From contig JAHHHY010000003.1 of assembly GCA_019359125.1 (NCBI GenBank), positions 62,001 to 126,000 of the forward strand: a stretch of DNA of 64,000 bases, given 5' to 3'. The notes beneath the pieces are model-generated. The model did not search any database. It was not told where the DNA came from and saw only the letters and a list, made by a program, of their open reading frames with translations. Made by a program: the position numbers and the translations under genes. The stretch comes from Pleurocapsa minor GSE-CHR-MK 17-07R (GTDB lineage: Bacteria > Chloroflexota > Anaerolineae > Aggregatilineales > Phototrophicaceae). Shown here piece by piece: positions 1 through 64,000 of the stretch (position 1 is its first letter; the number at the start of each line of letters is the position of its first letter).

Positions 1-110
1 GCATAGAACCATGCTTCACTTTCGGTGTCCTGCTGAGCCTGCACCGTGCCCGCGAACAAAAGCAGCGAAGACAGCAGCACCGCTGACAGTTTCATAAAAA
101 GTCGAAACAT
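1..110 (-). CDS. Secreted protein, N-terminal fragment
   Basis: Reading leftward from an ATG at 110, an open frame runs off the window edge, giving 36 complete codons. The start MFRLFMKLSAVLLSSLLLFA is a basic stretch followed by a hydrophobic core, then GTVQAQQDTESE. This is a classic Sec signal peptide with a likely cleavage after the AQA-type motif, so the mature protein would begin near QQDTES. Nothing of the functional domain is inside the window, so no function can be given. The mature start resembles the AQD-[AS]-TP start of three other secreted proteins in this window. Confidence 0.6.
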   Translation of the reverse strand, partial: MFRLFMKLSAVLLSSLLLFAGTVQAQQDTESEAWFY

Positions 111-488
111 CGAAATTCCCCTGTGAGCCAACAGCAAATATATACTGTAACAGAGTCACCAGCATCGTGCATCAAGCGTTGACTGTTCACCCTGTGCAGC
201 TGTTATGTACTACGCTGGCAGTCCACTCACCGCAGTTCTTCGCTGCGGCCCGGCCCCTGCTGCTCTCATTTTCTTTCAGAACCTGAAGATTAATCTCTTC
301 CAGCGTCTGCGTCAGCGTGTCGATCACACTCATGAAGGTGGGTTACCTATGCGCTTGCGTACCGCCACCGTAATATCGCACGACGCGCGCAGCAGGGAAC
401 GCAAATAATCTGTGAAGGACGGGCGACATTCAGGCGTGGGCCGAGCGCTGGAGTCGCAATAGAGTCGCACACCTATTAACCGGCGGCA
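111..488. other. Intergenic region, no gene seen
   Basis: No supported coding frame lies here. The region separates the start of the partial secreted-protein gene from the terminator of lgt, so it should carry the promoter of the former on the minus strand. An AT-rich patch around 135-150 (tatatatact-like) is the best -10 candidate, but no convincing -35 box is positioned for it. Confidence 0.4.
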
Positions 489-524
489 ACAAAAAAACAG
501 GCGAGCCAGATTGGCCCGCCTGTT
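489..524 (-). terminator. Rho-independent terminator of lgt
   Basis: Arms aacaggcg (496-503) and cgcctgtt (517-524) form a stem. Read on the minus strand, the hairpin is followed by a run of seven T (complement of 491-497). It lies about 30 bp downstream of the lgt stop codon. Confidence 0.8.
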
Positions 525-551
525 CTTTATCTGGGGTGCAATCACAAAGCC

Positions 552-1406
552 TTATGCGGCGGCGGGCTGCGGGGCGGCCCCACGGCGGCGCACCACGAAC
601 GCGGCCAGCGCGGCGATGAAGATCACCACACACACGGCCTGCGCGAAGTTCACACCGGCCACCAGCGAAACTTCCACGCGGATGAATTCCAGCATGAAGC
701 GAATGAACGCATACTGCATGGCATACAGCAGGAAGAAATCACCCTGGCGGAAGTGGCCGCGCTTGCGCGTGAACAGGTACGACAGGATCAGGAACGCGCC
801 AAAGTTCCAGATCGCTTCATACAAAAACAGCGGGTGGAACAGCGTCGTGCGTGGGTAATCGACCAGGCTGCGGTACGGCTCCACGCGCTTGGCCGATTCA
901 ATCGTGATGCCCCACGGCAGCGACGTCGGCACGCCGTACAGCTCCTGATTGACGAAATTGGCGAAGCGGCCAATCGCCTGCCCCAGCGGCAGCGCGATGC
1001 CGGCGATATCCAGCCACTGCCACAGCACCAGCTTGTTGCGGCGCAGGTAGATATACGCGCCGAGGAAACCACCCAGCACAGCGCCGAAGATATTCAGGCC
1101 GCCGCTCCAGATCGCGATCGCGCCATTCTGCAGGTCAAAAAAGTTCTGGAAGAAATATGCGGTGTCCTGGCCGGCATCCACCAGCGACTGCGGCGGAAAC
1201 AGCACAAACCACAGGCGGGCACCAATGATCGCCGGGATGATCGCCCAGGTCAGGCTTCCCCAGATATGCTCACTGTCCAGCCCGGAGCGTTTTGCCAGGC
1301 GGCTGGCCACATAAGCAGCCACGAGCATCGCCGCCACGATGATGATGCCGTAGTAGCGAATCTGCAGGCGGTCAAACAGGACGATAAACTCTGACCTAAA
1401 TTCCAT
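552..1406 (-). CDS. lgt: Prolipoprotein diacylglyceryl transferase
   Basis: Transfers diacylglycerol from phosphatidylglycerol to the lipobox cysteine of prolipoproteins at the outer face of the cytoplasmic membrane, the first step of lipoprotein maturation. The 284-residue protein has about seven hydrophobic segments and the Lgt signature regions: an early WSGGLNIFGA stretch, GRFANFVNQELYG (the family's GRxxNFxNxE core) and HPLFLYEAIWN (HPxxLYE). Length is normal for the family. It is monocistronic as far as can be seen, with a strong terminator downstream. The C-terminus is a short Arg/Ala/Pro tail of no known role. Confidence 0.95.
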   Translation of the reverse strand: MEFRSEFIVLFDRLQIRYYGIIIVAAMLVAAYVASRLAKRSGLDSEHIWGSLTWAIIPAIIGARLWFVLFPPQSLVDAGQDTAYFFQNFFDLQNGAIAIWSGGLNIFGAVLGGFLGAYIYLRRNKLVLWQWLDIAGIALPLGQAIGRFANFVNQELYGVPTSLPWGITIESAKRVEPYRSLVDYPRTTLFHPLFLYEAIWNFGAFLILSYLFTRKRGHFRQGDFFLLYAMQYAFIRFMLEFIRVEVSLVAGVNFAQAVCVVIFIAALAAFVVRRRGAAPQPAAA

Positions 1407-1519
1407 AATTCACGTTCCTCAAACGAGCCGTTGTTCTGTCAGGCAAACATCAAACGCCCATGAGTATACCCTTCACACGGGGGTAGTCTCAAGGCCGCGC
1501 ATGGCCAAAAATGCGCTTT

Positions 1520-2131
1520 TCAGCGGTCCAGATGCCGATAGACGTAGGCCAGGCGCTGCAGCGTGGTGAAGATCGTGCCAACAGCCAGCACCCACAGCCC
1601 GATCGGGACGAGCGCGGGAATCAGCGTCATGGCCAGCATGACCACGATGCGCTCCAGCCGCGAAAACACGCCGATCTTCACGCTCAGGTCGGCTTCCCCG
1701 GCGCGGGCGCGCACATAGCTGACGCCAAACGTGCCGATCATGCCCAGCATGGCGACGCTCATCAGCAGGAAATCGTCGCGCAGGGCGAAATAATAAGCGA
1801 AGCCCATGAAGATGAACGAGTCGGCAAAGCGGTCGAGCGTGGAATCGAGCACCGCGCCGCGCCGGTCTTTGCGCCCCATCGCGCGGGCGACGGCCCCGTC
1901 GAGCGCGTCCAGCGGCAGGCTGATCATCAGCAGCAAAAATGCCAGCAGGAACTGCCCGCCAGCGATGGCGACGCCGCCCAGCGTGACGACGATCAGCCCG
2001 GCGATGGTGATGGCATCCGGATGCACGCCCATCTGATGCACACGCAGGCCGGCCGCGCTGGTCACGCGGGCAAACAACTGGCGCATGCGGTCAGAAAAGA
2101 CGACCGGGGACGGAGGTGGGGTTGGGGTCAT
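1520..2131 (-). CDS. CDP-alcohol phosphatidyltransferase family protein
   Basis: A 203-residue membrane enzyme that joins an alcohol head group to a CDP-activated lipid. The CDP-OH-P family motif DG(x2)AR(x8)G(x3)D(x3)D is complete, running from DALDGAVAR to LDSTLDRFAD (about residues 75-105). Four or five further hydrophobic segments follow. The substrate (glycerol-3-phosphate, inositol phosphate or another polyol) cannot be decided from sequence alone; PgsA-like or archaetidylinositol-phosphate-synthase-like activity are the main options. It follows the tRNA-Pro region in divergent orientation and ends about 110 bp before lgt on the same strand. Confidence 0.85.
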   Translation of the reverse strand: MTPTPPPSPVVFSDRMRQLFARVTSAAGLRVHQMGVHPDAITIAGLIVVTLGGVAIAGGQFLLAFLLLMISLPLDALDGAVARAMGRKDRRGAVLDSTLDRFADSFIFMGFAYYFALRDDFLLMSVAMLGMIGTFGVSYVRARAGEADLSVKIGVFSRLERIVVMLAMTLIPALVPIGLWVLAVGTIFTTLQRLAYVYRHLDR

Positions 2132-2193
2132 GGGTTGCCTAAACTTTCCACTTGCGAAATAAGCGTCATTCCATTATAGTTTCTTCTCGTGAT

Positions 2194-2267
2194 CGGGGTG
2201 TGGCGCAGTTTGGTAGCGCGCAGCGATCGGGACGCTGAGGTCGTCGGTTCGAATCCGGCCACCCCGA
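2194..2267 (+). tRNA. tRNA-Pro (anticodon CGG)
   Basis: A full cloverleaf can be drawn. The acceptor stem is cggggtg/caccccg, the D arm gcgcagtttggtagcgc, the anticodon stem cagcg/cgctg with loop atcggga (anticodon CGG, reading CCG), and the T arm gtcgg-ttcgaat-ccggc. The C1-G72 pair and the loop sequence match bacterial tRNA-Pro. The CCA end is not encoded (actg follows), so CCA must be added by nucleotidyltransferase. It is the only tRNA recognised in the window. Confidence 0.93.
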
Positions 2268-2272
2268 CTGAC

Positions 2273-2305
2273 AAACACGAAGGGCAACTTACCCTTCGTG
2301 TTTTT
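2273..2305 (+). terminator. tRNA-Pro terminator overlapping the trmH-family 3' end
   Basis: A 12-bp perfect stem, aaacacgaaggg (2273-2284) with cccttcgtgttt (2292-2303), is followed by T residues on the plus strand. The TAA stop codon of the opposing methyltransferase gene (2289-2291) lies inside the hairpin. Confidence 0.85.
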
Positions 2306-3053
2306 GTTTGCCCCGCCGCTGGCGCAGCACCTCGAAGGCCAGCGCCGCCGCCGCGGGCGTGGTGCCCAGCGACATCGGAAAGCTCCGGCCATAGGGAATC
2401 TTCAGGCGAATATCCGCGCTGTCCGCAAACGAGCGCGTCACGCCGCGCCGTTCGCCCCCAATCACCAGAAACAGCGGGACTGTCAGGTCCGCATCATAGA
2501 TATCGACAGCGCGATCTTTGTCCGTCACCGCGACCATCAGGCCGCGCGCGCGAAAGAAATCAGCCGCCGCTTCGGCCGTCTCAGCCTGTGCGACGGCGAT
2601 GCGTTCGCTGGCCCCTGCTGATGAGCGCGCCACCACACCGGCGGCGCTGGCCCAGCTGCGCGGCCGCACCACCAGCCCGTCAGCACCGGCGGCATACAGC
2701 GACCGGATCGCCTGTCCGTAGTTAAACGGGTCTTCGACGCCATCCAGCATGGCCACAAACGGCGCAGCCTCGGTACACAACGAGGCCATGTCGGCCAGCC
2801 GCCGTTCGCCCACCTCGGCCACCAGCCCGCCGTGACTGCGGCCCGTGACCATGCTGTCCAGCGCCTCGGATTCCACAGTATGAATGGCGATGCCGGCGTC
2901 TTTGGCCAGCCGCAGCAGCCGCCCAATCGTCCGGTCACCCCGGTCGATGCCGCTGCGGGCATACAGCGCGTGAATCGGCCGGCTGTCGGCCTCCAGCGCG
3001 GCCAGAATCGAAATCGCGCCTTCCAGCAGGATTTGCCCCGTACTTTCGGTCAC
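2289..3053 (-). CDS. TrmH/SpoU-family RNA 2'-O-methyltransferase
   Basis: A 254-residue SPOUT methyltransferase that probably methylates a ribose 2'-OH in rRNA or tRNA. The three SpoU regions are present: LDGVEDPFNYGQAIRSLYAA (motif 1, Asn plus Arg), FLVIGGERRGVT (motif 2) and IPYGRSFPMSLGTTPAAAAL (motif 3, the deep-knot SAM loop). Motif 3 has SLGTTPA where most members have SLNVSVA. A substrate-binding N-terminal part precedes the knot domain. The start is GTG and overlaps the mazG stop by 4 bp, which suggests translational coupling. The last codons are read from within the tRNA terminator hairpin. Confidence 0.87.
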   Translation of the reverse strand: MTESTGQILLEGAISILAALEADSRPIHALYARSGIDRGDRTIGRLLRLAKDAGIAIHTVESEALDSMVTGRSHGGLVAEVGERRLADMASLCTEAAPFVAMLDGVEDPFNYGQAIRSLYAAGADGLVVRPRSWASAAGVVARSSAGASERIAVAQAETAEAAADFFRARGLMVAVTDKDRAVDIYDADLTVPLFLVIGGERRGVTRSFADSADIRLKIPYGRSFPMSLGTTPAAAALAFEVLRQRRGKQKHEG

Positions 3054-4525
3054 AGGCCCAGGCCTTTGGCTTCATCCCAGAACGCATCCAGGGCATCCAG
3101 CGTGAACGACTCCATCGGCTGGCCAGATGCACGCACACGCGCCTCCACATGCTGAAAGCGGCGGGCGAACTTGGCATTGGCGGCACGCAGCGCCAGCTCA
3201 GGATCGACCTTATGCCAGCGCGCCCAGTTCACAATCACGAACAGCAGGTCGCCCAGTTCTTCGGCGCGGTGCGCATCAGAGCCGGCCGTCAGTACCTCGT
3301 CAAATTCCTCGCGCACCTTGGCGATCACGTCTTCGATGCGCGGCCAGTCGAAGCCGGGTTTGGCAGCTTTGGCGGTGTACTCATAGGCCTGCATCAGCGC
3401 GGGCATCGCTTTAGGCACGCTGTCCAGCAGCGAGGCCTCGCGGGACGCTGCATCGCCCTTCCCGGCCTTCTCGCGCAGCTTGATCGCGTCCCAGTTGGTG
3501 ACGACCTCGTCGGCGTTATCCACCGAGACATCGCCCCACACATGCGGATGCCGCCGGATCATCTTGGCATTCACTGTGCTGAGGATATCCGTCATGCGGA
3601 ATTCGCCGTCATCGATGGCGATCTGCGTGTGCAGCACGATTTGCAGCAGCAGGTCGCCCAGCTCCTCGACGAGCGCAGGCAAGTCTTCGCGGTCGAGCGC
3701 GTCGAGCACCTCATAGGTTTCCTCAAGCAGATACTTGCGCAGCGAAAGATGCGTCTGCTTGCGGTCCCACGGGCAGCCCTCCGGCGCACGCAGATGCGCG
3801 ATCGTCTCCTGAAAACGCTCAAAGCTGCTCATCCCGCCCAGCGCGGGCAGATAGAGCGAGCTGAGATGCTCCAGGTGTTCGCTGCGGTCGATCTCGTACA
3901 GCTTCACCCACTCCACCTGCGCAGCACCCGTGCCCGCCGCATGCACCAGCGCCACGTCAAATTCGTCCGGATACTGGTTCATCAGCGTCAGCTTCAGGTC
4001 ACTGGCCGCCTGCCGACTGTAGACCTGTGCCAGCAGCGCCGGATAGTCGGGGTTGACCGGCGGATGATGCGCCATCGACAGCTCCAGCGCGTCATAAATC
4101 TGCAGGCCATCGACAGCGTCCAGGCGCAGCGCGTGCAGCGTCGGCTCGATGAAGCTGACGCCGGGCATCAGCATGCAGGGGATGCCCTCGGCATCGCAGG
4201 CGGCGATCAACTGCTTGACCGTCGATTCACCCACCAGCGGGTCACCGGGCACAGCATAGACCACGTCGCCGGCACGGGCCGCCTCCAGCACGCGCGCGAC
4301 GATTGTGTGATAGATCAGCGCGAAATCACCCGTGCTCTCGTAGACGTCATCACACGAAGTATAGCGTTCGACGCCGGGCAGTTCGGGCACACATGGATGC
4401 TCTTTCGTGCGCAGGATGACCGTCGGCGCAGTCGCCAGGGCATCCCAGGCGCGACGCGTCAGGTCAGCGGCGGCACCCGGCCCCAGCCCCAGTATAGTGA
4501 GCGTGCCGGGTGCATTAGCTGTCAT
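3050..4525 (-). CDS. mazG: YabN-type fusion: tetrapyrrole methylase-like domain plus MazG nucleotide pyrophosphohydrolase
   Basis: The protein has 491 residues. Residues 1-220 resemble the tetrapyrrole (corrin/porphyrin) methylase fold, with the opening LTILGLGPGAAADLT and an AVPGDPLVGEST loop. Residues 230-490 are a two-repeat MazG domain: CPWDRKQTHLSLRKYLLEE and EELGDLL in the first half, then a second EELGDLLFVIVNW. The conserved EExxE/ExxD acidic residues that bind Mg2+ are visible in both halves. MazG hydrolyses NTPs to NMP and pyrophosphate, cleaning nucleotide pools. The fusion is the same as in Bacillus YabN; the role of the methylase half is unknown. The start overlaps the upstream stop by 11 bp. 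Confidence 0.92.
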   Translation of the reverse strand: MTANAPGTLTILGLGPGAAADLTRRAWDALATAPTVILRTKEHPCVPELPGVERYTSCDDVYESTGDFALIYHTIVARVLEAARAGDVVYAVPGDPLVGESTVKQLIAACDAEGIPCMLMPGVSFIEPTLHALRLDAVDGLQIYDALELSMAHHPPVNPDYPALLAQVYSRQAASDLKLTLMNQYPDEFDVALVHAAGTGAAQVEWVKLYEIDRSEHLEHLSSLYLPALGGMSSFERFQETIAHLRAPEGCPWDRKQTHLSLRKYLLEETYEVLDALDREDLPALVEELGDLLLQIVLHTQIAIDDGEFRMTDILSTVNAKMIRRHPHVWGDVSVDNADEVVTNWDAIKLREKAGKGDAASREASLLDSVPKAMPALMQAYEYTAKAAKPGFDWPRIEDVIAKVREEFDEVLTAGSDAHRAEELGDLLFVIVNWARWHKVDPELALRAANAKFARRFQHVEARVRASGQPMESFTLDALDAFWDEAKGLGL

Positions 4526-5207
4526 GCATCACCCCGGCTAGGCCCAGCGCAGCAGCTGCCGCACGATAATCCGCCGAGCGCGCATGCCAGCCCGTGATCG
4601 GCGCTTCAGACATGGCGACCAGCACGCCGCCATCGGGCAACTCCTGCACCTGCCAGGCGGGCAGCGCGTGCAGCGCATCACGGCCGATCTGGTCGGCCAG
4701 CGCCGCGCCAAACACCTGATAGTCCCACACGGCCGAGGGCGATGCGCCCACCGGCGGCAGGTCATGCACATCATAGTTAAACAGACCGAACGCGTACGTC
4801 GGGCTGAGGGCGCGGGCGATCAGCGCGATGGTGTCCAGCAGGCGGGCCGCATTGGCCTCGCTGCCGGGCTGGCGCAGCGCATCTTTGCTGACCGTCAGGT
4901 TCAGGCGCTTCAGCTTGCGCGGGTCGAAGCCGAAGCTCATCTTCAGCCCGCCCTCGTGCTCGAATTCCATCCAGTACTGGTTGTTGTAGTGCGGGGCAGC
5001 GCGCACCGCGTTCGACCAGGCGGTATCCAGCCAGTCGGGCTCGCTGGGCACGTACAGGTCACCGGGCACATCCGTGCACACGAGCGCTTTCTTGAGGAAA
5101 CGCGCGCCCTGGTCGAAGGCAAGCGCGCCCATCAGGCCGAGGATCCGGCTGCGGTCAGCCAGTCGGCTGTCATCAAAATCAAAGAAAGTATACAAAGGCG
5201 TTGGCAT
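4515..5207 (-). CDS. Conserved-looking protein of unknown function upstream of mazG
   Basis: I do not recognise this 230-residue family. ATG 5207 was preferred over an upstream in-frame start at 5267 because AGGA lies 7 bp before it and the longer version would begin inside the rpsI terminator hairpin. The protein is soluble-looking, with no signal peptide or membrane helix. It is rich in aromatic residues in the middle (HYNNQYWMEFEHEGG) and has an acidic N-terminus (FFDFDDSR). It overlaps mazG, which overlaps the methyltransferase gene, so the three probably form one transcript. The context hints at a housekeeping role linked to nucleotide or RNA metabolism, but this is only inference. Confidence 0.7.
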   Translation of the reverse strand: MPTPLYTFFDFDDSRLADRSRILGLMGALAFDQGARFLKKALVCTDVPGDLYVPSEPDWLDTAWSNAVRAAPHYNNQYWMEFEHEGGLKMSFGFDPRKLKRLNLTVSKDALRQPGSEANAARLLDTIALIARALSPTYAFGLFNYDVHDLPPVGASPSAVWDYQVFGAALADQIGRDALHALPAWQVQELPDGGVLVAMSEAPITGWHARSADYRAAAAALGLAGVMHDS

Positions 5208-5220
5208 GGCATCGTCCTGA

Positions 5221-5255
5221 AACAACAAAGGCAAGGCCAGTGAATCGGCCTTGCC
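5221..5255 (-). terminator. Terminator ending the ribosomal cluster after rpsI
   Basis: A perfect 9-bp stem, ggcaaggcc (5230-5238) with ggccttgcc (5247-5255), is followed on the minus strand by tttgttgttt. It lies 36 bp after the rpsI stop, and the next gene has its own ribosome binding site beyond it. Confidence 0.8.
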
Positions 5256-5291
5256 TGAGAATAGCATATGGAGAAAGAACGCGCTTCCGGC

Positions 5292-5687
5292 CTAACGCTT
5301 GGTGTAGGTCGGGGCCTTGCGGGCGCGCTTGAGACCTGGCTTCTTACGTTCCTTGACACGATTGTCGCGGGACACCAGATCGGCACCGCGCAGGGCGGGC
5401 TTGTTATCGGGATCCAGCTTCAGCAGGGCGCGGGCGATACCGAGACGGATCGCATCACGCTGGCCGCTGACGCCGCCGCCATTGACATGCACGCTGACGT
5501 CAAAGCTGGTCGTCACGCCGAGCACGGTGAGGGGCTGCAGCAGGATTTCCATATCGCCGGCGCGGCACATGTATTCTGCGCCGTCACGGTCGTTGATGGT
5601 CACCTTGCCAGTGCCGCCTGCAAAAATGCGGACGCGAGCGGAAGCTTCCTTACGACGTCCGATGCCTTCGTAGTACTGAGCAGACAT
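5292..5687 (-). CDS. rpsI: 30S ribosomal protein S9
   Basis: A small-subunit head protein whose C-terminal tail reaches the P-site tRNA. The 131-residue sequence has the family core YYEGIGRRKEASARVRI, GGGVSGQRDAIRLGIARAL and the basic end RKAPTYTKR. The normal tail is SKR, so here Ser is replaced by Thr before the invariant KR. It is the last gene of the cluster, 4 bp after rplM, and is followed by a strong terminator. Confidence 0.97.
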   Translation of the reverse strand: MSAQYYEGIGRRKEASARVRIFAGGTGKVTINDRDGAEYMCRAGDMEILLQPLTVLGVTTSFDVSVHVNGGGVSGQRDAIRLGIARALLKLDPDNKPALRGADLVSRDNRVKERKKPGLKRARKAPTYTKR

Positions 5688-5691
5688 CTAG

Positions 5692-6132
5692 TTACTCCCC
5701 TTTAATTTCCAGCGCCTGCGGCTTCTGCGCTTCGTGCGGATGCGCAGGGCCAGCATACACCTTCAACTTCTTCAACTGATTGCGTCCGAGGGCGGTCTTG
5801 GGCAGCATGCCCTTCACAGCGTCCTCGATCGGGCGCGTGGGGAACTTCAGCAGCTGCTTGCGCAGGCTGATTTCCTTGAGGCCACCCTGATACTTCGAGT
5901 GACGATAATAAATCTTGGAATCAAGGCGGTCGCCCGTCACCAAAACTTTTTCGGCATTCACGACCACGACAAAATCGCCTGTATCGAGATTGGGCGTATA
6001 CGTGGGCTTGTGCTTGCCGCGCAGCACAGAAGCGATCTCGGTTGCGAGACGGCCCAGTGTCTTGCCATCGGCATCCACGACCCACCAATTGCGCTCGATG
6101 CTGTCCCCGCTGGGGGTGTATGTCTTGAACAT
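5692..6132 (-). CDS. rplM: 50S ribosomal protein L13
   Basis: An early-assembly large-subunit protein. The start at 6132 gives MFKTYTPSG and 146 residues, with GGAGGT 8 bp upstream; an in-frame start at 6192 would add 20 residues unlike the family. Family landmarks are [50 protein letters not shown] and [12 protein letters not shown]. It pairs with rpsI as in most bacteria, and both are attached to the end of the alpha-operon block behind truA. Confidence 0.97.
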
Positions 6133-6215
6133 CCTTACGTACCTCCGGCGGGCATTTCTCCCGCACACAACATTGTGGGCTTCACCGCACACGCGGCTTC
6201 GCGCCTCAGCTTCAC

Positions 6216-7001
6216 TTAGTTTAGCAGACTTTGCGTCAAACCGTCTGCCTCATCCCTATACCGCACGCATGTCAGCACCAGGCCATGTGGCGGTGCGAGA
6301 TGCACTCTGAGCAGGGCGGCCTGTTCCAGCGCGACGGCCAGTTCCTCTACCGTCATGCGCCCGCGCCCCACATCCACCATCGCGCCGACCGCCCGCCTGA
6401 CCATATGCTGCAGGAATGCGTCACCTTCGATGGTGTATTCCCACACCGTCCCCCACGGTCGTGTGCTGCGCTGCCAGGCGGACCGCATCACGGTGCGCAC
6501 GGTATTCTCGCCGGATGGGGAATGCCCCAGGGCGGCGAAATTCCGGCGGCCGATCAACAGTGCGGCTGCGGCGTCCACGGCTACGGCATCCAGGCGGCCC
6601 CAGACCTGCCATGCACGATGGCGGTCCAGCGGCTGTCTGACCGGCGTTTGGAACAGTGTGTAGTTGTAAATGCGCGAAACAGCGTCGAAACGGGGATGAA
6701 ACCCCTCATGCTGTCTGATGCTTTGCAGGGCGATGTCGCCCGGCAGACTCATATTCAGTGCGATCATCAGCGCTTCGGGCCTGTGGGCCCAGGGCACATC
6801 GAACGCGATCACCTGTCCTGCTGCATGCACGCCGGTGTCCGTGCGCCCTGCCCCGATCACCGTCACGCGTTGCCCGGTCACCTGATGCAGTGCGTCTTCC
6901 ACGGCCCCCTGTATGGTGGCCAGCCCGGCTGCCTGCCGCTGAAACCCGCAGTAGGCTGTCCCATCATAGGCCAGCACCGCGCGGAATCGGCGTAATTCCA
7001 T
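6216..7001 (-). CDS. truA: tRNA pseudouridine(38-40) synthase
   Basis: Isomerises uridines 38-40 in the anticodon arm of many tRNAs. The 261-residue protein carries the catalytic Asp in [11 protein letters not shown], the opening [23 protein letters not shown] and the C-terminal [19 protein letters not shown]. It is the normal size and lies between rplQ and rplM, a common arrangement in Gram-positive-type gene order, so expression is tied to the ribosomal cluster. Confidence 0.95.
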
Positions 7002-7019
7002 AAACCGTGTCGACAGCCG

Positions 7020-7433
7020 CTATTTCTTGGCGGTGTCGGCGGCTTCCTCAGTGCTGCGGTCGACAAATTCCAGCAGCACCATCTCGGCCGCATCACCCTT
7101 GCGCGGGCCGAGCTTGTACATACGCGTGTAGCCGCCCGGACGGTTGGCATAACGCGGAGCAAGCGTGTTGAACAGCTTGGCGACCAGCTCGCGGTCGTTG
7201 TTCAGGCGGCTGGCCGCGATACGGCGGGCATGCACAGCCTGACCATCATTGCCAGCCAGACCATGCTTGGCGAGCGTGACCAGCTTTTCCACGTCGTCGC
7301 GGATGAACTGGGCCTTCGCCAGCGTCGTCTGAATACGCTCGTGCTTCACCAGTGCAATGGCAAGCGCCAGAGCAAGCTGATGCCGCGTCTTGATGTTGCG
7401 TCCCAGGTGTTTACCTTTTACGCGATGGCGCAT
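7020..7433 (-). CDS. rplQ: 50S ribosomal protein L17
   Basis: The 137-residue protein begins MRHRVKGKHLGRNIKTRHQL, with the L17 core ALVKHERIQTTLAKAQ and the end LAPRYANRPGGYTRMYKLGPRKGDAAEM. An acidic/Lys C-terminal tail of about 20 residues follows. It sits 25 bp after rpoA, as is nearly universal. Confidence 0.97.
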   Translation of the reverse strand: MRHRVKGKHLGRNIKTRHQLALALAIALVKHERIQTTLAKAQFIRDDVEKLVTLAKHGLAGNDGQAVHARRIAASRLNNDRELVAKLFNTLAPRYANRPGGYTRMYKLGPRKGDAAEMVLLEFVDRSTEEAADTAKK

Positions 7434-7458
7434 AATTGCAACCTCGTTTCCTTCTTAC

Positions 7459-8436
7459 TTACTCGCCCAGATCCGGCGAGATCTGCGCGCTTTCGTCCAG
7501 ATACTTCTTTTCTTTCAGCTTGCTGACCAGCTCGTCCAGCGACTTCTCGCCGAAGTTGCGAATCGCCAGCATGGCATCCTGACCGCGGTCAAGCATGTCC
7601 AGCACGTCACCAATGGTGGTAATGCCGGTGCGCTTGAGCGAGTTGAATACGCGCACGCTCAGGTCCAGTTCCTCGATCGGCTTTTCATACAGCTGGCTCT
7701 GACGATCATTTTCAATCTCGTCGCCACCCATGTCCATCTGCGCGGCATAGCCGGCAAAATCGACGCCCGCGATCGGGGTCAGGTGCTTCATCATGATCTG
7801 TGCCGACTGGCTGAGCGCGTCTTCAGGGCGCACGGTGCCATCGGTCCAGATTTCGATGATCAGCTTGTCATAGTTGGTGCGCTGGCCCACACGAGCACGC
7901 TCCACGTCAAAGTTGACGCGGCGGATCGGGCTGAAAATCGCGTCTACGGGCAGCTCGCCAATCGGCAGGCGGCCACGTTCGTCAGCGGTGCTGTAGCCAC
8001 GGCCGGCCTGCACTTCAAATTCCATCTCGATGTGTGCATCCGAGGAATCTGCGGTGAACAGGTACAGGTCGGTATTGATGATTTCAACTTCCGGCGGGCA
8101 AATGATATCAGCAGCGGTCACTGTACCTTCACCACGGTGTTCCAGGCGCAGTCGAGCCTGCTCCACATCGAACAGCTTCAGACGAAGCTGCTTAACCTGC
8201 AGAATCAGCTGTGTCATGTCTTCGCGCACATTTGGAATCGCGCTGAATTCATGATGCACATCTGAAACGCGCATGCTCGTTACTGCCGCGCCAGACAGCG
8301 AAGACAGCAGCACCCGACGCAGGGCAGTGCCCAGCGTCAGCCCATATCCGCTTTCCAGCGGGCTGATGATGAAACGACCGTAATTGCGTGTCGTTGCGTC
8401 GCTGTCTACCTTGTGCGGCAGCACCATGTTATTCAT
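7459..8436 (-). CDS. rpoA: DNA-directed RNA polymerase subunit alpha
   Basis: Alpha dimerises to scaffold the core polymerase, and its C-terminal domain contacts UP elements and activators. The N-terminal domain shows YGRFIISPLESGYGLTLGTALRRVLLSSL. The CTD (about residues 245-315) shows LDLSVRVFNSLKRTGITTIGDV and IRNFGEKSLDEL, including the DNA-contacting Arg of RVFN. ATG 8436 (325 residues) was chosen; a TTG at 8442 has a better spaced GGAGG and cannot be excluded. rpsD, often found just upstream, is missing here. Confidence 0.97.
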   Translation of the reverse strand: MNNMVLPHKVDSDATTRNYGRFIISPLESGYGLTLGTALRRVLLSSLSGAAVTSMRVSDVHHEFSAIPNVREDMTQLILQVKQLRLKLFDVEQARLRLEHRGEGTVTAADIICPPEVEIINTDLYLFTADSSDAHIEMEFEVQAGRGYSTADERGRLPIGELPVDAIFSPIRRVNFDVERARVGQRTNYDKLIIEIWTDGTVRPEDALSQSAQIMMKHLTPIAGVDFAGYAAQMDMGGDEIENDRQSQLYEKPIEELDLSVRVFNSLKRTGITTIGDVLDMLDRGQDAMLAIRNFGEKSLDELVSKLKEKKYLDESAQISPDLGE

Positions 8437-8511
8437 AGTCAATCCGCGCCTCCCTATCTATCCATTCCTGATTTCGACAAATGCTTGTTTTACAGTCAAA
8501 GGCGGCTGGAT

Positions 8512-8925
8512 TTAGACACGGCGCTTCTTGGGCGGGCGCACACCATTGTGCGGCACGGGCGTGACGTCGGTGATCGAACGCACCTTCAGGCCGCTGGCCT
8601 GAATCGCGCGGATCGCCGCTTCACGGCCGGGGCCGGGGCCCTTCACGAACACGTCGACTTCCGTCATGCCGTGTTCCTGAGCGGTCTCGGAGGCAGTCTG
8701 CGCGGCGACACGGGCGGCATACGGGGTGCTCTTGCGGCTGCCCTTGAAGCCCGACGTACCGGCGCTGGCCCACGAGATAACATTGCCCGACTGATCGGAC
8801 AGGGAGACAATCGTGTTGTTGAAGGTTGCGAAGATGTGCGCCTGCCCGTAAGGGATGTTCTTCGTGACTTTCTTGGTAGAAGCGCGGCGGCCGCTCCCAC
8901 CCTTCTTCACAGGTGTACGTGGCAT
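8512..8925 (-). CDS. rpsK: 30S ribosomal protein S11
   Basis: A platform protein that helps shape the E-site and the mRNA exit channel. The 137-residue sequence contains the S11 landmarks [68 protein letters not shown] and [16 protein letters not shown]. It is 70 bp from rpoA and 160 bp after rpsM; the longer gap upstream holds a stable hairpin. Confidence 0.97.
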
Positions 8926-8962
8926 TGATCTGTTGTCCTCTGCTAGTTCCTTGCGGCAACAC

Positions 8963-8998
8963 GCGCCCTGCTCTGCACTTTACGCACAGAGAGGGCGC
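8963..8998 (-). repeat. Stable hairpin in the rpsM-rpsK gap
   Basis: gcgccct (8963-8969) pairs with agggcgc (8992-8998), and ctctg (8971-8975) pairs with cagag (8987-8991), leaving a one-base bulge and an 11-nt loop. No T-run follows on either strand, so it is not a simple terminator. It sits in the 160-bp gap between rpsM and rpsK and could be an RNA processing or ribosomal-protein binding site. Confidence 0.5.
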
Positions 8999-9085
8999 AT
9001 CTCGTTACCGTCAATGAGTTGATCACGGCGGCCAGACCGGGAGGCCTGAGCCAGCCATCGAAACGATACGCGACGAAAGCTTTGG

Positions 9086-9472
9086 TTATTTCTTCGTGGC
9101 GCCACGACGACGACCACGCCCTGGTACCGTCTTCTTCACGCCCTTGCGGGTGCGAGCGTTGGTACGGGTGCGCTGGCCACGAACCGGCAGGCTGCGGCGG
9201 TGACGCATGCCGCGATACGAGCCAATTTCTGACAGACGCTTGATGTTGAGCTGCACCTCACGGCGCAGATCGCCTTCCAGCGTGTAGATGTTCAGGGCCT
9301 CACGAAGCGTCTGAAACTCCGCCTCGGTCAGGTCCTTCACACGGGTATTCGGGTTGACGCCCGTCTTGGCCAGCACTGTACGGCTGGTCGGACGGCCGAT
9401 CCCATAAATGTAAGTCAGCGCAATTTCAATGCGCTTGTCGCGGGGTAGATCGACCCCTTCAATACGTGCCAT
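9086..9472 (-). CDS. rpsM: 30S ribosomal protein S13
   Basis: A head protein that forms bridges to the large subunit and contacts P-site tRNA. The 128-residue protein begins [21 protein letters not shown] and contains [36 protein letters not shown] and the basic tail [15 protein letters not shown]. It follows rpmJ by 18 bp, the conserved order rpmJ-rpsM-rpsK. Confidence 0.97.
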
Positions 9473-9490
9473 TTGACCCTCTCCGCCCGA

Positions 9491-9604
9491 TTAACCCTGA
9501 CGCTGCTTATGCTTCGGGTTGTCGCAAATCACCATGACATTGCCATGGCGCTTGATCACACGACACTTCGGGCAGCGCCGCTTCACCGATGCTCTCACGC
9601 GCAT
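9491..9604 (-). CDS. rpmJ: 50S ribosomal protein L36
   Basis: A very small gene of 37 codons plus stop, read leftward from ATG 9604. The product opens [20 protein letters not shown] and ends [12 protein letters not shown]. The zinc ligands C11, C14, C27 and H32 are all present, so this is the zinc-binding (C+) form of L36. It is placed between the 549-residue membrane protein and rpsM; infA, the usual upstream neighbour, is absent. Confidence 0.95.
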
Positions 9605-9681
9605 AGCTTTCTCGCTTCTACTACAAACAATGGAAGATCCAGAACCAGCATTATATGAATGTTAGCAGGCCATGTCTACGG

Positions 9682-11331
9682 TCAGTTTCGCGGCTGATCA
9701 GGCGCAGTGCCAAAGAGCGTCTGCGCGCGTTCCGGCAGCACGCCCGGCTGGATGCGCGCTTCAGGCTGGTAGCCTTCAGCCGCGAATGGCAGCTCCCCAG
9801 GCTGCACCAGCGTCACTCTGCCGTCATCGGCATAGCGCACAATCACCAGCTCGGACAGCGGCGCGCTGACAGACTGAACATTGGCCACAAAATCGACCTG
9901 AACGCCATTCGTATCTAGCCTGCAGGACTCACCATAGGATCCCCAGACGAGTTCTTCCGGATAGCACAGTACCGCCCGCATCGGATTCGGATGGTTAAGA
10001 AAGGCAAAAACGTATTCAGCATATAATGAAAGCGTCACGAAGATCGGGTCGATGCGTCGGTCCGAAGAATCATCGATAATTACCAGCATAGTGCCCGGAG
10101 CAATCATCCCGGTTACGCCGTATACAGCATCAGCTACGCGCATTTGATCCCCTGAATCGATCGCATAAATTTCCTGTTGGCCGATCATGCGCAGCGTCCC
10201 AACGCTCGTCAGCAGCGCAAACAACAGCGCTACCAGCAGTCGTAACCGAGGCTGAATGAAAAGCACGAAGCACGCAACGGCGGTTGTGAGCAACGAAGCA
10301 CCGATCATCGCGACATACAGGGTTCGATCAGATGTGTCACGCAGGGCTGTAAACAGATAGGGACCGAACCCCAACCCCATTAGCACAAAACCAAACAAAG
10401 CAGTCACCAGCCAGAATCTGGCGCCATGGCTACGATATCCAGTTCCACGCGCTAAATAAAAGGTCGTTGCTCCCATAAGCAGCCCGGCGATAATCGCAGG
10501 TATCTGTCTGGCCTCAGAAATACTCGGGCCAAGATCCGAGAACCATCCCTTGTAGAAGAGATATCCGAAGAAGCGTAGTGTATAAATGACGAGCAGTTCG
10601 AGGCTGTTAGGCACATCCGTCAAAGCGGATTGATAGCCCAGGGCATTGGGGTTGGCAGAAACCAGCGACGCTGTATACAGCAGCGTAATGACCAATGGCA
10701 GTATCCACAGGCCGGCCCACACCAGCCAGCGGCGCGTGACTTTCCGGTCATGCAGGATGAGCGCCAGCGGCAGAAATACCATCGCCGGAAACAGCGCCTC
10801 ATAGATGAATGCCACCAGCAGTCCGCAGACCAGCATCGGGGCGATCAGCCACGCTTTTCGGTACACGTAGCCAGCGTACAGGCAAAGGCATCCAAGGCAC
10901 AGCATAGCCAAAGCCAGCGTGGCGGGCAGCACCCCTTTGTTGAATACGGCGCTGTCCGCGGGAAACACGGCCACCAGCGCCCCAAACATCAGCGCCGCAG
11001 TATGGTTTCTGGAGAGCACGAGCAGCGACAGGCTGCTGGCTACGGCCTTGATGCTGAGAAACGCATAGAGTATCAGGTTGACTGCTACGAAGGGATCCCC
11101 GCCCAGCAGGACAGCCAGCTTGTTGGCAATGGGTGTCGCAGCGCGTGGATTAAACAGTTCCAGCCACGGGCCAGTCTCAGCGCGCACATACTGCACCCAG
11201 TCATCGGCGAAGAAGGTGACCACAAAGCCGGTCGTGGACCACTGCAACGCCACCAGGCCCAGCAGAAATGCCACCAGCGCAATCAGGCGAAAGCGGGTGG
11301 TCTGCCACCAGGGCGTCAGTGTTTCAGTCAT
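9682..11331 (-). CDS. Polytopic membrane protein of unknown function inside the ribosomal cluster
   Basis: The protein has 549 residues with about eleven hydrophobic helices over residues 15-400, then a C-terminal soluble domain of about 150 residues. The first extracytoplasmic loop begins TFFADDWVQYV. An acidic pair just after helix 1 is typical of GT-C-type lipid-linked glycosyltransferases, so that fold is a reasonable guess, but no specific family is recognised. It starts 12 bp after map and ends 77 bp before rpmJ, on the same strand, so it is probably cotranscribed with translation genes. Its codon use looks less GC-biased than its neighbours, which may point to late acquisition. Confidence 0.75.
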   Translation of the reverse strand: MTETLTPWWQTTRFRLIALVAFLLGLVALQWSTTGFVVTFFADDWVQYVRAETGPWLELFNPRAATPIANKLAVLLGGDPFVAVNLILYAFLSIKAVASSLSLLVLSRNHTAALMFGALVAVFPADSAVFNKGVLPATLALAMLCLGCLCLYAGYVYRKAWLIAPMLVCGLLVAFIYEALFPAMVFLPLALILHDRKVTRRWLVWAGLWILPLVITLLYTASLVSANPNALGYQSALTDVPNSLELLVIYTLRFFGYLFYKGWFSDLGPSISEARQIPAIIAGLLMGATTFYLARGTGYRSHGARFWLVTALFGFVLMGLGFGPYLFTALRDTSDRTLYVAMIGASLLTTAVACFVLFIQPRLRLLVALLFALLTSVGTLRMIGQQEIYAIDSGDQMRVADAVYGVTGMIAPGTMLVIIDDSSDRRIDPIFVTLSLYAEYVFAFLNHPNPMRAVLCYPEELVWGSYGESCRLDTNGVQVDFVANVQSVSAPLSELVIVRYADDGRVTLVQPGELPFAAEGYQPEARIQPGVLPERAQTLFGTAPDQPRN

Positions 11332-11343
11332 GCAGTATTCCCT

Positions 11344-12141
11344 TCAGGGCAGCGTGAGGATGACCGGCTCGCCGTCCGTGATGGCGATCGTGTGCTCGAA
11401 ATGCGCGCACAGCGAGCCGTCGCGCGTGAGCACTGTCCACTGGTCATCGCCCTCGTACAGGTCCGGACGGCCAGCAATGACCATCGGCTCCAGCGCGTAG
11501 GTCATGCCCACCGCCAGCGGATAGCTGCGGAAGCCGCGCCGCAGCTTGCCTTTCGGCCACCAGTTCGGCACCTGCGGTTCCTCGTGCATGGCGCGGCCGA
11601 CGCCGTGGCCAGTGTATTCACGGGCCACGCTGTAGCCATACTTCGTCACGTAATCCTGTATCGCCAGCGCGACATCCTGCGTCTCGTTGCCCAGCACCGA
11701 CGCCCGGATGCCCACATGCAGCGACTGTTCGGTCACGTCCAGCAGACGCTGCACGGCGGGCTTGATTTCGCCGACGCCCATGGTGAAGGCAGCATCGCCG
11801 ACGAACCCCTGGTAAATCGCGCCCACATCCAGGCTGATGATATCGCCTTCTTTGAGGAAGCGGCTGCCGCTGGGGATGCCATGCACCAGCTCATTGTTGA
11901 TGCTGGCATTGATGGTCGCGGGATAATCCGGAGAGTTCGGCTTGGGGTAATTCAGGAAGGCGGGCACCGCGCCATGATCGCGCAGCACGGTCTCGGCGAT
12001 GCGATCCAGCTCCAGCGTGGTCACGCCGGGACGCACCGCCTCGCGCATGGCCTGGTGCGCCAGCGCGACAATTCGCCCCGCTTCCCGCATGATGGCGATT
12101 TCGTCGGCGGTCTTCAGGACAGGCTCGTGTGCGCTGCTCAT
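11344..12141 (-). CDS. map: Methionine aminopeptidase, type I
   Basis: Removes the initiator methionine from nascent proteins with a two-metal active site. The 265-residue protein has the five metal ligands in their usual places: ISLDVGAIYQGFVGDAAF (two Asp), TGHGVGRAMHEEP (His), ALEPMV (Glu) and EHTIAITDGEPV (Glu). Length is typical for the short bacterial form without an N-terminal zinc extension. It follows adk by 12 bp, the conserved secY-adk-map order. Confidence 0.96.
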   Translation of the reverse strand: MSSAHEPVLKTADEIAIMREAGRIVALAHQAMREAVRPGVTTLELDRIAETVLRDHGAVPAFLNYPKPNSPDYPATINASINNELVHGIPSGSRFLKEGDIISLDVGAIYQGFVGDAAFTMGVGEIKPAVQRLLDVTEQSLHVGIRASVLGNETQDVALAIQDYVTKYGYSVAREYTGHGVGRAMHEEPQVPNWWPKGKLRRGFRSYPLAVGMTYALEPMVIAGRPDLYEGDDQWTVLTRDGSLCAHFEHTIAITDGEPVILTLP

Positions 12142-12153
12142 GGGCGGTCTCCG

Positions 12154-12846
12154 TTAACGGCTGAGGATAGCGTCAATCTGCGCACTGACGTCGGCGATAG
12201 AGCCAGCGGCATCAATGCGATGCAGCGTGCCCGCCGCCTTGTAATAGTCCACCAGCGGGGCAGTCTCAGCGACAAACGTGTCGATGCGCTTGATGACCGC
12301 ATCGGCGCTGGCGTCGTCGGGACGGCGATTCAGTTCCTGGCCATCCAGCGTGGCCTTCAGGCGCGGCGGGAACAACTTCGTCTCGTGCGGCACAAACTCA
12401 AACTGCACATCGCCCCGGTTGAAATAATAGTTATAGGTCTTGCCATCGGCGGCACTCACGCGGCCATAGGCGCGTTTGAAGGCGCTGTACAGGTCAAGGT
12501 CGAGCAGGATGACGGCATTCAGCGCGTGGCCGTTGCTTTGCAGATAGCCCGCCAGCCAGTCGGCCTGAGCCGGGGTGCGCGGGAACCCGTCGAAAATCAC
12601 GCCGCCCTGGGCATCGTCCAGCGCCAGCCGTTCGCGCACGACTTCGCAGGTGGTCTCGTCGTCGATCAGCTTGCCTTCAGCCATCAACTGCTGGATCCGG
12701 CGCGCAAAGTCGTCGGTGCGCGTCTTCATGGCGCGGAACAGGTCGCCGGTGGAGAGCTGCGGAATCCCGTATTTCTGGGTGATAAAACGGGCCTGTTCGC
12801 CCTTCCCCGCGCCCTGCACACCGATCAGCAACACAAACAAACTCAT
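12154..12846 (-). CDS. adk: Adenylate kinase with atypical P-loop and LID
   Basis: Interconverts ATP plus AMP and two ADP. The 230-residue protein keeps the AMP site (STGDLFRAM, DGFPRT) and the closing arginines (NRRPDDA, IKRID). The P-loop reads GVQGAGKGEQ where GAPGAGKGTQ is standard: Pro becomes Gln, and the Thr after the phosphate-binding Lys becomes Glu. The LID (about residues 125-170) lacks zinc cysteines and is longer than in E. coli, with a YNYYFN core. The position secY-adk-map supports a true housekeeping Adk. The changes may be a clade feature. Confidence 0.9.
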   Translation of the reverse strand: MSLFVLLIGVQGAGKGEQARFITQKYGIPQLSTGDLFRAMKTRTDDFARRIQQLMAEGKLIDDETTCEVVRERLALDDAQGGVIFDGFPRTPAQADWLAGYLQSNGHALNAVILLDLDLYSAFKRAYGRVSAADGKTYNYYFNRGDVQFEFVPHETKLFPPRLKATLDGQELNRRPDDASADAVIKRIDTFVAETAPLVDYYKAAGTLHRIDAAGSIADVSAQIDAILSR

Positions 12847-12880
12847 TTTTCGTACTCCCGGTCAAAAGACTGTTCGATTA

Positions 12881-12920
12881 CAAAAAACAGAGAGGCGCAT
12901 CAGACAGACTGCGCCCCTCC
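12881..12920 (-). terminator. Intra-operon terminator-like hairpin between secY and adk
   Basis: On the minus strand, gaggggcgca and tgcgcctctc form a roughly 9-bp stem with one bulge, followed by tgttttttg. It lies just after the secY stop and before adk, where read-through must still supply adk and map, so partial termination or attenuation is likely. Confidence 0.6.
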
Positions 12921-12954
12921 ATAAAAAGTCGTTCAAACGCGCGCCAGCAAAAGG

Positions 12955-14268
12955 CTAGCGGATGAAACGGTCGTAATTGCGCATCACGAGCTGCGCTTCC
13001 AGCTGGCGCATCGTATCGATGACGACGCCAACCACGATGATGAGCGCGGAACCTGCCAGCACCAGGGCTGGATTGTTCTGCTGGCTGATCACTTCGTTCG
13101 GGAACAGCAGGCGGTTGATGAACTCGACCACGCCGGGCAGCACCGCAATGATGCCCAGGAACAGCGCGCCGATAAAGGTGATGCGGCGCGTGACCTTCTT
13201 GATGTAGTCGTGCGTGCGCTTGCCCGGACGAATGCCCGGGATGAAGCCGCCGTTACGCTGCAAATTCTCGGCCAGGTTCTGGTTGCCCACCATGATGTCC
13301 GAGTAGATGAACGTGAACCCGAACACGAGCAGGAAGAACGTCGCCCAGTACAGGAAGCCCGACTGCGAGCCAAACGTCGCGTTGATCGTGTCCTTCACGC
13401 CACCATCCGGGAACAGGCTGACGAGCAGCGCCGGGAAGGTGATGATGCTCTGCGCGAAGATCAGTGGGATCATGCCGACCGAGTTGACCTTCAGCGGAAT
13501 ATGTGTGCTGCCGCCACCATACTGCTTGCGCCCGCGCACCCGCTTGCCGTATTGCACGGGTATTCGCCGGACGCCTTCCTGGATGATGACGATGACGACC
13601 ACCCCCAGCAGCGTCAGCAGGATGAACTCTGCCACATTGAACAGCGGCTGCGTAGAGCTGTTGACCAGGCCCAGCAGGCTCTGCGGCGCGCGCGCCACGA
13701 TGCCGGCGAAGATGATGATCGAGAGGCCGTTGCCGATACCCTGTTCGGTGATCAGATTGCCCAGCCAGATGGCAAACATGGTGCCCGCGGTCATGGTGAT
13801 GAGCACCGTGGCCGTCAGCAGCAGGTCGGTGCCAAACCCGGGAATAATCGGGCGGCCGCCAAGTGAGTTGAAAATCTGAATCTGGCTGATGGACTGCACG
13901 ATCGCCATAGGCACGGCGAGGTAGTAGGTGTAGCGTTCCAGCGTCTCTTTACCACCCGGGGACTTCTGGATTTCTTCCAGACGGGGGATGACCGGAACCA
14001 GCACCTGAATGATGATCGACGCTGTGATGTATGGGTATACACCATTCGCGATCACCGAGAAGTTTTGAACTGCGCCGCCGGAGAGCAGATTCAGCACACC
14101 GATAATGCCGCTGTTGCTGCCTTCGATCAGCGACTGAAGTGCTCCACGATCCACACCCACAACAGGCACGTGAGCAGCAAACTGATAAATGATCAGGATG
14201 AGGCCCGTGAACAGCAGCTTGTTGCGAAGGTCTGGAAGGCGGAAGGCGTTACGAAGCCCTTCAATCAT
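12955..14268 (-). CDS. secY: Protein translocase subunit SecY
   Basis: The channel-forming subunit of the SecYEG translocon. The 437-residue protein has ten hydrophobic helices and the expected landmarks: LRNKLLFTGLILIIYQFAAH at the start, GIGNGLSIIIFAGI, YGKRVRGRKQYGG in the cytosolic C4 loop, NSVGMIPLIFA, and the C5 loop RPGKRTHDYIKKV. It lies 141 bp downstream of rplO, an unusually wide gap with a candidate promoter, and is followed by an intra-operon terminator, so its dosage may be set separately. Confidence 0.97.
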   Translation of the reverse strand: MIEGLRNAFRLPDLRNKLLFTGLILIIYQFAAHVPVVGVDRGALQSLIEGSNSGIIGVLNLLSGGAVQNFSVIANGVYPYITASIIIQVLVPVIPRLEEIQKSPGGKETLERYTYYLAVPMAIVQSISQIQIFNSLGGRPIIPGFGTDLLLTATVLITMTAGTMFAIWLGNLITEQGIGNGLSIIIFAGIVARAPQSLLGLVNSSTQPLFNVAEFILLTLLGVVVIVIIQEGVRRIPVQYGKRVRGRKQYGGGSTHIPLKVNSVGMIPLIFAQSIITFPALLVSLFPDGGVKDTINATFGSQSGFLYWATFFLLVFGFTFIYSDIMVGNQNLAENLQRNGGFIPGIRPGKRTHDYIKKVTRRITFIGALFLGIIAVLPGVVEFINRLLFPNEVISQQNNPALVLAGSALIIVVGVVIDTMRQLEAQLVMRNYDRFIR

Positions 14269-14357
14269 GCCATAGTTCCTTCAGTGATAGACTAAAAAAG
14301 CACAGAGCGAGGGTGTGATCGAGACGTCTCCGCCCCCTTCACGTTCAACACGCGCAG

Positions 14358-14386
14358 ATTATGTCAAACCTGGCGTGCTGAAACAA
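14358..14386 (-). promoter_or_regulatory. Candidate internal promoter for secY-adk-map
   Basis: On the minus strand a TTGTTT box (complement of 14381-14386) and a CATAAT box (complement of 14358-14363) are separated by exactly 17 bp. They lie in the 141-bp rplO-secY gap. The -10 matches the consensus at five of six positions; the -35 is weak. Confidence 0.4.
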
Positions 14387-14409
14387 CCCTCGCATCCGCG
14401 ACATTCATG

Positions 14410-14934
14410 TTATTGTTCGCCGTGCAGCTTGGCGAGCTTTTCCTTGGTGAGCCGTTTCACAGTCGCGTGAGCACCCGTCACCACCAGTTCCAGCTTCTCC
14501 ACCTTGCCACCAGCGGCTTCGATGATCGTGCGCGCGCCAGAGGTGAAGCGGTGCGCCTTGACCGTCAGGTTCTTGGCAGTTTCGCCGTTGCCCAGGATGA
14601 CCACGGGCTGATAGGCGTCACGGATGAAGTTGTGCTGTGCCAGCAGGGCGGGCGTTACCACCGTGCCTGCATCGAAGGCTTCCAGGTCAGCGACCTGGAC
14701 TTCCTGGTATTCGATGCGGAACAGGTTGGTAAAACCACGCTTGAATGGCAGGCGGCGCACCAGCGGCAGCTGACCACCTTCGAAGTAGGCACCCTTGCGG
14801 GCGTGACGGCCACGAGCGCCGGCACCCTTGGTACCGCGGCCAGCAGTCTTACCCTTGCCAGCCGAGATACCACGGCCGACGCGGGTCTTGCGGGTCTTGG
14901 AACCCTTATTGGGCTGCAGATCGTTCAGGTTCAT
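14410..14934 (-). CDS. rplO: 50S ribosomal protein L15
   Basis: A late-assembly protein near the central protuberance. The 174-residue protein begins MNLNDLQPNKGSKTRKTRVG, followed by RGISAGKGKTAGRGTKGAGAR, GGQLPLVRRLPFKRGF and the C-terminal domain VTPALLAQHNFI to LVVTGAHATVKRLTKEKL. It is somewhat longer than E. coli L15 (144). It is 2 bp after rpmD, tight coupling. Confidence 0.96.
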   Translation of the reverse strand: MNLNDLQPNKGSKTRKTRVGRGISAGKGKTAGRGTKGAGARGRHARKGAYFEGGQLPLVRRLPFKRGFTNLFRIEYQEVQVADLEAFDAGTVVTPALLAQHNFIRDAYQPVVILGNGETAKNLTVKAHRFTSGARTIIEAAGGKVEKLELVVTGAHATVKRLTKEKLAKLHGEQ

Positions 14935-14936
14935 CG

Positions 14937-15128
14937 TTATTCCTTGCCTTCTTCCACGCGCACCAGGTGGATGATCTTCTGGACCATGCCACGCACGGCG
15001 GCGTTATCGGGTTTTTCAACCGTCTGATTGATCTTGCGCAGACCCAGCGCGCGCGCCGTATTTTCCTGGCTCTTTTCGTAGCCAATCGGGCTCTTGACGA
15101 GGGTTACGCGAATCGTCTTGTCGGCCAT
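14937..15128 (-). CDS. rpmD: 50S ribosomal protein L30
   Basis: The 63-residue protein starts [20 protein letters not shown] and contains the family core [20 protein letters not shown] and [15 protein letters not shown]. Its ATG overlaps the rpsE stop by one base, and rplO follows after 2 bp, so the three are translationally coupled. Confidence 0.96.
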
Positions 15129-15778
15129 TATTGCGCCACCTCGGTAATCTTCTTGCGCTCAAAGAACGGGCGCACGCTCTCGATACTCTTGCCACGCATC
15201 GCGGCCATTTCTTCCGACGAGCGCAGTTCCTGCAGCGCGAGCATCGTCGCCATGGCCACGTTCAGCAGGTTCGAGCTGCCCTGGCTCTTGGTCAGGATGT
15301 CACGGACACCGGCTGCTTCCAGCACGGCGCGCACACCACCACCGGCGATGACGCCGGTACCGGGGGACGCGGGCTTCAGCAGCACCTTGGCGCCGCCGTA
15401 ACGCGCGATCACCGGGTGGGGGATCGTCGTGCCGCTCAGGTTGACGGTCGTCATCAGGCGGCGGGCGCGGTCGGTGCCCTTGCGGATTGCGTCCGGCACA
15501 CCACGAGCCTTGCCGATGCCGATGCCGATCTTGCCCTTACCGTCACCCACCACGACCACGGTACGGAACGCAAAACGGCGTCCGCCCTTGATCACTTTGG
15601 CCACGCGCTTGATGTCGATTACGCGTTCTTCAAGCTGTTCGCCATCACGTTCACGGTTATCGCGGTTCTGGTCGCGGTTTTCACCGCCGCGATCGCGACG
15701 ATTGCGCTGGTTGCGGTCGTTCTCGCGGTTTTCACCACCACCGCCTGTACTTGCGCGATTGTTGTTGTTTGGAGCCAT
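15128..15778 (-). CDS. rpsE: 30S ribosomal protein S5 with charged low-complexity N-terminus
   Basis: S5 helps maintain decoding accuracy at the mRNA entry site. The conserved domain begins near residue 50 with [19 protein letters not shown] and includes [17 protein letters not shown] and [20 protein letters not shown]. The total is 216 residues, against about 165-170 usually. The extra part is an N-terminal stretch of about 45 residues built almost only from Asn, Arg, Glu, Asp and Gly ([20 protein letters not shown]). It is probably disordered and on the solvent side. Confidence 0.96.
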
Positions 15779-15792
15779 CGTTCGCCTCGATC

Positions 15793-16164
15793 CTAGAATT
15801 CCAGGCCGCCCTCGCGGGCACCTTCTGCCAGCGCCGCGATACGTCCGTGATAGCGGTAGCCGCCTCGGTCAAAGACAACCTTGTCAATACCGGCAGCTTT
15901 TGCGCGCTGCGCGACCATCTGCCCCACAATACGAGCAGCTTCCGTTTTGTTCTTGCCGTCAATTGCAGCCGCGACTTCTTTGTCTACGGTGGAAGCCGAC
16001 GCCAGCGTGTGTCCGGCCGTGTCATCGATCACCTGGGCATAAATGCCGCTCAGGCTGCGAAACACGTTCAGACGAGGGCGTTCAGACGTTCCGTTCACCG
16101 TGCCACGCACGCGCAGATGGCGGCGTTCGCGGGACTGACGTTTTTCCATTGCTTTCTTCGTCAT
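15793..16164 (-). CDS. rplR: 50S ribosomal protein L18
   Basis: A 5S rRNA-binding protein of the central protuberance, 123 residues. Landmarks are [53 protein letters not shown] and the end [20 protein letters not shown]. It is 12 bp after rplF and 14 bp before rpsE, the universal spc order. Confidence 0.97.
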
Positions 16165-16176
16165 CGTCCTAAACCC

Positions 16177-16725
16177 TTATTTGCTCTTGCCAGCTTTACC
16201 AGCCTTGCGGCGGATCACTTCATCCGAGTAGCGCACGCCCTTGCCCAGATAGGGTTCCGGCGGGCGCAGACGGCGGATTTCAGCAGCCACCTGGCCAACA
16301 ACCTGCTTGTCGATACCCTTCACGCGCACGGTCGTCGGGTTCTTGCCTTCGACTTCAAACGAGACGTCGGCCGGCGGTTCAACCACGATTTCGTGCGAGT
16401 AACCCAGCTTCATCACCAGCGACTTGCCGCGCAGTTCGCCGGTATAGCCGACGCCCTCCACGATCAGCGCGCGCTGGAAGCCGGTCGACACGCCGGTGAC
16501 CATATTGCTGATGAGCGCGCGGGTCAGGCCATGCAGGGCACGGCTGGCGCGTTCGTCGTTAATACGGGCAATTGTCAGCTTGCCGTCTTCCTGTACCAGC
16601 GATACTTCCGGGCGCATTTCATACGCCAGTTCGCCCTTAGGACCCTTCACCGTAACCTTCTGGCCGTCAATGGCCACGGTTACCTTGTCAGGGACGTTGA
16701 TGGGCATCTTTCCAATACGAGACAT
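16177..16725 (-). CDS. rplF: 50S ribosomal protein L6
   Basis: A protein near the factor-binding site and sarcin-ricin loop. ATG 16725 (MSRIGKMPINVP, 182 residues) was preferred over a TTG at 16740 because GGGAG lies 8 bp upstream and the family starts with SRIGK. Two L6 repeats are visible, and the C-terminus has RVKGIDKQVVGQVAAEIRRL and PEPYLGKGVRYSDE. A normal member. Confidence 0.97.
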   Translation of the reverse strand: MSRIGKMPINVPDKVTVAIDGQKVTVKGPKGELAYEMRPEVSLVQEDGKLTIARINDERASRALHGLTRALISNMVTGVSTGFQRALIVEGVGYTGELRGKSLVMKLGYSHEIVVEPPADVSFEVEGKNPTTVRVKGIDKQVVGQVAAEIRRLRPPEPYLGKGVRYSDEVIRRKAGKAGKSK

Positions 16726-16740
16726 TTCATCAACTCCCAA

Positions 16741-17145
16741 TTACCACACGTAGCACAGCACTTCGCCGCCAACACGCTCGCGGCGAGCCTGCGCCGCCGT
16801 CATCACGCCCTTGGGGGTCGTCACGATAGCGATGCCGATTCCGCTCATCACGCGGGGCAGGTCCATGCGGCCACGATAAACGCGGCGGCCCGGCTTGCTG
16901 ACGCGGGTGATGTTGCTGATCACCGGCTTGCGCTCGCGGCGCGCACCGTGATACTTCAGGGTGATCGACAGGACGCCAAACGGCTGCTGTTCGATCACTT
17001 CATACGACTCGATGTAGCCCTCTTCCTGGAGAATACGGGCAATCTCGACCTTAATTTTGCTCGTTGGAGCTTCAACTGTGCTCTTGCCAGCCATCAGCGC
17101 ATTGCGAATGCGCGACAGCAGGTCTGCGATGGGATCACTCATCAT
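16741..17145 (-). CDS. rpsH: 30S ribosomal protein S8
   Basis: An early-binding protein of the central domain; in E. coli it is the translational repressor of the spc operon. The 134-residue protein has [59 protein letters not shown] and the end [10 protein letters not shown]. It follows rpsN by 21 bp. Confidence 0.97.
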
Positions 17146-17166
17146 GGCTTGATGTCCTCTTGCTAC

Positions 17167-17373
17167 CTACCAACTCGATTTCACCACGCCGGGAATTTTT
17201 CCCTCGAGCGCCAGCTGACGGAAGTGAATACGGCACAAGCCGAAACGACGGATGTACCCCTGCGGGCGACCGCAAATCTTGCCGCTGTTCACATCTACGA
17301 ACTGGCAGCGATTGCGGACACGCACCTTATACTTACGGCGACCTTCGCGAGCCGTTACCGATCTTTTCGCCAT
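17167..17373 (-). CDS. rpsN: 30S ribosomal protein S14, type Z-like with altered zinc site
   Basis: A head protein, 68 residues, close to the short zinc-type S14 (about 61) rather than the long Cys-free form (about 100). The C-terminal half is typical: [16 protein letters not shown], then [11 protein letters not shown]. The usual ligands are two CxxC pairs. Here they are C23, C34, C47 and H50, so the first pair is opened by a seven-residue insertion (VDVNSGK region) and the last Cys is His. A C-C-C-H zinc site is still possible. Confidence 0.93.
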
Positions 17374-17394
17374 TGCTCAATCCACCTCTACCAG

Positions 17395-17943
17395 TTAACG
17401 CTCACGGAAGGGCATACCCAGCAGCTTCAGAAGACGACGCCCCTCTTCGTCATTCTTCGCAGTGGTGACGATGGTGATTTCCATGCCACGCACCTTGTCG
17501 ATCTTGTCGTACTGGATCTCCGGGAACATCAGCTGTTCACGCAGGCCGATCGTGTAGTTGCCACGTCCGTCGAAGGTGTCGGGGGACACGCCACGGAAGT
17601 CACGAATACGGGGGAGCGCCAGGTTGATCAGGCGATCCAGCAGCGACCACATGCGCTGTCCGCGCAGGGTCACCTTGGTTCCAATCGCACGGCCTTCGCG
17701 GAGCTTGAAGGCTGCGATACTCTTTTTAGCACGTGTGATCACGGGCTGCTGCCCGGAGATCGTGCGTAGGTCAGTCACCGCACTATCCAGCGTCTTGGGG
17801 TTTTCGTTAGCTTCGCCCATTCCGATGTTGATCACAATCTTCTCAATACGCGGCACTTCCATCACGTTCGCGTACTGAAATTCCTGCATCAGTGTCGAGA
17901 CGACCTGTTCTTCATAGCGTTGTTGAATTGCGTATTTCGCCAT
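17395..17943 (-). CDS. rplE: 50S ribosomal protein L5
   Basis: A 5S rRNA-binding protein of the central protuberance, 182 residues. Landmarks are [68 protein letters not shown], and the end [20 protein letters not shown]. It lies 17 bp after rplX. Confidence 0.97.
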
Positions 17944-17960
17944 CGGTATCGTCCTCGACG

Positions 17961-18290
17961 TTAGACCTTATCGATATCCGCATTGCACTTCTTGCAGAAG
18001 CGCACTTTCTTATTGTCTGCATTCAGGCGATAGCCCACGCGGGTGGACTTGTCGCACGACGGGCAGACAACCATGACGTTCGAAAGATCCATCTTGCCTT
18101 CGAAGTCAATAATCTGGGCAGGGATCTGACGATCGCCCGCCTGCTGAGCCTTGCGGTGACGCTTCAGCATATTCGCGCCCTGAACAATGACGCGGTTGGC
18201 ATTGGGATCGACGAACAGAACTTCGCCGCGCTCCCCCAGGTCTTTCCCAGCGATCACCTGAACGGTGTCGCCCTTCTTCACGCGCTGCAT
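17961..18290 (-). CDS. rplX: 50S ribosomal protein L24 with C-terminal zinc ribbon
   Basis: An assembly-initiator protein. The KOW part is at the start ([19 protein letters not shown]), and the family middle reads [12 protein letters not shown]. After [20 protein letters not shown], a second CxxC (FCKKC) closes a four-Cys ribbon, C-P-S-C and C-K-K-C, as in many L24 outside the Proteobacteria. It has 109 residues, a normal size. Confidence 0.96.
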
Positions 18291-18310
18291 CTCTTACTTC
18301 CTCTCTCTCG

Positions 18311-18682
18311 CTACAGAGTTTCCGGCGCGAGCGAGACGATCTTGGTGAAACCCTTGTCGCGCAGCTCACGCGCCACTGGCCCGAACACGCGCGTTCCGCG
18401 CGGGTTTTCCTGATCATCCGCAAGGATCACTACAGCGTTGTCATCGAAGCGGATGTAGGACCCATCGTCACGGCGGTATTCCTTGGCCACGCGGACGACG
18501 ACTGCCTTCACCACGTCACTCTTCTTCACGCTGCCGTTCGGCTGCGCCTGCTTCACCGTGGCCACGACGATATCGCCGATACCACCGTAATAGCGGAACG
18601 AACCGCCCAGCACGCGGATGACCAGAACTTCCTGGGCGCCGGTGTTATCGGCTACCTTCAGACGAGACTCATTCTGAATCAT
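18311..18682 (-). CDS. rplN: 50S ribosomal protein L14
   Basis: A subunit-interface protein, 123 residues: [80 protein letters not shown] and [20 protein letters not shown]. It starts 2 bp after rpsQ, so translational coupling is likely. Confidence 0.97.
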
Positions 18683-18684
18683 GT

Positions 18685-18999
18685 CTAGGCCTCCTCACCC
18701 TCGCCACCCTGCACGATAGCTTCATCGGGCAGTGCGGTCAACTGTTCCTTGCCGGTCGCGCTCAGCACTTCTTCCACCACCCAGCGCTTGTTCTTGCTGA
18801 GCGGCTTGCTCTCGACGACGCGGACGACGGCCCCAACAGGGATGCTGTTGCTCTCGTCATGCGCCATCAGCTTCTTGGTGGTCTTCACCACCTTCTTGTA
18901 GATCGGGTGCAGCTTGCGATTCTCAATCTGGACAGTGACCGTCTTTTCCATCTTGTCACTGACCACCGTCCCGATCAGACGACGGCGGGTATTAGCCAT
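18685..18999 (-). CDS. rpsQ: 30S ribosomal protein S17
   Basis: A 16S rRNA 5'-domain binding protein, 104 residues. The OB-fold core [40 protein letters not shown] and [20 protein letters not shown] is standard. An acidic tail of about 20 residues (ending GGEGEEA) is longer than in E. coli. Its start overlaps the end of rpmC by 8 bp. Confidence 0.96.
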
Positions 19000-19201
19000 T
19001 GTTGCCTTCCTTCTGCCCCTTGCGCTCGCGGATGACCATCTTCACCCGCGCCACATCGCGGCGCGCACGGGGGATGGCATTGGGGTCTTCCAGCTGCCCG
19101 AACGCCTTCTGGAAGCGCAGGTTGAACAACGATTCCTTCAGGTCTTCCAGCTGATCCAGCAGCTTCTCGTCAGCCATTTCACGAATTTCACGAATGTCCA
19201 T
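18992..19201 (-). CDS. rpmC: 50S ribosomal protein L29
   Basis: A protein at the exit-tunnel rim near L23, 69 residues. The helical hairpin is seen in [40 protein letters not shown] and RRDVARVKMVIRERKGQ. Its ATG shares one base with the rplP stop, and it overlaps rpsQ by 8 bp. Confidence 0.96.
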   Translation of the reverse strand: MDIREIREMADEKLLDQLEDLKESLFNLRFQKAFGQLEDPNAIPRARRDVARVKMVIRERKGQKEGNNG

Positions 19202-19635
19202 CAGACAAGCTCCTGCCCGGAAATCGGGTCAATGCGCTTGACGAACTTGGTCTTGATCGGCAGCTTGTTGGCGGCCAGGCGAAGGGCTTCCTTCGCTTCA
19301 ACCTCCGGAATACCACCCATCTCGAAAAGCATACGTCCCGGGCGAACCACGGCGACCCAATATTCCACAGGGCCCTTACCGGTACCCATGCGGGTTTCGG
19401 CAGCGCGCTTGGTGAACGGTTTGTCCGGGAACACCCGGATCCACACCTTGCCACGGCGCTTGATATAGCGCACCATCGTGCGACGGGCGGCTTCGATCTG
19501 ACGGCTGGTCAACCAAATCGGCTCAAGAGCCTGGAGACCGAACTCGCCGAACGCCACCGTGCTGCCGCGTAATGATGTGCCCCTCATGCGACCGCGCTGC
19601 TGCTTGCGGTACTTTACACGCTTCGGCATTAACAT
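19201..19635 (-). CDS. rplP: 50S ribosomal protein L16
   Basis: An A-site-proximal protein, 144 residues: [80 protein letters not shown] and [20 protein letters not shown]. All L16 signatures are intact. It is 29 bp after rpsC. Confidence 0.97.
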
Positions 19636-19664
19636 GATTTGATGCTCCTCAACCGCGCGGGCGC

Positions 19665-20366
19665 CTACGGCGTCACGTACACGTCCGACTTCTTCTGCGT
19701 TTCCTGCTTGCGCTGCTCGTTGCCGTATATCTCGCCCTTATACACCCACACCTTGATGCCGATACGGCCGAAGGTGGTCAGTGCTTCTGCACGGGCGAAG
19801 TCGATGCTGGCGCGCAGCGTGTTACGCGGGATGCGGCCATCAGACATCATTTCACGACGAGCCATGTCAGCACCGGCGAGACGGCCGCTGACCTCGATAC
19901 GGATGCCCTGAGCGCCCAGGCGCATGGCCTGGCTCACTGCACGCTTCATGGCGCGGCTGTGGCCGATACGGCGTTCCAGCTGGCCACCGATGTTCTCGGC
20001 GATCAGCAGCGCGTCGGTGTCGGCCTTGTCGACTTCAGCGACTTCGACCTTCACCTTGCGGCCATTATCCTTGGTCACGCCGTACAGGGTTTCCAGCATG
20101 CTGCGGATTTCCTTGACGGCGGCGCCCTTCTGGCCAATCAGGATACCGGGGCGCGCCGTGTGGATGATGACCGTCAGCTGATTGGGCTGGCGCTCGATCT
20201 CGATACGCGACACACCGGCCTTGGCACCCAGCTTCTTCACTTCGCGGCGGATGACAAAATCCTGCTGCAGAAGCTGCACATACTGTTCGCCAGTGGCGAA
20301 CCAGCGGGCGTCCCAGTCACGGTTGATCTTCAGACGGAAACCTACGGGATGAACTTTACGACCCAT
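19665..20366 (-). CDS. rpsC: 30S ribosomal protein S3
   Basis: An mRNA entry-site protein, 233 residues. It starts [20 protein letters not shown]. The KH domain contains [20 protein letters not shown], and the C-terminal domain reads [40 protein letters not shown] and [17 protein letters not shown] normal member, 12 bp after rplV. Confidence 0.97.
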
Positions 20367-20378
20367 GCTGTCTCTCTC

Positions 20379-20726
20379 CTACTGCGCCGCGCTGTCTGCG
20401 AGGACGATCGTCAGATGTGCTGTGCGGCGCACACGCGGCTTGTAACGGCCACGTGCCCCTGCCTTGTAACGCTTCAGCATCGGGCCACCATCCGCCCAGA
20501 TCGCCTTGATGACCAGCGAATCGCGGTCGAGGTCGTTGTTGTTGACCGCATTCGCAATCGCGCTGTTTAGCGTCTTGCTGATGATTCCCGCACCCTTCTT
20601 CGGGGTGAACTCCAGCACCGCCAGTGCCTTGTCAACATGCATGCCACGCACTGTGTCACACACCAGGCGGAGCTTCTGGGCGCTGATGGAGGAATACATC
20701 GTTCTGGCACGTACTTCAGTCGCCAT
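20379..20726 (-). CDS. rplV: 50S ribosomal protein L22
   Basis: A tunnel-lining protein, 115 residues: VRARTMYSSISAQKLRLVCD, VDKALAVLEFTPKKGAGIIS, KTLNSAIANAVNNNDLD, and the beta-hairpin that reaches the tunnel, PMLKRYKAGARGRYKPRVRR. It is 9 bp after rpsS. Confidence 0.97.
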   Translation of the reverse strand: MATEVRARTMYSSISAQKLRLVCDTVRGMHVDKALAVLEFTPKKGAGIISKTLNSAIANAVNNNDLDRDSLVIKAIWADGGPMLKRYKAGARGRYKPRVRRTAHLTIVLADSAAQ

Positions 20727-20735
20727 ATGATCCTC

Positions 20736-21008
20736 CTACTTCTTCTTCTTCTCGACCATATGGCCGCGGTACGTGCGAGTGGGCGCAAATTCGCCCAGTT
20801 TGTGGCCCACCATGTTTTCCGTGATGTAGATCGGCACATGGCGGCGGCCGTCGTGAACTGCGATTGTGTGTCCCACCATCTGCGGGAACACCGTGCTGGC
20901 ACGGCTCCACGTACGCACCACGACCTTCTTGTTCTCGGCGTTCAGCTTCTCAATTTTCTTGAGCAGCTTGACGCTGATGAACGGGCCTTTCTTCAGTGAA
21001 CGACTCAT
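20736..21008 (-). CDS. rpsS: 30S ribosomal protein S19
   Basis: A head protein at the subunit bridge, 90 residues: [60 protein letters not shown] and [19 protein letters not shown]. The family is intact throughout. Confidence 0.97.
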
Positions 21009-21027
21009 TGTTTCCCTACCTCACCGT

Positions 21028-21861
21028 TTAGCGGCCCGTGCCGCGGCGACGAACAATAAAGCGATTGGTGCGCTTGTTGTTGCGCGTCCGCTTGCCCAGG
21101 GCAGGCTTGCCCCACGGGGTCTTGGGGCCGGGCATACCGATACCGGAACGCCCTTCACCACCACCATGCGGGTGACCACCCGGGTCCATGGCGATACCAC
21201 GCACCGACGGGCGCCAGCCCAGCCAGCGGTTGCGGCCGGCCTTACCCAGCTTGACATTGCCATGCTCGGTGTTGCCAACCTGGCCGATGGTGGCCATGCA
21301 GCGCTCGTGAATCAGGCGTACTTCACCGCTGGGCAGGCGAACCTGCGCATACACGCCTTCCTTCGCCAGCAGCTGCGCGCTCACACCCGCACTGCGGGCG
21401 AGCTGGGCACCCTGGCCCGGCAGCAGCTCGACGTTGTGGATCTGCGTACCGACCGGGATGTCACGAATGAACATCGCGTTGCCGGGGCGCAGTTCCGCCA
21501 GCTCACCATTCGCCACGCGGTCGCCGACCTTCAGGCCGAGCGGGGCGATGATATAGCGCTTCTCGCCGTCTTCGTACTGAATCAGGGCGATACGCGCCGA
21601 ACGATTGGGGTCGTATTCGATCCCGATGACCTGGGCAGCAACGTCAAACTTGTTGCGCTTGAAGTCGATCAGGCGATAACGACGCTTGTGACCGCCACCG
21701 CGATGACGCACTGTCACGCGGCCCTGGTTGTTACGACCACCACGGCTCTTCAGCGGTTCGGTCAGCGACCATTCCGGCTTAGACTTGGTGATTTCCTCAA
21801 ATGTGAAGCCCGTCATTCCACGGCGACCTGCCGAGGTGGGCTTATAGGCTTTGACCGGCAT
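21028..21861 (-). CDS. rplB: 50S ribosomal protein L2
   Basis: A protein needed for subunit association and peptidyl transferase assembly, 277 residues. Landmarks are [80 protein letters not shown], and the catalytic-core loop [20 protein letters not shown] with the conserved His. Confidence 0.97.
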
Positions 21862-21876
21862 CTCTCACTCGTCCTG

Positions 21877-22173
21877 TTATTGTTCGAACAGATCGATCTT
21901 TTGACCGGGAGCGAGAGTAACGATCGCCTTTTTCCACTCTTTCGAGCGCCAGTATTCACGGCGACCGCGCAGACCACGCTTCGCGGGCATAATCATCGTG
22001 TTAACCTTCTTGACCTGAGTCTCGAAGATCGTCTCGACGGCATTCTTGATTTGCGTCTTGTTGGCATCCGGGTGCACTTCGAACACATACTGTCCGTAAG
22101 ATTCCACCAGCTGCGTCGAGTGCTCGGTCACTACAGGACGAACCAGCACGTCATACAGGTGTAGATCAGCCAT
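21877..22173 (-). CDS. rplW: 50S ribosomal protein L23
   Basis: A protein at the tunnel exit that docks trigger factor and SRP, 98 residues: MADLHLYDVLVRPVVTEHST, YGQYVFEVHPDANKTQIKNA, VETIFETQVKKVNTMIMPAK and the RGLRGRREYWRSKEWKKAIV end. It starts 2 bp after the rplD stop. Confidence 0.97.
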   Translation of the reverse strand: MADLHLYDVLVRPVVTEHSTQLVESYGQYVFEVHPDANKTQIKNAVETIFETQVKKVNTMIMPAKRGLRGRREYWRSKEWKKAIVTLAPGQKIDLFEQ

Positions 22174-22175
22174 GA

Positions 22176-22805
22176 TTACCCTTCCTGCCCCCAGATTTTC
22201 TTGATGACGTCCAGGGCCGCAAGCGGAACGATCACACGGTCGTACGTCAGCAGGTCGCGGATGTTGAGGTAGTTGGCATTCAGCGTCTTGGCGTTAGGCA
22301 GGTTATTCACGCTGCGCTTCACGTCTTCTTCCGGGCCGCTCACCAGCACCAGCAGCTTGCGTTCACTGGAAAGAGTGTTGAGGATGCGGTTGGCTTCCTT
22401 CGTCTTGCCGTCCTTGATGGTCAGGGCATCGACGAAAATCAGCTGACCATCGGCGGCCAGCGCGCTGAGCGCACTGCGGATCGCGCCACGGCGCATCTTC
22501 TTCGGCATCGCCAGCGAGTAGTCGCGCGGCTGCGGGCCCATCGGGCGACCGCCACCAACGAACTGTGTCGCCGAACGCGAACCGTGACGCGCGCGGCCGG
22601 TGCCCTTCTGGGCATACATCTTGGCGGTCGTGCGGCTCACGTCCGCGCGGCGCTGCACCTTGTGCGTGCCGAGGCGGGCGTTTGCCATCTGGCGCACGTA
22701 AGCCTGGTGCATCAGGTCTTTATTCACTGCTACTTCAAAAATGTCGGCCGGGAGGTCAATGGTCTTGACCTGCTTGCCGTTGATATCCACCACTGGAACT
22801 TGCAT
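22176..22805 (-). CDS. rplD: 50S ribosomal protein L4
   Basis: An early assembly protein that lines the tunnel; in E. coli it also represses its own operon. ATG 22805 (MQVPVVDINGKQVKTIDLPA, 209 residues) was preferred over a TTG at 22814. Landmarks are RRADVSRTTAKMYAQKGTGR, ARHGSRSATQFVGGGRPMGP and YSLAMPKKMRRGAIRSALSA. The long-loop arginines for 23S rRNA are present. Confidence 0.96.
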   Translation of the reverse strand: MQVPVVDINGKQVKTIDLPADIFEVAVNKDLMHQAYVRQMANARLGTHKVQRRADVSRTTAKMYAQKGTGRARHGSRSATQFVGGGRPMGPQPRDYSLAMPKKMRRGAIRSALSALAADGQLIFVDALTIKDGKTKEANRILNTLSSERKLLVLVSGPEEDVKRSVNNLPNAKTLNANYLNIRDLLTYDRVIVPLAALDVIKKIWGQEG

Positions 22806-22826
22806 GACCTTCAATCCTCTCTCGCT

Positions 22827-23462
22827 TTAACGGCGACCGCGTGTTGTGGGTTTCACGACAACGATTCCACCGTTCGCACCGGGGACCGAACCCCGCACAG
22901 CGAGCAGGTTCTTCTCCGCATCGACGACAATCACTTCGAGGTTCTGCGCCGTCACGCGGTCATTGCCCATACGCCCAGCCATGCGCTGCCCCTTGAACGT
23001 ACGGCCAGGGTTGGTCGTACCGCCCACGGAACCGGGAGCGCGCTCACGGTCGCTTTGACCGTGCGTCTTGGGTTGGCGGTGGAAGTGGTGGCGCTTGATC
23101 GTGCCTGCAAACCCACGCCCCTTGCTCACACCGATGACATCGACGCGCTCGCCCTGGGCAAACACGTCAGCCTTGATGGTTTCGCCTTCCGCAACACCCG
23201 CGTCGCCCTGCACGCGAAATTCGCGCAGGTACTTGACTGCTGGCAGGCTGTTGCGCTTCAGATGCCCGAGCTGGCCCCTGGTGAGGCGCTGGGGCTTGGT
23301 TTCGCCAAAGCCGAGCTGGATGGCCTGGTAGCCGTCCTTGTCAGCCGTGCGCACCTGCGTGACGTAGCACGGCCCGGCCTGGATGACGGTCACGGGAACG
23401 GCGTTCCCTTTCGCGTCAAACACCTGGGTCATGCCCACCTTCTTACCGATAATGCCTTTCAT
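22827..23462 (-). CDS. rplC: 50S ribosomal protein L3
   Basis: A protein that starts 50S assembly and reaches the peptidyl transferase centre, 211 residues: [80 protein letters not shown] and [20 protein letters not shown]. It follows rpsJ after 83 bp. Confidence 0.97.
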
Positions 23463-23545
23463 TATTACCCTCCGAGGGGTGGATCATCATCCCCTCCATC
23501 TCTCTGCACAGCGGCGGGCGGCATTTGCCCGCATGTGCCCTTCCA

Positions 23546-23851
23546 CTAGATCTTGATTTCGATATCCACACCAGCCGGCAGGTTCAGACGCGTGAGCATG
23601 TCGATGGTCTTGCTATCGGGCTCCAGCACGTCGATCAGGCGCTTGTGGGTGCGGATTTCGAAGTGTTCCTGCGAGTCCTTGTCGATAAAGGACGAGCGGA
23701 TCACGGTGAATCGTTCCAGGCGCGTGGGCAGCGGGACGGGCCCGACCACCTTGGCACCGGTGCGCTCGGCGGTCTCGACAATACGCTGTGCCGACTGGTC
23801 GAGCACGCGATGGTCATACGCCTTCAAACGGATACGAATCTTGCTTTTCAT
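23546..23851 (-). CDS. rpsJ: 30S ribosomal protein S10
   Basis: A head protein that also serves as the NusE antitermination factor. The 101-residue protein has [60 protein letters not shown] and the end [17 protein letters not shown]. It opens the S10 block; a leader of about 200 bases with a candidate promoter lies upstream. Confidence 0.97.
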
Positions 23852-24057
23852 CTGCGTTCCTTTGTACTCTCCATCCCACTGGCCAGATCAGCAGCACTGC
23901 ATCAGCCTCGGCCAGACAAGCAAAAGGCCGATGGCAAGCAACAACGCGCTAACCCTCGGCACCGAGGTCTTGCACGCACTTACCAGCGTTTGTTACAGAT
24001 TTGCCGGCAGTTTGCGCGTTGATATCGCTTTTAGAGAAATATTTCGTCTCCGAGAGT

Positions 24058-24086
24058 ATTTTCATTGACGAGGCCATCTAAGTCAA
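24058..24086 (-). promoter_or_regulatory. Candidate promoter of the S10 cluster
   Basis: On the minus strand TTGACT (complement of 24081-24086) and GAAAAT (complement of 24058-24063) are 17 bp apart. This would give a leader of about 200 nt before rpsJ, long enough for autogenous control. The leader (23852-24050) contains a small perfect palindrome cctcgg-tg-ccgagg. The whole 23852-24253 region has no gene; a run of C near 24108-24116 is non-coding. Confidence 0.45.
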
Positions 24087-24161
24087 GGGGAAATAAAATG
24101 CGGAACTTCCCCCCCCGCACGTCAAATCGAGCCACATTACGATATTTATAAAGCATCGTGA

Positions 24162-24191
24162 TTGACACCCCGCTGTCAGTTGCGGTAGTGT
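24162..24191 (+). promoter_or_regulatory. Candidate promoter of the plus-strand propeller gene
   Basis: A perfect TTGACA (24162-24167) is followed after 18 bp by TAGTGT (24186-24191), about 60 bp before the GTG start at 24254. The -35 is ideal and the -10 is weak. It points away from the S10 promoter, so the region is a divergent promoter pair. Confidence 0.4.
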
Positions 24192-24253
24192 GATCGAAAC
24201 AACCTGTTCATCATTCAGGTTCACCATCGGCAATTATTTCAGAGAAAAGCAAT

Positions 24254-25309
24254 GTGAAGGACTATCAATCCCGGCTGCTTCTCGTCCTGATTTTTGTCAG
24301 CATATGGGTTTCTCCTGGCCTCGGATCTTTTTCATCCGATTATTCCCGCCCCGTAAATTCTCCATTGATCGCCTTCCCCGTCGAAGGTGAGTGCACACTC
24401 GCTTCACAACAACTTTGCGCCACTGGCATCGGCATATTCAATCCGGACACTGAGACTTATGGCTTGATTGACACTGAAAACTACGATCCCCTGTCGCTGG
24501 ATTGGTCGGCGAGTGGCATCCTGTACACCCCTCTCGGCACAAACGAATCTCTCATTCTGAATCCAGATACCCATGACATCCTCGATCTGAATCTTGGCTA
24601 TGCATCGGCATGGTCTCATGATGGCCTGTCGGTGGCCTCTTTAACATCAGCCGGCGATGGCACCAGTGAAATCCTGATCACTGACCTGGCGACATCACGC
24701 ACCAGCCGGATCGTTACAGGTTTGTCCATTCTGGGAAGGCTTGTCTGGTCTGCGGACGACAGGCTTTTAGCGTTTACGGTTCGCATGATTGACGGGGATC
24801 CAGATTCAGATGAGCTGTATATTGTCCACGCAGATGGCAGACAGGTATCACGAGTCACCAGCAATGCCGTGCAGGATTTCGGACCACACTGGTCTCCTGT
24901 TGGCAATCGTCTGTTGTATCTGACAGGCAGCGTTGCGGAAAATCGCCCACGTTACACAATTGCAGTCTATGATCTGGATGATCAGCAGGGCGAGACGCTT
25001 GTCGACGGAAGTGGGCCGCGCTGGGTGTTAAACGGGGACGCGGTGCTCTTTAGAGACACAAGCGAAGAGAATTTGCACAGCCTTCAAGTCATGGATCTGC
25101 GGGATCGTTCAACGGATATCCTGGTCAGCAAAGCCGATTTTACATCTCTCAGTGTTGCGCCCAATGGCGACGATGTTTTGTATCTGGCACGCGAAACGGA
25201 TGTGTCGGAGTGGGAGCTGTGCACGTTCAATCTGCGTGATGCTGAGGAGCGCTGTTTCGATAATCTGCCTGTATACGTCGATAGCGTCAGCGTATGGGAA
25301 GGCCAGTAA
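24254..25309 (+). CDS. Secreted TolB-like beta-propeller protein
   Basis: The protein has 351 residues from a GTG start. The N-terminus (KDYQSRLLLVLIFVSIWVSP) is a signal peptide or lipid-free anchor. The rest is made of WD40/PD40-type blades: SWSHDG-like, WSADDRLLAF, HWSPVGNRLLYLTG and SVAPNGDDVLYLA repeats, each about 45 residues, as in TolB and DPP-IV propellers. Such proteins bind ligands or partners; no enzyme motif is seen. It interrupts the expected junction between the S10 and str operons on the opposite strand, and its AT-richer codons suggest insertion by transfer. Confidence 0.8.
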   Translation: MKDYQSRLLLVLIFVSIWVSPGLGSFSSDYSRPVNSPLIAFPVEGECTLASQQLCATGIGIFNPDTETYGLIDTENYDPLSLDWSASGILYTPLGTNESLILNPDTHDILDLNLGYASAWSHDGLSVASLTSAGDGTSEILITDLATSRTSRIVTGLSILGRLVWSADDRLLAFTVRMIDGDPDSDELYIVHADGRQVSRVTSNAVQDFGPHWSPVGNRLLYLTGSVAENRPRYTIAVYDLDDQQGETLVDGSGPRWVLNGDAVLFRDTSEENLHSLQVMDLRDRSTDILVSKADFTSLSVAPNGDDVLYLARETDVSEWELCTFNLRDAEERCFDNLPVYVDSVSVWEGQ

Positions 25310-25310
25310 A

Positions 25311-25348
25311 CAAAAAAATCCCCGGCGCTGTTCTGCCGGGGATTTTTG
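25311..25348. terminator. Bidirectional terminator between the propeller gene and tuf
   Basis: Stem atccccggc (25318-25326) with gccggggat (25335-25343), an A-run on the left and a T-run on the right. It can end transcription of the plus-strand gene (stop 25309) and of the tuf transcript (stop 25369). Confidence 0.9.
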
Positions 25349-25368
25349 AATCTTGTGTGTACGACTGA

Positions 25369-26565
<1,197 letters not shown>

Positions 26566-26668
26566 TGTCCCTTGTTCCTCTTACTTCTCTTGTAAACTTC
26601 CCTACGGATTGGTCGTCGGTGGTGGGCGGGAACCTCACCACCGTTCGGGAACCACGGTTGCTGACCTG

Positions 26669-28771
26669 CTACTTACCCTTGATTACTTCTTCAGCAATCG
26701 AGTTCGGGGCGACGGAGTACTTCTCGAATTCCATCGTGAAGTTACCACGTCCCTGCGTCAGGTTACGAACAGTCGTCGCATAACCGAACATCTCACCCAG
26801 CGGCACGTTGGCGCGCACACTGGTCGTGCCGGCACCGCGCGAGTCCATGCCCGCAATGATACCACGGCGGCTGCTCAGGTCGCCCACGATGGTGCCGGTA
26901 TAGTCGTCGGGGACGACCACTTCGACCTTCATCGTCGGCTCCAGCAGCACGGGGCGGCCGGTCTCAACGCCTTCCTTCAGCGCCATCGAACCAGCGATCT
27001 TGAATGCCATTTCGCTGGAGTCGACGTCGTGATAGGCGCCGTCCACCAGGCTGACTTTGACGCCAACCACGGGGTATCCAGCCAGCACGCCACCAGCCAT
27101 CGCTTCCTTGATGCCCGTGTGTGTCGGGCGGATGAATTCACGCGGAATGGTACCGCCGCGAATCGCATCCACGAACAGCAGGCCATCTTCGGCCAGCGAG
27201 GCTTCTTCTTCAGACAGCGGTTCCAGCTCCAGCACGACGCGGGCATACTGGCCCTTGCCGCCCGACTGGCGCTTGAAGGTCATGTCGATGCGGCGTTCGC
27301 GCGTGATCGTCTCGCGGTAGGCCACACGCGGGCGGCCCACAGTCGCCTGCACACCGAATTCGCGCATCATGCGGTCGACCAGCACTTCGAGGTGCAGCTC
27401 GCCCATGCCGCGGATCTTGGTCTGCCCCAGCTTCTCGTCCACCTCGACCTTGAAGGTCGGGTCTTCTTCAGCCAGACGGCGCAGCGCCTCGCCCATCTTG
27501 TCCTGGTCGCCCTTGGTGTTCGGCTCGATAGCCACTTCGATCACGGGCTCGGGGAAGCTGATCTTCTCCAGCACAACCGGGTGGTCGGCGTCGCACAGGG
27601 TGTCACCGGTGAAGGTGCCCTTCAGCGCCAGAATCGCGGCGATGTCGCCGGCATGCACTTCTTCGATGTCTTCGCGGCGGTCAGCGAACATACGCACGAT
27701 ACGGCCGATGCGCTCGCGATCGCCCTTGCTGGAGTTCAGCAGCATCGAGCCCGCCTTGACGACGCCCGAATACACGCGGAAGAAGGCCAGACGGCCAACG
27801 AACGGGTCGGTCAGGATCTTGAAGACCAGCGCGGTGGCCGGTTCATCATCGGTCGCGTGACGGATGATTTCTTCATCGGTCTTCGGGTGGACGCCGCGCA
27901 CCGGAGGAATATCCAGCGGCGACGGCAGCAGCTCGACGACCTTGTCCAGCATCAGCTGAACGCCCTTGTTCTTCAGCGCCGAACCGCACAGCACCGGGTG
28001 AACCTTGCCGGCGATGGTGGCAGAACGCAGAGCAGCGACGATTTCCTCGTCATTGATCTCTTCGCCCATCAGATACTTTTCGGTCAGATAATCGTCGCTC
28101 TCCACGATCCGTTCGATCATGAAGGTGCGGCGGGTTTCTGCTTCTTCCTGGAAAGCGGCGGGAATCGGATCACGCTTGATCACGTTACCCATATCGCCTT
28201 CAAACGTGACCAGCTCCATCTTCAGCAGGTCGATCACGCCGTTGAACTCGGAGCCTTCGCCCCACGGCATCTGCAGCGGGACGGGGTTGGCACCCAGACG
28301 TTCAGCGATCATATCGATGCAGCGCTGATAGCTGGCACCGGTGCGGTCAATCTTGTTGACGAAGCACAGGCGCGGCACTTCATAGTTATTCGCCTGGCGC
28401 CACACGGTTTCAGACTGCGGTTCCACGCCAGCCACACCGTCAAACACGACCACGCCGCCGTCCAGCACGCGCAGCGAACGCTGCACTTCGGCAGTAAAGT
28501 CCACGTGGCCGGGGGTGTCGATCACGTTGATCTGGTGGCCAGCCCACTGGGCGGTCACAGCAGCAGCGGTGATCGTGATACCGCGTTCACGTTCCTGCGG
28601 CATATAGTCCGTCGTTGCGCCGCCATCATGCACTTCGCCAATCTTGTGCACCATGCCGGTGTAGTAAAGCACACGCTCGGTGGTCGTCGTCTTGCCAGCG
28701 TCAATGTGCGCGATGATGCCGATATTGCGCACTTTGTTCAGATCGAGACCGCCTTCAACCTTTTTTGACAT
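26669..28771 (-). CDS. fusA: Elongation factor G
   Basis: The translocase GTPase, 700 residues. The G domain shows [43 protein letters not shown] and NKIDRTGA. Later domains include [20 protein letters not shown] and [20 protein letters not shown]. The length and motifs suggest the canonical EF-G rather than EF-G2. It is between rpsG and tuf in standard str order. Confidence 0.98.
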
Positions 28772-28798
28772 GAGTTCTCGCTATTCTCTCGATCGAAT

Positions 28799-29266
28799 TT
28801 AGCGGAAATGGGCGAACGCGCGGTTCGCTTCTGCCATGCGATGGGTGTCGTCTTTCTTCTTGATGGAGTTCCCCTGCCCGTTGGCAGCATCCATCACCTC
28901 ATTCGCCAGCTTTTCCGCCATGCTGCGTCCGCCACGGCTGCGCGAATACTCCAGCAACCAGCGCATCGCCAAGGTGACACCACGCTCGAAAGCGACTTCA
29001 ACGGGCACCTGGTAGGTGGCGCCGCCGACGCGCATCGGCTTCACTTCAATGGCAGGGGTGACGTTGCGCAGTGCCGTCTCCAGCACTTCCAGCGGATTGC
29101 GCTTGGTCTTTTCCTCGATAGTGTCCATGGCCGTGTACATAATATTCTGGGCCGTGGACTTCTTGCCGCCGATCATCATGCGATTGATGATCATCGACAC
29201 ATACAGGCTGTTGTACTTATTATCCGGAGGCGTGACGCGCTTCGGTGGGCTCTTACGTCTTGGCAT
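28799..29266 (-). CDS. rpsG: 30S ribosomal protein S7
   Basis: A primary 16S 3'-domain binder and, in E. coli, the str-operon repressor. It is 155 residues, starting [20 protein letters not shown], with [57 protein letters not shown] and [14 protein letters not shown] at the end. It lies 13 bp after rpsL. Confidence 0.97.
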
Positions 29267-29279
29267 TCTTCAGTACCCT

Positions 29280-29732
29280 TTACTTCTTACCCTTACCCTT
29301 GGCAGCAGGAGCCCCAGCCTTCGGCACTTTCGCGCCGTACTTGCTGCGTCCCTGCATGCGGTTCTTCACGCCATCAGTATCCAGCGAACCGCGCACGATA
29401 TGGTAACGCACACCCGGCAGGTCTTTCACACGGCCGCCGCGCACGAGCACGACACTGTGTTCCTGAAGGCTGTGGCCTTCACCGGGGATGTAGGCCGTCA
29501 CTTCGATCCCGTTCGAGAGACGCACACGGGCCACTTTACGCAGCGCCGAGTTCGGTTTCTTGGGGGTCATGGTCTTTACAACGGTGCACACGCCGCGTTT
29601 CTGCGGGGAACCCGTCTTGGTCTTGGTACGCTTCTGGTCGAAGACGTTGAGAGAGAACTGCAGCGCGGGCGCCTTGCTCTTGCTCTTTTTCGCCTTACGG
29701 CCTTTACGCACCAACTGGTTAATGGTTGGCAT
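29280..29732 (-). CDS. rpsL: 30S ribosomal protein S12 with an N-terminal insertion
   Basis: A decoding-centre protein and the classic streptomycin-resistance locus. Key regions are [60 protein letters not shown] and [20 protein letters not shown]. The Lys residues of TPKKPNS and GRVKDLP are wild-type-like. At 150 residues it is longer than E. coli (124): an insertion of about 14 residues near [15 protein letters not shown] follows PAL, and the C-terminus is a Lys/Ala/Gly tail. Confidence 0.97.
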
Positions 29733-29939
29733 AGCTTACTCCAAACAACCTGTTCGCAAATTCGTCCGCGATCGTCCATCATCAAACATGCAAAAAGGCG
29801 CACATCCATTCCTGGAGAAACGCCCTATGATGCTGCACGTGACGAGCTATTCCACGTCGCGGAACGCTGTCGCCACATCGCCCAGTTCGGCTCATCATTG
29901 CCTCCGAAGAGGGTGAGTAGCCGGGTTATGAGTCACGGA

Positions 29940-29968
29940 ATCTTACAGGAGCGCGCGGGACGCGTCAA
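29940..29968 (-). promoter_or_regulatory. Strong candidate promoter of the str operon
   Basis: On the minus strand TTGACG (complement of 29963-29968) and TAAGAT (complement of 29940-29945) are separated by exactly 17 bp, each five or four of six to the sigma-70 consensus. The resulting leader to rpsL is about 200 nt. The gap 29733-30135 contains no gene. Confidence 0.65.
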
Positions 29969-30032
29969 GGGTAGGGGCGGCGCACGACCTTATATTCGTC
30001 AATTCGCACAGGCCATATTACCAACCTGTATT

Positions 30033-30046
30033 TTATGATTTCATAA
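30033..30046. promoter_or_regulatory. Perfect 14-bp palindrome upstream of the str promoter
   Basis: TTATGA-TT-TCATAA (with the central two bases as the dyad) lies about 65 bp upstream of the rpsL -35 box and just after the terminator of the peroxiredoxin gene. It is AT-rich in a GC-rich context and could be an operator. No regulator is assigned. Confidence 0.35.
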
Positions 30047-30080
30047 GGCGTACGCTTTGCCTACGACGGGGAAACCAGGC

Positions 30081-30112
30081 AAAGAAAACACGTGCCATGT
30101 AAGCCCGTGTTT
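30081..30112 (-). terminator. Terminator of the peroxiredoxin gene
   Basis: On the minus strand aaacacg and cgtgttt (30106-30112 and 30086-30092) form a 7-bp stem followed by ttctttg. It is 24 bp past the stop codon. Confidence 0.6.
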
Positions 30113-30135
30113 GTGCTGAGGATGCCCCATTTGGG

Positions 30136-30609
30136 CTAGCTGTTCAGGGCTTCCAGCGCCTTGGCCATGTGCGAGGCCGGGTTATGGCTGTGGAAGGCAT
30201 ACGTCACCACGCCCTGCTCGTCGATGACGAAGGTGGCGCGCACTTTGATCAGGCCCAGCGTGCGGCGGACGCCATAGGCCTTGTGCACCGCTTCATCGCG
30301 GTCTGCCAGCAGCGTAAACTGCAGGCGGAAGCGGCTGGCGAAGCCCTTCTGCGTGGTTTCGTCATCACTGCTGATGCCGATCACCTCGGCACCGGCCGCC
30401 TTGAAGTCCTCGTAAGCATCGCGGAACTGGCAGGCCTCAGCCGTGCAGCCCGGCGAATAAGCCTTCGGGTAGAAGAACAGCACCACTTTGCGGCCACGAT
30501 AGTCGCTCAGGCGCATGCTGTTACCGTTTTGGTCCTTCAGCGCAAAGTCAGGCGCGTGCTCACCTGCGCTCACCAGTGTGGTGCGCTCGGTCAATTCATT
30601 CATCGTCAT
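30136..30609 (-). CDS. bcp: Thioredoxin-dependent thiol peroxidase, Bcp/PrxQ type
   Basis: Reduces hydrogen and alkyl peroxides. The 157-residue protein has the AhpC/TSA fold, with the catalytic stretch FFYPKAYSPGCTAEACQFRD. The peroxidatic Cys is in SPGCT (usually TPGCT), and the resolving Cys five residues later defines the PrxQ group. VIGISSDDE, LLADRDEAVHKAYGV and TFVIDEQGVV are also typical. It is monocistronic between its own terminator and an upstream gap of about 120 bp. Confidence 0.93.
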   Translation of the reverse strand: MTMNELTERTTLVSAGEHAPDFALKDQNGNSMRLSDYRGRKVVLFFYPKAYSPGCTAEACQFRDAYEDFKAAGAEVIGISSDDETTQKGFASRFRLQFTLLADRDEAVHKAYGVRRTLGLIKVRATFVIDEQGVVTYAFHSHNPASHMAKALEALNS

Positions 30610-30728
30610 GACACAACCCTCAATCTGCTCAGCTACGACATTGAGACAATGCCGGCGGATTTCACCGCTTTATCGTAGCCTGCGCGATTAAATGCAGCAT
30701 GAGTCCCGTGTCAGCAGATGGTTGAAAA

Positions 30729-31211
30729 TCAGCCGGGCAGACGCTCCATGCGCTGGCGGGCGGCCTCGTTGCGCTTGCCCACCGCGACATGGGTGGCCGC
30801 GTGCGCCAGGCCAAAGACCGGCATGTTGCCATACACGCACTCGTATGACCCCGGCTCCACGCGATACGTCTCGTGGAAGATGCCGACCGAGCCATCGTCG
30901 CCCACCGTCCGGCGGAATTCCTGCCAGGCAGGCAGATGCACATTATCGCGACTGCGCGAATACGCCTCCAGCTGTTCAAACGAGCGCCAGTACTGCACGC
31001 TGTAGATCACGCGCCAGCCCAGATAAAACTCGGAATGCAGCAGGCCCAGCTCCGGCTGTTTGTACAATTCCTCGATCATGCGCGGCATGGCACGGGTCGC
31101 GGGCAGCCACTTGCGCACAGCCAGCAGCTTGTTAAAGCGCATGCCGATCAGAAAGACGACGAACGGCTCATTCGTTTCAGCGGTATAACGACCAGGAAAG
31201 ACAGGGGACAT
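30729..31211 (-). CDS. DUF4188 monooxygenase-like protein
   Basis: The protein has 160 residues from ATG 31211 (MSPVFPGRYTAE), chosen over an upstream frame start that has no family similarity and overlaps the previous gene. The pattern FVVFLIGMRFNKLLAVRKW, LGWRVIYSVQYWRSFEQLEA and the end VEPGSYECVYGNMPVFGLAH matches the DUF4188 family, a dimeric alpha-beta barrel type sometimes annotated as monooxygenase or related to aldoxime dehydratase. Function is not established. It follows the small membrane protein by 28 bp and is probably under PadR control. Confidence 0.8.
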   Translation of the reverse strand: MSPVFPGRYTAETNEPFVVFLIGMRFNKLLAVRKWLPATRAMPRMIEELYKQPELGLLHSEFYLGWRVIYSVQYWRSFEQLEAYSRSRDNVHLPAWQEFRRTVGDDGSVGIFHETYRVEPGSYECVYGNMPVFGLAHAATHVAVGKRNEAARQRMERLPG

Positions 31212-31239
31212 GCTCGGTTGCTCCGAAACTCTGTAAACG

Positions 31240-31659
31240 TTAGGCGGCAGGGGGCAGCAGCAGCCCCAGTCCGACGGCGATGGTGCTGATCGACAGGACA
31301 ACAGCCCCGGCCGGAATCAGGCGGATGAGCGCGGTCGGTTTAGCGCCAGCAGCACGCGGCGCGCCGCCAAAGAACCCGCCAGAAATCAGCAGCGGTGCGG
31401 CGAAAATACCGATACGCGCCGCCCACACGACGGCATCCGGCAGGCGGGCGCTGTCCAGCACCAGCTGGGCGATGATCGACAGAATGACCAGCACGCCCGC
31501 GTGGGCATGGCCAGCGCGGAAATACGACTTCTGCGCCTCGCTGATATTCTCGCGTCCGGCCTGGCGCGTCAGAATCGAGAGCAGGAAGTACCCGCCAAAG
31601 GCGATGGTGGGCAGCGAAATGAATGCCAGACCGATCATGAGACGTGCTGCATCCGACAT
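31240..31659 (-). CDS. Small four-helix membrane protein, unknown function
   Basis: The protein has 139 residues from ATG 31659, with GGAG 8 bp upstream; a GTG 9 bases earlier is less well placed. About four hydrophobic helices are seen (LMIGLAFISLPTIAFGGYFL; HAGVLVILSIIAQLVL; a central AAPLLISGGFFGG; VVLSISTIAVGLGLLLPPA). A His pair (GHAHAG) near helix 2 could bind metal or heme, but no family is recognised. It sits between padR and the DUF4188 gene. A PadR-type operator overlaps its leader. Confidence 0.7.
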   Translation of the reverse strand: MSDAARLMIGLAFISLPTIAFGGYFLLSILTRQAGRENISEAQKSYFRAGHAHAGVLVILSIIAQLVLDSARLPDAVVWAARIGIFAAPLLISGGFFGGAPRAAGAKPTALIRLIPAGAVVLSISTIAVGLGLLLPPAA

Positions 31660-31675
31660 AATATCCACTCCTTAC

Positions 31676-31691
31676 GTGTAAATATTGACAT
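31676..31691 (-). promoter_or_regulatory. Second PadR-type operator
   Basis: Plus-strand GTGT-N8-ACAT; on the minus strand it reads ATGTCAATATTTACAC. It differs from the operator upstream of padR at only three of sixteen positions and lies about 17 bp before the membrane-protein start, overlapping its leader near the ribosome binding site. Confidence 0.6.
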
Positions 31692-31709
31692 ACCAGAAAA
31701 CTAAATGAC

Positions 31710-32261
31710 TTACAGTGACGCCAGCAACTCATCCAGCCAGTCGAGATAAAGCTGCTCGTAGCGCATCCCGAATTTCAGCGTCGCGGCCCAGAATTTGCTT
31801 TCGTGCGCCAGATCGACCGGGCCGACAGGCTCCGTCTCAAATTCACTCGTCCAGCCGCGCAGATTGATTGCCCGATAGAGCTCCAGCTGCTGCTGATGCA
31901 ACCGGCGCTGAATCAGCAGCTCCTCGCGCACCGACTGGGCAGACCTCTGGCCGGAAAAGAACACCCGCACCAGCAGCTCGTCCTTCACCGTGGAGGGCGC
32001 CATCATGGCATCATTCAGCCACGACAGCAGCGCCTGACGACCCACCTCGGTCAGCGTATACACGCGGCGCTGAAGCTTCTCGTCGCTCTCGTCCATCTCG
32101 CTGGACACCAGGCCCTGTTCTTCCAGCGCCCGCAGTGTGGTGTAGATCTGGCTGTGATACGCATGCCAGAAATGCGCCGTCGAGTCCTCTATCAGCGTCT
32201 TGATCTGATAGCCGGTCATGGGTGCGTAGTTCAGGAAGCCCAGCAGGATGAATTTCAGCAT
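31710..32261 (-). CDS. PadR-family transcriptional regulator
   Basis: A 183-residue repressor. The N-terminal winged helix is typical: LKFILLGFLNYAPMTGYQIK, FWHAYHSQIYTTLRALEEQG and LVSSEMDESDEKLQRRVYTL. A C-terminal helical dimerisation domain (about 85-183) places it in the longer, subfamily-1 type (PadR/AphA-like). Its own promoter is overlapped by an ATGT-N8-ACAT operator, so autorepression is likely, and a matching site precedes the next genes. Ligands of the family are phenolic acids or drugs; here unknown. Confidence 0.92.
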   Translation of the reverse strand: MLKFILLGFLNYAPMTGYQIKTLIEDSTAHFWHAYHSQIYTTLRALEEQGLVSSEMDESDEKLQRRVYTLTEVGRQALLSWLNDAMMAPSTVKDELLVRVFFSGQRSAQSVREELLIQRRLHQQQLELYRAINLRGWTSEFETEPVGPVDLAHESKFWAATLKFGMRYEQLYLDWLDELLASL

Positions 32262-32284
32262 GCCAACAGCTTATGGCGAAAAAG

Positions 32285-32305
32285 ATTATATGTCAATAGT
32301 GACAT
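32285..32305 (-). promoter_or_regulatory. padR promoter -10 and overlapping PadR operator
   Basis: On the minus strand a perfect TATAAT (complement of 32285-32290) shares one base with a 16-bp near-palindrome ATGT-N8-ACAT (32290-32305). This is the known PadR operator spacing. The operator sits in the spacer between -35 and -10, ideal for autorepression. The -35 is not recognisable. Confidence 0.7.
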
Positions 32306-32315
32306 GTAAAAAGGC

Positions 32316-32424
32316 AGTAATGAGTGATGAGTGACGGGTAATGAGAAAAAGGGCAAGCGTATCCTGAAGTACTTGTTCCTTCACTCATTACTCATCACTC
32401 ATCACTCATTACTCATTACTCATC
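32316..32424. repeat. Heptamer tandem repeat forming a 19-bp inverted repeat
   Basis: Six tandem copies of ACTCAT[TC] occupy 32383-32424. The segment 32316-32334 is the exact reverse complement of 32395-32413, giving a 19-bp perfect stem with a 60-nt loop. It separates padR from the LLM gene, both on the minus strand, and could act as an intercistronic barrier. Confidence 0.8.
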
Positions 32425-32434
32425 ACTTCTTTTC

Positions 32435-33358
32435 CTAGACCTTCCCCACCAGCGTCTCTGCCAGCAGATGAATGCCTTCGATGTCGGTCTGGTCCTGCCA
32501 CATCAGCATGATGCGGTCCATGCCGGCCTCGGCATAGCGGCCCACCTGCTCCAGCACCTGTTCGGGCAGGCCAATGATGCGCTTCCATTCCACCAGCGCG
32601 TCGGCCGCCTGAAACTGGTCACCCAGCTTCTTTTTCAGCTCAGCCTCATTCGGCGCAATCGTGACCGGGATCATCAGGCTGCGGCGCACCTCGGTGCGCG
32701 GGCGGCCGATCGCATCCAGCAGCTCATTCAGGCGTTCATTGCGCGCCTTGAAATCGCCCAGCGTCAGGTGGACGGCATTCCATTCGTCGGCATACTTCGC
32801 GGCCAGCGGCAGCGTGCGATTGGGCCCGTTGCCGCCAATGATGATCGGCGGGCCATTTTTACGCGCCGGGCGCGGCAGCAGGACTGCCCCGTTCAGCGAG
32901 AAATGTTTGCCCTGATAGGTGACCGGCTCCTCCTGCCGATACAGGCGCGTGGTGATTTCCAGCGCGTCCTCGAACATCTCATACCGGATATTCTGGTCAA
33001 AGAACGGGATTCCATACTGATGGTGTTCGCGGTCGTGCCAGCCGGTCCCCAGCCCCAGGCACAGGCGCCCGCCGCTCAGGTCATCGATCTGCGCGGCCAT
33101 GCGCGCCGTCAGCACCGGCTGGCGGAAGGTCGTTGGCGATACCAGCTGGCCAAACTCGATGCGTTTGGTGTGCAGCGCGGCGTATGTCAGCGAGATGAAG
33201 CATTCCAGCGAATTATCGTCCGGCGGGCCAATCGTGTAATGGTCACTGCGGAACACGCTTTGCAGGCCGTAGTCTTCGGCGGCCTTCAGTAACGCGTCCC
33301 AGCGCGCCCACGTCAGCCCCCACTGCCCTTCAATCATCAAGCCGATGCCGGTTGCCAT
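32435..33358 (-). CDS. LLM-class F420-dependent oxidoreductase
   Basis: The protein has 307 residues from ATG 33358 (MATGIGLMIEGQWG) with AGGAG 6 bp upstream. The luciferase-like TIM barrel pattern is clear: VFRSDHYTIGPPDDNSLECF, RIEFGQLVSPTTFRQPVLTA, DDLSGGRLCLGLGTGWHDRE, PPIIIGGNGPNRTLPLAAKY and ADEWNAVHL. These fit F420- or FMN-dependent members; F420 is favoured by the TGWHDREH loop and phylum. The substrate is unknown. It is the last gene of a minus-strand run that begins with the glycan genes. Confidence 0.88.
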   Translation of the reverse strand: MATGIGLMIEGQWGLTWARWDALLKAAEDYGLQSVFRSDHYTIGPPDDNSLECFISLTYAALHTKRIEFGQLVSPTTFRQPVLTARMAAQIDDLSGGRLCLGLGTGWHDREHHQYGIPFFDQNIRYEMFEDALEITTRLYRQEEPVTYQGKHFSLNGAVLLPRPARKNGPPIIIGGNGPNRTLPLAAKYADEWNAVHLTLGDFKARNERLNELLDAIGRPRTEVRRSLMIPVTIAPNEAELKKKLGDQFQAADALVEWKRIIGLPEQVLEQVGRYAEAGMDRIMLMWQDQTDIEGIHLLAETLVGKV

Positions 33359-33416
33359 AAAGGTCTCCTGAAAAGAAGTCTGTTTTGTAAGCGCAGATTT
33401 TAGCGTGCGGCAGGAA

Positions 33417-34274
33417 TTATGCACGCGGGCGCAGCAGCCAGCGCAGCTGAATCGCCCACAGCAGCGGGCGCGTGGCCAGCCACAGCAGCGCAGCACCAGC
33501 GCCGCCGTGATGGATGCGCACATAGGCGATCATGTCGCGAAAATACAGCCGGTTGGCCATCGCGCTGCGCGTGACCGATTTTTCGCGGTGTTCAATCCAC
33601 GGGGAGGCCAGAAAGCGGAATTTTCGCCCGGCAAATGTTCGCGCCAGGTCGTCTTCATTGAAGTAGAGCAGCATGCGCTCATCCAGCCGCAGGTCGGCCC
33701 GGCGCATCAGCGTGCACGAGCCGGGAATGGCCTGCACATCGAAATCAGCCGTGCGGTCCCAGCCGTCATCGTCATACCAGTGATGGCGCTCCGCCTGACG
33801 CCGCATCCCCGGCAGCAGCCAGCGCAGCGGGGACTGCGTGAGCAGCAGATAGCGAAACGTCGGGATGCGCGAGCATGTCCGCTGAATCTCGCCCGATGGG
33901 TAGCGCAGCTGCATGGTCGCCCCGGCATAGTCCGGATGCGCATCCATGAACTCGACCAGCGCGCGCATGGCATCGGGCGGCGGCACGGTATCCGGATTCA
34001 GCAGCAGGGCATACTCGCCGGTTGCGACATCCAGCCCGGCATTATTGCCCGCGCAGAAGAACAGGTTGCGGCCGGGCGAGACCAGCCGAACCCACGGAAA
34101 ACGCTCCGCCAGCATGTCCGCCGTGCCATCACCGGGCGCATTGTCCACCACGATGACCTCGGTCTCCGCGGCCATGTCCGAGGCAGCCAGGGCAGGCAGG
34201 CACAGCGCCAGGTCATCCGACGAACGGTAGCTGACGATGACGATGCTCAGGCGCGGCGCAGCAGACGAACCCAT
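33417..34274 (-). CDS. Family 2 glycosyltransferase, rhamnosyltransferase-like
   Basis: A 285-residue GT-A enzyme. It begins LSIVIVSYRSSDDLALCLPA. The nucleotide-sugar site is VIVVDNAPGDGTADML, the metal-binding region is LLLNPDTVPPPDAMRALVEF (an NPD in place of DxD), and the acceptor part shows YFNEDDLARTFAGRKFRF with the ED pair. This pattern is typical of dTDP-rhamnose-type transferases of surface polysaccharides. It starts 6 bp after the methyltransferase gene, so both are coupled. Confidence 0.9.
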   Translation of the reverse strand: MGSSAAPRLSIVIVSYRSSDDLALCLPALAASDMAAETEVIVVDNAPGDGTADMLAERFPWVRLVSPGRNLFFCAGNNAGLDVATGEYALLLNPDTVPPPDAMRALVEFMDAHPDYAGATMQLRYPSGEIQRTCSRIPTFRYLLLTQSPLRWLLPGMRRQAERHHWYDDDGWDRTADFDVQAIPGSCTLMRRADLRLDERMLLYFNEDDLARTFAGRKFRFLASPWIEHREKSVTRSAMANRLYFRDMIAYVRIHHGGAGAALLWLATRPLLWAIQLRWLLRPRA

Positions 34275-34280
34275 GCGGCG

Positions 34281-35048
34281 CTATTTCGTCGCCACGATCA
34301 GCGTCATAAAGTTGAACGGCCACGGCAGCACCGCTTTCACGACCGCGCCCATCGTCTCGGCGACCGCGCTGGTGCGATAGTAGCCCTTGCCGCGAAACAC
34401 GCCGCCCAGCCCCCACAGCGTATACGAGTGGCTGGTGGGCGAGACATGCCGCACGGTAAATCCCGCCGCCTTCACGTTGTCGATCAGCGCCTGCCGGGTA
34501 TACGTGCTCTCGTAAAAGTCCTCGTCGGTCAGCAGGCTCTGGCCGGCCCGTTTGCGCCGCCAGGCCACCAGCCGGTTGATCACGTTCGGATACGGAATCG
34601 TCAGCACCAGCGCGCCGCCCGGCCGCAGGATACGATAGGCTTCGGCCAGCGCGGGCCCCATGCCCTGCTCAAAATGCTCCAGCACGCCAAACGACAGGTA
34701 TCCGCCCAGGCTGTTGCTGGCAAATGGCAGCGCGTGCACATCACCCGCGCACAACGGCAGCGACGGGTCATGGGCCAGCGAGGTTTCCAGCGCGTTGATG
34801 GCATAGTCCAGGCCGAGGACGGTGTAGCCCATCTGGCGCAGCGTAATCACGACCGCGCTCAGGCCGCTGCCCGCTTCCAGGATGGCCACGTCCTTGGGCA
34901 GGAATGGCAGATACTTCTCAATCGTGTCCATCGACCGCTTGCTGTGCACGATATCCAGCTCCACCTCCACCGAGGCGGTCGACCAGATCTCTTCCCATGT
35001 GCCGCGCGTGCTGTCATAGCGGCTGTCGTGCTTGTCAGACTTCGACAT
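34281..35048 (-). CDS. SAM-dependent class I methyltransferase
   Basis: The protein has 255 residues from ATG 35048 (MSKSDKHD), which has GGAAG upstream; ATG 35066 would add six residues and is also possible. The SAM fold is seen in AILEAGSGLSAVVITLRQMG, VLGLDYAINALETSLAH, AGDVHALPFASNSLGGYLSF, GVLEHFEQG and ILRPGGALVLTIPYPN. A C-terminal hydrophobic stretch (VVKAVLPWPFNFMTLIVATK) may touch the membrane. Placed between two glycosyltransferases, it may methylate a glycan or its lipid carrier. Confidence 0.87.
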   Translation of the reverse strand: MSKSDKHDSRYDSTRGTWEEIWSTASVEVELDIVHSKRSMDTIEKYLPFLPKDVAILEAGSGLSAVVITLRQMGYTVLGLDYAINALETSLAHDPSLPLCAGDVHALPFASNSLGGYLSFGVLEHFEQGMGPALAEAYRILRPGGALVLTIPYPNVINRLVAWRRKRAGQSLLTDEDFYESTYTRQALIDNVKAAGFTVRHVSPTSHSYTLWGLGGVFRGKGYYRTSAVAETMGAVVKAVLPWPFNFMTLIVATK

Positions 35049-35133
35049 ACTGTCCACTTCCGTCATTAAAGGGGCTGCCAGCGCCCCACATCATACCCAT
35101 TCCGCGCGCGTCTGCATATTGACAGCCCGCGCC

Positions 35134-36312
35134 CTACTCGCCAAACAGCGTCCTGTTGCCAGCGCGCCAGTCCGCGACAATCGCCTCAAATTTCCGGACG
35201 CGGTTGTCGTAGGTATGGTGGGCATACACATGCGCCTGCGCACGGCGGGCGGCCGCCTCACGCTCATCGGCATGATCGAGAAACCAGCGCACCTTGTCGC
35301 GCAGCTCGCCCAGCGTGCGATAGGTGGCGATCAGCGCGCCGTCCCGCGTCTCCGGGAACCATTCGCGCACGCCCGGCAGATTGTCCGTCACCTGAAACAC
35401 GCCTGCCCCGGCCACCTCGAACAGGCGCAGGTTGCCGCCATACAGCACAAAATCGCCATGCGTATTGAAGCAGATTTTGCCCGCGCTCAGGATGCGCTCC
35501 ATCTCTTCGCCCAGCGCCCGTCCGCGCACATGGGGTTTCAGCGACGCCGGTACGTCATGCACGCTCCAGATGCCCAGGTCGACATCGCGCAGCGCATTCA
35601 GGGCGCGCACGCGTCGGCTGTACAGGTTATCCGGCACCAGCGTGCCCACAAAGGCCACATCGCAGGCCAGCGCATGGCGCTCGTCGTCGGTCAGCGCGTA
35701 TGGCTTGTGAAACTCCGGGTCGCACGCGGCGATCGGCAGCACCTCCATGCGCGGCGCGCCCAGCTCCAGCCACTGCACGCCGTGGTAATAATCGCTGGCC
35801 AGCACGATGTCATAGGCGCGGGCGCAGGCGCGGTCGATCGGGCGCGAGAACACAATTGGCGAAGTGCCGCACGCATACACGACCAGGCAGCCTGTCTCAA
35901 GCTTGATCTGCTCGAGCGTGTCCCGCGTGATGATGGTGTTGTCGCCGGTCATCCACAGAATATCAGGGCGGAACGCGCGCGCTTTGGCCAGCAGGTCGGC
36001 ATTGCGGCGGCGCACGTCCGGGCGCAGCTCGGGCGGGATGCGATTGTTAATCGCAGACAGGATCTTGCCGGGGGTGATGCCTTGCGCGTGACGTTCCATG
36101 CGCGCATTGTCATCAGCGAGGCCGCCGGGCAGATTACGATAGAACACGTCCAGCACGTACCCGCGCCGGCGCAGCGCCTTCTCCCAGAAATGCTGTGACA
36201 TGCTGGGCGGAAACAGCGGAGGCGCGTCCGGCTGGCGGGCACGCGCAGCTTTCAGCGCCTCAGGGTGATGCAGGCTGGAGACAAACAGGATGCGTTCAGA
36301 CACAGGGCACAC
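35134..36312 (-). CDS. Glycosyltransferase, group 1-like (CgeB-type)
   Basis: The protein has 392 residues from a GTG start. An N-terminal region with ILFVSSLHHPEALKAAR and PDILWMTGDNTIITRDTLEQ precedes a GT-B C-terminal half: DVAFVGTLVPDNLYSRRVRA, FNTHGDFVLYGGNLRLFEVA and GAGVFQVTDNLPGVREWFPE. The GGNLRLFEVAGAG stretch is the E(x)7E-type donor site of CgeB/DUF3880-like glycosyltransferases. The donor sugar is unknown. It is probably part of the surface-glycan cluster with the genes at 33417 and 34281. Confidence 0.85.
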   Translation of the reverse strand: MCPVSERILFVSSLHHPEALKAARARQPDAPPLFPPSMSQHFWEKALRRRGYVLDVFYRNLPGGLADDNARMERHAQGITPGKILSAINNRIPPELRPDVRRRNADLLAKARAFRPDILWMTGDNTIITRDTLEQIKLETGCLVVYACGTSPIVFSRPIDRACARAYDIVLASDYYHGVQWLELGAPRMEVLPIAACDPEFHKPYALTDDERHALACDVAFVGTLVPDNLYSRRVRALNALRDVDLGIWSVHDVPASLKPHVRGRALGEEMERILSAGKICFNTHGDFVLYGGNLRLFEVAGAGVFQVTDNLPGVREWFPETRDGALIATYRTLGELRDKVRWFLDHADEREAAARRAQAHVYAHHTYDNRVRKFEAIVADWRAGNRTLFGE

Positions 36313-36350
36313 ACCCTTTCGGTCACGTGGCTGGCGGAGTAGCCCCTATG

Positions 36351-37460
36351 CTACACGTATTGGGCCTCGGTTTCGATGATGAGCTGTTTCAGCCAGTCCA
36401 TGAACAGCGTGCCGCCCGTGCCCACCGGATTGGCCACCTTCTTGAAGATGTATTCAGTGGCAAAGTGGTAATGCAGCGAACGGAAATCGGTCACGCGGCG
36501 CAGGCAGGCATTATAGGCCTCCACCAGCGAGCCGCGATTGCTGTTCGCCAGCACGGCCTGGCGCACTTTCGACGCGCCCATCTGCTCGATGAACTCGCGG
36601 TGCGGGCGCGGCATGTAGGCCTTCATCACATTCAGGTGTTCGGTCAGGCCGGTCTGTTCATGATGCAGGCCCAGCCCTGCTACCAGCGCCGGCACGATCG
36701 CGCTCTGCGCGCCCGTCTGCCCGCGATACGACTGCGGTTTACCGCCAAAGGCCTCGACACCCTCGTACAAAATCTGGTCGTAGCTGAAGATATATGGGCG
36801 CACCTTGGCCCAATACACATTGGGGTCACACCCGTGCGGCATACGCTGAAAGACCGCGATCATGCGCTCGATGGCCTCGTGGATGCCGGACAGCGCCGTC
36901 TCCAGCGCGACGGCATCGCCATTCTCGGCGGCCAGCAGCGCATCCTGCAGGTTGCCCACCGCCGAGGCGGCCTTGTGCTCAATCTCCACATGAATCAGCA
37001 CAAACCACGACTCATCGCGCACGCCCAGGAACTGCTGAATCAGGCGCAGGTCATCGGCCACGATCGGCGCGTGCATCGACGTACGCCGCCAGTTGGCCAG
37101 CACGTAGCCGGAATAGCTGAGGATTGGCGGGCGCTCGACAATCGCGCCCAGGCCCACCAGCGGCACAGCCACTGACGCGGGAATGCGATTTGACAGCTTG
37201 CCGTCGCCGTGCAGGTAGGCGTTGCCGAAATACGAGTACATCTGCATCAGGCGCTCGATGGCGCGGAAGTCGATGTGCATCAGTTCGGCCATCAGCCGGC
37301 CAATGTCCAGCAGCGGCAGACGGTCGAGCACGGGGCGCACCCGCCCGCTGACCATCAGGGCGGGCATATCGTGCGCGGCGCTTTCTATCGCGTCGATGGT
37401 CGCGCTGGGCACAATGCCCTCAAGCGCATTGCGCACGCTGACCAACGGGTCTGGATTCAT
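36351..37460 (-). CDS. Indoleamine 2,3-dioxygenase
   Basis: A heme dioxygenase that opens the indole ring of tryptophan to N-formylkynurenine. The 369-residue protein (ATG 37460, MNPDPLVSV) shows the IDO pattern: RIPASVAVPLVGLGAIVERP, PILSYSGYVLANWRR, YRGQTGAQSAIVPALV and MPRPHREFIEQM. In DFRSLHYHFATEYI the His near residue 330 should be the heme ligand. A GTGGTLFMDWLKQL end closes it. No kynureninase or other pathway genes are nearby, so the product's fate is unknown. Confidence 0.88.
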   Translation of the reverse strand: MNPDPLVSVRNALEGIVPSATIDAIESAAHDMPALMVSGRVRPVLDRLPLLDIGRLMAELMHIDFRAIERLMQMYSYFGNAYLHGDGKLSNRIPASVAVPLVGLGAIVERPPILSYSGYVLANWRRTSMHAPIVADDLRLIQQFLGVRDESWFVLIHVEIEHKAASAVGNLQDALLAAENGDAVALETALSGIHEAIERMIAVFQRMPHGCDPNVYWAKVRPYIFSYDQILYEGVEAFGGKPQSYRGQTGAQSAIVPALVAGLGLHHEQTGLTEHLNVMKAYMPRPHREFIEQMGASKVRQAVLANSNRGSLVEAYNACLRRVTDFRSLHYHFATEYIFKKVANPVGTGGTLFMDWLKQLIIETEAQYV

Positions 37461-37626
37461 GAGGAAGCCCCGTTCGGGGGTCACCCTCCAGCAGGATTGC
37501 ACGACGTGCTGTCTGGGGCGCATAATTTCTCCACAAAGGCATCTTTGCAACGCAAATTTTGCCTATTGTAGCATCATGCACAACAAAAAAGCGTGATGAA
37601 TCAGACAGACTGTCTATACACCGCAA

Positions 37627-39003
37627 TCAGCCCGTGCAGGATGGCAGCGCAGCCAGATCAATGGTCCACAGGCCGCCGTTCGCGCCGGTGGCCGTCAGCG
37701 CCAGCGTGGACTGGTCTGGCGAGAGAAACAGGCCGCTGCGGTCGCCATCGGCCAGCGTCAGCGGCAGCGGCGCCAGATCGGTCAGCACATCGCGGTCACG
37801 ATCGTAGCATTGCAGCATCGGCATGCCGTCCACCGGCCGCGCGATATAAATCAGGTTGACGATGTCTTCTTCGGGATCGAGGATCGGCACCGGCTGTGGG
37901 TAGTTCAGGCCGGGCGGCTGCGCCTCGAACAGCAGTTCAAAGAAGCCGTTGGTGACCACGTGAATATAATAACCGGTGAGGTTCTGCCCGGCCGACGTGC
38001 TGAACGTGCCGGCGATGACCACGCGCCGCGCATCCGACGATGCGCCCGGCAGAATCACGCTGGGGCGGTTATTGCGCGCCGGCGGCGAAATGGCGATGCC
38101 CTCGGCGTTGCCCGTGAAATACAGTGCCGGGTCGCCCACCGCGCCAAAGTAGGTGGCGATGAAGCGCGAGTCGTTCACCCACTGGATGCTTTGCAGGCTG
38201 TAGCTGTTCATGCCGCCCAGTGCCTGGCGCTGCAAACGTCCATCCAGCGCGGCCGTATACAGGCGGTTGACGGCATCCTGAAACACCAGGCGCGCGCCAT
38301 TGGGCGCAAAGCTGAGGCGCGAATTGTCGTAAATGAGCGGGTCGGCCAGGTTCAGGCGGGTCCGCAGTTCGTCATTAATCAGCGGCGCATAGGGATTCAC
38401 CAGCGCACGGTCGACGTCCGTTTGCAGGTTGTACTGGCGATATTTCCATTCGGCCGACAGGTCACGCGGGCAGCCGATGGCATAACGCAGGCTGTCTGCA
38501 CCCTGCCATTCCACGGTCACCACTTCCTGGTCGGAAATGCGCGTGATGCCATCCGGCAGCGGCGCGGGCGGCAGCGTGAAACCGGCGCGGTCGCCCGTCA
38601 CCTCGATTTCCACGCGGTCAATAAACGCGTCATCCTCATACAGCTCCAGCGGAATCGAGAAGTCCTGGATATGCCCGACCGTGAACAGGTAGTTGGGCAG
38701 CAGGCCAGCGCCGCAGGCATCGTTCAGGAAGCCCAGCCCCTCGCCGATAATTTCGTCATCGGCATCGTAGACCGTGGCTTCCAGCGCGATATTGGCATAC
38801 GGCACGTCAGAGGCATTGACCAGCTCGCCCAGCGCGACCTGAATGGTGCGGCCGTAGATATCGACCTGCTCCGAGAGGCCCACATTCTGTGTCACCAGCG
38901 GCACATCGGGGTCGGGCGTGGCATCCTGCGCCATCACGGCAGCGCCCATCCCCAGGGCAGCACTCAGGCACGCGGCGGCACAGAGAATCTTCATGCGATG
39001 CAT
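37627..39003 (-). CDS. Secreted protein with propeller-like C-terminus, unknown function
   Basis: The protein has 458 residues with a signal peptide (KILCAAACLSAALGMGAAVM) cleaved before AQDATPDPD. Residues 40-160 look like a beta-sandwich (FxLYM-like: VDIYGRTIQVALGELVNASD, ANIALEATVYDADDEIIGEG). The rest has WD-like blades (LSFAPNGARLVFQDAVNRLY; IQWVNDSRFIATYF; GLFLSPDQSTLALTATGANG). Cys residues in CGAG, GCPRDL and PSCTG suggest disulfides outside the cell. It follows the C39-like gene by 32 bp on the same strand; the two are probably cotranscribed. Confidence 0.75.
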   Translation of the reverse strand: MHRMKILCAAACLSAALGMGAAVMAQDATPDPDVPLVTQNVGLSEQVDIYGRTIQVALGELVNASDVPYANIALEATVYDADDEIIGEGLGFLNDACGAGLLPNYLFTVGHIQDFSIPLELYEDDAFIDRVEIEVTGDRAGFTLPPAPLPDGITRISDQEVVTVEWQGADSLRYAIGCPRDLSAEWKYRQYNLQTDVDRALVNPYAPLINDELRTRLNLADPLIYDNSRLSFAPNGARLVFQDAVNRLYTAALDGRLQRQALGGMNSYSLQSIQWVNDSRFIATYFGAVGDPALYFTGNAEGIAISPPARNNRPSVILPGASSDARRVVIAGTFSTSAGQNLTGYYIHVVTNGFFELLFEAQPPGLNYPQPVPILDPEEDIVNLIYIARPVDGMPMLQCYDRDRDVLTDLAPLPLTLADGDRSGLFLSPDQSTLALTATGANGGLWTIDLAALPSCTG

Positions 39004-39035
39004 CTCGTTATCTCCACAGGACTCAGGATGATGGT

Positions 39036-40136
39036 CTAGCTGGTGCTGGCTGCGGCGGCCTGCATACGGGCCAGTTCAGTGGCGGCTGGCGTGTAATAAC
39101 GGTTGCCATAGACCGCGATTTCCATATAGCGAATCGCGCGTTGCAGGTCACCGATGGCCTCATGCGCAAGACCCATATAGTAGTAGCTTTCTTCCACGCC
39201 GCCGGTATTGGTGATGACACTCTGCGCGCGGGTGATCACATCTTCAAAGCGCCCCATCTGCAGGTAGGCCTCCAGCGGGCCATACTGATACCACAGCATG
39301 CGCCACGGCAGGCCAATTTCAAAGGCGCGGTCAAAGGCCAGCGCGGCAGTCGGGGCATCGCCCAGCGCCAGCATGCTGGAGCCGATATTGAACCAGGTGA
39401 AGCCGTCTTCAAGGTCAGTATCCAGCTCGGCCTGGCTGAGGCCCAGCGCACGCCGGTGATTGGTCTCGACATCCCAGTCTTCGCCCAGGATCTGGCGCAC
39501 CTGTTCGGCCTGTTCCGGCCGGTACACCACCAGATAATCGCGGTTGAACGGGCGCCAGCGCTCGTCCATTTCAGCATACGGAATCGGGCGGCCGGTGTTG
39601 TCTGGGCCGTTGCCCAGCAGCGAGTCATACGTCAGCAGCACACCCTGCGCATCGTCATAGCCCATCACCACGCGGTTGTGGCCCAGCCAGGCATCATAGC
39701 CGCCCGGCCCTTCATAATACGAATTTTCGATCAGCACGGGGAAGCCGCCAGCCACCAGCGCCTTCAGGATGTCGACCGTGCCGCCGAAGCGTTCCACCGC
39801 CTCGAAGCCGAACTGGTTCACGAAGGTGACCATTTCGTCCAGGCGCACGGCCACATCGGCCTCATTCGGGTTCAGGCCGTTGATGGCGGTCGTATAGTTG
39901 CCTTCCCAGTCAAAGTAACTGAGCTGAATCGTCAGCGCGGCGGCCGAGCAGCGATTCACGAGCTGGTAGACGGGGCTGAGCCCACTCAGGCTGACAGCCG
40001 GGGGCAGCGACATGGCCGGCGCGGCGCTCAGGGCGGCGGTTTCGGCTTCCGGGGTGGAGTCCTGCGCCGCAGCAGCGCCCACAAACAGGGTCAGCGCAAG
40101 CGCACAGACGATTAATTTCAGCGTCAGACGGTTCAT
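39036..40136 (-). CDS. Secreted C39-like papain-fold protein with tetratricopeptide-type repeats
   Basis: The protein has 366 residues, with a signal peptide followed by AQDSTPEAE. The papain-like domain (about 55-230) has Q58 and C63 in YQLVNRCSAAALTIQLSY, H153 in GYDAWLGHNRVVMGYDD and D171 in LLTYDS, the order expected for Peptidase_C39_2. The usual CGPA around the Cys is CSAA. Residues 230-360 are helical repeats (GDAPTAALAFDRAFEIGL; SYYYMGLAHEAIGDLQRAIR). It may be an active extracellular protease or a binding protein. Confidence 0.82.
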   Translation of the reverse strand: MNRLTLKLIVCALALTLFVGAAAAQDSTPEAETAALSAAPAMSLPPAVSLSGLSPVYQLVNRCSAAALTIQLSYFDWEGNYTTAINGLNPNEADVAVRLDEMVTFVNQFGFEAVERFGGTVDILKALVAGGFPVLIENSYYEGPGGYDAWLGHNRVVMGYDDAQGVLLTYDSLLGNGPDNTGRPIPYAEMDERWRPFNRDYLVVYRPEQAEQVRQILGEDWDVETNHRRALGLSQAELDTDLEDGFTWFNIGSSMLALGDAPTAALAFDRAFEIGLPWRMLWYQYGPLEAYLQMGRFEDVITRAQSVITNTGGVEESYYYMGLAHEAIGDLQRAIRYMEIAVYGNRYYTPAATELARMQAAAASTS

Positions 40137-40356
40137 CCAATATCCTCATCCTACACGTCTGCTGCGCATTGTAGCGCAGGTGAAGCGCATTTCCAGACTT
40201 CCACACGGGATATTTATCCTGCGAATGGCCACCGTTTTCGCCCCTTCATTAATAATTCACGATGCTCACTATGGTTAAAAACAGGAATTTGGATGTAATG
40301 TTATAACTAGAATTTATGCCAGTCGCAGTCATAATGGGTACCCAAGCCACGCAGCC

Positions 40357-41271
40357 ATGAAAGTTGACTCACTCATGCAAAACGGCAGCCTGAAGCCTTC
40401 CAATACCCAGTATCTCAAGCAACCGCTGCCCGCCGATGCCGCCAACGTGCGCGTCGCCACCGGCCCGCTGGATCGCAAACTCCCGTATGTCATCGAGCTG
40501 CGCGTGGTGGGTACGCCCAGCATCATGCAGAAGCAGGTCAAGACAGAGATGCTGCTGGGCCGTGCCGATGCCGAGAAAAACGTCAATCCGGAAATCGACC
40601 TGACGCCCTTCGACGCCTTCAACACGGGCGTCTCGCGCAAGCATGCCATCCTGCTGGTGCGCGACGAGCGCCTGTTTCTCAAAGACCTGGCCAGCACCAA
40701 TGGCACCCGCCTGAACGGCCTGTCGTGCGAGGCTGAAAAAGAGTATCGCGTGCGCCACGGCGACGAAATTATGCTCGGCCGCCTGCGCCTGCAAGTGCTG
40801 TTTGCCGTCACCCCGGTGGTGGAAGGCGGCACCCCGCTGTATGGCACGCTCAAGCCGGTTGATATCCCCAAGGTGGGCAAGGGCCAGCATATCCTGGTGG
40901 TGGAAGATGACCGCGAAGTCGGTGCTGTCTTCCGCATGGCGCTGGAATATGCCGGGTTCACCGTCACGCTGGTGGACACCGTGACCAAGGCACTCAATGT
41001 CGTCTTCCAGATTCAGCCGGACGCGATGGTGCTCGACCTGATGCTGCCGGATATGAACGGCCTCGATCTGCTGCAATATCTCAAGAAGCAGGCCATGCCG
41101 AAGCGCATCCCGATCCTGGTGGTCAGCGGCGCGACGGGCGGCTTCCAGATGAATCAGGCGCTGGAGGCAGGCGCAGAGCGTTTCCTGGGAAAGCCGGTCG
41201 CCGTCGAGAAGCTGGTCGAAGCTGTGGCCGACGTGCTCAAGACAGCCAAGCAGACGACGGGCGGCACGTAA
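40357..41271 (+). CDS. FHA domain-response regulator receiver fusion
   Basis: The protein has 304 residues. The FHA domain (about 45-150) has G68-R69, S93-R94-K95-H96 and N115 (STNGT), the residues that read phosphothreonine. The receiver domain (about 176-295) has acidic D184/D185, phosphoacceptor D227 in VLDLMLPDMNG, S257 and K279. There is no DNA-binding or enzyme output domain. It may connect Ser/Thr kinase signals with two-component phosphorelay. No kinase gene is adjacent; an atypical kinase is encoded about 6.5 kb away. Confidence 0.92.
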   Translation: MKVDSLMQNGSLKPSNTQYLKQPLPADAANVRVATGPLDRKLPYVIELRVVGTPSIMQKQVKTEMLLGRADAEKNVNPEIDLTPFDAFNTGVSRKHAILLVRDERLFLKDLASTNGTRLNGLSCEAEKEYRVRHGDEIMLGRLRLQVLFAVTPVVEGGTPLYGTLKPVDIPKVGKGQHILVVEDDREVGAVFRMALEYAGFTVTLVDTVTKALNVVFQIQPDAMVLDLMLPDMNGLDLLQYLKKQAMPKRIPILVVSGATGGFQMNQALEAGAERFLGKPVAVEKLVEAVADVLKTAKQTTGGT

Positions 41272-41433
41272 GCACCCACGTTCAAAAGACAACTTCGCCC
41301 CTCACTCCACTCAGCCACTGCATGGAAGAGGGGATGACTACTCTTTGCGAGTTTTCGAACGGTGGCACACGTCTTCTACCCCTCGCCACATAACAGACCT
41401 CTGACTGAGCGGGAAAACAGGATATTTACGGCC

Positions 41434-41564
41434 GGGCGCCTCGCGAGGCGCCCCTACAAGTCCAACCTCATGGGGTAAGCGTCCATACTCGGGTTATTTG
41501 GCATCAAGACAAATCTAAACGACCTGCCAGGTACGCCGCTGTAGGGGCGCATCGCGATGCGCCC
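41434..41564. repeat. Bipartite REP/BIME-like element A
   Basis: The left unit is a perfect 20-bp palindrome (41434-41453) followed by CTACA. The right unit is TGTAG (41540-41544) followed by a 20-bp palindrome (41545-41564). The two units are inverted with the GTAG feet facing inward across 81 bp, total 131 bp. It fills the convergent gap 41272-41616, which holds no gene. The left hairpin is identical to the right hairpin of element B. Confidence 0.85.
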
Positions 41565-41616
41565 GTCAGCTTTACATAGAAGCCAACCTTAACGACACCC
41601 CTGAAGATCATCCCCC

Positions 41617-42399
41617 TCAATCCATCGGATACAGGCTGCACCCGCCATCCACCAGCAGCACCGACCCCGTCATATAGCGCGAGGCGGGGCTGCACAGGAA
41701 TACGAACGCGTCGGCCACGCTCTCGGGCGACTGCAACTCGCCCAGCGGGATCGCCTTGCTGGCGCGGCGTTTATAGTCCGGCTCGGTATTCCACTGCTTC
41801 AGCGCCATGCCTGCGCCCACAATGCCCGGCGCGACCGCGTTAGCGCGAATCCCCTTGTCGGCCAGTTCACGGGCAAACGTGCGCATGAGCATATTCATGC
41901 CTGCCTTGCTGGCGCTGTACGGGCCAATCTCCGGCCATGGCACCGCCCCCACCCACGACGTCGTGAAAATGAGCTGGCCATGGATTCCCTGCGCGATCAT
42001 GCGCCGTGAGGCCGCCTGCCCCAGCAGGAAAGCCGCCTTCAGATTCACATCCAGCATGTTGTCCCAGTCGGCTTCGGCCACATCCACCAGCGGCGCCGCC
42101 TTCACGACTGCGGCATGGCACAGCGCCGTCGTCACCGGGCCGAAATACGATTCGGCCTTGTCGAGCAATGCCTCCACCTGCAACTTTTGCGTCAAATCAC
42201 CGTAACCATAGCGGGCCTGACTCGGGTCGAAGCCTGCTTCCAGTAATGCAGACTCACCTTCAGATACGGGCACGATATCGTTGACGGTGACGCGTGCACC
42301 ATGGCGCACCAGCGCGGCGACCACCGCCATCCCGATCGCGCCCAGTCCGCCGCTGATGACGATATGCTGCCCGTCCAGCGCATCTACTGTAAATGTCAT
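41617..42399 (-). CDS. Short-chain dehydrogenase/reductase
   Basis: A 260-residue classical SDR. The cofactor loop is SGGLGAIGMA. The catalytic residues are N119, S148, Y161 and K165 (IGPYSASKAG). A PGIV motif follows, and the end is SVLLVDGGCSLYPMD. The VNDIV stretch after strand 2 favours NAD over NADP (Asp at the end of strand 2). The substrate is unknown; sugar or polyol dehydrogenases of this type are common. The gene has its own transcript as far as can be seen. Confidence 0.9.
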   Translation of the reverse strand: MTFTVDALDGQHIVISGGLGAIGMAVVAALVRHGARVTVNDIVPVSEGESALLEAGFDPSQARYGYGDLTQKLQVEALLDKAESYFGPVTTALCHAAVVKAAPLVDVAEADWDNMLDVNLKAAFLLGQAASRRMIAQGIHGQLIFTTSWVGAVPWPEIGPYSASKAGMNMLMRTFARELADKGIRANAVAPGIVGAGMALKQWNTEPDYKRRASKAIPLGELQSPESVADAFVFLCSPASRYMTGSVLLVDGGCSLYPMD

Positions 42400-42508
42400 G
42401 GGGTTATGTCCTCACAGAAATGTGTATAAGTACAGCAATTGTTCGCACTGACTTCATATTCGCCTAGTATACTTCCCGCGTGAACTGACTGCACGCACTG
42501 AGAGAGCT

Positions 42509-45031
42509 ATGACGACATCATTGACGCAGGGTCTGACTGAAGCCGAAGTTATTGCGCGCCGCCAGCGCGGGCTGGGCAACAATGTCGAAGCGGCCACCAG
42601 CCGCAAGCTGAGCGACATCATCCGCCAGAATGTGCTCACGCTGATCAATATCATCCTGTTCACGCTGGGCGTGATGCTGGTCGCGCTCGGCTATGTGGGC
42701 GATGCGGTCGTCAGCGTCGGCCTGATTTTCTTCAACAGCACCATCGGCATCATTCAGGAAATCCGCGCCAAGCGCCAGCTCGACAAAATCGCGCTGCTGA
42801 CGCGGCCGCGTGTTTCGGTCATGCGTGAGGGCATCGAGAAGATCGTTGACCCCAGCGAGATCGTGGTGGGCGATATCCTGGTAGCCCATGCCGGCGACCA
42901 GATCGTGGCCGACGGCGTGGTGGTGGGCGAAGGCCGCATCGACATGGACGAGAGCCTGCTGACCGGCGAGAGCGACCATATCCCCAAGAAGCAGAGCGAC
43001 GAGGTGCTGTCGGGAAGTTTCGTGGTCAGCGGCAGCGCGCTGGTGGAGGCCACCAAAGTGGGCGCCAGCAGCTTCGCTAACAAGCTGACGAACAGCGCGC
43101 GCGCCTATCGCAACCCACGCACCCCGCTGCAAAAAGATGTCGATCTGGTCTTTCGCCTGCTGCTGGGGCTGGCCATCTTCATCGGCCTGCTGATGTTCAT
43201 CAGCGGCTTCCTGCAGGCGATTCCGCTGGCACGCGGCGTGCGCATGGCCACCGTGATCGCGGGCATCGTCCCCAACGGCCTGTTCCTGATGGTGATCGTG
43301 GCCTATGCGCTGGGGGCGCTGCGCATCGTGCAGCGCGGTGCGCTCATCCAGCAGCAGAATTCCGTCGAAAGCCTGAGCAACGTCACCGTGCTGTGCATGG
43401 ACAAGACCGGCACGCTGACCGCCAACAAGATCGCCTATCACGATGTCATGCCGCTGGAGGGTCGTTCCCGCGCCGAAATCGAGCGCACGCTGGGTATTTT
43501 CGCGTCCAGCGCCAGCGCGCGCAATCGCACCAGTGAGGCCATCGCCGCCGCGCTCAGCCTGCCGCCCGTGCGTCCCGCCGACGAAGTCCCGTTTTCCAGC
43601 GCGCTCAAGTGGTCGGCGCTCGCCTTCCATCCGTCCGGCGACCTGGACGGCGTGTATGTGCTGGGCGCGATGGAAATGCTGGCGGCCCAGCTTCCCGATA
43701 TCAGCGCGCTTGATGCCCAGACCGGCTCGTGGGCGCAAGACGGACTGCGCGTGCTGGTATTTGCCCATGCACCCGGCGTATATGCCCTGCATGACGCGCT
43801 GGACCAGCCCGTGCTGCCCGAAAAACTCACGCCGATCGCGCTGATCGCGCTATCTGACGAACTACGCGCAGAGGCCGCCGACACGATTGCCGCGTTCGCC
43901 AAGTCTGGCATACGACTGAAAGTCATCAGCGGCGACAACCCGCACACGGTGGCCGCGCTGGCCCGGCGTGCCGGCCTGCCCGGCGACCTGACAGTGATTT
44001 CCGGCATCGATCTGGCCAGCATGAGCGACAGCGACCTGGACGTGGTGGTGGAAGAAACGACCGTGTTTGGCCGCATCACGCCGGACCAGAAAGAACGGCT
44101 GGTGGACGCGCTGCGCCGCCGCGGGCATTATGTCGCCATGATGGGCGACGGCGTGAACGATGTGCTCTCGCTGAAGAAGGCTAACCTGGGCATCGCCATG
44201 CAGAGCGGCAGCGCGGCCACCCGCGGCGTGGCCGACATGGTGCTGCTGAACGACTCGTTCGCCGCCCTGCCGCCTGCGTTTCTCGAAGGCCAGCGCATCG
44301 TCGCCGGCATGCGCGATATCCTCAGCCTGTTCCTGACGCGCGCCATCTTCACCGCCATCATGATCCTGTCGGTGGCGGTCATCGGCATCGGCTTCCCGTT
44401 CGTGCCGAAGCACACCACCCTGCTGACCTTCTTCGCGGTCGGCATCCCGGTGCTGTTCCTGGCCATCTGGGCGCGACCCGTTCAGGCCAGGACGCGCCTG
44501 CTGAAAAGCATCACCCATTTTGTCAGCGGCGGCGCGGTATTCGTCGCCCTGTTCGGCCTGCTGACGTATGTCGGCTTCTTCGCCTATGGCGCTGCCCAGG
44601 CGCTGGAGATTCCGTATACACCAGAGAATGTGGCGCTGTTCCGCGACCAGATGAACCTGGATACGCCTGTGACCGGCCCCGATGTCTTCATCTTCGAGTA
44701 CGCCACAGCGACAGCGCGCACCGCACTCACCATCTTCAGTGTGCTGACCGGCCTGCTGCTGGTCATCTTCGTCGAGCCGCCGTATCAGTTCTTCGTCGGC
44801 GGCGATGAACTCAGCCCGGACAAACGGCCGATGATCCTGGCGTTCGCCATCACGGCTGGCTTCTTCGGCATCCTGCTGATCGAGCCATTGCGCGACTTCT
44901 TCGAGATGCTGCCCATGCCGCTGGTGAGTTATGTGATAATTATCGGATGGGTGGTATTGTGGATGTTCACCGTTCGCCAGGCCTGGCGCAAGCGCTGGGT
45001 GGAACGGTTCCTGAATATCAGCTTTTCATAA
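42509..45031 (+). CDS. Cation-translocating P-type ATPase, CtpE-like
   Basis: An 840-residue primary transporter. The actuator loop is DESLLTGESD, the phosphorylation motif is DKTGTLT (Asp about 298), and the hinge is MGDGVNDVLSLKKANLGIAM. Membrane helix 4 carries IVPNGLF (about 254-260), and SGSAATRGVADMVLLNDSF follows the hinge. These are features shared with mycobacterial CtpE, a calcium importer, and not with heavy-metal pumps. There is no N-terminal metal domain. Ten helices are predicted, four after the hinge. A Ca2+-like substrate is a family inference. Confidence 0.88.
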   Translation: MTTSLTQGLTEAEVIARRQRGLGNNVEAATSRKLSDIIRQNVLTLINIILFTLGVMLVALGYVGDAVVSVGLIFFNSTIGIIQEIRAKRQLDKIALLTRPRVSVMREGIEKIVDPSEIVVGDILVAHAGDQIVADGVVVGEGRIDMDESLLTGESDHIPKKQSDEVLSGSFVVSGSALVEATKVGASSFANKLTNSARAYRNPRTPLQKDVDLVFRLLLGLAIFIGLLMFISGFLQAIPLARGVRMATVIAGIVPNGLFLMVIVAYALGALRIVQRGALIQQQNSVESLSNVTVLCMDKTGTLTANKIAYHDVMPLEGRSRAEIERTLGIFASSASARNRTSEAIAAALSLPPVRPADEVPFSSALKWSALAFHPSGDLDGVYVLGAMEMLAAQLPDISALDAQTGSWAQDGLRVLVFAHAPGVYALHDALDQPVLPEKLTPIALIALSDELRAEAADTIAAFAKSGIRLKVISGDNPHTVAALARRAGLPGDLTVISGIDLASMSDSDLDVVVEETTVFGRITPDQKERLVDALRRRGHYVAMMGDGVNDVLSLKKANLGIAMQSGSAATRGVADMVLLNDSFAALPPAFLEGQRIVAGMRDILSLFLTRAIFTAIMILSVAVIGIGFPFVPKHTTLLTFFAVGIPVLFLAIWARPVQARTRLLKSITHFVSGGAVFVALFGLLTYVGFFAYGAAQALEIPYTPENVALFRDQMNLDTPVTGPDVFIFEYATATARTALTIFSVLTGLLLVIFVEPPYQFFVGGDELSPDKRPMILAFAITAGFFGILLIEPLRDFFEMLPMPLVSYVIIIGWVVLWMFTVRQAWRKRWVERFLNISFS

Positions 45032-45046
45032 CCTAGGCGAGGACAT

Positions 45047-46294
45047 ATGGCGATTCGCGTGCTGGCGGGCAAACGCATCATTCTGGGGGTCACCGGCAGC
45101 ATCGCCTGTTACAAGGCCGTCGACCTGGCAAGCAAGCTGACGCAGGCGGGCGCGCTGGTGGACATCATCCTGACCGACGCCGCGCAGCAGTTCGTGACGC
45201 CGCTCACGTTTCAGGCGGTCACCGGCCGCCCGGTGTATACCACGCTGTGGGCGCCCAGCCCCGGCGATGGCCTGCCCACCCATATCGCCCATGTCGGGCT
45301 AGCCGAGGGCACCGACCTGCTGATGGTCGCGCCGGCCACGGCCCATACGCTGGCGAAGCTGGCGGTTGGCCTGGCCGATGACCTGCTGGGCGTGACCGCG
45401 CTGGCGGCCACCTGCCCGCTGCTGGTCGCCCCGGCGATGGATGGCAGCATGTATGCCCACGCCGCCGTGCAGGCCAATCTGGCCACGCTTCAGTCGCGCG
45501 GCGCGATGGTGATTCAGCCCGAAGCAGGCCGATTCGCCAGCGGACTAACCGGCATTGGCCGCCTGCCGGAAACAGCCGCGCTGATGGGGCATATTCGCAT
45601 GGCGCTGGGGCGCGTTAACGGCGTGCTTGCAGGGCAGCACGTGATTGTGACCGCCGGCGGCACGCGCGAGGCTATCGACCCGGTGCGCTTTATCGGCAAT
45701 CGCTCCAGCGGCAAGCAGGGCTATGCGCTGGCGCAGGCCGCGCTGGACGCGGGCGCACATGTGACGCTCATCAGCAGTGCGGGCGCGGGCCTGTCCGTCC
45801 CGACTGGCGCGGCGCTCGTGCCGGTCACCAGCGCAGCCGACCTGAAAGCGGCAGTGCTGGCCCATGCCGTGCCGGGCACCATCCTCATCATGGCCGCCGC
45901 CGTGGCCGACTTCAAGCCAGCGGCGCAGGCCGAGCACAAGATCAAGAAATCATCGGACAATGCAGAGGGTTTCGCGCTCCAGCTCACGCGCACAGACGAT
46001 ATCCTGGCAGCCGTCAAAGAGACCCGGGACGCGGGATTTGGCCCGCGGCTGGTGGTCGCGTTTGCCGCCGAAAGCCGCGACCTGATCGCCAATGCCGACG
46101 ACAAGCTGCGCCGTAAAGGGGCCGACCTGCTGGTGGCCAATGACATCAGCGCGCGCGATGCCGGCTTCGAGACCGACACCAACCGCGTCGTCATCCTGCG
46201 GCCGGGCGCCGAGCCGGAACACATGCCCCTGCTGAGCAAGTCGGAAGCCGCCGAAGCGGTCATCCGCCGGGCCGCCGCCCTGCTGGGCGAATAG
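45047..46294 (+). CDS. coaBC: Bifunctional phosphopantothenoylcysteine decarboxylase/phosphopantothenate-cysteine ligase
   Basis: Two steps of coenzyme A synthesis in one 415-residue protein. The CoaC half binds FMN: LGVTGSIACYKAVDLASKL, and HIAHVGLAEGTDLLMVAPAT with the catalytic His. It has PAMD where PAMN is usual, and the flap reads FASGLTGIGR without the usual Cys. The CoaB half (about 190-415) has VTAGGTREAIDPVRFIGNRS, SSGKQGYALAQAAL, AAAVADFKPA and the Lys of HKIKKSS. It starts 16 bp after the ATPase gene, with a good ribosome site (GAGG). Confidence 0.93.
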   Translation: MAIRVLAGKRIILGVTGSIACYKAVDLASKLTQAGALVDIILTDAAQQFVTPLTFQAVTGRPVYTTLWAPSPGDGLPTHIAHVGLAEGTDLLMVAPATAHTLAKLAVGLADDLLGVTALAATCPLLVAPAMDGSMYAHAAVQANLATLQSRGAMVIQPEAGRFASGLTGIGRLPETAALMGHIRMALGRVNGVLAGQHVIVTAGGTREAIDPVRFIGNRSSGKQGYALAQAALDAGAHVTLISSAGAGLSVPTGAALVPVTSAADLKAAVLAHAVPGTILIMAAAVADFKPAAQAEHKIKKSSDNAEGFALQLTRTDDILAAVKETRDAGFGPRLVVAFAAESRDLIANADDKLRRKGADLLVANDISARDAGFETDTNRVVILRPGAEPEHMPLLSKSEAAEAVIRRAAALLGE

Positions 46295-46315
46295 CACGCG
46301 TACGGCAAGCGGTAG

Positions 46316-46345
46316 CTGACACAGGCCGCCAGCGTCCTGTATAAT
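46316..46345 (+). promoter_or_regulatory. Promoter of the Thr/Pro-linker protein gene
   Basis: CTGACA (46316-46321) and a perfect TATAAT (46340-46345) are 18 bp apart, 40 bp before the ATG at 46386. Confidence 0.65.
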
Positions 46346-46385
46346 ACCGGGGTTCTATGGCCTGAAAGACGAGCATCACATCCTT

Positions 46386-47585
46386 ATGCCAGACTACGAC
46401 TCGACCAACCTTGACGATACGCAGGGGCACAAGCCGGTCACCGTGCCGGACAGCACCCCGTTCGATGACCGCCCGATCACATCCGCCCGCGAAATCATCC
46501 CCGATGACGACGACGAGATTCGCCCGTTTGTGCGCGAGGGCGCGCCGCGCGGCGGCTGTGGCCTGACCGGCATTATCCTGGTGATGCTGGGCATCTTCAG
46601 CGTGATTATCGTCGCGCTGGCGGGTGCTGCCGGCTGGACAACTGGCGGCAGGCAGGCCGCTGTCAACAGCACGGCCACGCAGAATGCCGCTATCGCCGAG
46701 CAGGTCGGCCGTATCCCGACCGATCTCGCGGATGGCAATCTGGTGCTGCTGGAAGCGCGCATCCAGTTCCTGGCCACGCTGACGCCGGGCGTCGCCGGCA
46801 TGAACGATGTGATGGCCACAGCCACATCGTTGTATATGACGCTCCAGCCTACGGCCACCGCCACGCCGACATCGACCGCCACACCCACAGCCACCGCGAC
46901 GGCCACGGCGACCCTCGATCCCAATCTGCCCTCGCCCACGCCCGGCCCGAACTATGACCTGGCCGCGCTGCTGTCTGAGGCGCAGGGCGAATTTGTCGCC
47001 GGAAACTATGAGGAAGCCGCGGCACTGGCAGAAGCCATCACGTCGATTGATCCCGGCTTTGAGACCGGCACCGTGCGCGGCCTGCTGACGGATTCGCTGA
47101 ACACGGTGGCGCGCAATTACTACAATGCCATGCAGCCCGCGGCGGGCAACCAGATCGTTGGCCGCATCCAGAGCCTCGGTCTGCCGCTGGCCGAAGGCCT
47201 GGCCTATGAGCGCGATGTAGGGGAAATTTACCTGAACGCGATCAGCACCATCGGCATCAGCTATCCGCAGGCCATCAATGCCTTACAGCAGCTCATCGGT
47301 TACGGGCAGGGGCGCTACTACAACGAGGCGGTCAACCTGCTCTATCGGCAGTACATCGCCTACGGGGACGCGCTGGCGTTCGATCCGGCCTTCGGCCAGT
47401 GTGCGGCCGCGCAGCAGTATCGCAGTGCCTTCAGCCTGACCGGCGGCGGCGAGGCCGGTGGCAAGCTGACCACCGCCGATGCCCTGTGCGCCAGCGCCAC
47501 GCCGACGCCCGATCCATTGCTGGCAGGGACGCCCGGCGTGCCCCCGCCAGCAGGCGTCGCACCGATCGGCCAGCCCGGCGGGTGA
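46386..47585 (+). CDS. Membrane-anchored protein with Thr/Pro linker and helical-repeat domain
   Basis: The protein has 399 residues. An acidic cytosolic N-terminus (1-58) is followed by one helix (LTGIILVMLGIFSVIIVALA, about 59-80), a short region, then a linker of alternating Thr, Ala and Pro (TATATPTSTATPTATATATA, about 152-185). A helical domain like a TPR array follows (EAQGEFVAGNYEEAAALAEA; YYNAMQPAAGNQIVGRIQSL). It is probably exported at the C-terminus. Function unknown. It shares this layout with the proteins at 47806 and 61939, so it may belong to an envelope assembly common in Anaerolineae. Confidence 0.75.
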   Translation: MPDYDSTNLDDTQGHKPVTVPDSTPFDDRPITSAREIIPDDDDEIRPFVREGAPRGGCGLTGIILVMLGIFSVIIVALAGAAGWTTGGRQAAVNSTATQNAAIAEQVGRIPTDLADGNLVLLEARIQFLATLTPGVAGMNDVMATATSLYMTLQPTATATPTSTATPTATATATATLDPNLPSPTPGPNYDLAALLSEAQGEFVAGNYEEAAALAEAITSIDPGFETGTVRGLLTDSLNTVARNYYNAMQPAAGNQIVGRIQSLGLPLAEGLAYERDVGEIYLNAISTIGISYPQAINALQQLIGYGQGRYYNEAVNLLYRQYIAYGDALAFDPAFGQCAAAQQYRSAFSLTGGGEAGGKLTTADALCASATPTPDPLLAGTPGVPPPAGVAPIGQPGG

Positions 47586-47609
47586 GCGCAAAAGCATTAA
47601 ACACGCAGA

Positions 47610-47741
47610 GGGCGCGTCGCGACGCGCCCCTACAACCGTTTATTCGGCTGGTTGCCATGGACTGTCCAAACGCCTAATTTCACACAACCCTGTTGATGAT
47701 CAAAGGGATTGTGTTTTGTAGGGGCGCCTCGCGAGGCGCCC
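47610..47741. repeat. Bipartite REP/BIME-like element B
   Basis: The left palindrome is at 47610-47629 followed by CTACA; the right unit is TGTAG (47717-47721) followed by a palindrome (47722-47741). Total length is 132 bp with an 82-bp centre. The layout and length equal element A, but the centres are not clearly related. It lies between convergent genes. Confidence 0.85.
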
Positions 47742-47805
47742 TTAATCATTCTGAATGGGGGCAAAGCACGCAGGCACGCGAGATTTATTCGCTGTGAACC
47801 CGCGC

Positions 47806-50800
47806 CTAGCGCAGCGTGACAGACCACTCATCCACATACACAATTACGCCGCCGTTGTGCACGAACAGCACCGGCACGACCGGCACGTCATCGCCCACAA
47901 ACGCGACCGGATTGCCCAGCGGCTGGCGGTTGACCAGCACCTGAACCGTGTCGTTGGTCAGGTTGCGCACGATCTCGACGCGCAGCGGGTCGTCGGTGCG
48001 GGCGCGCTGGCTAACGGTCGTCAGGGTGTCGCCGTTTTGCAGGCTAAGCTGGATCAGCTCGCCCTGGCTGCCCTGAATCTGCACACGCACGCCCACCCGC
48101 TGCGCCGGATCGTCCACGCTTTGCAGCAGCACGCCGAAGTACACCGCGTCGTCCACCACCAGCGGCGGATTAAACGTTTGCAGGTCGAGCAGCGCGTCCA
48201 TGCGGATGATGCGCGAGGGTGCATTCAGCCCATACAGGCCGGTCAGGAAAGCGGCTTCCGGGCCGACGAACAATGTGTCGCCCTCGCCCAGCGCGCCCCC
48301 GCCTGTTCCCAGTCGCCAGTTGTCAGAGCCGGCCGTCACGGGTGAGAACGCCTCGACATCCCAGCTGGGGCTGACGAGCTGTGCGGCCAGCGCCAGCAGG
48401 TCCTGCTGACCACGCAGGCCACCCGGTGGCAGCGTCGGCGCAGGCGTATTGGTGGCCGTCGCGGTATTGGTTGCCGTGGTGGTATTCGTCGGCGTGCGCG
48501 TGGGCGATACAGTGCGCGTGAAGGTCTGGCTGGCGGTGAAAGTCGGTGACGGCGTATCGGTATCGCGCGGCGCGATCGTCGCCAGCACCGACAGCGGCGT
48601 CGGCGTGACATTGGCCTGCGTGGGCACCAGCGTATCGATGCTTTCAGCATCCAGCGTGGCCACCGCCTGGCCCGCCGGATCGTCGGTCACTTCAGCGGTG
48701 TTTGCCGCGACAGCAACCTGCGTGCCCGCATCCGGCGCAGTCGTCTCAGGCGTATTGCGCGACCCAACCGCGACCGCGACCACAATCGCGATCACCAGAA
48801 TCAGGATCAGCACCGGGCTCATGCCGCGGCGGCGGGCTTTCTGCGCCGATTTGGGGGGTAAAGGCTCATCGGCAGCGCGGCGCGATGGCAGGGCGGCCTG
48901 TTCCTCGGCCTCGCTGATGCGCGGCGTCGGCTCATCGGTTGGCGGCGCGGGAAACTCCGGCGAGTATTCGGTCACCGTGTACCAGTGCCGATAGAGTGCA
49001 TAGGCCGGATGCCGGTCGATGAACATCGCGCCGAACAGCTCATTCAGCCGGGCCAGGCGCGCACTGCGGCGCAGCGACCGGTCCGAGAAGGCCGCTGAAA
49101 AGCTTTCGTACATGTCGCGCCACTGGCGCAGCGTGCCGGTATAGGCATCGCCCAGCGTGCGGGCGGTCACCTCCACCTGAAACTGATGCGCGACAGACAG
49201 TATTTCTGGCGGTGTGGCTGGCTGCGCGTCAACTGCCTGCGCCAGCCGACGCGCGTTGCCATGCAGCTCTGCGGCAGTGCTGAGCAGCGTCATCAGCCAA
49301 GAGCGATAGGCCGTCAGCGTGATATCGCCGGCCTTTTCCACTTCGTCGATGGCCTTGAGCGCGTTTTCGATGCGCGACCCGGCATTCCGGAACTCGCCAT
49401 CGGTCCAGTCACGCACGGCTGCTTCCAGCTCGCGCACGCTGAGCACAGCCGGGGCCAGCACTTTCGTCTGGCTGTTCTGCTCCAGCGTCCGGCGGATGTT
49501 TTCCAGATGCGGCAGGCTGGCCGCCGAATTAATCTTCGCCAGCTCACGGGCGGCCGCTTCCAGGTCTTTGCGCTGCTGCACATAATCTTCCAGCATACGC
49601 GTTAAGGGGTGACGGCCGTTGGCATCGACGCCTGTCTTGCCTGACACATCGCGCCAGAACAGCGCGTCTTCCATATTGCCTTCGCGGGCATCCAGCACGC
49701 CATACAGCACCGCGTTGACAAAGAAGATGCGTACGGGGGCCGTGCCCAGCCGCTCCAGCGGGTCAATCAGCCCGCGATTCATCGCCCGCAGATAGGTGTC
49801 TTTGCCCGGCATCTGCCCGGCGAAATGGTCGCGCAGGCCGATTTCCTCGGCGCTGTACAGCATCTCGACGCTGGCCAGCGCCTTCTGCGAGCTGGCGGTA
49901 TTGGTCACGCCGCCGCGATCGACCCACTCACGCGTGTGCTGCGAAAGGGCATGCAGGCGGCGCGCTGCTTCGCGTTCCACATCGGTGCGCGCCAGGTCAG
50001 ACGCCTGCGCGCCCATGCGTTCGGCCTCGACCAGCCGACCGCGGTCGAAATGTTCCCAGCCGTCAGACAGCGCCTGCCCCAGCGCAGGATGCAGCGCGCC
50101 GCGCTCGACATGCACGGCGCTGCTGACGACCGAGCGCAGCTGCGCCACCCAGGCGGCCAGCGACGGGCTGACGATGCTCACGCCATTCGAGACGCGTTCC
50201 AGCGCGGCGATGGCGCTGGAACGACTGCCCAGCACGGCCGCCTCGCCGTATTCTCCCCACGCTTCAGCGGCCTCGCTCAGCCCGGCGACGATTCCGTTCA
50301 GGCGCTCATCCGTCAGGCCGTTGGCAAATGGCACCAGCGCGGTATGCGCCCGCGTCAGCCAGGAGGCGACATCGCCACCGTCGGGCGCGGGAATAAAGCT
50401 CTCGAATTCAGCCAGCAGCTGATACAGATCGTCCAGCTTGTGGGCCAGCGCATCCCAGGCCGGGGCGCCCGCCACGATTTCACGCGAGTTATCCAGCGCG
50501 CCCAGTGCCTCAATCGGGTTGGTCGCGGCCTGCTTGCCGATGACGTGCATGTTATCGGCCAGCGCCATCGCCGCATTGGTCGCGCGGGTCAGGGCAGACA
50601 ACGGCAGCATCTTGTTCGGAAGCTGATACTCCGCGTTCACGGCCTCCAGGCTGCGCATCAGGTTATTCAGCCGGTCGGTCACCATCCGGAAGCCATTGCG
50701 CAGGTCGTTGGCCGTGCTGGAGGTCTCGCCGGTCAGCTTGTCCAGCGAGGCATTGATTTCGTTCAGCATCGAGCGCTGTTCGCCCACATGCACGCTCTGC

Positions 50801-52158
50801 CCGGCCAGCGTGGTCAGCGCCACCTGCAAACGGAAAAGATTCGGCCGCAGCAGCATGATTTCGCCCACATGGGCCGAAATGCGCTCGGCCATCAGCCATT
50901 GCAGCGACTGGGCGCGATGGTCGCCATCGGTGTCCATTACCAGCACGCGGGTGGCCTCGGCCGGGTCGGCCTCAAACAGCAGGCTGATGGCCTCCTGCAC
51001 GGCAGGAAGCTGCACACTCGCGTTGTCGTCTTCGCTCAGCAGCGCGGCCCAGTCCATCAGAATGGTGATGACGACGGCGGCGCTGCCGCGTGCGCGCGGT
51101 TGCAGTTCTTCCAGCACGCTTAAAGCGCGCTCCCAGCTGCCACTTTCCAGATAAATGCGCGCAGCATCCAGGTCAGCCGACACCTGCAAGTCGCTGATGC
51201 GGGCGTTGACTTCGGCCTCCAGCGCGCGCGTGGGCGGATGGCCAGGGTCCAGCGCACTCACTGGGTCGAGAATGGCCAGCAGCGAATACAGCTCGTCACG
51301 GCTGAGCTCGCGGCGCAGACGGTCCTGCACGCGGTTCAGACTGGCCGTGCGGTCGCGCTCCACCGGCGTGCGATACGCGTTCAGTTCGGCGCGCAGCTCG
51401 CGGATGGTGTGATAGCGATAGCGCGGATTGGGGTGTGCCGCCCGGCTGATGATGGCCTGCAAGCGCGTGTGCAGGCGGCCGGTATCTTCGCCGAAGTCCA
51501 GGCGGAAATCATCGGTCGCGTTCTGGGCCGCGCTGCGCGGTATCTCCACACGCCCGCCGCCGGTCACGATGAAAAACAGCAGCTCGCCCACCTGATAGAT
51601 GTCGCTCTGGCGGCTGACGCCCTGCGGCGAGGCTTCATCGCCTTCCAGAAAGACCGCGTTGCCCCAGTCGATCACCTTCAGGCGATAGTCGTCGCGTGAC
51701 CAGAACAGGTGCTTGGCGTCGGCATCGTTGTAGACGATGTCGCGCTCATGGGCCGCTTCGATCAGCCCCAGCAGCGCATCCATGATGACCAGCATTTCCA
51801 TCTCTGGCATGCGCCCGCCAGACGACGACAGCGCCAGCACGGTGTCGGCGACAATCTCGCCTTCAGCGCGCTCAATCACGATATATTGATGCGAGACGCC
51901 GCCCACGGTGAACTGGCCGCTGCCCAGCAGCGCGCACAGCGATGGCTGTCCGGCCAGCTTTTGCAGGGCTTTGCGCTCTGTCAGGATGCTGACTTCCTGG
52001 CCAGCACGAATGGGGGGCGCGTCATTCGGGGCTGGCCGCTTGATGACGACCGGACGCTCTGAATCACGGGTATCTACCGCACGCAGCGTCTCGCCCGAAC
52101 GACCGCGCGGGTAAATGAGATCGTAGCGATATCTGTTGTCAAACAAACCTTCAGCCAT
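47806..52158 (-). CDS. Giant atypical protein-kinase-like membrane protein
   Basis: The protein has 1450 residues. Residues 10-260 are a kinase fold: ATP-binding K40 (VVIKRPA), E61 region of helix C, a catalytic loop VYNDADAKHLFW with D145, and D164-W-G in place of DFG. The normal Lys two residues after the catalytic Asp is Asp (D147), and the metal-binding Asn is His (H150), so activity is doubtful. Residues 300-1080 are long helical regions. A single helix (about 1110-1130) and a Thr/Pro linker (about 1135-1245) lead to an exported beta-rich C-terminal domain (1250-1450), possibly a lectin or glucanase-like sandwich. Confidence 0.8.
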   Translation of the reverse strand: MAEGLFDNRYRYDLIYPRGRSGETLRAVDTRDSERPVVIKRPAPNDAPPIRAGQEVSILTERKALQKLAGQPSLCALLGSGQFTVGGVSHQYIVIERAEGEIVADTVLALSSSGGRMPEMEMLVIMDALLGLIEAAHERDIVYNDADAKHLFWSRDDYRLKVIDWGNAVFLEGDEASPQGVSRQSDIYQVGELLFFIVTGGGRVEIPRSAAQNATDDFRLDFGEDTGRLHTRLQAIISRAAHPNPRYRYHTIRELRAELNAYRTPVERDRTASLNRVQDRLRRELSRDELYSLLAILDPVSALDPGHPPTRALEAEVNARISDLQVSADLDAARIYLESGSWERALSVLEELQPRARGSAAVVITILMDWAALLSEDDNASVQLPAVQEAISLLFEADPAEATRVLVMDTDGDHRAQSLQWLMAERISAHVGEIMLLRPNLFRLQVALTTLAGQSVHVGEQRSMLNEINASLDKLTGETSSTANDLRNGFRMVTDRLNNLMRSLEAVNAEYQLPNKMLPLSALTRATNAAMALADNMHVIGKQAATNPIEALGALDNSREIVAGAPAWDALAHKLDDLYQLLAEFESFIPAPDGGDVASWLTRAHTALVPFANGLTDERLNGIVAGLSEAAEAWGEYGEAAVLGSRSSAIAALERVSNGVSIVSPSLAAWVAQLRSVVSSAVHVERGALHPALGQALSDGWEHFDRGRLVEAERMGAQASDLARTDVEREAARRLHALSQHTREWVDRGGVTNTASSQKALASVEMLYSAEEIGLRDHFAGQMPGKDTYLRAMNRGLIDPLERLGTAPVRIFFVNAVLYGVLDAREGNMEDALFWRDVSGKTGVDANGRHPLTRMLEDYVQQRKDLEAAARELAKINSAASLPHLENIRRTLEQNSQTKVLAPAVLSVRELEAAVRDWTDGEFRNAGSRIENALKAIDEVEKAGDITLTAYRSWLMTLLSTAAELHGNARRLAQAVDAQPATPPEILSVAHQFQVEVTARTLGDAYTGTLRQWRDMYESFSAAFSDRSLRRSARLARLNELFGAMFIDRHPAYALYRHWYTVTEYSPEFPAPPTDEPTPRISEAEEQAALPSRRAADEPLPPKSAQKARRRGMSPVLILILVIAIVVAVAVGSRNTPETTAPDAGTQVAVAANTAEVTDDPAGQAVATLDAESIDTLVPTQANVTPTPLSVLATIAPRDTDTPSPTFTASQTFTRTVSPTRTPTNTTTATNTATATNTPAPTLPPGGLRGQQDLLALAAQLVSPSWDVEAFSPVTAGSDNWRLGTGGGALGEGDTLFVGPEAAFLTGLYGLNAPSRIIRMDALLDLQTFNPPLVVDDAVYFGVLLQSVDDPAQRVGVRVQIQGSQGELIQLSLQNGDTLTTVSQRARTDDPLRVEIVRNLTNDTVQVLVNRQPLGNPVAFVGDDVPVVPVLFVHNGGVIVYVDEWSVTLR

Positions 52159-52372
52159 AAAATGTCTCTGATTCAGGTAATTGCGTCAGTCACCGGCAGG
52201 GCGCCCACAGGGCGAGACAGCATGTAAGATTCAGCCGGGGTAACGTGTCATATTCTAGCCTACATTAATCTCAAGTGAAACTGTGACTGGGTTGACCCCC
52301 GCCAGCGCTGCCCGTATCATGTGAGGCAGTGTTCGGTCACAGGGACGCGCCCCGCCCCGTGGAGCCAGAAAA

Positions 52373-52825
52373 ATGCGTGTTGTATTACAGCGAGTCACCC
52401 GTGGCCAGGTGACGGTGGATGGTGCTGTCACCGGGGCAGTGCTGCATGGCTATGTCGCGCTGGTGGGCATTACCCATGACGACACGGCACAGATTGCTGA
52501 GATGATGGCGAGAAAAACCGCGCACTTACGCGTTTTTGACGATGAACAGGGTAAGATGAATCGGTCGCTGCTGGATGTGCAGGGCGGCGTCCTGGTCGTC
52601 TCGCAGTTTACCCTGTACGCCGATACGCGGCGCGGCCGCAGGCCCAGCTTGATTGATGCTGCACGGCCGGAACAGGCCGCACCGCTGGTGCAGGTCTATG
52701 CCGATGCCCTGGCCGCAGAAGGTGTCCGGCCCATCGCACACGGCGTGTTTGGCGCGATGATGCAGGTGGACATCCACAACGACGGCCCGGTCACGATTGT
52801 GCTGGACAGCCGCGATTTTATCTAG
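52373..52825 (+). CDS. dtd: D-aminoacyl-tRNA deacylase
   Basis: Hydrolyses D-aminoacyl-tRNA (and Gly-tRNA-Ala) for translation quality control. The 150-residue protein has [17 protein letters not shown] at the start. The catalytic-pocket motifs are [18 protein letters not shown] (SQFT) and [14 protein letters not shown] (the GP cis-proline motif, usually NxGPVT). Length is standard. It is divergently placed from the kinase-like gene and has no close operon partner upstream. Confidence 0.95.
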
Positions 52826-52898
52826 CTTATCCCCCATGGCTGCCGACGCCGTGCCGCCATGACCACACCAACGCACGACAGTCTGAAGGAACGACACC

Positions 52899-53732
52899 AT
52901 GAACACACAGTTTTACCTGGAGCAGCTCACCCATACCGATCAGCGCCGCCGCGCCGAGGCCGCCCGCTGGCTGGGCAATACCGCCGACGCCGCCGTGATT
53001 CCCGCGCTCATCAGCGCCGTGCATGACCACGATGGCAAGGTGCAGTATGCGGCCTTCTCCGCCCTGCTGAAGCTGGGCATGCAGGAGGCAGCGTCGGGCA
53101 TGTTCAACGCGCTGCTGACGATGAAGACCACCAACCTGTGGAACCTGATGAAGCTGAACATCGGCATGCGCCTGCGCGCCGGCCTGCTGGAGATGGTGCA
53201 GCGCGGCGATACCGAGCTGTCCGCCCGGTTGTTCGCAGCCGTCCAGGATGCCGAATTCGATGAATTACAGCGCGCCTATTTCGTGGCCGCGCTGGGCCGC
53301 ACCGGCGATGCACAGCATGTCGACTGGCTGCTGGCCACGCTGACAGATGGGCCGGATGCCGTGCGCGCCGCCGCTGCCGAAGCCCTCGGCCACATGGGCG
53401 ATGCCCGCGCCGTCGGGCCGCTGCTGGATGCCCTGCGCCACCCGGATGCGCACAACGCCATCCGCGAGGTCGCGGCGGAAGCACTCGGCCGCATCGGCGA
53501 CAAGAGCGCCGCCGAGCCGCTGATGACCGCGCTGATGGACCCCAACGAATGGGTGCGCCGCGCTGCCGCCGTCTCGCTGGGCGACCTGGGCGACGCCTCG
53601 GCGGTCGAATCGCTGTCGCAGGCCATCTATGATGAAAGCACGATGGTGCAGGATGCCGCTTTCGACGCGCTGAAGAAGCTGAGCTACACCAGCTACACAG
53701 CCGTCGTCCGCAATACCGTCAGCAAGAACTGA
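52899..53732 (+). CDS. HEAT/PBS-lyase-type repeat protein
   Basis: A 277-residue soluble helical-repeat protein. Repeats of about 31 residues are clear in the second half: AVRAAAAEALGHMGDARAVG, AIREVAAEALGRIGDKSAAE and VRRAAAVSLGDLGDASAVES. Two more diverged ones are at the start (RRAEAARWLGNTADAAVIPA). It is a scaffold or phycobilin-lyase-like fold, but no enzyme residue can be named. A strong terminator follows. It is 73 bp after dtd on the same strand. Confidence 0.88.
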   Translation: MNTQFYLEQLTHTDQRRRAEAARWLGNTADAAVIPALISAVHDHDGKVQYAAFSALLKLGMQEAASGMFNALLTMKTTNLWNLMKLNIGMRLRAGLLEMVQRGDTELSARLFAAVQDAEFDELQRAYFVAALGRTGDAQHVDWLLATLTDGPDAVRAAAAEALGHMGDARAVGPLLDALRHPDAHNAIREVAAEALGRIGDKSAAEPLMTALMDPNEWVRRAAAVSLGDLGDASAVESLSQAIYDESTMVQDAAFDALKKLSYTSYTAVVRNTVSKN

Positions 53733-53749
53733 CAACCACAGCACGTCAG

Positions 53750-53779
53750 AAAAAGCGGGCCTTCGGGTCCGCTTTTTTT
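53750..53779 (+). terminator. Terminator after the HEAT-repeat gene
   Basis: Stem aaaagcgg with ccgctttt (53751-53758 and 53769-53776) around a cttcgg-containing loop, then a run of seven T. Confidence 0.9.
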
Positions 53780-53935
53780 ATTGGCCGGATTCGCGGCATG
53801 AACATGGGAACATGTGTTTCACACTTGCGCCGCAAACCGACATTGATAAAGGTCCGCAGCGTGCTCAGAAGCCGTCTGTGATGCCAATGCATAACGCGGT
53901 CCAACTGCCATTCAGCATGAGGTCAACGAAAACAA

Positions 53936-55336
53936 ATGCAGCAGGAAAATCAATCGCCCGCCATTCCAGGCTCGATGCGGCTGTTCTATCAGGTGCTGGG
54001 CAACACCCTGGTCGCCTCGGTGTCGACGATCATCGCCTGGTTCGCCATCACCTTCTGGGCCTATCTGCAAACGGGGTCCGTCATCGTCACGACGGTGCTG
54101 GCGGTGATTTATTTCATCGGCAACCTGACGACCGGCTTTTTCTTCGGCTCGCTGGTTGACCGCTTTGACAAGAAGAAACTTCTGCTGGCCGCCGATGCCA
54201 TCACAGCGGTGCTGTTCGTAATTGCGTTCCTGATCTATGTCACCGCGCCGGAAGGGGCCTTCACCAGCCTGGGCAGCGTGCGCCTGTGGACGCTCATCGG
54301 CGTCGTCTATGTGGGCATCATCGTGCCCAATATCCGCGCCATCATCCAGGCGACGCTGGTGGCTGTCATGGTGCCCGCAGACCGCCTCGACCGCGCCAAT
54401 GGACTGGTGGGCATGGTCACGGGCGTCAGCTTCCTGATCGGCTCGCTGTTCAGCGGTTTCCTGATCGCGGCATCGGGCATGTTCTGGGTGCTGCTGATTC
54501 CGATCGTGGTGCGCTGCCTGACAATCATCCACATGTTGACGATCCGCATCCCGCGCGCGCCAAAGCCGGAGCTTCAGCCAGGGGAAGAACCGCCAGCACA
54601 AACCAGCACGTTTGACCTGCGCGGGACGTACCGCACGGTCGCCGGCATCTCTGGCCTGCTGCCGCTGCTGCTGTTCACCTGCCTGAACAACTTCCTGGGC
54701 GGCGTGTACATGGCGCTGCTCGATCCTTACGGGCTGTCGATGGTGAGCGCCGAGGCGTGGGGCACCATTTCCGGCGTGCTGGGGCTGGGATTCATCCTTG
54801 GCGGCATCCTCATCGCGAAATTCGGGCTGGGGAAAAATCCGCTGCGCAGCCTGTTCATCGCCAACATCGCCATCTGGCTGGCCGGCGCCTTAATGACCAT
54901 TCAGCCCTCGATCATCCTGCTGATTATCGGCTTCTTCCTGTTCCCGGTTTTCAGCCCGTTCATCGAAGCTGCCGAGCACACCATCATCCAGAAAGTGGTG
55001 CCGCCGGACCATCACGGGCGCGTGTTTGGCTTCGCGCAGAGCATCGAGTCGGCCGCTTCGCCTGTCTCAACCCTGCTGATCGGGCCGCTGGCACAATTCG
55101 TGTTCATCCCGTTCATGACCACCGGCGCAGGCGTCACGCTGATCGGCTCGTGGTTTGGCGTTGGCGAGGCACGCGGCATGGCGCTGATGTTCACGCTGGC
55201 CGGGGTGGCCGGGGTAACCTTCACGCTGATCGCGATGCGGTCGCGCATTTATCGCAGGCTGTCCAGCCGCTATGAGCAGGTCAGCGCAGCGGCGGAACCT
55301 GCGGTAGAGAAAGCGCCGGAGCCGCAGCTGGCATAA
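53936..55336 (+). CDS. MFS transporter
   Basis: A 466-residue major facilitator with about twelve helices. The motif A-like loop between helices 2 and 3 is GSLVDRFDKKKLL. A central cytosolic loop (about 205-230) and a short charged C-tail are seen. The nearest types are macrolide-efflux/enterobactin-exporter-like MFS (MFS_3 style), but the substrate cannot be stated. There is no neighbouring regulator. A strong terminator closes it. Confidence 0.88.
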   Translation: MQQENQSPAIPGSMRLFYQVLGNTLVASVSTIIAWFAITFWAYLQTGSVIVTTVLAVIYFIGNLTTGFFFGSLVDRFDKKKLLLAADAITAVLFVIAFLIYVTAPEGAFTSLGSVRLWTLIGVVYVGIIVPNIRAIIQATLVAVMVPADRLDRANGLVGMVTGVSFLIGSLFSGFLIAASGMFWVLLIPIVVRCLTIIHMLTIRIPRAPKPELQPGEEPPAQTSTFDLRGTYRTVAGISGLLPLLLFTCLNNFLGGVYMALLDPYGLSMVSAEAWGTISGVLGLGFILGGILIAKFGLGKNPLRSLFIANIAIWLAGALMTIQPSIILLIIGFFLFPVFSPFIEAAEHTIIQKVVPPDHHGRVFGFAQSIESAASPVSTLLIGPLAQFVFIPFMTTGAGVTLIGSWFGVGEARGMALMFTLAGVAGVTFTLIAMRSRIYRRLSSRYEQVSAAAEPAVEKAPEPQLA

Positions 55337-55365
55337 GGCCGGTCACGCGGGCGCGCTAAGCGACA

Positions 55366-55403
55366 CAAAAAACGGGATGCCTGGTTTCAGGACATCCCGT
55401 TTT
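55366..55403. terminator. Bidirectional terminator between the MFS and FmdB-like genes
   Basis: Stem aaacgggatg (55370-55379) with catcccgttt (55393-55402), an inner cctg/cagg extension, and A- and T-runs on both sides. It serves the convergent genes that end at 55336 and 55426. Confidence 0.9.
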
Positions 55404-55425
55404 CTTATAGGTGTGGTTGGTCTGG

Positions 55426-55740
55426 CTAGCTGGCCGCAGGTGCAGATGTGGACGGGCTGGCGGCGGGCGCGGGCGACGACTCTTTCTTCGATTCGGCAGC
55501 GGGCGCAGACGGCGCGTCCGACTTGCTTTCGCTCCCGGACTTGGGCGGCGTCATCGTGCTGCTCTTGCCCTTGCTGTCGTTCACATAGAAACCGGATCCC
55601 TTGAAGATAATCCCGGCAGCCTGCACGATACGCGTGACGGGCTGGCCCGTGGCAGGGTCCACCTTCAGCGGGTCGTCAGAGAAGCTCTGGCGGATATCGA
55701 ATGTCGTGCCGTCCTCGCGGCGATACGTATACAACGGCAT
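55426..55740 (-). CDS. FmdB-type regulatory protein lacking its zinc cysteines
   Basis: The protein has 104 residues from ATG 55740 (MPLYTYRREDGTTFDIRQSF), with GAGGTG upstream. The FmdB/CxxC_CxxC_SSSS family opens MPLYEYxCxxCGxxFE and has a second CPxCG. Here the first pair reads RREDG and the second is DPATG, while GIIFKGSGFYVNDSKG, the family's most conserved part, is intact. The C-terminus (about 70-104) is a Ser/Pro/Ala tail. The zinc ribbon is therefore lost, and a structural rather than zinc-based role is likely. Confidence 0.87.
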   Translation of the reverse strand: MPLYTYRREDGTTFDIRQSFSDDPLKVDPATGQPVTRIVQAAGIIFKGSGFYVNDSKGKSSTMTPPKSGSESKSDAPSAPAAESKKESSPAPAASPSTSAPAAS

Positions 55741-55866
55741 AGACGTCACCTCAGCAGATCGTGTTTTTACGTTCAATCACAGTTAGCAATCATACGGCAA
55801 GAGTGCCAACTTGTAAACAGCAGGCCGACACTTCTGATACGATTTTTATCCTCTGCCGCCTGCCGG

Positions 55867-58722
55867 TTATGCGCGACGGGCCATCACCTCATCCACCGCC
55901 ACCGACACCATGTCCAGCAGCACATCAATGGTGGTGCCATGCAGCCGCAGCACGCGATAGTCTTTGCGCTGAAGCACCTGCAAGTCGCCCAGCGCCTGAG
56001 CCATCTGCGCGGTGGCAAAGTCATAGCCCGCTTCAGGAATCTCCAGCGTCGTCTTTTTGTCGGCTGTCAGCATGATAAACACGCCATTGGCGCCGCTGCC
56101 CTTATAGAGCTGTCCGGTCGAGTGCAGATAATCCGGGCCATAGCCCATCGGCACAGCGCGGCGCGTGGCATGGCGCATGCGCAGGCGGATATCCTGCAGG
56201 CGCGCATCCACTTCAGGCGAACGCGGCAAAAAGGCCATCAGCGCGATGAAGTCGCCAGCCGCCGTGCCATTCAGCTGGGCAGCCAGCAGGCCGGTCACGC
56301 TGGTGGCATCAAAACGATGGTCGCGGCACATGGCACGGAGCTGGCTGGCCATGCTTTCGGTCGCATACAGCGTCACGTCGCCCTTGCCTGCCACCGGATT
56401 GCCCTCTGGCAGCGCGCCCTGCTCAATATAATGCTCCAGCAGCAAATCGGTCGCGAGGCGCGTCTCGTTGACATTCGGGAAGTCAAACGGATTCACCTGC
56501 ATCTGTCTGGCGGCAATCGCCATGGCAAATTCCCAGCGGAAAAACTCACCCGCCAGGGCGTTCCGGTCTTTCAGGTGCAGCGTCACAATCGGGTGACCAG
56601 CCCCGGCCAGCACGGCCAGGCTGTCATCCAGCTCCTGATTATCATCCCCCTCCAGACGAATGAAGATGAACAGGCGGTCGCTGGAATAATCGGCCGACCG
56701 GCCGAGCTTGCCCGCCACAATCGGCAGCAGGCTGCGGCCCTCTTTGCCTGTGCTTTCGGCCACAATGTGTTCGATCTGCACGGCGAAGGCATTCAGCCCG
56801 GGGCTGGTGACCAGCGTCATTTTGTCTTTGCCGCGGCCGCCCAGCGTCGCCATAATCGCGCCCAGCGTCAGGCCGGGGTGGTCTTTGGCGGCGATGGTGT
56901 CGCTGCACGCCATAATCATGCGGCGCACGCTGGCCTCCAGCGCGTCCAGGTCTGCCCCCAGCAGCGCGGCAGGCACCCAGCCCACATAGCCCAGCGCGCT
57001 GTAGCTGCCCAGGCTGTGCGCCGAATCAGGGAAGACATCGCGGAAACGATGCAGCCGCGCAAAATTATCCAGCGGTGAGCCGGGCACGGTGATGGCGATG
57101 AACTGCCCGCCATTATTGCCCGTCTCGCGGAAGAAATAGCGCATGATCGCCTGCGTCTCGAACGTGGTGCCCGACTTGCTGGCCACCACGAACAGGGTGT
57201 CTTTGATGTCTGCGCCCTCCAGCGAGCGCATGATTTCGTCAGGGTCGGTCGTATTCAGCACATGCATCGACGGGAAGCCGGGCGCAGAGCCCAGCGCACG
57301 CTGGAACGTGTCGGCGGGCTGGGTGCTGCCGCCCATGCCGATGAACACCACATGCTTTAGCGCCCTGGCCGATTCGCGCAGCTTGTGCAGGCGCGCCATA
57401 TCAATCTCGGCAAACGGATCCAGCCAGCCCAGCGCATTGGCGATGCGCGCCGCTACCACCGGGTGATCTTTCCACAACGTGCCGTCGCGGTTCCACAGGC
57501 GGGCATTGGTATGCGCGCGCTCGATTTCGCTCAGCGCAGCTTCCACATCGCGGGTAAATCCGCCGATGGTGACCTCCTGCTCAGACATCACGCCGGTCGC
57601 CAGCACATTGCGCCGCGCATTGACCTGGTTCAGCAGCCCCTCAAACGCATCGATGAACTGTTCCACACCGTCGGCCTGCAGGCGGTTGGTGATCGACTTC
57701 ATGTCGATGCCCACCTCGCGCAGCAGCGCCAGCGACTGTTCCGCCTCAGCCACGTTTTCTTCCAGCGTATTGCCTGCCTTGCCGTGGTCTTTGAATTTCG
57801 CCAGGGTGTCGGGCGGCAGCGTATTCACGGTATCGCGCCCGATCAGGCTGTCGACGTACATCGTGTCGGGATAATTGGCATTCTTGGTGCCGGTGCTCGC
57901 CCACAGCACGCGCTGCACATTGGCGCCCGCTTCTTTCAGGCGCGCAAAGCGATGGCCGTTGAAAATTTCTTTATAGGCCTGGTAGGCCAGCCGCGCATTG
58001 GCGATCGCCGCCTTGCCCTTCAGCTTGTTGTTCAGCGCCACACGCGCCAGGTCACGCCCCTGCGCCGCACGAATATTATTATCGAGCGTCTTGTCCACCA
58101 GCGTATCGATGCGGCTGAGGAAGAAGCTGGCCACCGAATCGACATGATCGACCTGCAGGCCAGCGGCCACCCGGCGCTCCAGCCCGCGGATATACGCTTC
58201 GGCCACCTGCTCATAGTTGTCGATGCCAAAAATCAGCGTGACATTGATGTTCACGCCTGCGAAAATTGCTTCCTCGATGGCCGGAATGCCCGCGCTGGTG
58301 GCCGGAATCTTGATCATCGCATTCGGCCGATTGAGCAGCGCGAACAGCCGTTTGGCCTCGCTGATAGTCGTGGCCGTATCGTGCGCGATCAGCGGCGACA
58401 CCTCCAGGCTGACGAAGCCGTCGCGCCCGCCCGTGCGGTCATACACCGGGCGCAGCAGGTCCAGCGCATCGCGGATATCCTGCACCGCCAGCGCCTCGTA
58501 AATCTCATACGGCTCCAGCATCAGCATCTCGCGGATGCTGTCATCATATTCGTCGGTCAGGCCGATGGCCTTCTGGAAAATCGCGGGGTTGGACGTGACG
58601 CCCAGCACCCCGTCTTCCTCTATCAGACGACGCAGCTCCCCGCCAGTAATCAGGCTGCGGCGGATATTGTCGTACCAGATACTCTGACCGAAAGCCTGTA
58701 CTTCAAGCAGTGGATTAGACAT
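55867..58722 (-). CDS. Fused transaldolase/glucose-6-phosphate isomerase
   Basis: The protein has 951 residues from ATG 58722 (MSNPLLEVQAFGQSIWYDNI), GGAG upstream. Residues 1-365 are transaldolase: GVTSNPAIFQKAI, and the Schiff-base Lys K138 in NAMIKIPATSAGIPAIEEAI. Residues 380-951 are phosphoglucose isomerase: FIGMGGSTQPADTF, VVASKSGTTFETQAIMRYFF and SALGYVGWVPAAL. The fusion joins the non-oxidative pentose phosphate branch to glycolysis. It follows tkt by 74 bp, so the two enzymes form a sugar-phosphate operon. Confidence 0.94.
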   Translation of the reverse strand: MSNPLLEVQAFGQSIWYDNIRRSLITGGELRRLIEEDGVLGVTSNPAIFQKAIGLTDEYDDSIREMLMLEPYEIYEALAVQDIRDALDLLRPVYDRTGGRDGFVSLEVSPLIAHDTATTISEAKRLFALLNRPNAMIKIPATSAGIPAIEEAIFAGVNINVTLIFGIDNYEQVAEAYIRGLERRVAAGLQVDHVDSVASFFLSRIDTLVDKTLDNNIRAAQGRDLARVALNNKLKGKAAIANARLAYQAYKEIFNGHRFARLKEAGANVQRVLWASTGTKNANYPDTMYVDSLIGRDTVNTLPPDTLAKFKDHGKAGNTLEENVAEAEQSLALLREVGIDMKSITNRLQADGVEQFIDAFEGLLNQVNARRNVLATGVMSEQEVTIGGFTRDVEAALSEIERAHTNARLWNRDGTLWKDHPVVAARIANALGWLDPFAEIDMARLHKLRESARALKHVVFIGMGGSTQPADTFQRALGSAPGFPSMHVLNTTDPDEIMRSLEGADIKDTLFVVASKSGTTFETQAIMRYFFRETGNNGGQFIAITVPGSPLDNFARLHRFRDVFPDSAHSLGSYSALGYVGWVPAALLGADLDALEASVRRMIMACSDTIAAKDHPGLTLGAIMATLGGRGKDKMTLVTSPGLNAFAVQIEHIVAESTGKEGRSLLPIVAGKLGRSADYSSDRLFIFIRLEGDDNQELDDSLAVLAGAGHPIVTLHLKDRNALAGEFFRWEFAMAIAARQMQVNPFDFPNVNETRLATDLLLEHYIEQGALPEGNPVAGKGDVTLYATESMASQLRAMCRDHRFDATSVTGLLAAQLNGTAAGDFIALMAFLPRSPEVDARLQDIRLRMRHATRRAVPMGYGPDYLHSTGQLYKGSGANGVFIMLTADKKTTLEIPEAGYDFATAQMAQALGDLQVLQRKDYRVLRLHGTTIDVLLDMVSVAVDEVMARRA

Positions 58723-58750
58723 ATAACTCTCCAAAAATCATGAAACGCAG

Positions 58751-58784
58751 GCCCCGCATCCGTGAAGCTGTCTGGATGCGGGGC
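58751..58784 (-). repeat. Intercistronic hairpin between tkt and the tal-pgi fusion
   Basis: An 11-bp perfect stem, gccccgcatcc (58751-58761) with ggatgcggggc (58774-58784), around a 12-nt loop. On the minus strand it is followed by tgcgtttcatga and a later T-run, so it may be a leaky terminator or an mRNA stabiliser that sets the expression ratio. Confidence 0.65.
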
Positions 58785-58796
58785 GCCTTTCAGAGC

Positions 58797-60806
58797 TTAT
58801 TTTTTCAGCAGGTCATGGGCAGCGGCCACTACAGCGGCTGCCGTCAGGCCATATTCCTCATACAGCTTCTGGTAGGGCGCGCTGGCCCCGAAGCTGTTCA
58901 CGCCGATGGCGCGGCCATTCAGCCCCACGTAACGCTCCCAGCCCAGCGTGACGCCCGCCTCGATGCTCACGCAGGCCGTGACCGACGGCGGCAGCACGCT
59001 GTCGCGGTACTCAGCCGGCTGCGCGTCAAACAGCTCGAAGCACGGCAGGCTGACCAGGCGCGCTTTCACGCCGGCCGCCGTCAGCGTCTTATGCGCCTCA
59101 TGGGCGATGCTGACTTCGCTGCCAGTCGCCAGCAGGATGACTTCCGGCGCGCCGTCGGCATCCGCCAGAATATAGCCGCCGCGCGCCACGCCGGCATGAA
59201 TCGCGCCCACGCCGCCGATACCCTCACCGGTCAGCACCGGCAGATCCTGGCGCGAGAAGGCCAGCGCGGACGGGTGCTTGAGCGTCATGACGGTTTTCCA
59301 GGTCGCGGCCGTCTCGTTGGCATCGGCCGGGCGGAAGAAATGCAGATTGGGGATGACGCGGTTGGCCATGAAGTGCTCGACCGGCTGATGCGTCGGGCCG
59401 TCTTCGCCCAGGCCGATGCTGTCGTGCGTGAACACAAACACCGGCGCGATGTTCATCAATGAGGCCAGGCGCATGGGCGGGCGCATATAGTCGCTGAAGG
59501 TGAGGAAGGTGGCCGAGAACGGCTTGATGATGCCGCCGTGCAGCGCCAGCCCATTCACGATCGCGCCCATGCCGTGTTCGCGCACGCCGAAGCGCACGTT
59601 GCGCGCCGCCGCGTGATGATGGCCGGTATTCTCCGCGCCCTTGATGAGCGTCTTGGTGCTGCCCGCCAGGTCAGCATCGCCGCCAATCATGGTCGGGATG
59701 TGTTTGGCAATCGCATTAAGCACGGTGCCGCTGGCATTGCGCGTGGCGATTTTCTTTTCCGGGCCAAACACGGGAATTTCGCTGTCCCAACCGTCAGGAA
59801 GCTCGCCCGCCTGCGCGCTTTCCCACTGTGCGGCCAGCTCAGGATAGGCCGTTTTATAGGCCGCGTATTTTTCATTCCAGGCCGACTCCGCCGACGCGCC
59901 CGACTCCACAGCCTCGCGGAACAGCTCCAGCGCGTCGCCTGGCACGAAGAAATCTTCCTGCGGCCAGCCATAGAATTCCTTGACCAGCCGGATTTCGTCC
60001 GCGCCCAGCGGCGAGCCATGCGCCTCGCTGCTGTCACCCTTGTTCGGGCTGCCATAGCCGATGACCGTGTGCACCACGATCAGCGTCGGCTGGTTGGTCA
60101 CCGCTTTCGCCTGCGTGATGGCCGATGCGACCGCTTCGACATCGTTGCCGTCGGCCACGTCCAGCACATGCCAGCCCAGCGACCGGAAGCGCGCGGGCAC
60201 ATCTTCGGTGAAGGTCATTTCGGCCTTGCCATCCAGCGTGATGCGGTTGCTGTCGTACAGCCAGATCAGCTTGCCCAGGCCCCACGTGCCGGCCAGCGAC
60301 GCGGCCTCGGCGACCACGCCTTCCATGATGTCGCCATCGCCCACCAGTGCATATGTGTAGTGATTGACGATGTCGTGGCCGTCGCGGTTGAAGTAGCCAG
60401 CCAGATAGGCCTCGGCCAGCGCAAAGCCGACTGAATTGGCCGCGCCCTGCCCCAGCGGGCCGGTCGTCGTCTCCACGCCCGCCGTGTGGTGATATTCCGG
60501 ATGGCCGGGCGTCTTGCTGCCCCACTGGCGAAAGGCCTTCAGGTCATCGAGCGACAGGTCATAGCCGGTCAGGTAGAGCAGCGAATACAGCAGCATCGAG
60601 CCATGCCCGGCGCTGAGGATAAAGCGGTCGCGGTCGGCCCAGCCCGGATTGCGCGGATTATGCTTCAGGTGGCGCGTCCACAGCGCGAAGGCCATGCTGG
60701 CAGCGCCCATCGGCAGGCCCGGATGGCCGCTGTTTGCCTTTTGCACGGCATCGATCGACAGGGTGCGAATGGTATTGACAGCGCGGAGTTGCAGGTTGTC
60801 AGACAA
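58797..60806 (-). CDS. tkt: Transketolase
   Basis: A thiamine-diphosphate enzyme moving two-carbon units between sugar phosphates, 669 residues. It has [20 protein letters not shown], the ThDP motif [20 protein letters not shown], the pyrimidine-domain [38 protein letters not shown] and [15 protein letters not shown]. All are standard. It leads the tkt, tal-pgi operon, with a short leader after the divergent secreted glutaminyl cyclase gene. Confidence 0.97.
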
Positions 60807-60995
60807 AGTGTCGTCCTTTCTATCTCAAGATCGTCAGCATGATGTGCGTAGTATAGCGTGCCGTGCCTGCGCCTCCCATGCGATTCGCCCTCTCATTTAT
60901 GAAACCGGCGCGGCACAGGGCTATAATGGAGTTCAGCCCTGTCTACCCGACGCGGGTGCGTCATTCATGCCTTACGAGATTGAAGGAAAAGTCAT

Positions 60996-61838
60996 ATGTC
61001 CCGCATACGACGCGCGCTGCTTGCAGCCGCTTTGCTTTCCGCCCTGCCAGCCGCCGCCCAGGATGCCACGCCTGAAGTGACGCCTGAGGTCACCGAACAG
61101 GCCGCCTTCGCACCAATCCCCTTCCTGACGCCATCTGTGCTGGCCGAGTATCCGCACAATACCCAGGACTTCACGCAGGGGCTGGTGATGGATGCAGACG
61201 GCCGACTGTTTCAGAGCACCGGCCTGTATGGCTCCAGCGAGCTGCAGGAGCTGGACCTGGAAACCGGCGAGGAACTGCGCAGCGTCGCGCTGGATGAGGC
61301 GTACTTTGCCGAAGGCCTGGCGCTGGTCGATGACCGCCTGATCCAGATTACCTGGCAGGAAAATACCGCCTTTGTCTACGATGTCGAGACCTTTGAGCTG
61401 CTGGAAACCTTTGAATACGAGGGACAGGGCTGGGGCCTGTGCTACGATGGCGCGTCGCTGTGGATGACCGATGGCAGCGCCAACCTGTTCCGCCGCGACC
61501 CGGACACCTTCGAGCTGCTGGACACCATCCCGGTCGATTTGTTCGGCTCACCCGTGACCAACCTGAACGAACTGGAATGCGCCAATGGCGTGGTGCTGGC
61601 CAACGTGTGGCAGACCGACTACATCATGCTGATTCAGCCGGAATCAGGCGACGTGGTGGGCGTGATCGATGCCAGCAGCCTGATTCCGCCGGAAGAACGG
61701 ATCGGGCTGGGATCGGGCGCGGTGCTGAACGGCATCGTTTATCTGCCAGAAACCGAAACCTATCTGGTGACGGGCAAGCTGTGGCCCACCATTTTCGAGG
61801 TCGCGCTGGTCGTCGAGGGCAATCTGGTGCCGCGCTGA
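60996..61838 (+). CDS. Secreted glutaminyl-peptide cyclotransferase, plant-type
   Basis: A 280-residue five-bladed propeller enzyme that turns N-terminal Gln into pyroglutamate. The signal peptide (RRALLAAALLSALPAAAQDA) is followed by AQDATPEVTPEV. Family blocks are YPHNTQDFTQGLVMDADGRL, STGLYGSSELQELDLETG, FEYEGQGWGLCYDG, TDGSANLFRRDPDTFE, LNELECANGVVLANVWQTD and LNGIVYLPETETYLVTGKLW. The substrate may be a secreted protein. A TATAAT (60922-60927) upstream is a candidate -10 without a good -35. Confidence 0.9.
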   Translation: MSRIRRALLAAALLSALPAAAQDATPEVTPEVTEQAAFAPIPFLTPSVLAEYPHNTQDFTQGLVMDADGRLFQSTGLYGSSELQELDLETGEELRSVALDEAYFAEGLALVDDRLIQITWQENTAFVYDVETFELLETFEYEGQGWGLCYDGASLWMTDGSANLFRRDPDTFELLDTIPVDLFGSPVTNLNELECANGVVLANVWQTDYIMLIQPESGDVVGVIDASSLIPPEERIGLGSGAVLNGIVYLPETETYLVTGKLWPTIFEVALVVEGNLVPR

Positions 61839-61938
61839 GCAGCGGCCTAAAGAATCATTGAGCTTTAACCGAACGCGCTGCGACCGTCCGCTACAATAAA
61901 CGTATTACGGACATACACGCCTGCCCAAAGGATTCCCC

Positions 61939-63159
61939 TTGCCGCTGCTGCTTCTCACCGGCGCTGCGCTTTTCACGCTGCTACTGGTGCTCAATAACCT
62001 GATTAAAGCTGTCACCCGCACCGAGAAGGTCAGCTTCGTCGATACGCTGCTGCCGTTCATGGTGACCGGGCTGGCGCTGGCTGCGCTGGTCGTCAGCTAT
62101 TCATCCGAGCCGCGCGACGAAAACATCCTGCCCTACACGACGGTTTTCGCGCTGGCACTGGCGGGCATCAGCCTGCTCATTATGCTGATCGAGCTGTTCC
62201 GTCCGCAGCGGCTGAAGGGCAGCCGCGGCCTGCTGGGCGTATTCGCCGGGCTGCTGCTGGCACTGTCTACCTTCACCGTGCCATTCGCATCGACCTATTT
62301 CGCGCTGCCCGAATCAGAGACACCCGCGCCGGCCGTGGCGGTCGCCCCAGCGTCCACCGAAGAAGCCGAGAGCATCAGCGCCTCGCAGGCCGAGCAGTTG
62401 TTCAAGGCCATTCGCGATATCCTGGCCGACGAAATCGCGCTGGACGAGGTGACGGTGTTTGAGCAGCTCGACCAGGGCGTGCCGCTGGCGCGCATCATCA
62501 CCGACAACGGCGGCGATATCGAGCGCGTGGTCGAGCGCCTGTCCGGCATCCTGAGCGAGAGCCTGCGCCGTGCAGCAGAACGCGGTGAGATTGGCCGTTT
62601 GCAGGCTGCGCTGTTCCTCAGCCAGATGGACAACTTTGTGCGCCTGGCCGTGAACAGCAACCTGAATAACCTGGGCGCACGCTTTGGCGGCCCCACCCCC
62701 ACCGGCACGCGCCGCAGCCTGATGAGCCTGCTCACCCCGTCTCCGGGTGCGCCGGACCAGGGCGATGCGACAGCGACGCCTCAGCCGACTAACACGACCC
62801 GGCCCACGCGCACGGGAACGCCTACGGCCACGCTGACGCCCAGCACCACGCCGACGCAGGCCCCGACCGCCACGCCCACCGCGACGCGCTTCGTGTATGC
62901 CAGCAGCACGCCGACGCCCTCGCCCACCGCCGTGACGCCGTGCATCGGCAGCGTGAATTTCAACCTGCGCCTGCGTGCCGCGCCCAGCGCCGACAGCGAA
63001 ACGCTGCTGGTGATTCCGTTCGGCACCGCGATTGAAATCACGGGCATGTCTGCCGACGGGCTGTGGTGGCAGACCGCGTTCGACGGGCAATCCGGCTGGG
63101 TGGATGCCGAATTTGTATCCGCCAGCGCCGCCTGCGCGTCCATGCCGGTTACGGGGTAA
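61939..63159 (+). CDS. Membrane protein with Thr/Pro linker and C-terminal SH3b domain
   Basis: The protein has 406 residues from a TTG start with AAAGGA upstream. Three or four helices (about 1-125) are followed by a region with a helical pattern (about 140-250; EQLFKAIRDILADEI). A Thr/Pro linker (about 280-325) follows, and then a bacterial SH3 domain (NFNLRLRAAPSADSETLLVI, WWQTAFDGQSGWVDAEFV; about 335-400). SH3b domains bind peptidoglycan or peptide stems. Two Cys bracket the SH3b domain. It may anchor the membrane to the cell envelope. Confidence 0.8.
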   Translation: MPLLLLTGAALFTLLLVLNNLIKAVTRTEKVSFVDTLLPFMVTGLALAALVVSYSSEPRDENILPYTTVFALALAGISLLIMLIELFRPQRLKGSRGLLGVFAGLLLALSTFTVPFASTYFALPESETPAPAVAVAPASTEEAESISASQAEQLFKAIRDILADEIALDEVTVFEQLDQGVPLARIITDNGGDIERVVERLSGILSESLRRAAERGEIGRLQAALFLSQMDNFVRLAVNSNLNNLGARFGGPTPTGTRRSLMSLLTPSPGAPDQGDATATPQPTNTTRPTRTGTPTATLTPSTTPTQAPTATPTATRFVYASSTPTPSPTAVTPCIGSVNFNLRLRAAPSADSETLLVIPFGTAIEITGMSADGLWWQTAFDGQSGWVDAEFVSASAACASMPVTG

Positions 63160-63170
63160 GACACGAACAC

Positions 63171-63304
63171 GGACGAGGCAGGCCTCGTCCCTACCTGTTG
63201 CCAACCCTGCGAGGAAAAACAGGCCCATTCATGCCCAGTGTCTTTACCATGGATCAGCGCGATCCGCAGCATCCGCCGATGTAGGGACGAGGCCTGCCTC
63301 GTCC
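63171..63304. repeat. Bipartite REP/BIME-like element C
   Basis: The left hairpin is ggacgaggc-ag-gcctcgtcc (63171-63190) followed by CTAC. The right unit is GTAG (63281-63284) followed by ggacgaggc-ct-gcctcgtcc (63285-63304), the exact reverse complement of the left. The total is 134 bp. The hairpin sequence differs from elements A and B, yet the feet, orientation and length are the same. Confidence 0.85.
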
Positions 63305-63378
63305 ACCAAATCGCGTCTGTTGTGAATCTGACCTGTCGGTGCTATTGTCATGAGCATTGCAATATGGGGGACATCAGC

Positions 63379-63747
63379 ATGAGCGCCAATGGAAACAGCA
63401 CATTTGAAGCAGCGCGCGAGCTGCGCAAGCGCATCGAGGACGTCGGTCACGATACCGTGAAGGGGCTGTATGGGCTGGCGGAGAATATCCGCAAAGAAGC
63501 CCGTGAGGCTGGCGTGGAAGAAGGCATCCTGAAAGCGGCCGATGAAGCAGCCAGCCAGGTGGAGCGCATCGCCAGCACGATGAAGGCGCAGTTTGCGCGG
63601 CCAGAAGCGCCGCCCGCCCCGGCAGCGGATCCCTCCCCGGCGTCTTCAACCGGCGCGAGCGCGGCCCCGGCGCAAACATCATGGACGCTGGTCATCGCGG
63701 CATTCGTGATTGGCGTGGTCATCGGCATGATGCTGCGGCGCAAGTAG
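63379..63747 (+). CDS. Small DUF883/ElaB-like membrane-anchored protein
   Basis: The protein has 122 residues from ATG 63379 (MSANGNSTFEAARELRKRIE), with GGGGGA 7 bp upstream. Helical, charged N-terminal part (IEDVGHDTVKGLYGLAENIR), Ala/Pro linker, then one C-terminal helix AAFVIGVVIGMMLRRK with the G-xxx-G spacing and basic end typical of YqjD/ElaB/DUF883 proteins, which in E. coli link ribosomes to the membrane in stationary phase. Family assignment is by layout, not a confident match. Confidence 0.65.
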   Translation: MSANGNSTFEAARELRKRIEDVGHDTVKGLYGLAENIRKEAREAGVEEGILKAADEAASQVERIASTMKAQFARPEAPPAPAADPSPASSTGASAAPAQTSWTLVIAAFVIGVVIGMMLRRK

Positions 63748-63775
63748 CCCCGCAGCATCACATAAATTATCGGTC

Positions 63776-64000
63776 TCAGACAGGCTCGCGGGTCTGCAAA
63801 ATCAGCAGCTGAATCAGCCCGTTCATGACCACGATCACGGTGCTGCCCTCGTGGCCCAGCACGCCCAGCGGCAGCGCCAGGCTGGCGACGAACGTGCTGA
63901 TGACCAGCGTAACGATCACCAGCAGCGAAAACGTGATATTCTGCACCACCACCCGCCGGGCGCGCTTGCTGTGCGCGATGGCAAACGCGATCATCTTGAG
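63776..64000 (-). CDS. Heavy-metal P-type ATPase, C-terminal fragment
   Basis: The open frame runs off the right edge; 74 codons and a stop are present. The residues AHSKRARRVVVQNITFSLLV, ASLALPLGVLGHEGSTVIVV and MNGLIQLLILQT match the last two helices of P1B-type (CadA/ZntA-like) pumps, whose end reads GHEGSTLLVVLNGLRLL. The metal and N-terminal domains are outside the window. It is convergent with the upstream small gene. Confidence 0.8.
   Translation of the reverse strand, partial: LKMIAFAIAHSKRARRVVVQNITFSLLVIVTLVISTFVASLALPLGVLGHEGSTVIVVMNGLIQLLILQTREPV

Follow-up and report, generated by a model that had tools for sequence, protein, structure and literature searches.

Tail-to-tail GTAG-REP dimers in a Chloroflexota genome: intact hairpins flanking drifting intervening DNA

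GTAG-REPs, the dimers that they form, their position at the 3' ends of genes and the associated REP-associated tyrosine transposases (RAYTs) have already been described, with Chloroflexi among the phyla named, in the account by Di Nocera et al. (2013, PMC3733652), and three Chloroflexota genomes are listed elsewhere with their palindrome counts (PMC12306157). Paired changes have been noted for REPINs (Bertels and Rainey 2011, PMC3116915). For TnpA-REP subclass 2.4, or RAYT group 4, the features recorded are long canonical REPs with three G-C pairs at the stem base, double-foot REPs and REPs inserted in the RAYT gene (PMC6006769). The TnpA-REP proteins that have been studied act on single-stranded REP, require both GTAG and the hairpin and cleave mostly at CT, and in one case cleavage was harmed by a mismatch in a perfect stem (PMC8266576). 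The evolution of REPs by gene conversion is an old idea, which appears in the title of a 1988 review cited in reference lists.

The two elements described here, A and B, lie in a window of 64,000 nucleotides (C10:62001-126000) of a 4.85-Mb genome assembly in 23 contigs. Element A (41434-41564, forward orientation) consists of two family I REP hairpins, arranged tail to tail, that flank a conserved centre. Its left REP, of type CCT (41434-41457, minus strand), is a GTAG foot with a 20-nt perfect palindrome, its right REP, of type CAT (41541-41564, plus strand), is likewise a GTAG foot with a palindrome, and 83 bp lie between the feet (41458-41540, plus strand). In finer division the element reads as palindrome (41434-41453), CTACA (41454-41458), an 81-bp centre, TGTAG (41540-41544) and palindrome (41545-41564). 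Element B (47610-47741, minus strand) has the same design with its centre reversed relative to that of A: a left REP of type CGT (47610-47633, minus strand), 84 bp between the feet (47634-47717, minus strand) and a right REP of type CCT (47718-47741, plus strand), or palindrome (47610-47629), CTACA (47630-47634), an 82-bp centre, TGTAG (47717-47721) and palindrome (47722-47741). The original prediction had set out this design with its coordinates and had claimed that one hairpin with its foot is identical at the two loci; all of this checks out on the sequence, the left REP of A and the reverse complement of the right REP of B agreeing over 26 nt. The window contains GTAGGGGCG five times where 0.46 occurrences would be expected; four of them are the feet of A and B, and the fifth stands alone at 29971. 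The observation of A and B as paired hairpin elements is confirmed as real and not a product of chance.

Many more copies are present in the genome. The hairpin pattern GTAGGGGCGNNTCGCGANNCGCCC, in which the N positions are free, has 56 matches genome-wide and its reversed control none. From fetched stretches, with up to three mismatches allowed per hairpin and inward-facing orientation alone taken, 31 inward-facing pairs were first collected, with a gap between the GTAG feet of 81-85 in 29, of 22 in one and of 59 in one. When the orientation filter was lifted, the feet lay inside in 26 of 28 cases of neighbouring family I hairpins no more than 160 bp apart, and the remaining two gaps (56 and 82) fall between adjacent elements. 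Model R1, a sequence-only model of centre and feet, gave at least 49 matches at E <=1 (best 150 of 1043 candidates scored); these matches, taken together with later lists, added two further full elements (C14:66732-66863 and C15:313367-313498, with a gap of 84 in each) and several truncated ones. The family now totals 33 elements, none of them within called genes, and the gap is 81-85 bp in 31 of the 33. The inverted doublet at a preferred distance that marks REPINs is therefore present, as are two marks of GTAG-REPs, a repeated and extragenic occurrence and an unpaired GTAG foot abutting a short palindrome, the foot columns being invariant or at least 90% conserved. A few feet deviate, reading GCAG, CTAG or GTAC. 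The original prediction had anticipated dozens of copies and a sharp spacer peak, with a lack of further copies or a random spacing and orientation as the opposite outcome; copy number, spacing and the prevailing orientation all bear it out.

The same prediction fared less well on the centre, whose sequence it took not to be kept and whose length it took to mean that distance, not sequence, matters. The centres become alignable once 15 of the 31 are turned around, and with leave-one-out profiles all 28 oriented centres (a set that omits one tandem duplicate and two deletion copies) score 14.0-64.4 bits against the profile of the others, the controls reaching at most 6.5 bits for reversed centres and 4.7 for shuffles (50 each). 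Compared directly, the centre of A and the reverse complement of that of B give a marginal match, with 133 of 5000 shuffles scoring as well. Against the family profile (model R1, feet included), which has A and B among its sequences, A scores 60.8 bits and B 39.6 bits on the minus strand, and a profile made without the two still gives 46.9 and 17.2 bits. Mean pairwise identity over 29 centres is 0.589, against 0.490 in shuffles, and identity to the consensus is 66.8%. The centres are thus homologous, diverged to about 59% identity and oppositely oriented in A and B, and the view that distance alone counts is not supported. As the centres are homologous, their equal spacing follows from descent, although spacing as such may matter as well. 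The low identity implies that, relative to each other, the copies either are old or change fast, and since the closest centres, the tandem duplicate aside, share 0.783 identity, there are no very recent copies and no sign of present activity. In 14 congeners the centre model had no match (best 150 of 454-962 candidates scored per genome), and neither an excision nor an insertion nor an empty site was seen.

Conservation of both the sequence and the length of the centre might suggest a family of structured non-coding RNA genes. RNAalifold, however, finds no consensus pair in the centre, Rfam yields isrH alone (47483-47755, minus strand, over B) at 21.2 bits and E 0.01 against a gathering score of 45, and the centre occurs in either orientation relative to the contig, all of which leaves an RNA gene family a very remote prospect.

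The hairpins themselves, built of an 8-bp stem and a 4-nt loop on a GGG/CCC base, tell a different story from the drifting centres. Among the 31 pairs, which were collected by hairpin pattern and so are biased toward intact hairpins, the 20-nt palindrome is perfect in 56 of 62 arms and 611 of 620 base pairs are intact, and decay at the rate of the centre would leave 0.07% of palindromes perfect. Copies that were found through their centre have perfect arms on both sides at C15:313387 and on one side at C7:35217, C2:64013, C5:450939, C11:104483 and C16:1592, and arms with one or few changes at C14:66755, C11:8218 and C5:266497; at C5:450939 the hairpin at the other end is missing, and several centre-found copies end short on one side. 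Over 28 copies, 99.6% of the 448 cells of the local 8-bp stems are paired, and 7 of 16 pairs have changed on both sides, a figure that none of 500 shuffles attains and that all slid versions fall below, most of these double changes sitting at positions free in the search pattern. Complementary changes that keep the stem, a further feature of GTAG-REPs, are therefore seen here.

Between the two hairpins of a copy the picture is otherwise. A strict REPIN, in which both REPs pair into one long hairpin as the unit of selection, would suit element A, the only copy folded, which folds in this way in silico (z -5.9 as RNA, -6.8 as DNA). Across the 28 copies, however, paired changes between the two hairpins show no excess (2 pairs, a level equalled or exceeded in 495 of 500 shuffles), unlike those within the local hairpins, and 92.0% of the long-range cells are paired against 92.2% in shuffles; the GTAG feet, moreover, lie inside and not outside. 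Pairing of the REPs with each other into one hairpin is thus not supported, the elements are not classed as strict REPINs, and we consider that reading improbable. Each hairpin is constrained on its own, separately from its partner.

Hairpin types and centres are also uncoupled, as centre identity does not correlate with the sharing of a type (r = -0.07). The centre occurs, in addition, between hairpins of a second REP family, family II. When five wide-spaced family II pairs were tested against the centre profile, two in the array C10:232426-232844 matched clearly (27.6 and 27.4 bits, with 0 of 200 shuffles reported) and the pair at C15:204719 weakly (9.3 bits), and those at C15:204827 and at 63171-63304 of the window (3.8 bits) gave no match to it. 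Families I and II can differ by few paired positions, so that stepwise change is possible besides replacement. A short CGGC tail beyond the hairpins shows partial conservation, 50 of 60 arms having C as the base that adjoins the hairpin. A candidate hairpin inside the centre, at its left end (CNNCA-ACCNNN-TGNNG), can be discerned by eye in some copies, in registers that differ, and is not claimed.

The copies sit at gene 3' ends. The genes on either side of A (40357-41271, plus strand, and 41617-42399, minus strand) both point at it, A starting 162 bp past the end of the first and lying 52 bp from the second, and B is approached in the same manner by genes at 46386-47585 (plus strand, 24 bp away) and 47806-52158 (minus strand, 64 bp away). 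By gene calls from a codon model trained on the window, which missed the RAYT gene, 17 of the 33 elements are convergent, 14 tandem, 1 divergent and 1 at a contig edge; two of the convergent elements occupy one common gap, and the element at C16:1751 would shift from tandem to convergent if the RAYT gene were counted. A circular genome has as many convergent as divergent gaps, so that 17 against 1 gives P = 7e-5 in a sign test. The median distance to the 49 neighbouring gene 3' ends is 62 bp. Spacers of at least 60 bp in the window (n=32) comprise 3 convergent, 5 divergent and 24 tandem, and A and B occupy two of the three convergent ones. Of the clusters of family II (n=20), 10 are convergent, 7 tandem and 3 at an edge.

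G+C-rich hairpins between convergent genes recall the ordinary intrinsic terminators that such genes might have in common, and a site in a terminator scan (47600-47618, minus strand) does overlap the left hairpin of B. They lack a T-tract, however, with no instance of at least five T in the next eight bases at any of the 62 hairpins, outward or inward, and the scan of 41270-47810 returns 5 sites against 3.6 in shuffles. To our knowledge terminators have neither a conserved centre of 82 bp nor a fixed paired arrangement, and we give this explanation almost no credence.

A much stronger contender is that the copies are old REP dimers, transposition being their origin only, which the host has retained as 3'-end elements since their hairpins have a function where genes end, be it as RNA or as DNA, the roles proposed being to block 3' exonucleases, to insulate convergent genes or to bind topoisomerase. 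The marked excess of convergent over divergent sites, the absence from called genes and the short distance to 3' ends all agree with this, as do the number of perfect arms, far above that left by unconstrained decay, and the double changes that preserve pairing. Promoter avoidance alone, on the other hand, would give the same placement, and selection in place does not by itself predict that hairpin type should be unrelated to the relatedness of centres or that the centre should occur with another hairpin family. We regard such retention by the host as a real possibility, if somewhat short of an even chance.

The original prediction had also looked for a RAYT gene, and one is found, directly followed by two copies of the element, the first truncated and the second full. 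Searches of the genome gave three matches to PF01797 (Y1_Tnp) and four to NF047646. RAYT1 (G000:C16:1115-1582, 155 codons) scores 67.7 bits against NF047646 (REP_Tyr_transpos), which is below the curated cut-off of 80, versus 30.4 bits for IS200; its HUH motif takes the form DHLH and its catalytic Y stands in YIDTNP. A four-row profile of RAYT1, its two nearest relatives and RAYT2 finds the TnpA-REP of E. coli (4er8) at 2.2e-6 for the whole sequence, no single stretch passing by itself, and phmmer with RAYT1 alone returned nothing relevant from the PDB. The gene on C4, an IS200 transposase by profile (81 bits), was set aside, as was the third Y1_Tnp match (C5:535798-536112), which lies in the C-terminal part of a long frame and has 24.5 bits against a cut-off of 23.

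Nine bases past the stop of RAYT1 the sequence begins to match the centre model over positions 35-91, its right half; a hairpin follows at 1645-1668, and a full element starts 82 bases after that hairpin. RAYT1 is thus flanked by the same REP, as in the GTAG-REP and REPtron arrangement, with three family I hairpins downstream and none within 450 bp upstream. The piece behind the gene looks like a truncated copy, and an origin of the elements by internal deletion of a RAYT-carrying element is not claimed. GGGCGC, which is how a left hairpin begins, stands at L038:1589-1594, followed by the right half and next to the full copy.

RAYT1 was compared across 98 genomes of the GTDB family, its own included. 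Its two best non-self matches, in G033 (8.6e-36) and G013 (7.2e-33), are adjoined by TCGTGA/TCGCGA hairpins of the same class as family I; these loci were chosen for reading as neighbours of this hairpin class, yet they are also the two best matches. In the tree the three form one clade with support of 90/74 (96/87 for the inner pair), and since the branch of RAYT1 is very long (2.74 against a median of 0.74) its place is unsure. Rows with the same or a similar loop, by labels assigned by hand, tend to group. NF047646 matches at E <=0.001 occur in 65 of the 98 genomes and above its cut-off in 2, and a weak match can come from an IS200 gene, as with the C4 gene here. The exact hairpin class is present in 23 of the 98, and an NF047646 match accompanies it in 20 of these 23 against 45 of the 75 others, a weak association. 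Three hairpin-bearing genomes have no RAYT match, and in G045 (85% complete, 1260 contigs) the hairpin class has 35 + 37 strand matches with no RAYT match. At 24 of 30 RAYT loci (L114-L143, best per genome, L127 being the L038 site) GTAG hairpins lie within the fetched stretch, and 38 RAYT loci, some overlapping, hold 92 GTAG hairpins (one is a stretch of N), whereas seven other tetranucleotides gave counts of 0 to 13. Hairpins flank both sides within 450 bp at 15 of 30 RAYT loci with a recognised frame; at 5 further loci no frame was recognised. Among the named records listed with this hairpin class, 52 of 80 belong to Anaerolineae, Chloroflexales or other Chloroflexi, which suggests a place in Chloroflexota, near Anaerolineae, for the present genome. 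With a RAYT beside copies and its two best relatives beside TCGCGA/TCGTGA hairpins, the reading of A and B as GTAG hairpins linked to a RAYT holds.

Very probably, then, A and B are non-autonomous REP-based intergenic elements in which tail-to-tail GTAG-REPs enclose a homologous centre of 81-85 bp and the hairpin with its foot is the predicted recognition site of RAYT1. Such elements would be mobile, and RAYT1 would be expected to be specific for family I hairpins. By analogy with other TnpA-REP proteins, the site would be exposed as a single strand, during replication or in a cruciform for instance, RAYT1 would bind GTAG and the hairpin in the single strand, cut at a nearby CT and rejoin the strands, and this cutting and rejoining would spread or renew REPs. 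If the behaviour described in PMC8266576 applies, an action of RAYT1 on each hairpin separately agrees with the covariation being local only. That the hairpins stay intact as the centres decay may reflect selection at 3' ends or renewal by RAYT or by gene conversion. Renewal in place, with old centres drifting neutrally and RAYT or gene conversion between REPs rewriting the hairpins, is a tentative proposal that we think rather unlikely. If true, a hairpin type would be exchanged as a whole, regardless of centre and partner, and could even give way to one of another REP family, and the REPs would be a maintained set of sites rather than a decaying trail of insertions.

In the BIMEs of Escherichia coli the linkers are likewise conserved. 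The family described here departs from them in that its palindromes are perfect and carry no bulge, its linkers are of one type and its units are mostly single rather than mosaic. Inverted REPs with linkers are common to both (PMC6006769). In its features the system resembles TnpA-REP subclass 2.4, as the loci covered here include hairpins on a GGG base, REPs with a double foot and a RAYT frame that contains a REP; RAYT1 differs in having no inserted REP and in its DHLH, where the table in PMC6006769 gives NH[IFV]H. The REPIN (PMC3116915) shares the inverted REP doublet as a unit, the preferred spacing, REPs better conserved than the spacer and a RAYT thought to act in trans, but the feet lie inside here whereas the dimers of P. 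fluorescens are head-to-head according to PMC3733652, and the two REPs lack coupling in covariation. Closest are the GTAG-REP dimers of PMC3733652, which have the GTAG foot, a short palindrome with alternative complementary stem residues, heterodimers, pairs in inverted order that are separated by 20-100 bp and lie where genes are convergent or tandem, and a RAYT flanked by the same repeat. For tail-to-tail pairs that account gives variable spacers as a rule of thumb, whereas the spacer here is homologous in the 28 copies tested. Neither a tail-to-tail family with one homologous spacer used as a decay clock against its hairpins nor a test that separates local from long-range pairing was met in the parts of the REP literature covered by a non-exhaustive search. 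The A/B family thus consists of tail-to-tail GTAG-REP dimers, known from other bacteria, with hairpins intact and the intervening DNA drifting, and adds, from a Chloroflexota genome, a clear pairing of RAYT and REP in which the dimer has a fixed length. The decay of its homologous spacer can serve as an internal clock for every copy. Measured against it, the hairpins have been preserved, separately, far beyond neutral decay, so that one genome allows a direct test of an old question, namely if REPs are selfish, useful or continually rewritten.

A third element of the window (63171-63304), absent from the note, is a family II hairpin pair built to the same plan as elements A and B, with hairpins of the GGACGAGG type set around an 86-bp gap, and its centre scores only 3.8 bits in profile comparison with the centre of family I, the set of GTAG-footed pairs to which A and B belong. 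Family II is a second large REP family of the source genome, with 59 hairpins counted over the fetched stretches. No dedicated REP-associated tyrosine transposase (RAYT) for this family was seen in the source assembly. Hairpins similar to those of family II lie near or within the RAYT gene of a congener (G029:C285, L148).

The 24-nt GTAG-foot hairpin class of A and B is found in other genomes of the family set. In G045 it was matched 35 and 37 times on the two strands, and a search of this fragmented assembly returned no RAYT match; the transposase may have been lost, or its gene may lie in a stretch missing from the assembly. The majority of the listed matches in G013 and G035 are lone double-footed palindromes rather than spaced pairs. 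Beyond the family, a wider scan of genome contigs (records L182-L261, among the matches listed) places the same class in records labelled Cyanobacteria, Planctomycetota, Bdellovibrionales, Acidobacteria, Rubrobacter and other names.

Within the source genome, RAYT1 (L038:1112-1582) sits on a very long branch relative to the other family RAYTs in the tree, despite which it has both the HUH motif and the tyrosine. A weak Y1_Tnp match (G000:C5:535798-536112, L033; 24.5 bits against a cut-off of 23) falls in the C-terminal portion of a long open frame. The second RAYT, of 238 codons (positions 1968-2684 of L144, G000:C16:236804-240983), carries a double-footed REP (GTAGGGGCAAGGCATGCCTTGCCCCTAC) within its open frame, and in this respect resembles TnpA-REP subclass 2.4, as outlined in PMC6006769.
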